Below are positions 1-34,941 of a stretch of DNA of 34,941 nucleotides, one piece after another; positions within the stretch are counted from its first letter, which is position 1, and every line of letters begins with the position of its first letter. This DNA is from Kitasatospora sp. MBT63. GTDB taxonomy: Bacteria; Actinomycetota; Actinomycetes; Streptomycetales; Streptomycetaceae. A model generated the notes under the pieces. The model worked only from the letters and a program-made list of their open reading frames with translations, searched no databases and was not told the origin of the DNA. The translations under genes and the position numbers were made by a program. The stretch is from contig NZ_JAIZ01000412.1 of the NCBI RefSeq assembly GCF_000710465.2, forward strand, positions 22,642 through 57,582. The letters run 5' to 3'.

Positions 1-735
1 GGCCTGCACGGTGTCCAGGCCGATCAGGTCGGCGAGTTGGAGCGGGCCCATGGGGTGGGCGCAGCCGTGGACCATGCCGGCGTCGATGTCGGCGGCGGTG
101 GCGTGGCCGGCCTCGGCCATCCGGATCGCGGCCAGCAGGTACGGGACCAGCAGGGCGTTGACGACGAAGCCGGCCCGGTCGCGCGAGTGGATGACGTGCT
201 TGCCGAGCACCTCCTCGGCGAACGCCCCGACGCGGTGCAGGACGGTCGGGTCGGTGTGCAGCGAGGCGACCAGTTCGACCAGCGGCATCACCGGGGCCGG
301 GTTGAAGAAGTGCAGGCCCAGCACGTGCGAGGGGCGGCCGGTGGCGATGCCGAGCCGGGTGACCGGGATGGCGGAGGTGTTGGTGGCGAGGACGGCCTGC
401 TCGTCGGCCAGGACCTTGTCGAGGGCGGTGAGGATCTCGGTCTTGACGCTCTCGTCCTCGACGACGGCCTCGACGACGAGTTGGCGGTCGGCGAGTGCCT
501 CCAGGTCGTCGGCGAAGATCAGGTGGCCCCAGGCCTCGGTGCGCTGCTGATCGCTGATCCGGCCGCGGTCGGCCGCGTGGTGCAGGGATCGGTCGATCCG
601 GGCGCGGGCGGCGCGCAGGGCGGCCGGGTCCTTCTCGCAGACGATGGTGTCCAGGCCGGCGCGGGCGAAGACCTCGGCGATGCCGGAGCCCATCTGTCCG
701 GCGCCGACGACGGCGACACGGCGAAGGTCGTTCAT
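1..735 (-). CDS. 3-hydroxybutyryl-CoA / 3-hydroxyacyl-CoA dehydrogenase, C-terminus cut by window edge
   Basis: Only the first 245 residues are present; the frame runs off the left edge. The ATG at 735 begins MNDLRRVAVVGAGQMGSGIA, whose GAGxMGxGIA is the NAD-binding Rossmann loop of this family. Further family signatures are VVEAVVEDE, the ATNTSA loop near residue 120, and LGLHFFNPAPVMPLVE, which carries the catalytic His. The all-alpha C-terminal domain starts at AGFVVNALLVPYL. The enzyme oxidises (3S)-hydroxyacyl-CoA to 3-oxoacyl-CoA in the cytosol, feeding beta-oxidation or C4-CoA metabolism. It lies 68 bp downstream of aceB on the same strand, so it may belong to the glyoxylate-cycle transcription unit. 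A weak GAGG ribosome site precedes the ATG. Family assignment is firm; chain-length preference cannot be read from the sequence. Confidence 0.93.
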   Translation of the reverse strand, partial: MNDLRRVAVVGAGQMGSGIAEVFARAGLDTIVCEKDPAALRAARARIDRSLHHAADRGRISDQQRTEAWGHLIFADDLEALADRQLVVEAVVEDESVKTEILTALDKVLADEQAVLATNTSAIPVTRLGIATGRPSHVLGLHFFNPAPVMPLVELVASLHTDPTVLHRVGAFAEEVLGKHVIHSRDRAGFVVNALLVPYLLAAIRMAEAGHATAADIDAGMVHGCAHPMGPLQLADLIGLDTVQA

Positions 736-803
736 GCGGTTGCCTCTTCGGGTCGGTGCGGGTCGGTGCGGGGCGGGTCGCTGCGGCTCGGGGACGGTGG
801 GCG

Positions 804-2417
<1,614 letters not shown>

Positions 2418-2438
2418 CCGGCTCTCCAGGAAGGTGGG

Positions 2439-2472
2439 GCCCGGGGCCGCGTCTCCCTACGCGGCCCCGGGC
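2439..2472 (-). terminator. Strong intercistronic hairpin between aceA and aceB
   Basis: Perfect 13-bp inverted repeat: arm GCCCGGGGCCGCG at 2439-2451, 8-nt loop, and its exact complement at 2460-2472. It ends 22 bp before the aceB start and has no T-tract. A second stem with one mismatch (GGGCCCCGT against ACGGGACCC, roughly 2487-2510) lies nearer the aceA stop. The pair could be a partial terminator, an RNA-stability element, or a brake on aceB expression; the sequence alone does not decide. Confidence 0.6.
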
Positions 2473-2566
2473 GGTGGTGGCCTGCGGGCCCCGTCCCTCA
2501 ACGGGACCCCGGGCGAAGGTCCGGGGCGGCCGGGCGGCGGTGGGGGCGCCGGCCGGCCGGGTTCGG

Positions 2567-3859
2567 TCAGTGGAACTGCTCGGCCTCGGTGGAGCCGGTC
2601 AGGGCGAGCGTCTCGGCGTTCGGGTTGAGCGCGGTGCTCACCTGGTCGAAGTAGCCGGTGCCGACCTCGCGCTGGTGCTTGACGGCGGTGTAGCCGTCCG
2701 GGACGGCCGCGAACTCGGCCTCCTGGAGGTCTACGTAGGCGGTCATGCCGCTCTCCGCGTAGCCCTTGGCGAGCTGGAACATCGAGTGGTTGAGCGCGTG
2801 GAAGCCCGCCAGCGTGATGAACTGGAACCGGTACCCCATCGCGCCCAACTCCCGCTGGAACTTGGCGATCTGGTCGTCGTCCAGAGCCGCCTTCCAGTTG
2901 AACGACGGCGAGCAGTTGTAGGCCAGCATCTTGTCCGGGTACTCGGCCTTGACGGCCTCGGCGAACTCCCGGGCCTGCGCGAGGTCCGGGGTACCGGTCT
3001 CGACCCAGATCAGGTCGGCGTACGGCGCGAACGCCAGGCCGCGGGAGATCACCGGCGCCATGCCCGGCTCGACCCGGTAGAAGCCCTCGGCGGTCCGCTC
3101 GCCGGTGCAGAACCGGGCGTCGCGCTCGTCGACGTCGGTGGTCAGCAGGTTGGCGGCGAGCGCGTCGGTGCGCGCCACGACGACGGTCGGCACGTCGGCG
3201 ATGTCCGCCGCCAGCCGGGCCGCGTTCAGGGTCCGGATGTGCTGGGCGGTGGGCACCAGCACCTTGCCGCCCAGGTGGCCGCACTTCTTCTCGGAGGCCA
3301 GCTGGTCCTCGTAGTGGATGCCCGCCGCACCGGCCGCGATCATGCCCTTGGTCAGCTCGAAGGCGTTCAGCGGGCCGCCGAACCCGGCCTCCGCGTCCGC
3401 GACGATCGGCACCAGCCAGTCGGGCCCGTCGTTGCCCTCGGCGGCGTCGATCCCGTCGGCCCGCAGCAGCGCGTTGTTGATCCGGCGCACCACCTGCGGA
3501 ACGGAGTTGGCCGGGTACAGGCTCTGGTCCGGGTAGGTCTGCCCGGCCTGGTTGGCGTCCGCGGCGACCTGCCAGCCGGAAAGGTAGATCGCCTGCAGGC
3601 CGGCCTTCACCATCTGTACGGCCTGACCTCCGGTCAGCGCACCCAGCGCGTGGACGTAGTCCCGCTCGTGCAGCTGCGACCACAGCCGCTCGGCGCCGCG
3701 CCGGGCCAGGGTGTGCTCCTCGCGGACGGTGCCCGACAGGCGCACCACGTCCGCCGCGGTGAAGGTCCGCTCGATGCCCGCCCAGCGGGGGTCGGACGCC
3801 CACCGGGCGGCCAGCCGCGCCGCCTGCTGCTCCTGCTGCTGCCGAACCGACTGCGTCAT
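2567..3859 (-). CDS. aceA: Isocitrate lyase
   Basis: Cleaves isocitrate to glyoxylate and succinate, the entry step of the glyoxylate bypass. The 430-residue length fits the short actinobacterial ICL1 class. The active-site signature [11 protein letters not shown] with the catalytic cysteine lies near residue 190. The family blocks [22 protein letters not shown] and the metal-binding DAEAGFGG are also present. I chose the ATG at 3859 ([12 protein letters not shown]) because GGGAGCAG precedes it; the frame stays open for 114 more codons upstream, but that stretch runs through the promoter and the divergent regulator start and does not look coding. The adjacent scfR-like gene and shared repeats imply induction on acetate or fatty acids. 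Very secure call. Confidence 0.97.
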
Positions 3860-4090
3860 GGGTCTGCTCCCGAGAGTGCTGTTGCCAAGGGTGTGATGCA
3901 CCTCACCGAGGGGGTGCGCGGGCGGCCGGACGGCGCCGGGCGGCGGTACGGGACCGCGGGACGTGGTCGCCCAGGAAACCGAACCAGCTTCACTGACCTG
4001 GCAGTTATCCGTTTCCGAGGGCGCCTTCCGGCCGCACCACCGACTGTGCCACCCGGCGGTGCGGGCCGTCACCGATGGACCGGTGCCAAC

Positions 4091-4130
4091 TTCTGCGAAT
4101 CGCTGCGGCCGATTCTGCGAAGGCTGCGAA
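4091..4130. promoter_or_regulatory. Candidate RamB/ScfR operators in the aceA-regulator intergenic region
   Basis: TTCTGCGAA occurs at 4091-4099 and again at 4113-4121, followed directly by GGCTGCGAA at 4122-4130; a weaker CTGCGG lies at 4103-4108. TTCTGCGAA contains the dyad TTC-N3-GAA. RamB of Corynebacterium recognises a motif ending in TTTGCAAA, which TTCTGCGAA resembles with GC-rich substitutions. The cluster sits just upstream of a possible -10 (TAGGCT, 4154-4159) for the regulator and about 230 bp upstream of aceA. Autoregulation plus control of aceA is inferred, not shown. Confidence 0.55.
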
Positions 4131-4199
4131 GGCCCGGCGGGGCGTTCCCCCGTTAGGCTGCCGCACCAGACGGGCTCGACCGGACCGGGGAGTGACACC

Positions 4200-5603
4200 A
4201 TGGCGAAGGCTTTCGCGGGCGCCCGGCTGCGCCGCCTCCGCGAGGACCGCGGCCTCAGCCAGGCCGCCCTGGCACGGCTGCTCGAACTCTCACCCAGCTA
4301 CCTCAACCAGCTGGAACACGACGCCCGCCCGCTCACCGTGCCGGTCCTGCTGCGGCTCACCGAGGCGTTCGGCGTCGAGGCCGGCTACTTCGCCCCGCCC
4401 GACAGTGCGCGGCTCACCGCCGAACTGCGCGACTCCCTCGGCGAGGAACTGGCGGCGGGCCGGATCACCCCGGGCGACCTCGACGAGGTCGCCGCCCGCC
4501 TGCCCGCCGTCGCCCGGCTGCTCACCGACCTGGCCCGCGGACGCCGGGACACCGCCGAGCAACTGGCCGTCCTCGCCGGGGACCGCGGCGCCGAGGCCGA
4601 CGCCCGCACCCCGCACGAACAGGTCCGCGAGTTCTTCTACCGCCGCCAGAACTACCTCCACGAACTCGACACCGCGGCAGAGGAGTTGGCCGAGACGATC
4701 GAGCTGAGACGCGGCGGGGTGCGGGAGGCCCTGGCCGAACGGCTGGCCGACGGGCACCGGGTCCGGATCGCCACCGGGAGCGGGGACCTGCACCGGTACG
4801 ACGGGCGGACCCGGACCCTGCACCTGTCCGACCGGCTGCGACCCGGCCAGCAGGCCTTCCGGATGGCCACCCAGCTGGCCTACCTGGAACACGACTCCCT
4901 GCTGTCCGAACTCGCCGCCCAGGACAGCCCCGAGGGCTCCACCGCCCGCTCGCTCACCCGGATCGGCCTCGCGAACTACTTCGCCGCCGCCCTCGTCCTG
5001 CCCTACCGGGTCTTCCACGACGCGGCGGAGGCCGCCCGGTACGACATCGAGCACCTCGCCGACCACTTCGGCGTCGGCTATGAGACGGTCTGCCACCGGC
5101 TCTCCACCCTCCAGCGCCCCGGCCGGCGCGGGGTGCCGTTCTCCTTCGTCCGGGTCGACCGCGCCGGGAACGTCTCGAAGCGGCAGTCCGCCACGGCCTT
5201 CCACTTCTCCCGCACCGGCGGCACCTGCCCGCTGTGGAACGTCTACGACGCCTTCGCCGCGCCGGGCCGGGTCCACGTCCAGGTCGCCGCCATGCCGGAC
5301 GGCCGCCGCTACCTGTGGACCGCCCGCGCCGTCACCCGCTCACCCGGCGGCTGGGGCCGGCCCGGCAAGACCTTCGCCGTCGGCCTGGGCTGCGAGCTCC
5401 GGCACGCCGGCCGACTGGTGTACGCGGCCGGCCTGGACCTCGGCGACGAAGCCGCCGCCACCCCGATCGGCCTCGGCTGCAAGGTCTGCGAACGCCCCGC
5501 CTGCCCCCAGCGCTCCGCCCCCGCCATCGGCCGGGCCCTGGCCGTCGACGAGCACACCAGCACCTTCGTCCCGTACGCCGTGCGCACCGATCCGCAACCG
5601 TAG
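4200..5603 (+). CDS. ScfR/RamB-family regulator of acetate or short-chain fatty acyl metabolism
   Basis: A 467-residue protein with an XRE-type helix-turn-helix at residues 9-65 ([22 protein letters not shown]). A central region resembling the IrrE/ImmA fold follows, without an HEXXH metal motif. The C-terminal domain has the cysteine cluster [15 protein letters not shown] (CxxCxxxxC) typical of short-chain fatty acyl regulators. In Corynebacterium and Mycobacterium the homologue RamB controls aceA and aceB. Here the gene is divergent from aceA, with direct repeats between them, which supports the same role. I chose the ATG at 4200, right before the helix-turn-helix; the frame is open upstream to 3963 but that part covers the operator region. 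The effector (acyl-CoA?) is not deducible from sequence. Confidence 0.9.
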
Positions 5604-5638
5604 GCCTCAGCCGGCAACTCCCGCCGGGCGCGCGGCAT

Positions 5639-5658
5639 CCGCCCGGAACGTCGGGCGG
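5639..5658. terminator. Hairpin between convergent regulator and MFS genes
   Basis: Perfect 7-bp stem CCGCCCG / CGGGCGG with a 6-nt loop (GAACGT), 35 bp after the regulator stop and 25 bp from the end of the convergent MFS gene. There is no T-tract, which is usual for streptomycete terminators. It could serve both strands. Confidence 0.5.
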
Positions 5659-5682
5659 GGGCGCCCTGGTGCGCACCCTCCG

Positions 5683-7101
5683 TCAGTGGCCCGGGGTGCG
5701 GGTGGGCCCGGCGTACTGGTCGGGGGCGGTGGTGGGGACGGGCGGCAGGAGAGCGGCGGCGGCCAGTCCGACGATGCCGACGGCTGCCAGGGTGATCATC
5801 GCGGCGGCGTACGCGTGGCTGGTGAGGCCGGCGACCAGGATGGTGCCGGCGACGGCGGTGCCGAGGGAGGACCCGAGGTTCGAGATGCTGCGGGACAGGC
5901 CCGAGATCTCGCCCTGCTGCTCCTCGGGGAAGCTGGACTGGACGATGTTGACCGAGGGGGTGAGCATCAGGCCGAGACCGAGGCCGATCAGGAGCAGCCC
6001 GGGGGCGAAGGCCCAGGGGCTGGGGGAGCCGCCGACGATCAGGATCAGTACGAGGATCCCGGCGATGGTGCCGGCGAATCCGGCCAGGATGAGGGTGCGT
6101 TGGGCGTAGCGCCGGGCGAGCCGTTCGGCGGCCAGGGAGGTGGCGAGGATGCCGAGGGTGGCGGCGGTGAAGATCACGCCGGTCTGGATGGCGTCGTATC
6201 CGCGGACGACCTGGAGGTAGGACGCCACGGTGAAGGACACGCCCATCAGGAGCAGCCACTGGGTGTTCTGGGTGACCAGCCCGAGATCGGAGGTACGGCT
6301 GCGGAACAGGCTGGTGGACAGCAGCGCTTCCTTGCCCGCCCGCTCCCTCGCGCGGACCCAGTAGAAGAAGCCCGCCAGGAAGAGCGCGCCGAGGACGAGC
6401 AGGGTGAGCATCAGCCAGATGTTGTCGTCGGCGGCCACGATGCCGGTGACGACGAGGACCAGTCCGACGGCGGAGAGCACGGTGCCGACGGTGTCGAACG
6501 GGCGGGTCGGGTCCGGTGGGAGCGGGTCCTCGATCCGGCGGCTGAGCAGGATGATCACGGCGATGACCAGGGCCTGGAACACGAAGGCGGCCCGCCAGCT
6601 GATCGCCGAGGTGATCAGTCCGCCGATCAGCGGGCCGGCCGCCGCGCCGATTCCGCCGAGCGCCATGATCGTCCCGAACGCCTTGGCGCGTGAGGTCAGG
6701 TCGGTGAAGAGCAGGGTGGTGAGGATGTAGACGGGTGGGATGAGCAGGGCCGTGCCGACGCCTTCGAGGATCGAGTTGCCGAGGATGAGGACGCCCAGGC
6801 CCGGCGCGGCGGCGCTCAGCAGGGCGCCGACCCCGTACACGACCAGGCCGACCAGCAGGCACCGCTTGCGGCCGTAGCGGTCGGTGAGTTTGCCGCCCGG
6901 GATCATCAGCGCGGCCATCACCAGCAGGAAGACGGTGATGGCGACCTGCACGCCCTGCACGGTGGTGTCGAGGTCCTCGCTGATGTCGTTGATCATCACG
7001 TTCATGTTCGAGCCGGCGAAGCTGCAGATGAACTGGGCGAGGGCGAGCGGCGCGATGATCCGCCGCAGGGCGTTGGGCGTGCCCGGGGCGGTGTCACTCA
7101 T
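5683..7101 (-). CDS. MFS transporter, DHA2 (14-helix) drug-efflux type
   Basis: A 472-residue integral membrane protein with about 14 hydrophobic helices, the size and topology of proton-driven DHA2 multidrug exporters. Loop 2-3 carries GGKLTDRYGRKRC, the MFS motif A. The helix-5 region has GGIGAAAGPLIGGLI, the antiporter motif C, which marks an exporter rather than an importer. The ATG at 7101 has GGGGG a few bases upstream. A 38-codon ORF overlaps this start by 8 bp and may couple translation. No adjacent TetR or MarR regulator is visible. Substrate is unknown. Confidence 0.88.
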   Translation of the reverse strand: MSDTAPGTPNALRRIIAPLALAQFICSFAGSNMNVMINDISEDLDTTVQGVQVAITVFLLVMAALMIPGGKLTDRYGRKRCLLVGLVVYGVGALLSAAAPGLGVLILGNSILEGVGTALLIPPVYILTTLLFTDLTSRAKAFGTIMALGGIGAAAGPLIGGLITSAISWRAAFVFQALVIAVIILLSRRIEDPLPPDPTRPFDTVGTVLSAVGLVLVVTGIVAADDNIWLMLTLLVLGALFLAGFFYWVRARERAGKEALLSTSLFRSRTSDLGLVTQNTQWLLLMGVSFTVASYLQVVRGYDAIQTGVIFTAATLGILATSLAAERLARRYAQRTLILAGFAGTIAGILVLILIVGGSPSPWAFAPGLLLIGLGLGLMLTPSVNIVQSSFPEEQQGEISGLSRSISNLGSSLGTAVAGTILVAGLTSHAYAAAMITLAAVGIVGLAAAALLPPVPTTAPDQYAGPTRTPGH

Positions 7102-7210
7102 CGGTGCCCCCGGCGCCCGCCCGGTCGAGCCGTTCGGCCGAGAGGCCGATCGCCTCGGCAGAAGGGTCGGCGTGGCTGGCGTGGCTGGCGATTGCCGGGT
7201 AGGCGCTCAT
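7094..7210 (-). CDS. Possible 38-residue leader or small protein overlapping the MFS start
   Basis: Begins ATGAGCGCCTACCCG at 7210 after a good GGGAGA ribosome site with a 7-nt gap, and ends TGA at 7096-7094, eight bases inside the MFS gene in another frame. The product starts MSAYPAIASHASHADPSAEA and has no cysteine, signal sequence or membrane helix. Codon third positions are strongly G/C, as in real genes here. The arrangement suggests translational coupling to the exporter. It contains two copies of a GCGTGGCTG-type 9-mer (opposite strand), so chance cannot be excluded. No family recognised. Confidence 0.4.
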   Translation of the reverse strand: MSAYPAIASHASHADPSAEAIGLSAERLDRAGAGGTDE

Positions 7211-7439
7211 GGAAGTCTCCCTCGCACTCGCACGTCCACCGCTTCGGGAGAGCCGAACGCGGCGCCTGCCCCGGGTGAACGGCCTGGCCCCGCCCGTGCT
7301 CGTACTTTCCCACCAGGTGCGCGGCGGAGGACGGAGGACGCGCGGGGGCGCGGCCGCTCGGGTGCGACGGCGGCGCGGCGGCGCCATCGCCGCCTCGCCG
7401 TGCCGCGCGCGGCACCCGGCCTGCGTCGCCGGGCGTGCG

Positions 7440-7445
7440 TAGATT
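7440..7445 (+). promoter_or_regulatory. Possible -10 box for a leaderless membrane-protein mRNA
   Basis: TAGATT lies six bases before the GTG at 7452, the distance expected when transcription begins at the start codon itself. No clear -35 hexamer and no Shine-Dalgarno sequence are visible. Confidence 0.35.
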
Positions 7446-7451
7446 GAGGTG

Positions 7452-7973
7452 GTGCACCGCATCATCCCCTGGCCGCGCAGGCCAGACCCGACGGGCCGGG
7501 CACCATCGCGGAGCGACTACGCCGGGGCCCTGTACGGGTCGCTCCTCGCGGCGTCCGTGATCGCCACGGCCAGCGCGGTCGGTGACTTTCCCCGACTGCA
7601 GACCGTGGTGCTGCTCCTGGTGACCGGCCTGGTGTTCTGGGCCGCCCACGCCTACGCGAACCTGGCCGGGGAGCGCAGGGTCGGCCGGCGGCCCGGCTGG
7701 GCCGAGATCCGCCGGGTGGGCCGGCACGAGTGGCCGATCGTCGAGGCGGCGGTGCTGCCCGCGGTGGCCGTGGCGGTGAGCCCCGTGCTGGGGCTGGGGC
7801 TGAGCGGTGCCGCGTGGTTCGCGCTGAGCGTGGCGGTGGCGCAGCTGGTCGCGTGGGCCTGCCTGGGCGCCGTCCACGCCGGAGCCTCCCGCACCGAGGT
7901 CGCCGTCGAGGGCCTGGCCAACCTGGTCCTCGGACTGGTCCTGGTGGCGGCGAAGGCGGCCCTCGGACACTGA
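7452..7973 (+). CDS. Small integral membrane protein of unknown function
   Basis: About 173 residues. The N-terminus is basic (HRIIPWPRRPDPTGRAPSRSDY) and is followed by about four hydrophobic segments: GALYGSLLAASVIATAS, TVVLLLVTGLVFWAAHAYANL, IVEAAVLPAVAVAVSPVLGL and a last one at the C-terminus. No enzyme motif is visible. Two GTG codons, 7449 and 7452, could start translation. I prefer 7452 because TAGATT lies exactly six bases upstream, as in a leaderless transcript, and there is no ribosome site. The gene converges with the membrane-anchored protein of the polysaccharide locus. Real gene likely; function unknown. Confidence 0.75.
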   Translation: MHRIIPWPRRPDPTGRAPSRSDYAGALYGSLLAASVIATASAVGDFPRLQTVVLLLVTGLVFWAAHAYANLAGERRVGRRPGWAEIRRVGRHEWPIVEAAVLPAVAVAVSPVLGLGLSGAAWFALSVAVAQLVAWACLGAVHAGASRTEVAVEGLANLVLGLVLVAAKAALGH

Positions 7974-8025
7974 CCCGGCCCACGCCGGTACGACCGCGCC
8001 CCGGCGGATGCGACGCGTCCCGGCC

Positions 8026-8988
8026 TTACCCGGTGCCGGTGCCGGTGCCGGTGCCGGTGGGGGCCGGCGCCGGCGCCGGTTCCCGTGGTTCCTCGCCGAG
8101 TCCGCGCAGGGTGTCCAGGGCGGTGCGCGGGTAGGGGCCCGTGCAGCCGGGGCAGGCGGCGGAGGCGGCCGGGTCGTTGAGCCAGTACCCGTCGACCGTG
8201 GAGCGTACGGCACGGGCGGCCCGGTCGATCTGTGCGGCGCCGACGGCCCGGCCCGAAGGGTTGGTGCTCAGGCCGGCGAGCACCTTGATCCGGGGATTGG
8301 CGCGGCGGGCCTGGGCGGTGGCGGCCGCCACGAAGGAGGCGAACAGCGTCGGGTTGTCCTCCGCGCCCTGGGCCTGGAGGTCCAGCACATCGGCGTCGCG
8401 TGCGATCTCGCCGGCCAGCCCGAGCTTCAGGAAGGTGTCGAAGGCGCCGCCGGCGGTGCCCGGGCGCAGTGCCTCGACGAGATCGGTGGCAGGTGCGGCG
8501 ATGAACAGCAGGTGGTGACGGTGGACCAGGTCCGCGGCCATCCGGTCGTAGCGGACCGGGTCGGCCTGCTCCGCGGCCGGGGTCTGCGGCCAGTGTTCGT
8601 TGTCGTAGAGCACCGCTCGGATCCGCGGGTCCAGCCGGTTGCCGGTCAGGGCCGACTCGAGGGCGGTGTAGCTGTCGAAACTGGCGGTCGGTGTGGAGCG
8701 CCAGCCGTCGGGGACGGCCCAGTTGCCGTCCCCGGTGAGCACGTAGGCGTCCGGTGTGTCGAAGGACCGGGCGGTGGTCCGGCCGGTGGGGTCGGCGGCC
8801 AGCAGCCTTCCCAGGGTCCGGCCGCTGATGATCCAGGAACCGGCCGCCGCGGTGGCGCCCGGTGCGGGGGAGGGCTTCGGCCGCGGCCGGGCCGGCGTGC
8901 TCGTCCGGTCGGCGACCACGAGGTACCCGGCCAGCAGCACCGCGGCCGCGGCGAGCAGGGCTGCCGCCGACGCGTACGGGCGCTTCAC
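8026..8988 (-). CDS. Membrane-anchored extracytoplasmic protein, possible TIM-barrel hydrolase-like fold
   Basis: A 320-residue protein starting at GTG 8988, whose GTGA overlaps the stop of the upstream glycosyltransferase by 4 bp, a sign of translational coupling. One hydrophobic N-terminal segment (residues 7-27) has no lipobox cysteine, so it is a signal anchor. An Arg/Pro/Ala-rich spacer follows, then a folded domain. Regularly spaced strand-like blocks (IRAVLYDNEHW, LFIAAPATDLV, ADVLDLQAQGAED, KVLAGLSTNP, VDGYWLND) suggest a (beta/alpha)8 barrel of glycoside-hydrolase type, with acidic residues at DNEHW and QAQGAED as catalytic candidates. The tail is (AP)n followed by (TG)5. Coupling to a polysaccharide synthase suggests a role in trimming or handling the glycan outside the membrane; this is inference. 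Confidence 0.75.
   Translation of the reverse strand: MKRPYASAAALLAAAAVLLAGYLVVADRTSTPARPRPKPSPAPGATAAAGSWIISGRTLGRLLAADPTGRTTARSFDTPDAYVLTGDGNWAVPDGWRSTPTASFDSYTALESALTGNRLDPRIRAVLYDNEHWPQTPAAEQADPVRYDRMAADLVHRHHLLFIAAPATDLVEALRPGTAGGAFDTFLKLGLAGEIARDADVLDLQAQGAEDNPTLFASFVAAATAQARRANPRIKVLAGLSTNPSGRAVGAAQIDRAARAVRSTVDGYWLNDPAASAACPGCTGPYPRTALDTLRGLGEEPREPAPAPAPTGTGTGTGTG
8032..8059. repeat. Hexanucleotide repeat encoding the Thr-Gly tail
   Basis: About 4.5 tandem copies of GGTGCC at the 3' end of the membrane-anchored protein gene, read on the minus strand as alternating Gly-Thr codons, next to a GC-rich Ala-Pro stretch. Changes in unit number would lengthen or shorten the C-terminal tail in frame. 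Confidence 0.75.
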
Positions 8989-10934
8989 CGGGCCGGCCCG
9001 GCGGGCTGGGCGTGGAGCACGTCGGCGCGCGCGGGTGCGCGCAGCCCGGCCGGTGGCCGGACCGGACGGACCCCGCAGGCCAGCAGCGACTCCAGCTGGA
9101 AGAACCGTTTCAGGAAGGCGAACGCCGGCCACAGCGGCGCCCAGAGCAGCAGCCGTGCCCGGCGGTAGTAGAGGACGAGGCAGATCCGCGGTACCAGCGC
9201 CGGCAGCTGCGCGAGCAGGAAGACGACGGCGAAACGGGCCAGGTTGTGCCGGGGCAGCGGCTGCAGGGTGCAGTGCAGCACGGTCAGCACCAGGACGAAG
9301 AAGTGGATCGGTGAGAGCAGCCTGCCGCCGGCGGCCCTCGGCAGCTGGAACCAGAACCGGGGGCCGGGCGCGCCCCGGCCGAACGGGGTGAAGCGGGCGA
9401 AGTTCATCAGGTTGCCCAGCCCCCAGCGGAATCGCTGGACCCGCAGCTGGCCGAGTTTCACGGGTACGTCCTCGTAGGAGACCGTGTGCGGGTCCATCAC
9501 CACCCGCCAGCCCGACCTCGCGAGCGCGCAGGTGAATTCGGCGTCCTCGCCGAACATGCCGTCGACGAAGCCGCCGAGCTCCACGGCCGCCTCGCGGCGG
9601 AAGCCGCAGAAGGTGCCGGGGACGCACGGCACGGCGTCCACGGTGCTCAGTGCGGCCAGGCTGAAGCCGTACGTGAACAGCTGCTCCATCGCCCGCATCC
9701 GGTCGATCCAGGTGGTGTACGGCTCCTTGGGCAGGGTGAGCGCCCCGACCACGCCGACCCGCGGGTCGGCGAGGAAGCGCGGGACCGACCGGGCGAAGGC
9801 GTCGGGGTCGAGTGCGCAGTCGGCGTCGACGCGGTAGACGAACTCCGCCGTGCAGCGTTCCAGCGCCAGGTTCAGTGCCCTGGCCTTGCCCGCGTGGGGG
9901 CCCTGGATCACCTCGCCGGTGGCGCTGGTGAAGGCCGCGACGGCCGCCTCGGCCAGCGCCCGGGTGCCGTCGGTGGAGCCGTCGTCGCACAGGACGACCC
10001 GCACCGGCCCGCCGTACGCCGCCGCGGCGCGGTCGATCGAGCGCAGCAGCCGTTCGATCACCGAGGCCTCGTTGTAGGCGGGCACGATCACCTCGACGGC
10101 GGGGCGGTCGTTGGCGGGCCGGTGCGATCGGCGCGGGCCGAGCAGGCCGACGAGTGCGAGCAGGATCAGCATCACGTCGAAGACGGAGAAGCGGAGGCCG
10201 GCCAGGACGAGGAACCCCGCCAGCGGATGGCCGGCGACCTGTCGCAGCAGAACCAGTGCCGCAGCGCCGACCAGTGCCAGCGCGGCGAGCAGGCAGAGCG
10301 TCAGGACCGCACTGTCTGGCCAGTCTCGGCGCCGCCGCGCTGGCAGCGGGGTCGGGCGCGGCAGCCGGAAGGTGGTGAAGGCGAGCCGGTAGACCAGCAG
10401 GTAGCCGAGGGTGGACTGGAGGACGAGGGCGACCAGCGGGACGGGGCCGAGCGGCAGCCCGGTCGCCGTCGCGAGCAGCGCGGCGCAGCACTCGGCGAGG
10501 ACGGACATCCCGAGGAACACCGGGGCGTGCGCCAGGATCATCAGCCGGCGGCCGGGGGTGGCCGGAAGGACCACCGCGACGGTGATCAGGTAGCCGACCA
10601 CGGCGGCCGGTACGAGTGGCGGGAGGCTGTGCGCGTACGCGGCGGCCAGGTGGGGATCGCCGTCCGCGGCGGACAGGACGTCGGCGACCAGTGAGTGGTA
10701 CGCCTGGTCGAGCCGGGGGTGGCGGACGGCGACGATCGCCGTGCTGACGGCGGCGGCGACCGACAGGAAGGCCAGCGCGCGCGGCAGGGACGGGCGGCGG
10801 AACGGCGGCAGCCGCACCACCCGGCCGGAGCCGCGGTCGGAGTCGTCGAAGCGCCGGGCCAGCGGCCAGCGGACCGCCAGGAGCAGCAGGAGGGTGTCGG
10901 CGACGAGCAGTGCGACGACGTCCGGGTGCAGCAT
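8985..10934 (-). CDS. Membrane-embedded processive family 2 glycosyltransferase
   Basis: A 649-residue protein. The N-terminal ~280 residues hold several hydrophobic helices. The GT2 domain spans about 280-510, starting VEVIVPAYNEAS, with the family residues in order: CDDGSTDGT (near 316), VDADCALD (near 370), CGFRREAA, FGEDAEFT (general base) and QRFRW near 500. QxxRW is the hallmark of processive synthases such as cellulose, chitin, hyaluronan and poly-GlcNAc synthases. More membrane helices follow. It should polymerise a nucleotide sugar in the cytosol and thread the chain through its own channel. Its stop overlaps the start of the membrane-anchored protein gene. GGAGG precedes the ATG at 10934. 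The sugar is not predictable; the divergent SQD1-like gene hints at an unusual one. Confidence 0.9.
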   Translation of the reverse strand: MLHPDVVALLVADTLLLLLAVRWPLARRFDDSDRGSGRVVRLPPFRRPSLPRALAFLSVAAAVSTAIVAVRHPRLDQAYHSLVADVLSAADGDPHLAAAYAHSLPPLVPAAVVGYLITVAVVLPATPGRRLMILAHAPVFLGMSVLAECCAALLATATGLPLGPVPLVALVLQSTLGYLLVYRLAFTTFRLPRPTPLPARRRRDWPDSAVLTLCLLAALALVGAAALVLLRQVAGHPLAGFLVLAGLRFSVFDVMLILLALVGLLGPRRSHRPANDRPAVEVIVPAYNEASVIERLLRSIDRAAAAYGGPVRVVLCDDGSTDGTRALAEAAVAAFTSATGEVIQGPHAGKARALNLALERCTAEFVYRVDADCALDPDAFARSVPRFLADPRVGVVGALTLPKEPYTTWIDRMRAMEQLFTYGFSLAALSTVDAVPCVPGTFCGFRREAAVELGGFVDGMFGEDAEFTCALARSGWRVVMDPHTVSYEDVPVKLGQLRVQRFRWGLGNLMNFARFTPFGRGAPGPRFWFQLPRAAGGRLLSPIHFFVLVLTVLHCTLQPLPRHNLARFAVVFLLAQLPALVPRICLVLYYRRARLLLWAPLWPAFAFLKRFFQLESLLACGVRPVRPPAGLRAPARADVLHAQPAGPAR

Positions 10935-11604
10935 CGCTCAGCCCTCCGTCCCGTGACGGCCGGTCCGAGGCGGACGGGCCGGACGAGCTGGGTGTTCGTC
11001 CACGATCCCGACGAAACACGCCTGTGGTCCGGCGGTGGCCTCGCCGACGAACGTACACGGAATTCCCAATTCCACGACCCGGTCCTTTCGCGGCGCGAAC
11101 CGGATCAGGTATACACGATCTCTTCACGTGGCGTCAGGGTCGCGCAGGAGATTTTGTGGATCCATGACGAAGCGCGGCGGGCGGGGATGTTGAATTCGCA
11201 ACAGGGGGTCCGGGGTGGGCGACTTGCCGGTGGCCGGCCCTGTCGAGCCAGCGGTTCAGGTTTTTGAGCCCGCCTCACATAACTGCCCTGACCTGGGGTG
11301 ATGTGCCTCCTGGCGGGCCCGGGCGGGCCCGGTCCGCGGCTGACGTGTACTGGACATGTCACATCCGCTGTGGCAAGGTCGTGCAGCATCCGGCGGCCAC
11401 CTCCCCATGGCCTGCCGCCTCACGGCCGCACTCACCTGCGCCGCGTCACACTTCCGGTAGGTTTTCGGTCCTTTCCGGCGCCCCCGATGCCCCACGCGCC
11501 GGACCGGCCTGCAAGTACTTCGGGCACCTTCTTGCTCCGCATTCACGTGAGACATTTCCGCATGGCACTGCCCTGTTCTCCGATTTCCGTAAGGGAGTAG
11601 GCAC
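10935..11604. other. 670-bp divergent intergenic region
   Basis: No gene is seen here. The stretch is less GC-rich than its surroundings and carries palindromes: GGAATT-CCC-AATTCC at 11059-11073, GTTG-N6-CAAC at 11189-11202 and GACATGTC at 11353-11360. GGGCCCGG-type repeats lie near 11320. A TAGGTT at 11456-11461 could be a -10 for the rightward genes, with no clear -35. It probably holds both divergent promoters and regulator sites for the polysaccharide locus. The unusual length suggests elaborate control or long 5' leaders. Confidence 0.5.
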
Positions 11605-12834
11605 ATGCATGTCCTGATTCTGGGCGGCGACGGATTCTGCGGCTGGCCGACCGCCCTCCACCTCTCCGACCGCGGCCACCAGGTGACCATCGTCGACAAC
11701 CTCAGCCGCCGGGCCATCGACCTCGAGCTGGAGGCCGAGTCGGTCACACCCATCCGGCCCATCGGCGAGCGCCTGCGGGCCTGGCGCGAGGTGTCGGGCC
11801 GGGAGATCGGCTTCGTCCGGCTGGACCTCGCCACCGAGTACGAGCGGCTGGCCGCGCTGCTCGCCGGAGTGCGCCCCGACGCCGTCGTGCACTTCGCCGA
11901 ACAGCGCGCCGCGCCGTACTCCATGCGCTCGGTCCCCGCCAAGCGCTACACCGTCGACAACAACGTCCGCGCCACCCACAACCTGCTGGTCGCACTGGTC
12001 GCCACCGGCACCGACGCGGCCTTGGTGCACCTCGGCACCATGGGCGTCTACGGGTACGGCTGGTCCGGATCCGCCCCCATCCCGGAGGGCTACCTGACCG
12101 TCAAGGTCCCCACCCCGGAAGGCGACCTGGAACGCCGGATCCTCCATCCGGCGAACCCCGGCTCCGTGTACCACCTGACCAAGACCCTCGACCAGCTGAT
12201 GTTCTCCTTCTACGCGGCCAACGACGGGCTGCGGATCACCGACCTGCACCAGGGCATCGTCTGGGGCACCCAGACCGCCCAGACCGCCCGCGACGAACGG
12301 CTGGTCAACCGCTTCGACTACGACGGCGACTACGGCACCGTGCTCAACCGCTTCCTCGCCCAGGCCGCGATCGGCCACCCGCTCACCGTGCACGGCACCG
12401 GCGGCCAGACCCGCGCGTTCATCCACCTCCAGGACACCGTGCGATGTATCGAGATCGCCCTCGCCAACCCGCCCGCCGCCGGCGACCGGCCCAAGGTCTT
12501 CAACCAGGTCACCGAGGTCCACCGGGTACGCGACCTGGCCAAGCTCGTCAGCAACCTGACCGGGGTGGAGACGGCCAACCTGCCCAACCCGAGGAAGGAG
12601 GCGGTCGAGAACGAACTCCGGGTGAGCAACGACCAGTTCCTCGCGCTCGGACTGCAGCCGACCAGCCTCAGCGAGGGACTGCTGGACGAGTGCACCAACA
12701 TCGCGGGCCGCTACCGCTCCCGGATCGACCCTCGCAGGATCATCGCCCGCTCGGTCTGGCGTCCCGGCATGGAGACCGCCGACGACCTGCTCACCGGCCT
12801 GCCGGACGCCCCGCCCTCCCGCATCCCGTCATAG
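11605..12834 (+). CDS. SQD1/Agl3-like UDP-sulfoquinovose synthase family protein
   Basis: A 409-residue extended short-chain dehydrogenase. The Rossmann loop is GGDGFCGWPTALHLS, and a chain of blocks follows that is typical of plant and cyanobacterial SQD1/SqdB: IVDNLSRR, AESVTPI, VVHFAEQRAAPYSM, NNVRATHNLL, HLGTMGVYGYG, YHLTK (catalytic Tyr and Lys), GVVYG-like GIVWGTQT, NRFDYDGDYGTVLNRF, GHPLTVHGTGGQTR and NPRKEAVENE. SQD1 enzymes convert UDP-glucose and sulfite to UDP-sulfoquinovose using bound NAD. The match is far closer than to generic sugar epimerases. GGGAG precedes the ATG at 11605. It heads a rightward operon with HlyD-like and PP2C-like genes and faces a GT2 synthase. The exact product needs biochemical proof; no sulfolipid synthase is nearby. 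Confidence 0.85.
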   Translation: MHVLILGGDGFCGWPTALHLSDRGHQVTIVDNLSRRAIDLELEAESVTPIRPIGERLRAWREVSGREIGFVRLDLATEYERLAALLAGVRPDAVVHFAEQRAAPYSMRSVPAKRYTVDNNVRATHNLLVALVATGTDAALVHLGTMGVYGYGWSGSAPIPEGYLTVKVPTPEGDLERRILHPANPGSVYHLTKTLDQLMFSFYAANDGLRITDLHQGIVWGTQTAQTARDERLVNRFDYDGDYGTVLNRFLAQAAIGHPLTVHGTGGQTRAFIHLQDTVRCIEIALANPPAAGDRPKVFNQVTEVHRVRDLAKLVSNLTGVETANLPNPRKEAVENELRVSNDQFLALGLQPTSLSEGLLDECTNIAGRYRSRIDPRRIIARSVWRPGMETADDLLTGLPDAPPSRIPS

Positions 12835-12921
12835 CGCCGGCCCGCGCCGCACCCGCCGCGCCGACGGCGGAGCACCCCCGGAAGCACGACGACCGGGACG
12901 AACCCATGAAGGAGGCAGGGA

Positions 12922-14379
12922 ATGATGGCCCGTCCCTCGCGCCCCGTGCGCGGGATGAACGCCGCGCTCGCCGGCGGCGAGGCAGGCGTCGGAGAGATCA
13001 GGCCCGCCCGCTCCCCGATGGGCCTGTGGAGAGTGGCCCTGGCCCTGGTCCTCGCGGTCGCCGCCACCTTCGCCGGCATCCGGACCTACCAGGCGGTCGC
13101 GTCCCGGCCGGTGACCTTCAGCGGTCAGGTCACCCCGGCCCACGCGTACTACCTCAACTTCCCGAACACCGGCACCGTCGAGACCCTCACCGTGAAGCCC
13201 GGCGACCACGTCACGGCAGGTCAGGTGCTCGCCACCCAGGTGAGCAGCGTGGCGGCCGCCAACCTCGCCGCGGCCCAGGCCGCCGTCGACGCCGAAACCG
13301 CGCTGCTCGCCGAGGACAGCAACCCGGCCACCACCGCCGACCGGCAGGCCCGGGGCCAACTGGACATCGCCAAGGCCGAGGCAGCCGCCGACAGCACCCG
13401 CAGCGCCCTCGCGCTGGCCCAGGTCAGCACGGAGAACGCCATCGCCGCACAGAACAGCGTGATCTCCGCCGACCAGGCCGCGCTGGACGACGAGACCGCA
13501 CGCCTCACCCGGTCCTGCCCGGCCACCGCGGCCGCCGCCTCCCCGGTCGCCGCCTCCGGTGAACCGAACGTCACGGCATCCGCTCCACCCGCCGCCGCCT
13601 CACCCGCCGCCACCTCACCCACCACCACAACCGCGCCCGCCCAGCAGCAGTCCTGCCAGAGCCTGCAGAGCCAGATCGACAAGGACACGGCCAGACTCGC
13701 CCAGGCCAGGGCCCAACTCGGCACCCTGCAGTCCACCGGGCAGGCCCACGCGCAGCAGCTCCAGGCGCGCCTGACACAGAACCAGTCCGTCCTCCAGGCG
13801 GCCCGGACCACGGTGGCCTCCCAGGGCGCTCCGCTCACCCCGGCCGCCATCGCCCAGGCCCGGTCCCGGCTGGCCTCCGCACAGGCCCAACTCGCCGCCG
13901 ACCAGCTCGCCCTGAGACAGACCACGATCACCGCCCCGGCCGACGGTACGGTCGCCGGGACCGCGGGTGCCGCCGGTGACACCGTCGGCCCCCAAGGCGT
14001 GCACACCTACGCCGGCCCGGCCGCGCAGTCCGGCACCCTGGTCGACCAGCTGCCCGGCATCCAGCTCTTCGTCCCCACCCCCGCCCCGGGCACCAACCAG
14101 GTCGCCGGCTCCGGCTACACCGCGCTGGTCACACTCCACTCCGGACCGCTCAGCGTGACCGCCCAGCTGCCCGAATCCCGGATCGCCGACGTACGCGAGG
14201 GCCGGGCCGCCACCGTCACCGTCCCCGCCACCGGCCGTACCGTCACAGGACGGGTCGACCACATCCTGTTGCAGCCCGCCCGGGTGCCGGGCGCGACCTA
14301 CTACAACGTCACGATCGGCCTGGACGACCAGCAGGAAACCCTCATGCCCGGCATGTCCGCGGACGTGGCACTGCTCTGA
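12922..14379 (+). CDS. HlyD-like membrane-fusion/adaptor protein
   Basis: A 485-residue protein with a single N-terminal membrane helix (about 33-55). A split biotinyl-lipoyl-like domain follows: half one is GTVETLTVKPGDHVTAGQVL and half two is TTITAPADGTVAGTAGAAGDTV. Between them lies a long Ala/Gln-rich alpha-helical hairpin. Its tip is a low-complexity Ala/Pro/Ser/Thr insert flanked by Cys199 and Cys245, which could form a disulfide. A beta-barrel domain closes the protein (SRIADVREGRAATVTVPATGR). AAGGAGG lies 6 nt before ATG 12922. Such adaptors usually pair with ABC or RND pumps, but none is encoded here. It may instead guide the product of the divergent GT2 synthase through the thick wall, an inference from context. 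Confidence 0.85.
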   Translation: MMARPSRPVRGMNAALAGGEAGVGEIRPARSPMGLWRVALALVLAVAATFAGIRTYQAVASRPVTFSGQVTPAHAYYLNFPNTGTVETLTVKPGDHVTAGQVLATQVSSVAAANLAAAQAAVDAETALLAEDSNPATTADRQARGQLDIAKAEAAADSTRSALALAQVSTENAIAAQNSVISADQAALDDETARLTRSCPATAAAASPVAASGEPNVTASAPPAAASPAATSPTTTTAPAQQQSCQSLQSQIDKDTARLAQARAQLGTLQSTGQAHAQQLQARLTQNQSVLQAARTTVASQGAPLTPAAIAQARSRLASAQAQLAADQLALRQTTITAPADGTVAGTAGAAGDTVGPQGVHTYAGPAAQSGTLVDQLPGIQLFVPTPAPGTNQVAGSGYTALVTLHSGPLSVTAQLPESRIADVREGRAATVTVPATGRTVTGRVDHILLQPARVPGATYYNVTIGLDDQQETLMPGMSADVALL

Positions 14380-14387
14380 AGGAGACC

Positions 14388-15272
14388 ATGAGCATCACCT
14401 CGGCCAGTCTGCCCGGCCGCCCCGACATCCCCAACCAGGACCTCCTGCTCACCGCCCCCGGCGTCCTCGTCCTGCTCGACGGCGCCGGCGGGCCAAGCGA
14501 GGACGGCGGCGGCTGCCGTCACGGAGTCCACTGGTACGTACGGCAGTTGGGTAGCCGGCTGCTCACCGGCCTGCTCACCGCGGATCGGCCGGTCGCCGAC
14601 CTGCTGGCCGACGCCATCGATGCCGTCGCCCACAGCCACCGCTCCACCTGCGACCTGCGCCATCCCGGAACCCCCTCCTCCACCGTCGCGATCGTCCGCC
14701 AGCGCGGGGAGGACGTCGACCACCTCGTCCTGCACGACTCCACCCTCCTCCTCACCCGCGCCGACGGGTCCGGGACGGAGACGGTCAGCGACCGCCGCCT
14801 GCACCACATCCCCGAGCTCCACCCGCTGCGCTCCGCCGCCCACCGCTGCGCCCTAGGCACCGACCGGCACGCCGCTGCCCGAAAGGCATACATCGCAGCG
14901 GAGTTGGGCCACCGAAACGCGGCCGGGGGCTACTGGGTGGCCGGCAGCGACCCGCGCGCCGCCACGCACGCCCTCACCGGCACCACCCCCGCCGCAGCCC
15001 TGCGCTCGGTGTCCCTGCTCAGTGACGGCGCCGCCGACCACGTCGACACCTACCACCTCGCAACCTGGCCCGAGACCGTCGCCCTCCTCTCCCTCGACGG
15101 CCCCGCCACGCTCCTGGCCGCCGTACGGGCGGCCGAGCACTCCGACCCGCGTGGCCGTCGCTGGCCCCGCCTCAAACCGCACGACGACGCGACCGCCGCG
15201 CACTGGACGGATCCGGCGGCCACCGGGGCCGCCGCCGAGCTGCTCCGACCGGTGACAGTTCGCCACCGGTAG
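14388..15272 (+). CDS. PP2C-like (PPM family) phosphatase domain protein
   Basis: A 294-residue soluble protein whose order of motifs follows PPM phosphatases: an N-terminal PNQD in place of the usual N-x-D motif, VLVLLDGAGG (metal-binding DGxGG), SSTVAIVR, SLLSDGAADHV (SDG) and a C-terminal HDDATAA (DD-x-T/S). Metal-binding aspartates are therefore retained and activity is plausible. The ATG at 14388 is eight bases after the HlyD-like stop, with GGAG between, so the genes are cotranscribed. It may act on a Ser/Thr kinase target that controls the polysaccharide machinery. No kinase is encoded in this window, and the substrate is unknown. Confidence 0.75.
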   Translation: MSITSASLPGRPDIPNQDLLLTAPGVLVLLDGAGGPSEDGGGCRHGVHWYVRQLGSRLLTGLLTADRPVADLLADAIDAVAHSHRSTCDLRHPGTPSSTVAIVRQRGEDVDHLVLHDSTLLLTRADGSGTETVSDRRLHHIPELHPLRSAAHRCALGTDRHAAARKAYIAAELGHRNAAGGYWVAGSDPRAATHALTGTTPAAALRSVSLLSDGAADHVDTYHLATWPETVALLSLDGPATLLAAVRAAEHSDPRGRRWPRLKPHDDATAAHWTDPAATGAAAELLRPVTVRHR

Positions 15273-15392
15273 ATCCATTTCGGCCGTGATCGGCCGCCCC
15301 TCTCCCCGTGTTCCCGATCTGCAGCTAGGTTCCACCCGCCGCCCGATGGCACAACCGTGCGATTTGGTCGACCAGCCGGACGGGGAGGTGGC

Positions 15393-15417
15393 AGGGGCCC
15401 TGCCACGTCCGGCCCCT
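15393..15417. terminator. Hairpin between convergent PP2C-like and Imm35-like genes
   Basis: Stem AGGGGCC / GGCCCCT with an 11-nt loop, ending on the Imm35-like stop codon. A smaller CGGCCG-TGAT-CGGCCG hairpin lies at 15281-15296 just after the PP2C-like stop. Together they probably end both convergent transcripts. Confidence 0.5.
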
Positions 15418-15995
15418 CAGCCGGATCCCGGCCGGAGCGGACCGGCCAGCGTCTCGATGGGCGGAAGAGGCCACTGCGGCTCCTGCCGGGTGAGGCGCGC
15501 CAGCTCCTCCGGTGGCTCGGCACCATCGCGAACTGTCGTGACGTAGGCCTTCGCGTCCTGCAGGCTCAGCCGCGGGGCCTGCTTGCGGAGGTGCTTCATC
15601 GCGGCTGCGGCGCCGGCGGAACGGGCGAGATCGCGGACGGCGCAGGCCAGTTGATCAGGCTGCCCGATGCCCTTGATCCGCAGGAGGTACTGCTCCTCCC
15701 AGCCCTCGTCCTCCCAACCGGCGGCGGGCACGTAATGGATGCTCCCATCGTGGCGGTCCACCAGAACGTGACCGCCGACGAAGCTGCCACTCATCTCACG
15801 GGTGCGGGCGCGGGCCTGTTCCGCCGAGCGCCAGAAGACGAGCCAGCCGACCACGCGCTCCTCCACGTGGTAGACGCCCGGTGTAGGGGCGGGCCCGCTC
15901 CACGGCCACGTCTGCAACTCGACGGCCAGGAAGGACTCGACGAGCTCGACAGCGCGTTCCTCGGAGATCACGACCTCATCATCCGATCTCGTCAT
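15417..15995 (-). CDS. YrhB/Imm35-like protein with C-terminal helical extension
   Basis: A 192-residue protein. Residues about 10-115 match the YrhB/Imm35 pattern: a helix with conserved Glu (ERAVELVESFL), a strand pair with VGWLVFWRS, then FVGGHVLVDRHDGSIHYVP. Imm35 proteins are predicted immunity factors of polymorphic toxins, though most Streptomyces copies are orphans like this one. The C-terminal part (MKHLRKQAPRLSLQDAKAYVTTVRDG) resembles the helical end of ribosomal L7/L12-like modules. I chose ATG 15995, with GGAG upstream; the frame is open to 16130 but without coding character. No toxin gene is nearby. Function not established. Confidence 0.7.
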   Translation of the reverse strand: MTRSDDEVVISEERAVELVESFLAVELQTWPWSGPAPTPGVYHVEERVVGWLVFWRSAEQARARTREMSGSFVGGHVLVDRHDGSIHYVPAAGWEDEGWEEQYLLRIKGIGQPDQLACAVRDLARSAGAAAAMKHLRKQAPRLSLQDAKAYVTTVRDGAEPPEELARLTRQEPQWPLPPIETLAGPLRPGSG

Positions 15996-16199
15996 AGGTG
16001 ACTCCGGCGTCTGCCACGGCTGACACGCTCCTTCGGTGTGGTCGGTGACGGGGCAATGACGATCTTCGGTCGCGAAAATCTCGCCAGGGCCCGCCGAAAT
16101 GCCCAGGCAGGTCCACCGCGACCTGGTCACGGCGTCGCACGCGATGGCCAGCCGGAGGCCGCCTTCATCGCCATCGAAACCAGGTCCGCCGTTCTACGG

Positions 16200-16835
16200 C
16201 TACGACGGAGTGGCCGGCGTGGGAAGGTCGAGAACGCGGGCGAGGGCGGCTGTGACGGGACCGTAGTGGTCGGGCAGGTACCGGCGGGCCCAGTCGGCCG
16301 CCAGCGCGAGGAACTCGGCCAGGTCGCGCTCCGCGCCGGCGAGCAGGCGACGGAGTTCGGTGACGGACAGTTCGATCACCGGACTGTCGTTCTGCTCGGC
16401 GTTGACGGTGAGCCGGACGGCGTGGCCGAAGCGCTCCGCCACCGGTGACACGGGGTCGTGACCGAAGCCGAGGAGGCCGCCCTCGTCGACGAACGTGTGC
16501 CAGTCGCGCCAGTCCTCCAGTCCGTCGCAGCATCCGGGCAGGAAGACGACGCCTGTGGACTCGTCGGTGACCCGCAGGCCGCCGGCCGCGAAGAGGTCGT
16601 CGAAGGTCAGCAGTCCGTGGAGGAACGAGCCGAGTGCGTCCGCCGGACGAGGCGGGCGGTCGCCGTCGGGGTCGATGTCATTGCAACCCGCGATGCGCAT
16701 CACCGCCGTCCCGACCTCTGCGGGTGAGAGCTCACCGCTGAGCGGCAGGAAGCCGAACTGCTCGATCTCGGCGATGGGCCAGAGGTCGAAGTCGTCGGCG
16801 GGGTAGATCTCCAGGACGGGATGCAGCACTATCAC
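16200..16835 (-). CDS. Hypothetical soluble protein
   Basis: About 211 residues, acidic and without signal or membrane segments. The N-terminal half has hydrophobic and aromatic blocks (EIYPADDFDLWPIAEIEQFGFLPL, GSFLHGLLTFDDLFAAGGLRV). The middle has FLPGCCDGLEDWRDWHTFV and the end GFGHDPVSPVAERFGHAVRLTV with a helical tail. The layout recalls small immunity-type or SUKH-like proteins but no family can be named. The start is uncertain: GTG 16835 is used because the conserved-looking sequence begins there, and GTG 16829 is equally possible; neither has a strong ribosome site. The frame is open upstream to 17054 through a neighbouring gene. Confidence 0.6.
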   Translation of the reverse strand: MIVLHPVLEIYPADDFDLWPIAEIEQFGFLPLSGELSPAEVGTAVMRIAGCNDIDPDGDRPPRPADALGSFLHGLLTFDDLFAAGGLRVTDESTGVVFLPGCCDGLEDWRDWHTFVDEGGLLGFGHDPVSPVAERFGHAVRLTVNAEQNDSPVIELSVTELRRLLAGAERDLAEFLALAADWARRYLPDHYGPVTAALARVLDLPTPATPS

Positions 16836-16921
16836 TCGGCGAAGTGTTCCGGATCCACGCCCGTAGCGCCTCCCGAATACGCCGGGGACCTGTCGATCAG
16901 GGACCGGCTGGTGGTCGTGGG

Positions 16922-17173
16922 TCACCAGGCGGCCTGCTGCCGCAGCGGGCAGGAGCAGCCGTCCTCGCCACAGCGGCACCAGTACTCCGACATCGGCGTC
17001 TGGGTCTCGGTGCGCAGACCGCCAGGGCAAGCGTGGTGGGCACCCAGCTGGCACTCCAGGGTGATGTACGGGCCGCCGGGCCGGAGGTTGAGAGGGAGGA
17101 CCAGATCCCGACGTTCCTCGCCTCTCGGCCAGATGTTCATCGGCACCTGCGACAGAGGAGCCCGCGGGGTCAC
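16922..17173 (-). CDS. Small cysteine-rich protein
   Basis: An 83-residue protein starting at GTG 17173, whose GTGA overlaps the stop of the upstream small gene by 4 bp. Six cysteines lie in the second half, including CRCGEDGCSC near the C-terminus and CQLGAHHAC before it, consistent with a zinc site. A proline- and leucine-rich strand region (LVLPLNLRPGGPYITL) precedes them. No family recognised with certainty. The coupling to the preceding CxxC protein and the adjacent XRE regulator suggest one small functional unit. Confidence 0.6.
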   Translation of the reverse strand: MTPRAPLSQVPMNIWPRGEERRDLVLPLNLRPGGPYITLECQLGAHHACPGGLRTETQTPMSEYWCRCGEDGCSCPLRQQAAW

Positions 17174-17397
17174 CGGGTCACGTCCGAGCAGCGAGTGCAG
17201 ACGGCGACCGCGTAGCCGAGTGCGGCGACGTCCGGCGTGACGGTCCGCAAGTAGGCGTGCCCGTCCGGGTGCAGCGGGCCGTCAGCTGTACCGCAGGCCC
17301 AGCAGGCGCGGCCCTGTCGCTGCTCCTCGGTCAGATCCTCTGCAGCCGGCGGCCCGGTCACGGACAGCGGTTGCTCTGTGCTCTCGATTCCAGCCAT
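17170..17397 (-). CDS. Small CxxC zinc-ribbon-like protein
   Basis: A 75-residue protein starting MAGIESTEQPLS at ATG 17397. Two paired cysteine motifs, CWAC near residue 34 and CTRC near 69, make a probable zinc ribbon. TAGCGT lies seven bases upstream of the ATG and no ribosome site is seen, so the mRNA may be leaderless. The frame is open to 17469 but that extension overlaps the putative promoter. The stop overlaps the next gene's start by 4 bp, implying coupled translation. Function unknown. Confidence 0.6.
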   Translation of the reverse strand: MAGIESTEQPLSVTGPPAAEDLTEEQRQGRACWACGTADGPLHPDGHAYLRTVTPDVAALGYAVAVCTRCSDVTR

Positions 17398-17404
17398 GAG
17401 CAGG

Positions 17405-17410
17405 ACGCTA
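17405..17410 (-). promoter_or_regulatory. Possible -10 box of a leaderless transcript for the two small Cys genes
   Basis: TAGCGT on the minus strand, seven bases before the ATG at 17397. No good -35 hexamer is visible, so this rests on spacing and the missing ribosome site. Confidence 0.3.
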
Positions 17411-17484
17411 GGCCTATGGATTGGTCGCCCGCCCGGAGGTTTCTCGGGATTTCTCCCAGGCGCGATCATCCTTCCCGAGGTTGC

Positions 17485-18327
17485 TCACACGGTCGTAGCG
17501 GCCTGCCGCGCCCTCACGATCAGACGGTGGGCAGAGGGGCCGTAGACCGCCGCGGCCTGGAGCTTCGACCAGATGCGCTCGTACAGGGCGATGTTCTCCG
17601 GGTCCTCGAGCCACATCTCGGTGTTCCACGTCTCGACGATCACGAGTCGGTCGTCGTGCAGCCAGAAGCCGTGCTTGGGTACCACCGTGACGGGCGCACC
17701 GAGCGGCACGATGCCCAGTTCCACCGTGTCCAATCCCAGGAGCCCGGTCAGGCGGTCCAGTTGGGCGGCGAGGATGTCGCCGAGGCAGATCCGCACGTAC
17801 AGGGATGCCTCGGCCATGATGAAGCGGAACCGCTTTCCGGGCTGGTAGAGCGCTTCCTGCCTGCGCAGCCTCGCCCGGACGCCCTCCTCGATGTCCCGGG
17901 GGGTGTCGTGCAGGTCGGTGAAGTGGGTCAGGACGTGGCGGGCGTACTCGGCGATCTGGAAGATGCCGGGCACGATGCCGGGCTCGTACCCGAAGGTCAC
18001 CGTGGTCGCCCGGGTGTGCGCGATGCCTGCCTCCTGCCGGGCCCGGTGCCCGCCGACGAGGAGACGGCGCCACGTGCGGAAGCGGCTCTCGAGGCCTTGT
18101 AGGCGGCCTTTGAGCTCCCCTGCGGCTTCCGGCCTGCCGGCTGCACGGGCCCATTCTTCGAGGTCCCCGCGGGTCGGTGTCTGCTTGCCGTGTTCGAGTT
18201 TGGAGACCTTCGACGGTGGCCAGCCGATCCGGGCGGCGAAGTCACGCCTGCTGAGGCCGGCCTCGGCGCGGAGCTCACGCAGCCGCGCGCCGAGGCCTAC
18301 GCGGGCCTGCTGGAAGTCGGTGCTCAC
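17485..18327 (-). CDS. XRE-family regulator with DUF5753-like sensor domain
   Basis: A 280-residue protein. Residues about 10-65 form an XRE helix-turn-helix (LRELRAEAGLSRRDFAARIG, then WPPSKVSKLEHGKQTPT). The remainder is the DUF5753-type domain very common in streptomycetes, with YEPGIVPGIFQIAEYARHVL, RLRRQEALYQPGKRFRFIMAEASL and a C-terminal ETWNTEMWLEDPENIALYERIW. GTG 18327 overlaps the DUF6879 stop by 4 bp (GTGA), so the two are translated together. Such regulators often control a neighbouring DUF397 or DUF6879 gene in paired, partner-binding systems, but the signal is unknown. Assignment of the domains is firm. Confidence 0.88.
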   Translation of the reverse strand: MSTDFQQARVGLGARLRELRAEAGLSRRDFAARIGWPPSKVSKLEHGKQTPTRGDLEEWARAAGRPEAAGELKGRLQGLESRFRTWRRLLVGGHRARQEAGIAHTRATTVTFGYEPGIVPGIFQIAEYARHVLTHFTDLHDTPRDIEEGVRARLRRQEALYQPGKRFRFIMAEASLYVRICLGDILAAQLDRLTGLLGLDTVELGIVPLGAPVTVVPKHGFWLHDDRLVIVETWNTEMWLEDPENIALYERIWSKLQAAAVYGPSAHRLIVRARQAATTV

Positions 18328-18857
18328 ACGCCGGACGTTACCCGGGTGAACTCGCGGGTGGGCACGGCATGGTGCCAGGCGGCGTCCCGGGCCTGGCAGG
18401 CAGCGAGGACCTGGGCGGTGGCGGTGATCAGTTCGACGCCGAGGGTGTTGTCGTCGCCGTCGAAGTGGAAGCGGGCCAGGGTGCGGGAGTCGAACAGCCA
18501 GTAGTCGAAGGTCGGGAGCCCGAGGCGGTCGGCCTCGGCCCGGGGCAGGTTGCGGATGTCTTCTCCGGCGTCGACGTTCCCGAGACCGCTGGTCAGGAGG
18601 AACCGCTGGCCGAGGGTGAGCGGGTCGTCGACCACACGTACCCGCTCGAATCGCTTGCCGAGGGCGGTCTGCCGGCGGACGTTGGCGTGCCACGGATTGT
18701 CGGCCTCGAACGGCAGCGCCTCCCCCCGGAGGAACCGCTCGTACCGCTCCGTGCCGATGTCCACCGCGTAGCCGCGGCGGGTCTCCAGTCGGAACGCGGT
18801 GTGCTCGAAGTCCTCGAAGTACGGGGCGAGGCACTCGAAGGGCTGGATGTCGGGCAC
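18324..18857 (-). CDS. DUF6879 family protein
   Basis: A 177-residue soluble protein with the DUF6879 pattern: an early ECLAPYFEDFEHTAFRLETR, YERFLRGEALPF, a middle GKRFERVRVVDDPLT, then DYWLFDSRTLARFHFDGD and VLAACQARDAAWHHAVP at the end. It starts at GTG 18857, three bases after the stop of the upstream small gene, with AAGGAG as ribosome site. Its stop overlaps the XRE gene. The pair DUF6879-XRE recurs in streptomycete genomes; DUF6879 has no proven activity. The tight coupling suggests the two proteins act together, perhaps as effector and regulator. Confidence 0.82.
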   Translation of the reverse strand: MPDIQPFECLAPYFEDFEHTAFRLETRRGYAVDIGTERYERFLRGEALPFEADNPWHANVRRQTALGKRFERVRVVDDPLTLGQRFLLTSGLGNVDAGEDIRNLPRAEADRLGLPTFDYWLFDSRTLARFHFDGDDNTLGVELITATAQVLAACQARDAAWHHAVPTREFTRVTSGV

Positions 18858-18860
18858 CGG

Positions 18861-19064
18861 CTACTCCTTGGGCGCGAAGCGGGCGAGCAGTTCGCGGGGG
18901 ACGACGACGAAGGTCTCGCCCGGCAGCACGTCGCGAAGGTGTGCGAGTGCCTCGGGGTCGGTCAGCCGGTCGCCCTGGACCACGATGTCGCCGGTCTCGG
19001 TCTCGTACAGCGTGGGGCAATTCCCGCCGTCCGAGGTGCTGCCGAGGAACCTGAGCTGAGTGAG
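18861..19064 (-). CDS. Short conserved-type protein with unclear start
   Basis: The last 67 residues (LTQLRFLGSTSDGGNCPTLY, then VVQGDRLTDPEALAHLRDVL and VVVPRELLARFAPKE) look like a small streptomycete protein usually found upstream of DUF6879 genes. No ATG, GTG or TTG occurs at its expected start: codon 19064 is CTC. The frame is open upstream to an ATG at 19268 and beyond, but that part overlaps debris of the GntR pseudogene. Either the native start was lost by a frameshift, or the gene is now a fusion. It sits three bases upstream of DUF6879 and supplies that gene's ribosome site. Confidence 0.5.
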   Translation of the reverse strand, partial: LTQLRFLGSTSDGGNCPTLYETETGDIVVQGDRLTDPEALAHLRDVLPGETFVVVPRELLARFAPKE

Positions 19065-19203
19065 GCACCAGGATGCCCCGGTCGGCTGTCGGGACGCGGG
19101 TGTTCGGCAGAACCCGGCGAGCTGCCGCCCGAAGGTCGCGTAGTTGCGGGTGTGGAGGACGAACGCATGCCGGCCGAGGCCGAGGGTCCTGGCCCCAGGG
19201 AAG

Positions 19204-19849
19204 TCAACGCCCTCCCGACACTTCGTCAAACTCCTTCCGTCTTCCGCGGCCGCGAATGCGTATCGCATGATCAACGCCACCGGAGTCCCCTTTCCCGGGC
19301 ACAGCGCCTCGGCCCCTCCGACAGCGGACCACCTCACGGAAGTGCACCGGCGCGGCTCCCAGATCCGCCAGCCGTGCATACGTGCCACCCGGACCGGTGT
19401 GCACCTCGGTGATCGGCGACCCGGTAACAATCGCTGCCGGCAGGTAGGCCGTGGCCACCATCACCGGCCCGCCTTCGACGAGGTACCGTCGGTCCGAACC
19501 CAGACCGGGGCGCCGGCTTCGTGTCTCAACGCCGGGGCGATGTGCGCCGGGCACGGCTGCTCGTCGACCGAGACCCGGTCCGCCAGTAACGGCCGGCCGT
19601 CGAGGTCGTCATCCTGGATCGACCGGCCCTCGCTCCAGTCGGACTGTGCGAGGCGCTTCGTGCCGCGCCGCAGGATCGGACGGAACATCCGTACCAGGGC
19701 CCTGCCTCGCGCCGGGACCTCGGTGAGGCCTTCTGCCGCCAGGACTCCCAGCGCCTTGCGCGCGGTCTCGGCTGCCACCGTGTACTGCTGGGCGATGGCG
19801 TTCCCGCTCGGCACCCGCTTGCCGGGCGCGGATCTCCAGGGTACTCAGC
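19204..19849 (-). pseudogene. Degenerate GntR-family regulator with UTRA domain
   Basis: Pieces of one GntR/HutC-type protein occur in three frames. Frame A (about 19849-19497) gives APGKRVPSGNAIAQQYTVAA, then ALGVLAAEGL and the UTRA start FRPILRRGTKRLAQSDWSEG, ending at APVWVR. Frame B (about 19500-19340) continues with RRYLVEGGPVMVATAYLPAA and TGPGGTYARLADLGAAPVHF. Frame C (about 19300-19250) has GTPVALIMRYAFAAA, normally near the UTRA end. At least two frameshifts are therefore needed. The first helix of the winged helix-turn-helix is missing because an in-frame TGA lies just upstream of frame A. A wrong assembly could mimic one shift, but the combined defects favour a dead gene. Confidence 0.75.
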
Positions 19850-19950
19850 TCAGGACCAGCCGCTCCAACGGCACCGCAGGGACGGCGTTCCGCGTTCAGG
19901 TCCGCGCCGGGCGTCCGATGAACGAGAGCCGGTTCCGCGCCCAGCCCGGG

Positions 19951-20811
19951 CTATTCGTTCCAGGGGTGGTCGGGGCGGCCGGGGGTTGTGTGGTCGAGGC
20001 GGAAGAGGCGGCCGGACGGGTCGTCAGGGGTGTCGGGGGTGGTACGGGTGGTGCGGGCGGTGGTGATGTAGAGGGTGGTGAGGTCGGGGCCGGCGAAGGT
20101 GCAGCTGGTGGGGCGGGGGACCGGGAACTCGACGGTGGCGAGCAGGCGGCCGGTCGGGGTGAGGCAGTGGACGGCGGCGCCGTCCCAGAACGCGACCCAG
20201 AGGTTGCGGTCGGCGTCCAGGGTCATGCCGTCGGGCACCCCCGGGAGGTGGGAGACGTCGAGGGAGCGGATGAGGGGGCCGACCGGGCCGTGTTCGGGGT
20301 ACTCGTAGAGGTCGATCCGGCGGGTCGGGCTGTCGATGTACCAGAGCCGGTCGGGTTCGGGCCAGGCGAGGCCGTTGGGGACGGCGAGGCCGCCGAGGAC
20401 GGTGGTGACCGTGCCGTCGGGCTCGAGGCGGTGGAGGCGGCCGTCGGCCAGTGGTTCGGTGGTCCGCATGGTGCCGGCGACCATCCGCCCGTACGGGTCG
20501 CAGGCGCCGTCGTTCATCCGCCGGTCCGGGCGGTCGGCCTCGACCGGGGCGAGCAGGCGGCTCGTGCCGTCGGCGGTGTCGAGGAGTTCGAAGCCGCGCT
20601 CGGTGGCGAGCAGGACCCGGCCGTCCCGGGCGGGCGCCAAAGCACCTGGCATCACCGGGAGTTCGAGGCCGGCGGTGGCGCCGGTGCGGTGGTCCAGCCA
20701 GCGCAGCCGGCGGTCGGGGATGCCGATCCAGTAGAGGCGGCCGGTCGCGGCGTCCCAGGTGGGGCCCTCGCCGAGGTCGAGGCGGTGGAGGTCGGCGGGT
20801 TCGGCGCGCAT
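19951..20811 (-). CDS. SMP-30/gluconolactonase/LRE-like lactonase
   Basis: A 286-residue six-bladed beta-propeller. Metal ligands of the SMP-30 family are in place: Glu in LGEGPTWDAA near residue 14, Asn in VPNGLAWPEPDRLWYIDSP, and Asp in GVPDGMTLDADRNLWVAFWDG. Arg/Asn residues of the substrate pocket (RMNDGACDPYGRMVAGTM) also match. The family hydrolyses sugar lactones such as gluconolactone in the cytosol, using Ca or Zn. AGGAG precedes the ATG at 20811. No sugar-catabolic operon partner is adjacent, so the physiological lactone cannot be named. Well supported. Confidence 0.92.
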   Translation of the reverse strand: MRAEPADLHRLDLGEGPTWDAATGRLYWIGIPDRRLRWLDHRTGATAGLELPVMPGALAPARDGRVLLATERGFELLDTADGTSRLLAPVEADRPDRRMNDGACDPYGRMVAGTMRTTEPLADGRLHRLEPDGTVTTVLGGLAVPNGLAWPEPDRLWYIDSPTRRIDLYEYPEHGPVGPLIRSLDVSHLPGVPDGMTLDADRNLWVAFWDGAAVHCLTPTGRLLATVEFPVPRPTSCTFAGPDLTTLYITTARTTRTTPDTPDDPSGRLFRLDHTTPGRPDHPWNE

Positions 20812-21011
20812 GCGGCTCCTCGGAGGCGGTGGGGCGAACGGGGGCGGGGTCGGGTGAGTGGCCGGACCAGGATGTCACCGGCGGCCAAGGTGGCGGAGGT
20901 GACACCCGGCCGGATGCGGAGCCGCAGTCGGTCGGCCGGCCGTGCCTCTCCCGCGGGGTGAGCTTATCCGTCCCACCATGCGGGACGGACCGCCCGCCGC
21001 CGTCGGGGCCC

Positions 21012-21040
21012 TTGACGCGGCGCGGGCGCGGGATGACACT
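21012..21040 (+). promoter_or_regulatory. Housekeeping-type promoter for leader peptide and GST-like gene
   Basis: TTGACG (21012-21017), 17-bp spacer, GACACT (21035-21040). Initiation near 21047 would give a leader of about 30 nt before the GTG at 21077. The -35 is close to consensus; the -10 is weaker. Confidence 0.5.
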
Positions 21041-21076
21041 CCGACACAGGACTCGTCGAACCTGGGTGGGAGAGCC

Positions 21077-21229
21077 GTGAGGCGTGCGGAGCCGGTCACC
21101 GATGGCTCGGCCCACGCTGTCCGGCTGCTCCCGACGCTGACGAGCCGTCGCCACATCGACCTGCAACGGGTCTGCAGCAGCATGGGTCGAGCGCCTGCTC
21201 CCCACGGCCCGGCGGCCACTCTCTTCTGA
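21077..21229 (+). CDS. Putative leader peptide (RRHIDL type)
   Basis: A 50-codon ORF starting at GTG 21077 after GGGAGA. Residues 21-33 read LTSRRHIDLQRVC, the hallmark of a family of short streptomycete leader peptides (consensus close to LTxRRHVDLxRVxSAxCR) that lie before sulfur-metabolism or thiol genes. Here it continues SSMGRAPAPHGPAATLF and stops 100 bp before the GST-like gene. Such peptides are thought to regulate the downstream gene in cis, perhaps in response to cysteine, but the mechanism in Streptomyces is not settled. Unlike most members it lacks the terminal CR and has a longer tail. Confidence 0.65.
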   Translation: MRRAEPVTDGSAHAVRLLPTLTSRRHIDLQRVCSSMGRAPAPHGPAATLF

Positions 21230-21329
21230 TCCCCCCGGGCGGCCGCCCTCGCACGCCCCGAGGCCCGCGCCTCCCCTCACCCGATGCGTCGTACGCGCGT
21301 GTCCGCGTACCCCCGACCCTGGGAGACCC

Positions 21330-22202
21330 ATGTCCGCCACGTCCCCGTCCGCCGTGCCCGCCCTCCGCGGGAGGATCGGCCACGACGCCCGCAGCGGGTA
21401 CTACCCCGTACCGCACCGCTACCGGCTCCACCTCACACCGTCCTGTCCGCACTGTCTGCAGATCGCCGTCACCCACAGCCTGCTCGGCCTCGAGGACACC
21501 CTCCCGGTGACCGTGCTGCCCGCACTGCCGGACGACGGTGACGGCGGATACCTGGCGCTGCGACCGCTGTACGACGCGAGCGCGCACCAGTACCCCGGGC
21601 CGGCCGGGGCGCCGGTGCTCAGCGACAGCTGGAGCGGACGGATCGTCAGCACCGACCCCGTCGAGATCCTCACCGACCTGGCCCGGCGCTTCCCCGGCCC
21701 GGGCCCCGACGTCCACCCGGACCTGTACCCGCACGGCCTGGAGACGGCGATCGATGCCGTCCGGCAGCTGTGCGAGCTCAGCATCAACGCCCCGGCGCAG
21801 CGCGCGGGCCGCTCCGACGCCACCCCCGCCGAGCGCGCGACGGCACTGCGGACCCTGCTCGACGGCCTCGGCGAGCTCGAGCGGCGGCTCGGCACCCGCA
21901 GCCACCTGCTCGGCGAGGAGTTGACCCTCGCGGACGTGGAACTCTGGGTGACCCTGGTACGGCTGGACACCGTGCACCGCTGGCACCTGGACGCCGCCGC
22001 CGTCCAGCTCATCGCCGACCATCCCCGGCTCTGGGCCCACGCCCGCCGGCTGGCCGGACACCCCGCCTTCGGCCGCCACCTCGACCTGGACGCCATCGCC
22101 CGCCGCCACCACGCCCGGTGCCTGGGCGAGGAGGCCGCCGGAGCGGCCATCCGGATCGTCGACTGGGCGGAGCACGCCCAGGGGCGGGTGCACTCCGGCT
22201 GA
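21330..22202 (+). CDS. Glutathione S-transferase-like protein, Xi class (thiol-dependent reductase type)
   Basis: A 290-residue protein. The N-terminal thioredoxin-fold half contains SCPHC at residues 38-42, matching the CPWC nucleophile motif of Xi-class enzymes (ECM4/YqjG glutathionyl-hydroquinone reductases). GAPVLSDSWSGRIVSTDPVEIL follows, as does the FPGPGPDVHPDLYPHGLE loop. The C-terminal helical half has the GST signature LGEELTLADVELWVTLVRLDTV. Actinomycetes lack glutathione, so mycothiol or another thiol is the probable cofactor. The enzyme would reduce or dethiolate quinone conjugates in the cytosol. GGGAG precedes the ATG at 21330. Upstream lies a leader peptide known from thiol/sulfur loci, which fits. 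Confidence 0.82.
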   Translation: MSATSPSAVPALRGRIGHDARSGYYPVPHRYRLHLTPSCPHCLQIAVTHSLLGLEDTLPVTVLPALPDDGDGGYLALRPLYDASAHQYPGPAGAPVLSDSWSGRIVSTDPVEILTDLARRFPGPGPDVHPDLYPHGLETAIDAVRQLCELSINAPAQRAGRSDATPAERATALRTLLDGLGELERRLGTRSHLLGEELTLADVELWVTLVRLDTVHRWHLDAAAVQLIADHPRLWAHARRLAGHPAFGRHLDLDAIARRHHARCLGEEAAGAAIRIVDWAEHAQGRVHSG

Positions 22203-22240
22203 CGCGCCACCGCGCTCCCCGCAGGAGTCGTCGGTGCCGC

Positions 22241-22260
22241 TGACCCGAGCCGGCGGGTCA
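22241..22260. terminator. Hairpin between convergent GST-like and phosphatase genes
   Basis: Perfect stem TGACCCG / CGGGTCA with a 6-nt loop, overlapping the stop codon of the minus-strand phosphatase and 39 bp after the GST-like stop. It may serve both genes. Confidence 0.4.
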
Positions 22261-24864
22261 CCCGGGCCGGAACGCGGTGAGCAGCAGGGCGATGTCGTCC
22301 GTACGGTGCGGGGAGCGCAGGGCCTTGCGCAGCAGCTGGTCGGCGAGCTCCTCGAGGTCCGCGGCGCGGGCGTGGGCCAGGGCGGCCCGCAGCTGGTCGA
22401 TGCCCAGGTCGATGTCGGTGCCGCGCTCCTCGACCAGGCCGTCGGTGTAGAGGGCGAGGACCGAGCCCGGGGGAAGGTCCAGCCGGGTCTGCGGATAGGT
22501 GCTGGCGCTGTCGACGCCCAGGAGCGGGCCGCCCGCCAGCTCCAGCGCCTCGGTGCTGCCGTCGGCAAGGCGCAGCAGCGGCGGGCAGTGCCCGGCGCGG
22601 ACGGCGTACGCATGGTCGGTGCCCGGTTCGATGCGGATGTAGCAGCAGCTGGCGAGCAGCCCGGGGCCGAGGTCGGCCAGCAGCCGGTTGGTCCCGGCCA
22701 GCACGTCGCCGGGGGAGTGGCCGGCCGTCGCGAAAGCCCTTACGGCGCTGCGCAGTTGGCCCATGGTGCCGGCCGCGGCGACGCTGTGGCCCTCGACGTC
22801 CCCGATGACCAGGGCCACGCCGTCCGCGGTGGGGATCACGTCGTACCAGTCGCCGCCGATGTCCATCTCGCTGGTGCCGGGCAGGTAGCGGCCGGTGGTG
22901 CGGATACCCGGCAGGACCGGCAGGCGGTGGGGCAGCAGCGCGGTCTGCAGGCCGTGGGCGAGGGCGGACTTGGTGTCGTAGAGCCGGGCGCGTTCGAGGG
23001 CCTGGGCGATCAGACCGCTCAACGCGGTGAGGATGCCGCGGTCCTTGGTGGTGAAGTGGTGGATCTCGTCGAAGCCGATGATGCAGGTGCCGACCGGACG
23101 GTTGGAGGCGATCAGCGGCAGGTAGGCCCAGGCCCCGACGCCCTCCATGGCGCGGGCCGGAGCGGCGCCGGTGAGGTCCTGCCGGGACTCGACGAACAGG
23201 GGTACGCCGGGGGCCAGTGTCTCCGTCCCGGGGAGCGGGGTGTCGAGGGGTTTGCCCTCCAGCCAGTGCAGGAAGCGGTCGTGGTGGCCGGTGTTGAACA
23301 GCAGGTGCAGCCGGTGTTCGGCGATCACGTAGATGGCCAGGTGCTGTCCGCCGAAGGCCGGCAGCAGCTGGTCGCCGACGACCTCGCACACCTGACCCGT
23401 GGTGACGGCCTCGGTCAGGGCGCTGCCCAGTTGCAGGACCCGGTAGATGGCGCCCAGGCGTGCGGGCGCGGCCGCGGTCGGCGGCGGGTCGGGCGCGGGG
23501 CTCCCGGGCCCGGGGGAGACCGAGGTCCTGCCGGAGCCGACCGGCGGGTCTGCCACCTCCGGCGGTGACTGCGGCGGCCCGGACGGCACCACCCGGCCGG
23601 TCACGCCGTTCTCGTCCGGGTGCAGGGAGAAGGCGAGCCACCGGTCGGGCGGGCGGCGGACCAGGAAGGTGGTGGGCTGCTGCGAGACCATGGCGGCCCG
23701 GTGCCGGTCCTCGTAGATGGGATCGGACAGCCAGGGCAGGACCTCCCACGGGCGGCGGCCGAGCAGCTCCCCGACCCGGACCCCGAGCAGCTCCTCCAGG
23801 CTGCGATTGGCGTAGGTCACCCGCCCGTCCGGGGCGAGCGAGAAGAGTCCGTCCCGCAGCCGCTCCACCGCGGTGACGGCCGCGGCACCGGCCGCGGCGT
23901 CGAGCACGCAACCGACCAGGTGGCTGCGCGCCTCCTCGCCGGGCGCCTCGGGCACCCGGCCCCACAGCTCGACGGTGCGGTACCCGTCGTCGGCGCGGAT
24001 CCGCAGCCGCCGGGCGAGCACCCGGCCGTCCGCGACGGCCGCGCGGGCCGTGGCCCGGAGCGAGACCCGGTCGCCGGGGTGCAGCCGGGCGGCGAGCGAG
24101 TCGGCGCGCCCGTCGAAGGCACCGGGTGCCAGGCCGAAGATCGCGCACAGCTCGTCGTCGGCGGACACGGTCCCGGTGTCGAGCCGCCAGTCGAACAGTC
24201 CGACGCGCACGGCCGGTGCGGTCGGGGCCGGGACCTCGATGGGCACCGTCGAGCCGTCGTAGTCGAAGGCGGCGCCGCGCTCCCGGAGGGTGGCGAGGGC
24301 GGTGCCGAGCCGGTTGGCGATGGCCCGCAGGTGGCGCAGCTGGGCCCTGGACAGTCCCGCGTGGCCGGGTGGCGCCGACCAGACCACCGCCATGGCCCCG
24401 AGGCGCTCCTGCCCGGCCCCGACCGGTACCGACGCCGAGCCGAACGCGTACGGCAGGGCCACCGCGAGCTGCGGATAGCGCCGCGCCGTCTCGTCCGCGT
24501 CGGCCAGGTGGACCGTCCGCCCGGACCGGTAGGCCGCGGCCACCGGAATGGGGCTGTTGACCGGGATCAGCCGCCAGCCGCCGAGCAGGGACGGCGAGGC
24601 CCCGCAGGTGGCGGCCAGCACGATCGAACGGTTGTCCCGGGAGCGGAGGAAGACGCTCCCGGCGTGGCCGCCGGTCTCCCTGATGGCCTTGACGACGGCC
24701 GCCACCAGCGCGTCCTCGCACTCCGCCGTCACACCGTCGGCGTCCGCGGTCCCGGCCGGCCCGCCGGGACGGGCGCCGCCCGGCGCGGTGCCCGAGTCCG
24801 GCCGGGTGGCCGTGCTGCTCCCGGCCTGCGGTCCCGCTGGCCCCACCGGTTCGTGCCGGTTCAT
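22258..24864 (-). CDS. Multi-sensor PP2C (SpoIIE/RsbU-type) serine phosphatase
   Basis: An 868-residue cytoplasmic protein with, in order, an Ala/Pro-rich head (1-45), a GAF domain (about 50-195), two PAS domains (about 215-320 and 325-425), a proline-rich linker, a second GAF (about 470-620) and a SpoIIE catalytic domain (about 650-868). Catalytic motifs are DIGGDWYDV near 670, VIGDVEGHS, YTDGLVEERG and the terminal RTDDIALLLT. These phosphatases dephosphorylate anti-sigma-factor antagonists, linking sensed signals to alternative sigma factors. No kinase domain is fused. ATG 24864 follows directly on the predicted transcription start of a TTGACA promoter. The frame is open upstream through the divergent methyltransferase, which I rejected. 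No partner gene is adjacent. Confidence 0.9.
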   Translation of the reverse strand: MNRHEPVGPAGPQAGSSTATRPDSGTAPGGARPGGPAGTADADGVTAECEDALVAAVVKAIRETGGHAGSVFLRSRDNRSIVLAATCGASPSLLGGWRLIPVNSPIPVAAAYRSGRTVHLADADETARRYPQLAVALPYAFGSASVPVGAGQERLGAMAVVWSAPPGHAGLSRAQLRHLRAIANRLGTALATLRERGAAFDYDGSTVPIEVPAPTAPAVRVGLFDWRLDTGTVSADDELCAIFGLAPGAFDGRADSLAARLHPGDRVSLRATARAAVADGRVLARRLRIRADDGYRTVELWGRVPEAPGEEARSHLVGCVLDAAAGAAAVTAVERLRDGLFSLAPDGRVTYANRSLEELLGVRVGELLGRRPWEVLPWLSDPIYEDRHRAAMVSQQPTTFLVRRPPDRWLAFSLHPDENGVTGRVVPSGPPQSPPEVADPPVGSGRTSVSPGPGSPAPDPPPTAAAPARLGAIYRVLQLGSALTEAVTTGQVCEVVGDQLLPAFGGQHLAIYVIAEHRLHLLFNTGHHDRFLHWLEGKPLDTPLPGTETLAPGVPLFVESRQDLTGAAPARAMEGVGAWAYLPLIASNRPVGTCIIGFDEIHHFTTKDRGILTALSGLIAQALERARLYDTKSALAHGLQTALLPHRLPVLPGIRTTGRYLPGTSEMDIGGDWYDVIPTADGVALVIGDVEGHSVAAAGTMGQLRSAVRAFATAGHSPGDVLAGTNRLLADLGPGLLASCCYIRIEPGTDHAYAVRAGHCPPLLRLADGSTEALELAGGPLLGVDSASTYPQTRLDLPPGSVLALYTDGLVEERGTDIDLGIDQLRAALAHARAADLEELADQLLRKALRSPHRTDDIALLLTAFRPG

Positions 24865-24871
24865 GCTTCCC

Positions 24872-24900
24872 GCTCTACGTCCGGCGGACGCCACTGTCAA
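24872..24900 (-). promoter_or_regulatory. Promoter of the SpoIIE-type phosphatase, probably leaderless
   Basis: On the minus strand, a consensus TTGACA (24900-24895), 17-bp spacer and TAGAGC (24877-24872). Transcription should begin about seven bases later, at or beside the A of ATG 24864. No strong ribosome site is needed for such an mRNA. Confidence 0.55.
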
Positions 24901-25194
24901 GGCGGACCCGACGGCGGCCGGACCCGGCGAGGGTCGGCGGGACCCGGCGGGAGGGCGCGACGGGCGGCGGTGGCCCGCTCCGGCGCGGGCGTCGGCCAGG
25001 ACGGCGTCCGCGGGTCGGTGCGCCGTTCCGGTGGCGCAGTAGGTCGAGCAGGGAACCGGGGAGCGTGACGTCCAGCAGGTGCTGGGCATCCGCGACCGCC
25101 CGGCCGGTCGGCGCCGGCCGGGTGAGATGCGCGCGGGTCCGTGCGATCGACGACGGGGCACAGGAGGGCCCGTCGAGTCGGGCTTCCGGTTCAG

Positions 25195-25200
25195 TAGCCT
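25195..25200 (+). promoter_or_regulatory. -10 box of a leaderless methyltransferase mRNA
   Basis: TAGCCT lies six bases before ATG 25207 and no Shine-Dalgarno sequence is present. A -35 is not clear; GTCGAG near 25172 is a weak candidate. Confidence 0.4.
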
Positions 25201-25206
25201 TCGGTC

Positions 25207-25860
25207 ATGAGTGATCAACTGGCACCGGTCGGGGGTGGCACGGGCCCGGTCAGGGGGACTGCTGGCTATGCCGAGGCGGCGGACGCGCTGGCCGTGCAGT
25301 ACGAGGAGGTCACCTTCGGCGAGGTCCACGGCGATGTCCTGCGGCTGGTCCCTGCGGAGGCCGGGCGCATCCTCGATGTGGGCGCGGGGACCGGGCGCGA
25401 CGCCGCCGCGTTGGTGGCCCGTGGACATGCCGTCGTGGCCGTCGAGCCGACGGCGGAGCTGCGGGCGCACGGGCAGCGCATCCATGCGGGGAGCGGGATC
25501 GACTGGGTCGACGACGTTCTTCCGGACCTGACGCTGAGCCGCCACCCGGGCCGGTTCGACGCTGTCTTCGCCACCGCGGTGTGGATGCATCTGGACGCCG
25601 CGGAACGCCGACGCGCCATGGCCAGGATCGCCGCGCTGCTCGTGCCGGGCGGCCGGTTCTTCGTCAATCTGCGCCACGGGCCCGTGCCCGAGGGCCGCCA
25701 CATGTTCGACGTGTCCGCCGCCGAGACGGCCGAGCTGGGTGCTGCCTGTGGTCTGCGGACGGTTCACCGCAGCGAGCGTCCCGATCTTCACGGCCGCGAC
25801 GGCGTCCGGTGGAGCTCCCTCGTGTTCCAGTCGCGGGAAGCCGACAGCTCGCTCGGCTGA
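25207..25860 (+). CDS. Class I SAM-dependent methyltransferase
   Basis: A 217-residue protein with the Rossmann-like SAM fold. Motif I is ILDVGAGTGRDAAAL near residues 55-69. The acidic end of strand 2 is VVAVEPT, and motif III is DAVFATAVWMHL, followed by ARIAALLVPGGRFFVNLR (post-motif III). It resembles the Methyltransf_11/25 group acting on small molecules. No partner indicates a substrate. The ATG at 25207 lacks a ribosome site, but a TAnnnT box at the right distance supports leaderless translation. Family firm, role open. Confidence 0.88.
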   Translation: MSDQLAPVGGGTGPVRGTAGYAEAADALAVQYEEVTFGEVHGDVLRLVPAEAGRILDVGAGTGRDAAALVARGHAVVAVEPTAELRAHGQRIHAGSGIDWVDDVLPDLTLSRHPGRFDAVFATAVWMHLDAAERRRAMARIAALLVPGGRFFVNLRHGPVPEGRHMFDVSAAETAELGAACGLRTVHRSERPDLHGRDGVRWSSLVFQSREADSSLG

Positions 25861-25950
25861 ACACTGGCCCCTGCCAACGCAGTTCGGCGCGGTCAGCCGT
25901 GCGGACGGCGGCGCCCACGCACCCGGCGGGAGCGCCGCAGGCCACCGGCA

Positions 25951-26003
25951 CCGGGCCGGTCCCGCGCCGCCTGCGCGGGTGCCGCAGCGCGGGACCGGCC
26001 CGG
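25951..26003. terminator. Very strong convergent-gene hairpin
   Basis: A perfect 17-bp inverted repeat: arm CCGGGCCGGTCCCGCGC at 25951-25967, 19-nt loop, exact complement at 25987-26003. It lies in the 150-bp gap between the convergent methyltransferase and reductase genes and ends 7 bp before the reductase stop codon. No T-tract. Probably a bidirectional terminator. Confidence 0.65.
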
Positions 26004-26010
26004 CTTCCCG

Positions 26011-26892
26011 TCAGGGCCGGAGGTTCTCCAGGTCCGCCAGGAGGCCGGGGTGCTTCGGCTCCCAGCCGAGCACCTGCCGGGTGTGGGCGCTGGACGCGGG
26101 CTGGTCGTTCGCGAAGATCTGGGCGAGGGGACCGTAGGTCTCCGCCGGGACCGACGCGACCGGCAGGCCCAGGCGCCGGCCGATGACCGCCGCGATGTCG
26201 CGCACCTCGTCCCCCTCGTCGGCGACGGCGTGCCAGGAGGTGCCGGCCCGGGCCTGTTCCAGGGCGAGCCGGATCAGGACGGCCGCGTCGAGCGCGTGCA
26301 CCGCCGGCCAGCGCTGCGTGCCGTCGCCGGCATAGCCGGACACGCCGGTGCGGCGCGCGATGTCGGTCAGCAGACCGGCGAACCCGCCGCTGCCCTGGTT
26401 GTGCACCGTGCGCGGCAAGCGGACGGCCGTGCTGCGGACCCCGCGCGGGGCCAGGCCCAGGACCGCGTTGACCGCGAGGCCGCGGCCGCCGACCGGCCCG
26501 TCGGTCAATAGCGGGTCGGTCTCGACGGAGGCTCGGCCGGGTACCAGGGGCGTACCCGCGACGGTGACGAAGGGACGGCCGCTGCCGACCAGTTCCTCGC
26601 CGAGGGCAGCGAGGGCGGCGCTCTCCTCGGCTACGGACTTCGCGACGGCGTCGCGGCTGCTGAAGTCGTGGCCGAACGCCAGGTGGATCACCCCGTCGGC
26701 GCGGGCGGCGCCGGTCCGCAGGACGTCCAGGTCGGCGAGGGCTCCGGGCAGGGGCTCGGCGCCGGCCGCCTCGGCGGCCGCCGCGGAGGCGTCCGAACGG
26801 GCCAGGGCGAGGACGGTGTGGCCGTTGCCGAGCAGCTCCGCGACGACGGCGGCCCCGATCAGTCCGGTGCCACCGGTGACGAAAACGCGCAT
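26011..26892 (-). CDS. NAD(P)-binding extended SDR / NAD-dependent epimerase-type reductase
   Basis: A 293-residue atypical SDR. The N-terminal MRVFVTGGTGLIGAAVVAEL carries the GGTGxIG dinucleotide loop. ADGVIHLAFGHDFSS is the usual strand-4 region, but the typical catalytic YxxxK is not obvious, as in NmrA-like or DUF1731-like atypical SDRs. The C-terminal part has WPAVHALDAAVLIRLALEQA, common in this group. GAGGGAG precedes ATG 26892. It is divergent from a TetR regulator, with an operator overlapping its promoter, so it is probably the regulator's target. Substrate unknown. Confidence 0.88.
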   Translation of the reverse strand: MRVFVTGGTGLIGAAVVAELLGNGHTVLALARSDASAAAAEAAGAEPLPGALADLDVLRTGAARADGVIHLAFGHDFSSRDAVAKSVAEESAALAALGEELVGSGRPFVTVAGTPLVPGRASVETDPLLTDGPVGGRGLAVNAVLGLAPRGVRSTAVRLPRTVHNQGSGGFAGLLTDIARRTGVSGYAGDGTQRWPAVHALDAAVLIRLALEQARAGTSWHAVADEGDEVRDIAAVIGRRLGLPVASVPAETYGPLAQIFANDQPASSAHTRQVLGWEPKHPGLLADLENLRP

Positions 26893-26905
26893 GGGAAACT
26901 CCCTC

Positions 26906-26961
26906 GAGTGATGGGACTCTTGTCTCATCACTCTACAGGTGATGGGACAAAAGTCCCATCA
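26906..26961. promoter_or_regulatory. Two TetR operator palindromes between reductase and tetR
   Basis: Site 1: GATGGGAC-TCTT-GTCTCATC at 26910-26929, one mismatch between arms, with the dyad extending to 26906-26933. Site 2: arms GATGGGAC and GTCCCATC around AAAA at 26941-26960, perfect, with one further matched pair at 26940/26961. Centres are 31 bp apart, three helical turns. They cover the likely -35 of tetR and the promoter of the reductase, so autorepression and repression of the reductase are expected. Confidence 0.8.
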
Positions 26962-26963
26962 GC

Positions 26964-26969
26964 TAGGAT
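26964..26969 (+). promoter_or_regulatory. -10 box of leaderless tetR transcript
   Basis: TAGGAT six bases before ATG 26976, without a ribosome site. The -35 position falls inside operator site 2. Confidence 0.5.
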
Positions 26970-26975
26970 TGGCCC

Positions 26976-27578
26976 ATGGGAAGGTGGGAACCAGGGGCGC
27001 GCGAACGTCTCGTCGTGGCCGCTGTCGACCTGTTCGCCGAGCAGGGGTACGACGTCACGACCGTCACGCAGATCGCCGAGCGCGCGGGGGTCACAAAGAG
27101 CACGTTCTTCCGGCACTTCCCCGACAAGCGCGAACTGCTGGTGGCCGGGCAGGACACGCTGAGCCGGCTGCTGGCCGAGGGGATCGCCGATGCGCCCGCC
27201 GGCGCCGGGCCGATCGAGGCGATCGCCGCTGGTCTCGAACGTGCCTCGGGTGCGATGGGGCCGATGAACCGTGAACTCGCCCCGCGTGTGAAGGCCGTCG
27301 TCGCCGCCTGTGCCGAACTCCAGGAGCGTGACACGCTCAAGAGCGTCGGCCTCGCCGCGGCGATGACGACGGCTCTGGTCGCCCGCGGTGTCCCCGACCC
27401 GACCGCGGCGCTGGCCGGTGAGCTGGGCGTCCTCGCCTTCAAGCGAGGGTTCGCCGAGTGGTCCGAGGGTGACCGCGACGCCTACGAGGAACTCGCCGGG
27501 TACACCCTGGCGGCCCTGGGCGAACTGCGCGCGGCCGGCGCGACACTGGCCTGGTCGGACGACCTGCCCGCCCATTGA
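26976..27578 (+). CDS. TetR/AcrR family regulator controlling the divergent reductase
   Basis: A 200-residue protein. The N-terminal DNA-binding domain (about 8-55) is canonical: RERLVVAAVDLFAEQGYDVT, then VTQIAERAGVTKSTFFRHFPDKREL. The C-terminal ligand domain is helical, with a family-typical MTTALVARGVPDPTAALAGEL and an end region rich in Ala and Glu. A 44-bp spacing pattern of two matching palindromes lies between it and the reductase gene. The gene seems to be read from a leaderless transcript. Inducer unknown. Confidence 0.9.
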   Translation: MGRWEPGARERLVVAAVDLFAEQGYDVTTVTQIAERAGVTKSTFFRHFPDKRELLVAGQDTLSRLLAEGIADAPAGAGPIEAIAAGLERASGAMGPMNRELAPRVKAVVAACAELQERDTLKSVGLAAAMTTALVARGVPDPTAALAGELGVLAFKRGFAEWSEGDRDAYEELAGYTLAALGELRAAGATLAWSDDLPAH

Positions 27579-27586
27579 GCGTGGTC

Positions 27587-27609
27587 GGCCCGGAGCGGAT
27601 CGCCGGGCC
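27587..27609. terminator. Hairpin after tetR
   Basis: Stem GGCCCGG / CCGGGCC with a 9-nt loop, nine bases after the tetR stop codon and 94 bp from the convergent MFS stop. No T-tract. Confidence 0.5.
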
Positions 27610-27702
27610 GGAGTGGGCCGCGGCCGGGGTGCCGGTGCCGGTCGGGACTGTGACCGCCGGCCGGTGATCACCCGTCAACGGGCGCGGCCCGCATGACCAC
27701 GG

Positions 27703-29253
27703 TCACCGCGTGAGCGTGGCCGCGGGTTGCGGTGCCTCGCGGCCGGTGGGCCGCGGGCGGGCGCCGGGAAGGGCCAGGGCGACCGCGGCGCCGAGCAGGC
27801 AGATGCCGGCCGCGACGGTGCAGGCGAGGTGGAACCCGTCCATGAAGGAGCTCTGTACCGCTGCCCGCAGGAGCTGTCGGGCCGTCCCTCCGGAGGAGTC
27901 CGCGGTGTGCAGGGCTGCCGCGACGGATCCCTCGGCTGCCGTGGTGGTCTCGGCCGGGAGTGTGGAGAAGGCCGTGGACGCCAGGTGGGCGGCGTAGAGG
28001 GAGGTGAAGATGCTGCCGATGACGGCGACGCCGAGGGTGCCGCCGGTCTCGCGGGTGGCGTCGTTGACGGCCGATCCGACACCGGCCTTGGCCGGCGGGA
28101 GGACGCTGAGGATCGATTCGGTGGCGGGTGCGGTGGTCAGGCCGAGCCCCAGCCCCATGAGGACCATCTGGCCGACGATCTGGCCGTACGGCTGGAACGC
28201 GGGCGACAGGGCGATCCAGCCGAACGAGGCGGTGAGGAGCAGGAGGCCCGTGGTCACGACCGCGCGGGTTCCGGCTCGTGCGGCGAGTGCGACGCCGCCG
28301 AGGGAGCCGAGCGCGATGGTCAGGGCGACCGGCAGGATGCGCACCCCGGTGGCGAGGGCGCCGTACCCGCGGATGAACTGGAAGTACTGCGTCACCAGGA
28401 AGATGAAGCCGAAGAGGGCGAAGAACGCGACGGTGACGGCGGCGCTGGCGGCGGAGAAGGCCGGGGTGCGGAACAGGGCGACGTCGACCATCGGGTGGCG
28501 GCGCCCGCGTTCGATCACGACGAACAGGACCGCCAGGGCGGCGGCGCCCGTGAAGCCGGCGAGGGTGGCGGGCGCGCTCCAACCGCGGTTCGGGGCCTCG
28601 ATGATGGTGTAGACGAGGAGTCCGACGGCGGCCGACGCGGTGAGCAGTCCGGGCGGGTCCAGGCGCGCGTTCGACGGGTCCCGGGACTCCGGTACCCAGA
28701 GCCACGAGGCGGCCAGGGCGATCAGCGCCACCGGTACGAGGGCGAGGAAGACCGAGGGCCAGGTGAAGTGGGCGAGCAGGAGCCCGCCGACCACCGGGCC
28801 GATGGCGACGCCCAGGCCGGTGACCGCGCCCCACAGCCCCACCGCCTTCGCGCGTTCGCCGCGCTGCGGGTAGCAGTTGGTGATGACGGACAGGGTCGTC
28901 GGGAAGATGACCGCCGCGCACGCCCCCATCGCGAAGCGGACGGCGATCAGCGCCTGCGAGGACCCGGCGACGGCCCCCACCGTGCTGGTGACCGCGAAGC
29001 CCGCGAGTCCGGCGAGGAGTGCGGGTCGTCGGCCGAACCGGTCGCCGAGCGAGCCGGCGGTCAGGACCAGGGCGGCGAAGGCGAGGTTGTAGCCGTCGAC
29101 GATCCACTGGAGGTCGCGGGTCGTCGCGTTCAGCTGGCGGCCCAGGTCGGGGAGGGCGACGTTGACGATCGTCGTGTCCAGGTTGATCGCGAAGGCCGCG
29201 AGGCAGACGGATGCGAGGGCCAGGGAACGACGGGGTGCGGGGCGGTGGGGCAT
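27703..29253 (-). CDS. MFS exporter, DHA2 (EmrB/QacA) family
   Basis: A 516-residue, 14-helix transporter. Helix 1 carries FAINLDTTIVNVALPDLG, the D1 motif of DHA2 exporters, and the 2-3 loop is GSLGDRFGRRPALL (motif A). Motif C in helix 5 is GAVTGLGVAIGPVVGGLL. It should extrude lipophilic cations or antibiotics using the proton gradient. GGAGG lies 6 nt before ATG 29253; an in-frame ATG at 29316 is inside the operator region and has no ribosome site. It faces a TetR gene with promoter repeats between them, so it is likely derepressed by its substrate. Confidence 0.92.
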   Translation of the reverse strand: MPHRPAPRRSLALASVCLAAFAINLDTTIVNVALPDLGRQLNATTRDLQWIVDGYNLAFAALVLTAGSLGDRFGRRPALLAGLAGFAVTSTVGAVAGSSQALIAVRFAMGACAAVIFPTTLSVITNCYPQRGERAKAVGLWGAVTGLGVAIGPVVGGLLLAHFTWPSVFLALVPVALIALAASWLWVPESRDPSNARLDPPGLLTASAAVGLLVYTIIEAPNRGWSAPATLAGFTGAAALAVLFVVIERGRRHPMVDVALFRTPAFSAASAAVTVAFFALFGFIFLVTQYFQFIRGYGALATGVRILPVALTIALGSLGGVALAARAGTRAVVTTGLLLLTASFGWIALSPAFQPYGQIVGQMVLMGLGLGLTTAPATESILSVLPPAKAGVGSAVNDATRETGGTLGVAVIGSIFTSLYAAHLASTAFSTLPAETTTAAEGSVAAALHTADSSGGTARQLLRAAVQSSFMDGFHLACTVAAGICLLGAAVALALPGARPRPTGREAPQPAATLTR

Positions 29254-29280
29254 GACTGCCTCCGACCGGGTGAGGGCCGA

Positions 29281-29343
29281 TGTTGACAGCGGGAACATAT
29301 GGACATTTGCCAACATTCCACCGCAAAGTGGACATTGTCAACA
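29281..29343. promoter_or_regulatory. Divergent promoter/operator between MFS and tetR genes
   Basis: TGTTGACA at 29281-29288 and its complement TGTCAACA at 29336-29343 form an inverted pair, so both strands carry a consensus TTGACA -35. Inside them, TGGACATTTGCCAACA (29300-29315) and TGGACATTGTCAACA (29329-29343) are direct near-repeats 29 bp apart. These repeats are good candidates for TetR binding sites that cover the -35 elements. -10 boxes are not clear. Confidence 0.55.
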
Positions 29344-29359
29344 CCGGAGGGAGGGAGAA

Positions 29360-30019
29360 ATGGCCATGAGCCGGGCTTACCACCACGGCAATCTGCGGGA
29401 GGCCCTGGTCGCCGGCGGGGTGGACCTCGCGCGGACCGGCGGGCCCGCCGCGGTGGTCCTGCGGGCCGTCAGCCGACAGGCGGGTGTCTCGCACAACGCC
29501 GCCTACCGGCACTTCGCCAACCGCGAGGACCTGCTGGCGGCGGTCGCCGGGCGCTGCATGGAGCAGTTGGGGCGGCTGATGATCAGCCGGTCCGGCGCCG
29601 TCGACCTGGCCGACCAGGGGCAGGCCGACGAGGTGCAGGCCGACGAGGTGCAGGCCGACGAGGTGCGGGCCGCCTGGGCGCGGCTGTCGGCGATCGGCGA
29701 GGCCTACGTCGACTTCGCCATCGCCGAACCGGGCTGGTTCCGAACCGCGTTCTGCGGCGCCGTCGCGCCCCCGCGGAAGGAGGCGGTCGGCGGCGGACCG
29801 GGCGCCGACCCCTTCGCGATCCTGTCCTCCCACCTCGACGACCTGGTCCGGTGCGGCGCCGTCCCGGCCGGGCGCCGGCCGGGCGCCGAGTACGCGGCCT
29901 GGTCCGCGGTCCACGGTCTGTCGGATCTGCTGGTGGAGGGGCCGCTGCGGGGCCTGCCCGACGCCGAGGTCCGGGTGGCGCTCTCCGCGGTCCTGTCGGC
30001 CGTCGCGCGAGGCCTGTGA
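29360..30019 (+). CDS. TetR/AcrR family regulator (WHG-type C-terminal domain) of the MFS exporter
   Basis: A 219-residue protein. The helix-turn-helix domain (about 5-55) starts SRAYHHGNLREALVAGGVDL and has LRAVSRQAGVSHNAAYRHFANREDLL. The C-terminal domain shows AYVDFAIAEPGWFRTAFC and ends AWSAVHGLSDLLVEG, the pattern of the WHG/TetR_C_33 group. Two starts are possible: ATG 29360 and ATG 29366; GGAGGGAGGGAG precedes both and the second has the better spacing. Three exact 15-bp repeats add QADEVQADEVQADEV between the domains. Divergent to the MFS gene and probably its repressor. Confidence 0.9.
   Translation: MAMSRAYHHGNLREALVAGGVDLARTGGPAAVVLRAVSRQAGVSHNAAYRHFANREDLLAAVAGRCMEQLGRLMISRSGAVDLADQGQADEVQADEVQADEVRAAWARLSAIGEAYVDFAIAEPGWFRTAFCGAVAPPRKEAVGGGPGADPFAILSSHLDDLVRCGAVPAGRRPGAEYAAWSAVHGLSDLLVEGPLRGLPDAEVRVALSAVLSAVARGL
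29621..29665. repeat. 15-bp coding tandem repeat in tetR
   Basis: Three exact copies of CAGGCCGACGAGGTG (QADEV), preceded by a degenerate fourth at 29606-29620 (LADQG). In-frame copy-number change would alter the linker between the DNA-binding and ligand domains. Confidence 0.9.
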
Positions 30020-30109
30020 CCACTGTGATCGTCCGGGCGTCGGCAGCCCCCGCTGCGTACCCGCTGCCTCCGGCCGCCGGTGGTCGAAGCGGCCCGGCCC
30101 CCCGGGGGT

Positions 30110-31102
30110 TCAGTCCGGGAGGGAGGCGAGCCAGCCGGTCAGCAGCCGGTTGACGTCGTCGGGGCGCTCCTGCTGGATCCAGTGCCCGCAGCCGTCCAGG
30201 ATGTGGGAGGAGGCCAGGGCGGGGAGGGTGCTGGGGAAGGCGTCGATGGCGTCGGCCATCCAGGTCGTGGAGGCGTCCTGGGCGCCCCCGATGAACAGGG
30301 ACGGCTGCTTGATCGGGGCCCCGCGGTGCGGCGCGAGGTCCTCCCAGTCGCGGTCCATGGAGCGGTAGCGGTTGAGGGCCCCGGTCAGGCCGGTGCGCTC
30401 GAACTCCCCGGCGTAGACGTCGAGGTCGTCCTCGGTGAGCCAGGCGGGGAGCTCGCCGACGGGGAAACGGTCGCGCAGCTGGCCGTGGCCGCGGGTCACG
30501 AAGTGCGGGTCGGGCCGGTCCCCGGCGGGCATGGTGTCGGCGGACAGCGCCGCGTAGAAGCCGGCGAGCCAGCCCCGGACGTCCGGCTCGATCTCCGCCT
30601 CGGCGCGGCCGGGCTCCTGGAAGTACGAGACGTAGAACTCCTGCTCGGGGCCGCCGATCCGGCCAAAGACGTCGCTGGGGCGGGGGCCGCCCGGCGGCGC
30701 GTACGGGACGCTCAGCAGGGCGATGGCCCGGAAGACGTCCGGGTGGAGCAGCGCGGAGGCCGCCGCGATGTTGGAGCCCCAGTCGTGTCCGACGATCACC
30801 GCCTGCTCCTCGCCGAGGGCTCGTACCAGGGCGAGGTTGTCCTCCACCAGGTCGAGCATCCGGTAGGCGTCCACCGCGGCCGGCCGGGAGGAGCGGCCGT
30901 AGCCGCGCACGTCGAGCGCGACCGCCCGGAATCCTGCCGCGGCGAGGGCCGGGAGCTGGTGGCGCCAGGAGTACCAGGACTCGGGGAAGCCGTGGACCAA
31001 CAGGACCAGCGGGCCGGTTCCCTGCTCGACCAGGTGCAGGCGCCCGGCGGGCGCGTCGATGGTGCGGTGCCGGAGGCCGGCGGACTGGGTGCGCTGATGC
31101 AT
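30110..31102 (-). CDS. Epoxide-hydrolase-like alpha/beta hydrolase
   Basis: A 330-residue alpha/beta hydrolase. The oxyanion motif is HGFPESWYSW, the nucleophile elbow GHDWGSN (Asp as nucleophile), a cap domain follows, and the acid and base are near GGAQDAST and GCGHWIQQE. HGxP plus an Asp nucleophile in GxDxG points to soluble epoxide hydrolases and haloalkane dehalogenase relatives; epoxide hydrolase is the more likely. AGGAG precedes ATG 31102. It lies downstream of egtD on the same strand but beyond a strong hairpin, so it is probably a separate unit. Substrate unknown. Confidence 0.9.
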   Translation of the reverse strand: MHQRTQSAGLRHRTIDAPAGRLHLVEQGTGPLVLLVHGFPESWYSWRHQLPALAAAGFRAVALDVRGYGRSSRPAAVDAYRMLDLVEDNLALVRALGEEQAVIVGHDWGSNIAAASALLHPDVFRAIALLSVPYAPPGGPRPSDVFGRIGGPEQEFYVSYFQEPGRAEAEIEPDVRGWLAGFYAALSADTMPAGDRPDPHFVTRGHGQLRDRFPVGELPAWLTEDDLDVYAGEFERTGLTGALNRYRSMDRDWEDLAPHRGAPIKQPSLFIGGAQDASTTWMADAIDAFPSTLPALASSHILDGCGHWIQQERPDDVNRLLTGWLASLPD

Positions 31103-31177
31103 GGACTTCTCCTTGCTTCGCAGGGGCCGCGGATGCCCGCCGATCATGCGTCGGACCGGCTGCTCGACGCGAGAAAC

Positions 31178-31203
31178 GTTGCCGTTCCGGCAACAACGGC
31201 AAC
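31178..31203. promoter_or_regulatory. Inverted and direct repeats upstream of the hydrolase gene
   Basis: GTTGCCG-TTC-CGGCAAC (31178-31194) is a perfect palindrome. GTTGCCGTT (31178-31186) also pairs with AACGGCAAC (31195-31203), and AACGGCA recurs at 31204-31210. They lie about 75-110 bp upstream of the hydrolase ATG and look like a multi-site operator. No regulator gene is adjacent. Confidence 0.45.
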
Positions 31204-31331
31204 AACGGCACCGACGCCTCCGGCCGGACGGCAGGACGGGCACGGCCCGCCGCGGCTTCCTCTGCTGTCCGGCCTCACCCGCCGCCGAGGCGTGGGTCGG
31301 TGACGCCTGGCCAGGCCCGGAGGGCCTCGGG

Positions 31332-31363
31332 GCCGCCGGGTTCGGACCGCAGGACCCGGCGGC
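31332..31363 (-). terminator. Hairpin terminating the ergothioneine operon
   Basis: Perfect 10-bp stem GCCGCCGGGT / ACCCGGCGGC with a 12-nt loop, beginning ten bases after the egtD stop codon. No T-tract. Confidence 0.65.
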
Positions 31364-31373
31364 GACCCTGCGG

Positions 31374-32354
31374 TCAGCGGGTGGGGACGGCGAGCAGCAG
31401 CGCGAAGCGGGCGGACCGGTCGGTCCACCAGTGGCTGACGGTGAAGCCGCCGGCGGCGAGCTCCGCGGTGAGTGCCTCGCGGCGGAACTTGCCGGAGATC
31501 TCGGTGCGCACGCTCTCCTCGGCCGCGAGTTCGAGGACCAGGTCCACGGCCGGGATCTTGACCGTCTGGGCGGTACGCGAGCGCAGGTGCATCTCGATCC
31601 GCTCCGCGGCCTCGTTCCACACCGCCACGTGGTCGAACGCGGCGGGGTCGAAGTCGGCGCCCAGTTCGCGGTTGAGGACGTTCAGGACGTTCTTGTTGAA
31701 GGCCGCGGTCACGCCTCGGCCGTCGTCGTAGGCGCGGATCAGCGTTCCGGGGTCCTTGACCAGGTCGGCTCCGAGCAGCAGGGCGTCGTCGCCGCTGAGT
31801 GCGTGCCGCAGCGTGGTGTAGAAGGACCGGCGTTGGGCGGGGTCCAGGTTGCCGATGGTGCTGCCGAGGAAGGCCAGCAGGCGGGGACCCGGTTCGTCGC
31901 CGAGGGCCAGGTCGTGCTCGAAGTCGGTGACGGTGGCGACGACTTGCAGGTCGGGGTAGTCGCGGCAGAGTGCCTCCCCGGCCTCGGCGAGCGCGGAGTC
32001 GCTGACGTCCAGTGGCGCGTAGCGCTGCAGGGTCCCGGCGGCGGTGAGCGCGTCCAGGAGCAGGCGGGTCTTGCGGGAGGAGCCCGAGCCGAGCTCGACC
32101 AGGGTGCGGGCCCGGGTGAGTGCGGCGATCTCGGGTGCGCGCCGGGCGAGGATCTCCTGCTCGGCGCGGGTCGGGTAGTACTCGGGCAGGCGGGTGATCT
32201 GCTCGAAGAGTTCGCTGCCGTGGGCGTCGTAGAACCACTTGGACGGCAGCGTCCTGGGTGCGGCGGACAGGCCGTGCAGCACGTCGGCGCGCAGCGTGGT
32301 GGCGAGGTGGTCCTGGGGGAGCCGGTGGTCGAGCGTGAAGCGGTTCGTCATCAT
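31374..32354 (-). CDS. egtD: EgtD module with its own possible internal start
   Basis: Alternative reading of the 3' half of the fused frame. Two tandem ATGs (32354 and 32351) follow GAGGAG by ten bases, the normal place and form of an egtD start. This would give a free 326- or 325-residue histidine methyltransferase, full length for the family. It uses three SAM to trimethylate the alpha-amino group of histidine. Because no stop separates it from EgtC, this free form would arise only by internal initiation. Confidence 0.6.
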   Translation of the reverse strand: MMTNRFTLDHRLPQDHLATTLRADVLHGLSAAPRTLPSKWFYDAHGSELFEQITRLPEYYPTRAEQEILARRAPEIAALTRARTLVELGSGSSRKTRLLLDALTAAGTLQRYAPLDVSDSALAEAGEALCRDYPDLQVVATVTDFEHDLALGDEPGPRLLAFLGSTIGNLDPAQRRSFYTTLRHALSGDDALLLGADLVKDPGTLIRAYDDGRGVTAAFNKNVLNVLNRELGADFDPAAFDHVAVWNEAAERIEMHLRSRTAQTVKIPAVDLVLELAAEESVRTEISGKFRREALTAELAAGGFTVSHWWTDRSARFALLLAVPTR

Positions 32355-33173
32355 CGTGCTGCGCTCCTCGGTGGTGCGGTTCTCGGTGGTGCGGTTGTCG
32401 GTGGTGCGGGACGGGAGTGGTGCGGCGGGCCGCAGCGGGGTCACCCGGACGCGGCCGGGGACGGCGACCAGCAGGGAGTGGTCGGGAACCTCCCGCCAGG
32501 CCCCTTCGCCGTCCGGTTCGGAGGCGACGAGCACGCTGTCGGGGGCCGTCCGGTACCAGAGCGTGTCGCCGTGGCGGGTGGCGGTGATCGTGCGGCCGTC
32601 GGTGAGCAGGAGGTTGAGCCGGGCGTCGGGGCGGGCGGCCGCGGTCTGCCGTACCACGGCTGCCAGTGCCGCGGCGGCCGCTTCGCCGCGGCGCAGCCGG
32701 TGGCAGAGGACCGCCCACAGCAGGGCGGAGTCACTGCGTGCCTCCAGCGCGAGCAGGTCCTTGGGGCCGAGCCCGCACTCCGCTCCCAGTGCGGCGGGCA
32801 GCCTGGTCCAGTCGGGGACGGCCCCGTTGTGGCTGAACAGCCACGGCCCGTCGCGGAAGGGGGCGGCGGCCGCTTCGTCGTGGGCGGTTCCCTCGGTGGC
32901 CGAGCGGACGGCGGCCAGCAGCGCCCGGGTGCGGACGGTGCGGGCGAGGTCGGGCAGGTTGGGGTCGGCCCAGATCGGGACCGCGCGCCGGTAGCGGGCC
33001 GGTGGCTCGTCCGGGTCCGGCGGGTACCAGCCGAGGCCGAACCCGTCCGCGTTCACGGTGCCGTGCCGCTGCCGCCGGGGCGCCCAGGACTGTGCGTACA
33101 GGCCGTGCGGCGGGCCGAGCAGCAGGGCGGCGGCGCCGGTCTCCGGTCCGAGGTAGGCGAGATGGCGGCACAT
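31374..33173 (-). CDS. egtCD: EgtC-EgtD fusion: gamma-glutamyl hercynylcysteine sulfoxide amidohydrolase joined to histidine N-alpha-methyltransferase
   Basis: One uninterrupted 599-codon frame. Residues 1-250 are EgtC, a class II glutamine-amidotransferase fold with the nucleophile Cys2 (MCRHLAYLG) and blocks VNADGFGLGWYPPDPDEPP and LFSHNGAVPDWTRLP. Residues 256-270 are three repeats, RTTDN-RTTEN-RTTEE. Residues 274-599 are EgtD, with SKWFYDAHGSELFEQITRLP, the SAM motif LVELGSGSSRKTRLLLDAL and FLGSTIGNLDP. EgtD makes hercynine (first step) and EgtC removes glutamate later in ergothioneine synthesis. EgtC's ATG shares its A with the EgtB stop (TGATG). A GAGGAG site before the internal ATGs at 32354/32351 means separate EgtD could also be made. 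egtE is not in view. Confidence 0.85.
   Translation of the reverse strand: MCRHLAYLGPETGAAALLLGPPHGLYAQSWAPRRQRHGTVNADGFGLGWYPPDPDEPPARYRRAVPIWADPNLPDLARTVRTRALLAAVRSATEGTAHDEAAAAPFRDGPWLFSHNGAVPDWTRLPAALGAECGLGPKDLLALEARSDSALLWAVLCHRLRRGEAAAAALAAVVRQTAAARPDARLNLLLTDGRTITATRHGDTLWYRTAPDSVLVASEPDGEGAWREVPDHSLLVAVPGRVRVTPLRPAAPLPSRTTDNRTTENRTTEERSTMMTNRFTLDHRLPQDHLATTLRADVLHGLSAAPRTLPSKWFYDAHGSELFEQITRLPEYYPTRAEQEILARRAPEIAALTRARTLVELGSGSSRKTRLLLDALTAAGTLQRYAPLDVSDSALAEAGEALCRDYPDLQVVATVTDFEHDLALGDEPGPRLLAFLGSTIGNLDPAQRRSFYTTLRHALSGDDALLLGADLVKDPGTLIRAYDDGRGVTAAFNKNVLNVLNRELGADFDPAAFDHVAVWNEAAERIEMHLRSRTAQTVKIPAVDLVLELAAEESVRTEISGKFRREALTAELAAGGFTVSHWWTDRSARFALLLAVPTR
32364..32408. repeat. 15-bp tandem repeat at the EgtC-EgtD junction
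   Basis: Three 15-bp units, minus strand CGCACCACCGACAAC, CGCACCACCGAGAAC and CGCACCACCGAGGAG. The last one also forms the ribosome site of the internal egtD start. Unit length is a multiple of three, so expansion keeps the reading frame open. Confidence 0.9.
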
Positions 33174-34519
33174 CAGCGTGCCTCGCCGGGGGTGACGTCG
33201 CGGGCGGTGCGGAAACCGCTGAAGATCTGCCGGCGGATCGGGTGGTCCCAGTTGCGGAAGGTGCCCCGGCAGGCGACCGGGTCCACGCCGAACGAACCGC
33301 CGCGCAGCACCTTGTAGTCCGGGCCGAAGAACACCTCGGAGTACTCCGGGTAGGGGAAGGCGGTGAAGCCCGGGTAGGGCAGGAAGTCGCTGCTGGTCCA
33401 CTCCCAGACGTCGCCGATCAGCTGCCGTGCGCCGGACGGCGCGGCGCCCGCCGGGTAGCTGCCGACCGGGGCGGGCTGCAGGTGGCGTTGGCCGAGGTTG
33501 GCGTGGTCCGGGGCCGGGTCGGCGTCGCCCCAGGGGTGGCGGCGGGAACGGCCGGTGGCCGGGTCGTGGCGGGCGGCCTTCTCCCACTCGGCCTCGGTCG
33601 GCAGTCGCCGGCCGGCCCAGTGGGCGTAGGCCTCGGCCTCGTACCAGCACACGTGCAGGACCGGCTCCGACGGTGGCACCGGTTCGGTGCGGCCGAAGCG
33701 GCGGCGCAGCCAGGCCCGCCCGTCCCGCTGCCAGAAGAGCGGTGCTTCCAGGCCGGCCCGCTGTCGGTGCGCCCAGCCCTGCGGGCTCCACCGGCGCGGG
33801 TCGGCGTAGCCGCCGTCCTCGATGAACTCCTGGTAGTCGGCGTTGCTCACCGGGACGGTGTCCAGCCAGAACGGTGCCAGGTCCACGGTGTGGGCGGGCC
33901 GTTCGTTGTCCAGTGCCCACGGATCGGTGTCGGTGCCCATGGTGAACGGGCCGCCGGGCACCAGCACCTCGCGCGGCAGGGCGGTCGCGTCGGGGCCGGC
34001 GGGCGGTGGCGGCGGGGCGTCCAGGACGGCGGGCCCGGAGCGCAGCTGGTGGGTGGCCAGCATGGTCTCGGCGTGCTGCTGCTCGTGCTGGGCGACCATC
34101 CCGAACACGAATCCCCTTGCGAGCAGCGGGTCCTGCCCGTCGGCCGAACGGCCGTCCTCCGTATCGAACACCGCGGCGTCCAGGACCTCCAGGGCCCGCT
34201 CGCGGACCTGGCGGAGGTACCGGCGGGCAGCGTCCGGCGGCAGCAGCGGGAGCGCGGGACGCGCGGCCCGCGGATGCCGGAAGGCGTCGTAGAGCCGGTC
34301 GAGGTCGGGGCGCAGCGCGGGGAGTCGGCCTGCCTCGCGGACCAGCCAGATCTCCTCCTGGTTCCCGACGTGGGCCAGGTCCCAGACCAGCGGTGACATC
34401 AACGGGGAGTGCTGGCGCAGCAGTTCGTCCTCGTCCAGGCAGTCCGTCAGGGCGAGTGTCCGCTGCCGGGAGGAGGCCAGGGCGGTGGTGGCGTCGCCGG
34501 GGGTGGGGTGGGCGTTCAC
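33173..34519 (-). CDS. egtB: Ergothioneine synthase EgtB (iron-dependent sulfoxide synthase)
   Basis: A 448-residue protein that oxidatively couples gamma-glutamylcysteine to hercynine with non-haem iron. The N-terminal DinB-like half (1-165) has HVGNQEE and the iron triad HEQQHAE (HX3HXE) near 146. The C-terminal half is an FGE-sulfatase/C-type lectin fold (about 190-445): PGGPFTMGTDTDPWALDNERP, WYEAEAYAHWAGRRLPTEAEWE, WEWTSSDF, RGGSFG and the terminal GFRTAR. GTG 34519 overlaps the egtA stop by 4 bp (GTGA), the start used because the domain begins right there. Secure call. Confidence 0.96.
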   Translation of the reverse strand: MNAHPTPGDATTALASSRQRTLALTDCLDEDELLRQHSPLMSPLVWDLAHVGNQEEIWLVREAGRLPALRPDLDRLYDAFRHPRAARPALPLLPPDAARRYLRQVRERALEVLDAAVFDTEDGRSADGQDPLLARGFVFGMVAQHEQQHAETMLATHQLRSGPAVLDAPPPPPAGPDATALPREVLVPGGPFTMGTDTDPWALDNERPAHTVDLAPFWLDTVPVSNADYQEFIEDGGYADPRRWSPQGWAHRQRAGLEAPLFWQRDGRAWLRRRFGRTEPVPPSEPVLHVCWYEAEAYAHWAGRRLPTEAEWEKAARHDPATGRSRRHPWGDADPAPDHANLGQRHLQPAPVGSYPAGAAPSGARQLIGDVWEWTSSDFLPYPGFTAFPYPEYSEVFFGPDYKVLRGGSFGVDPVACRGTFRNWDHPIRRQIFSGFRTARDVTPGEAR

Positions 34520-34941
34520 TGGTCCGGTCCTTCCAGGAGGTCGTCGGCGGGACATCGGCCCTGCTCGGTGTAGCGGTCGGCGTACGCGGTGAGGGCGCCG
34601 CGCAGCCGGCCGTCGGGGTCGGCGCCGGAATCGGCGAGCGCGGCGACGGCGGCGGTGAAGCAGAGCCGGGCGGCCTTGCCGATCTCGGGGTCGGCGGGGC
34701 CGAGCCGGGCGGCCCGCAGCCACGTCCCGTCGTCGGGCCGGTCGGCGCCGCCCGGGCAGAGCGGCGCGGTGGCCTGCCAGGCGGCCTCGGCCGCCGCCGG
34801 ATCGTCGAGCAGCGTGGCCGCCAGGACGGCCGGGACGATCCAGCCGTCGCCGGCCTGGGCGTCGATCATCCGCAGCTCCAGCCAGCCGCGCGCGCGGACC
34901 GGCGGGAACAGCGTGGTCAGGGGGGAGTCCAGGTCGTCCAG
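34516..34941 (-). CDS. egtA: Glutamate-cysteine ligase EgtA, N-terminus beyond window
   Basis: The last 141 residues of the GCS2-like ligase that makes gamma-glutamylcysteine for ergothioneine. The visible part begins LDDLDSPLTTLFPPVRARGW and continues LELRMIDAQAGDGW, a conserved active-site region of the EgtA/GshA family. The helical tail LARFxA-like KAARLCFTAAVAAL and the end TEQGRCPADDLLEGPDQ follow. The stop overlaps the egtB GTG. Its position at the head of egtBCD confirms the assignment. Open at position 34941. Confidence 0.9.
   Translation of the reverse strand: MDDLDSPLTTLFPPVRARGWLELRMIDAQAGDGWIVPAVLAATLLDDPAAAEAAWQATAPLCPGGADRPDDGTWLRAARLGPADPEIGKAARLCFTAAVAALADSGADPDGRLRGALTAYADRYTEQGRCPADDLLEGPDQ

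Follow-up and report, generated by a model that had tools for sequence, protein, structure and literature searches.

Gene content and co-occurrence point to a candidate locus for a sulfoquinovose-containing exopolysaccharide in Kitasatospora sp. MBT63

Introduction

Sulfoquinovose is known mainly as the head group of photosynthetic membrane lipids and also occurs in archaeal protein glycans. Deletion of sqdB from the sqdBDC operon of R. sphaeroides is reported to abolish the sulfolipid SQDG (PMC11346425). UDP-sulfoquinovose synthases are described as carrying [ST]MG and Yx3K motifs (PMC8987622). For Agl3, a family member from Sulfolobus acidocaldarius, the mutant data given in PMC4388408 indicate that alanine replacement of His95, Arg101, Met145, Tyr182, or Lys186 leaves the enzyme inactive, and that the E147A mutant retains 12% activity. 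On the side of polymer export, the genes of the cyanobacterial cellulose module, XcsA, XcsB (HlyD-like), and XcsC (an endoglucanase), are reported to be encoded together, and the same source presents its XcsAB-TolC export model as one without experimental validation (PMC12430437). Among the matches listed in a search of the open-licence literature, no locus for a sulfoquinovose polysaccharide was described.

Here, we compare these systems with a locus in a 34,941-nucleotide stretch of the Kitasatospora sp. MBT63 genome (contig NZ_JAIZ01000412.1, positions 22,642 to 57,582), referred to below as the window. The locus combines a gene for a UDP-sulfoquinovose synthase-like enzyme with genes for a membrane glycosyltransferase, a HlyD-like protein, a secreted protein, and a PP2C-like protein.

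Results

The assembly that contains the window comprises 9.85 Mb in 845 contigs. Five open reading frames were verified between positions 8026 and 15272, and our own GC3-based gene caller selects the same five. Their arrangement in two divergent coupled units, already proposed in a sequence-only reading of this DNA, is borne out by the recovered frames: the genes of the minus-strand pair overlap by 4 bp, and the genes of the plus-strand trio are separated by gaps of 87 bp and 8 bp. The minus-strand pair encodes a secreted or membrane-anchored TIM-barrel-like protein, putatively a glycan hydrolase or handling protein (8026 to 8988; 320 aa), and a GT2 glycan synthase of the processive type (8985 to 10934; 649 aa). 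On the plus strand, a predicted UDP-sulfoquinovose synthase of the SqdB type (11605 to 12834; 409 aa) is followed by a HlyD-like membrane-fusion protein (12922 to 14379; 485 aa) and a predicted PP2C-like phosphatase (14388 to 15272; 294 aa). The 670-bp divergent intergenic region between the two units (10935 to 11604) matched no RNA element in an Rfam search.

The GT2 protein matches domain PF13641 (E value of 2.6e-30) and contains the motifs DDGS, DAD, GED, and QRFRW. Hydropathy analysis assigns nine hydrophobic segments to it, which flank the glycosyltransferase domain on both sides. Among the matches listed (25 of 30), its scores against the named synthase equivalogs, including PgaC, CelA, NodC, and others, all fall far under the cut-off. 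Its predicted structural model was poor (pLDDT of 46) and was left unused. The HlyD-like protein has an N-terminal hydrophobic segment (residues 35 to 53) as well as lipoyl and HlyD domains, with matches to HlyD_D23 and HlyD_3, and returned nothing from the PDB sequences at an E value of ≤0.001.

The secreted protein has a single N-terminal hydrophobic segment (residues 8 to 26). A search of Pfam and NCBIfam, run on positions 8026 to 9006, assigned it to no family, and its PDB sequence matches all had E values of >0.4. An AlphaFold2 model built from four sequences (mean pLDDT of 65.8) shows a TIM-barrel-like core, and a structure search with this model yielded many TIM-barrel matches with Z scores up to 13.5, none of which was singled out. 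Since these fold matches, to chitinase, aldolases, TIM, and others, rank equally, no activity is assigned, and the enzymatic role of the protein is putative, based on a generic fold. The PP2C-like protein reaches 24 bits against PP2C_2, equal to the cut-off of 24, and carries DGAGG at residue 31, SDGA at 212, and DDAT at 266, presumably the acidic metal motifs of PP2C.

The processivity of the GT2 enzyme is suggested only by its QxxRW motif and family likeness, which leaves room for a different activity, in which the enzyme would decorate a wall polymer, a protein, or a lipid carrier with single sulfoquinovose units or a short oligosaccharide and form no free polysaccharide. Such a role would have a parallel in Sulfolobus, where sulfoquinovose is described as part of surface-protein glycans (PMC9549778 and PMC8987622). 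However, the synthase-like layout of the hydrophobic segments, together with the HlyD and secreted hydrolase-like partners that recall XcsABC, argues against transfer of single units, and we regard it as unlikely.

The conservation of the locus was assessed in a family sample of 200 genomes drawn evenly, the window genome included. At an E value of ≤1e-30, the SqdB query found relatives in 13 genomes, or 11 after subtraction of two TMGEYG outsiders. The GT2 query, at an E value of ≤1e-60, hit exactly the 11 genomes that carry this SqdB type. These carriers belong to two genera, so that kinship inflates any significance, and one of them (G074) is 76% complete, with its SqdB frame broken near the start. 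Two GT2 types can be distinguished among them: eight genomes have the type of the window (71 to 74% identity in the other seven), while the remaining three have a GT2 with 41 to 43% identity. The HlyD-like gene is found in all 11 carriers. Eight of its products resemble the window protein, and three are more distant (tblastn E values of 2e-27 to 3e-17; split in G074).

The TIM-barrel protein accompanies the window type of GT2 in all eight loci. In the three loci with the other GT2 type, as well as in Kutzneria sp. 744, its place is taken by a GH144-like protein (PF10091 for the protein of G058), which has cyclic beta-1,2-glucan synthases among its PDB relatives. The GT2 type and the hydrolase type switch together across the loci. 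In addition, a beta-helix protein occurs in seven of the 11 loci (PF12708 in the one examined). Recurrence of the full five-gene set across actinobacteria had been proposed as a check in the sequence-only reading. It holds for the SqdB type and the GT2, which share the same 11 of 200 genomes, but all five genes occur together only in the window and in G195, because the PP2C gene matched nothing in the other carrier stretches examined. With a presence in two of 11 loci, PP2C is ruled out as a conserved core part and is considered accessory.

In nine of the 11 carriers, a cysH-cysD-cysN cassette lies between the SqdB and GT2 genes, with a fragmentary cysN in G074. The window and one other carrier (G147) lack the cassette at the locus. 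The HlyD gene is also positioned between SqdB and GT2 in three loci, and five of the 11 encode an SsuABC-like binding protein, ATPase, and permease. At an E value of ≤1e-40, cysH was detected in all 200 genomes. Two copies were found in eight genomes, all of them carriers; in the ninth cassette carrier, G074, the locus copy alone was detected; and each of the 189 noncarriers showed one copy and no second, with at most 13 candidates scored per genome. The enrichment of a locus cysH in carriers (9/11 versus 0/189) corresponds to a hypergeometric probability of 5e-14, with kinship ignored.

CysH uses activated sulfate and gives sulfite. All nine locus CysH proteins contain the CC motif, and the GCEPC pattern was matched in five of them; we take these cysteines to be linked to direct APS reduction. 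Relatives of APS kinase and sulfite reductase were searched for with the housekeeping proteins of the window genome as queries and their own contig as positive control. None was found in the 11 carrier and two outsider stretches (20 to 42.5 kb), or in the comparable stretches from Kutzneria sp. 744 (L044), Catenulispora rubra (L045), and an Acidimicrobiaceae metagenome-assembled genome (MAG; L086), whereas the same search recovered cysD in nine carriers, L044, and L045. The cassette would therefore end at sulfite, the cosubstrate of SqdB, and it has the appearance of a housekeeping operon cut back to stop there. Moreover, the locus of G195 contains an additional GalU-like gene (213 bits; equivalog cut-off, 327), whose product would supply the first substrate of SqdB.

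In the window genome, a single cysH was found. The housekeeping cluster on contig C251 consists of cysH, cysD, and cysN, followed by a gene for a binding protein judged by eye to be similar to the locus type. This cluster shares cysH, cysD, and cysN with the locus copies of the relatives, which, unlike the cluster, are accompanied by no APS kinase or sulfite reductase relative. Lacking a local cassette, the window strain would draw its sulfite from the C251 cluster. A second cysC-cysD-cysN segment, on contig C770, was ruled out as a locus-type cassette, given its 92 to 93% DNA identity to the housekeeping copy and its assembly gaps.

Beyond the family, the best 80 of 574 SqdB relatives in named genomes were scanned, many of them on short contigs. 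Among the matches listed, a related GT2 is present in Kitasatospora sp. MAP5-34 (L043), Kutzneria sp. 744, and the Acidimicrobiaceae MAG, and a further stretch (L120) has a weak GT2b match (29.9%; E value of 9e-7). Kutzneria sp. 744 has a comparable gene set, and partial sets occur in Catenulispora rubra and the Acidimicrobiaceae MAG; the C. rubra stretch contains HlyD, cysD, and cysN genes, without cysH, and ends soon after. Two other stretches (L085 and L104) have cys genes at a greater distance. On a Pelagovum plasmid, an SqdB-type gene is followed directly by a phosphoadenylyl-sulfate reductase gene, with a glycosyltransferase gene nearby. In a phylum sample of 396 genomes, an SqdB relative was found in 24 (E value of ≤1e-120) and the GT2 in two (E value of ≤1e-60), the window being in both groups; one genome (G278) has a 34% GT2 match without an SqdB relative at an E value of ≤1e-120. 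As the SqdB relatives in the phylum mostly occur without this GT2, SqdB serves other pathways as well.

An alternative is sulfolipid synthesis, in which the UDP-sulfoquinovose made by SqdB would go into a membrane glycolipid through a transferase encoded at another site, and the GT2, HlyD-like, and secreted proteins would be otherwise employed. The sqdBDC-type operons of S. meliloti and Rhodobacterales encode enzymes of this SqdB branch. Downstream of the SqdB gene in Marinovum, Palleronia, and S. meliloti come GT8 (SqdD-like) and epimerase-like (SqdC-like) genes, each related to its counterparts in the other records, which reproduces the sqdBDC layout. In Trueperaceae and Citricoccus, SqdB adjoins a GT4, which we take to be SqdX-like (L120 query), and the window genome has GT4 relatives with 37% and 32% identity on other contigs. 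By contrast, the present SqdB type and the GT2 share one set of 11 genomes among the 200 sampled, and in nine of these the two genes enclose the cys cassette. Five SqdD-, SqdC-, and SqdX-like query proteins, which matched five positive-control loci, gave no match in the 11 carrier stretches (tblastn E value of ≤1e-3). The sequence-only reading had considered a sulfolipid role less likely for want of SqdX and SqdD, and the absence of SqdD-, SqdC-, and SqdX-like genes from the locus in 11 of 11 carriers agrees with that view. A search of the window genome for SqdD relatives, for which that genome offered no positive control, was likewise negative. The L120-type GT4 occurs in 143 of the 200 genomes, window included, with 133 of 189 noncarriers and 10 of 11 carriers among them. 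It does not track SqdB, and this distribution appears to lend the sulfolipid reading no support. Overall, a sulfolipid function is decidedly unlikely.

The product of the gene at 11605 to 12834 is similar to Arabidopsis SQD1 over its full length (residues 2 to 387; E value of 5e-97), and a domain search identifies it as an NAD-dependent epimerase. As judged from this full-length similarity to SQD1/SqdB, a plain epimerase such as GalE is ruled out. The enzyme contains HFAEQR, TMGVYG, and YHLTK, and motif matching by eye locates all five residues essential in Agl3 (His, Arg, Met, Tyr, and Lys). The position of Agl3 Glu147 is occupied by Val, which is shared by 11 of 11 family carriers and by the SqdB-like proteins of S. 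meliloti, Marinovum, Palleronia, and Rhodococcus. To the first three of these, the window enzyme shows 65 to 68% identity (65% for S. meliloti). In a quick tree of 98 rows, the 91 TMGVYG rows lie on one side of a branch with a support of 99, and SQD1 and two other TMGEYG rows stand apart from it; the remaining four rows fit neither pattern, one of them sitting within the TMGVYG side, and a long-branch warning applies to rows outside the SqdB branch. Since Val is also found in SqdB of S. meliloti and Rhodobacterales, the Glu after TMG would mark the SQD1/Agl3 branch rather than the whole family. By these comparisons, the window enzyme falls, among UDP-sulfoquinovose synthases, in the bacterial SqdB branch, with a predicted activity. 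Its earlier designation as SQD1-like is thus apt for the family, but not for the plant SQD1 type, which has TMGEYG in place of TMGVYG.

A change in chemistry could, in principle, accompany this substitution. The enzyme might then form another UDP-sugar (a 5,6-ene or 6-deoxy sugar) for a nonsulfonated glycan, with the cys genes employed elsewhere, for example, in O-sulfation. It lacks the Glu whose loss, in the reported Agl3 mutant, lowers activity to 12%, and it scores 319 bits against NF041015 (UDP-sulfoquinovose synthase), far under the equivalog cut-off of 575. However, the SqdB-like proteins of S. meliloti and Rhodobacterales have the same Val. Because the E-to-V replacement extends across the branch, S. 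meliloti and sqdBDC-type neighborhoods included, comparison of the sequences also rules out a defective enzyme as its consequence. O-sulfation requires PAPS. The locus stretches contain no APS kinase relative, which disfavors an O-sulfated glycan as the predicted product. We therefore consider altered SqdB chemistry very improbable.

Discussion

The locus probably directs the formation of a synthase-dependent exopolysaccharide that contains sulfoquinovose, with substrate, polymer, and export route predicted from the genes. In this scheme, the SqdB-type enzyme would convert UDP-glucose and sulfite to UDP-sulfoquinovose. The membrane GT2 would use this nucleotide sugar, alone or with another, to polymerize a chain, extruding it across the membrane, after which the HlyD-like protein may guide the chain across the cell wall, as XcsB would in cyanobacteria. 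The secreted TIM-barrel protein might trim or handle the chain, in the manner of BcsZ or XcsC for cellulose. Most relatives would have their own sulfite supply in the form of ATP sulfurylase (CysDN) and APS reductase (CysH), frequently joined by an SsuABC-like importer, and the window strain would depend on its housekeeping cys cluster. A sulfoquinovose glycan, polymerized by the GT2 and exported with the help of HlyD, had been suggested from the sequence beforehand, and it gains support from the sulfite cassette in nine of 11 relatives and the GalU-like gene in one. Several observations speak against it: the cassette is missing from the window and G147, and cysH from the C. rubra stretch; the enzyme has Val at the position of Agl3 Glu147 and scores far under the NF041015 cut-off; the donor specificity of the GT2 is not readable from its sequence; the putative role of the secreted protein is based on a generic fold; SqdB relatives in the phylum sample mostly occur without this GT2; L120-type GT4 proteins are widespread in the family; and the XcsAB-TolC model that serves as precedent is itself without experimental validation.

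More tentatively, the product may be a hitherto undescribed polysaccharide made largely or wholly of sulfoquinovose and permanently anionic through its C-S bonds. A dedicated synthase-exporter would make it, supplied by a second copy of the sulfate-assimilation operon that has lost APS kinase and sulfite reductase and so stops at sulfite; this is a possibility to which we give somewhat less than even weight. If true, a sulfoquinovose polysaccharide in soil actinobacteria would add a new class to the anionic polymers of bacteria and be a possible source of environmental sulfoquinovose. It would also mean that a primary-metabolism operon has seemingly been duplicated and trimmed to deliver sulfite, a reactive intermediate.

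Among described systems, the sqdBDC sulfolipid operon of R. sphaeroides and S. meliloti has an enzyme of the same TMGVYG branch, as judged from the proteins of S. meliloti, Marinovum, and Palleronia. Unlike this operon, the window locus is without SqdD and SqdC, and its SqdB-type gene is instead partnered with those for the GT2, the HlyD-like protein, and the secreted TIM-barrel protein, as well as with the sulfite cassette in nine of 11 loci. The combination of GT2 synthase, HlyD-like protein, and secreted hydrolase-like protein resembles XcsABC. The locus differs from XcsABC in that there is no PilZ among the Pfam matches, the putative hydrolase is another one, and a sulfosugar synthase is attached. 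In contrast to cyanobacteria, the window host has no outer membrane. HlyD proteins bridge envelope layers, and a HlyD-like protein is encoded with the synthase in 11 of 11 carriers; for the predicted export step, cyanobacterial XcsB is the closer precedent. Agl3 belongs to the same enzyme family, and its essential residues are kept in the window enzyme. The UDP-sulfoquinovose that it makes goes to a cell surface glycan, the S-layer N-glycan, and not to a membrane lipid, which parallels the exopolysaccharide reading proposed here. It differs in serving a protein N-glycan rather than a GT2-made polymer and in having Glu where the branch of the window enzyme has Val. The compact gene set of the window most likely makes, polymerizes, and exports a sulfonated sugar.

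Additional genes at the carrier loci, and a GT2 outside them

Of the 11 family genomes carrying both the SqdB-type gene and the GT2 gene, 6 (G058, G050, G074, G054, G062, and G042) have a secreted peptidase-like gene, S53-like as judged by eye, within the locus or close to it. In carrier G195, the HlyD gene is directly followed by a gene that appears NRPS-like by eye (L021, 4897-7605). Within the phylum sample of 396 genomes, a GT2 with 34% identity is encoded in the 2.2-Mb genome G278 (L145), where no SqdB relative was found at an E value of ≤1e-120.

Other genes in the window and its genome

The window genome contains another cysC-cysD-cysN set on contig C770 (L138 and L144), showing 92-93% DNA identity to the housekeeping sulfate assimilation cluster on contig C251. 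Assembly gaps are present in this stretch, and the set may be either a real duplicate or contamination. By eye, a sulfotransferase-like gene is located close to it.

By domain search, positions 804-5603 of the window hold genes of the glyoxylate shunt: those for malate synthase and isocitrate lyase, together with a divergent gene for a short-chain fatty acyl-CoA regulator. On the minus strand (31374-34519), a single 599-amino-acid open frame combines a class II glutamine amidotransferase domain with a histidine-specific methyltransferase and adjoins an FGE-sulfatase/DinB protein. This region is an ergothioneine cluster, in which the frame appears to be a fusion of EgtC and EgtD.

SqdB-branch genes in other bacteria

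Among the best 80 of 574 relatives, SqdB-branch enzymes with 64-70% identity occur in metagenome-assembled genomes titled Saccharibacteria (L088, L089, L090, L092, and L096), which is unexpected in such reduced genomes. On a Rhodococcus qingshengii plasmid (L143), the SqdB-branch gene is accompanied by genes for a SulP anion transporter, a glycosyltransferase, a large hypothetical protein, and an alkyl sulfatase domain protein. On a Pelagovum pacificum plasmid (L168, 5001-6907), a phosphoadenylyl-sulfate reductase gene directly follows the SqdB-type gene, an independent case in which SqdB is paired with a source of sulfite.
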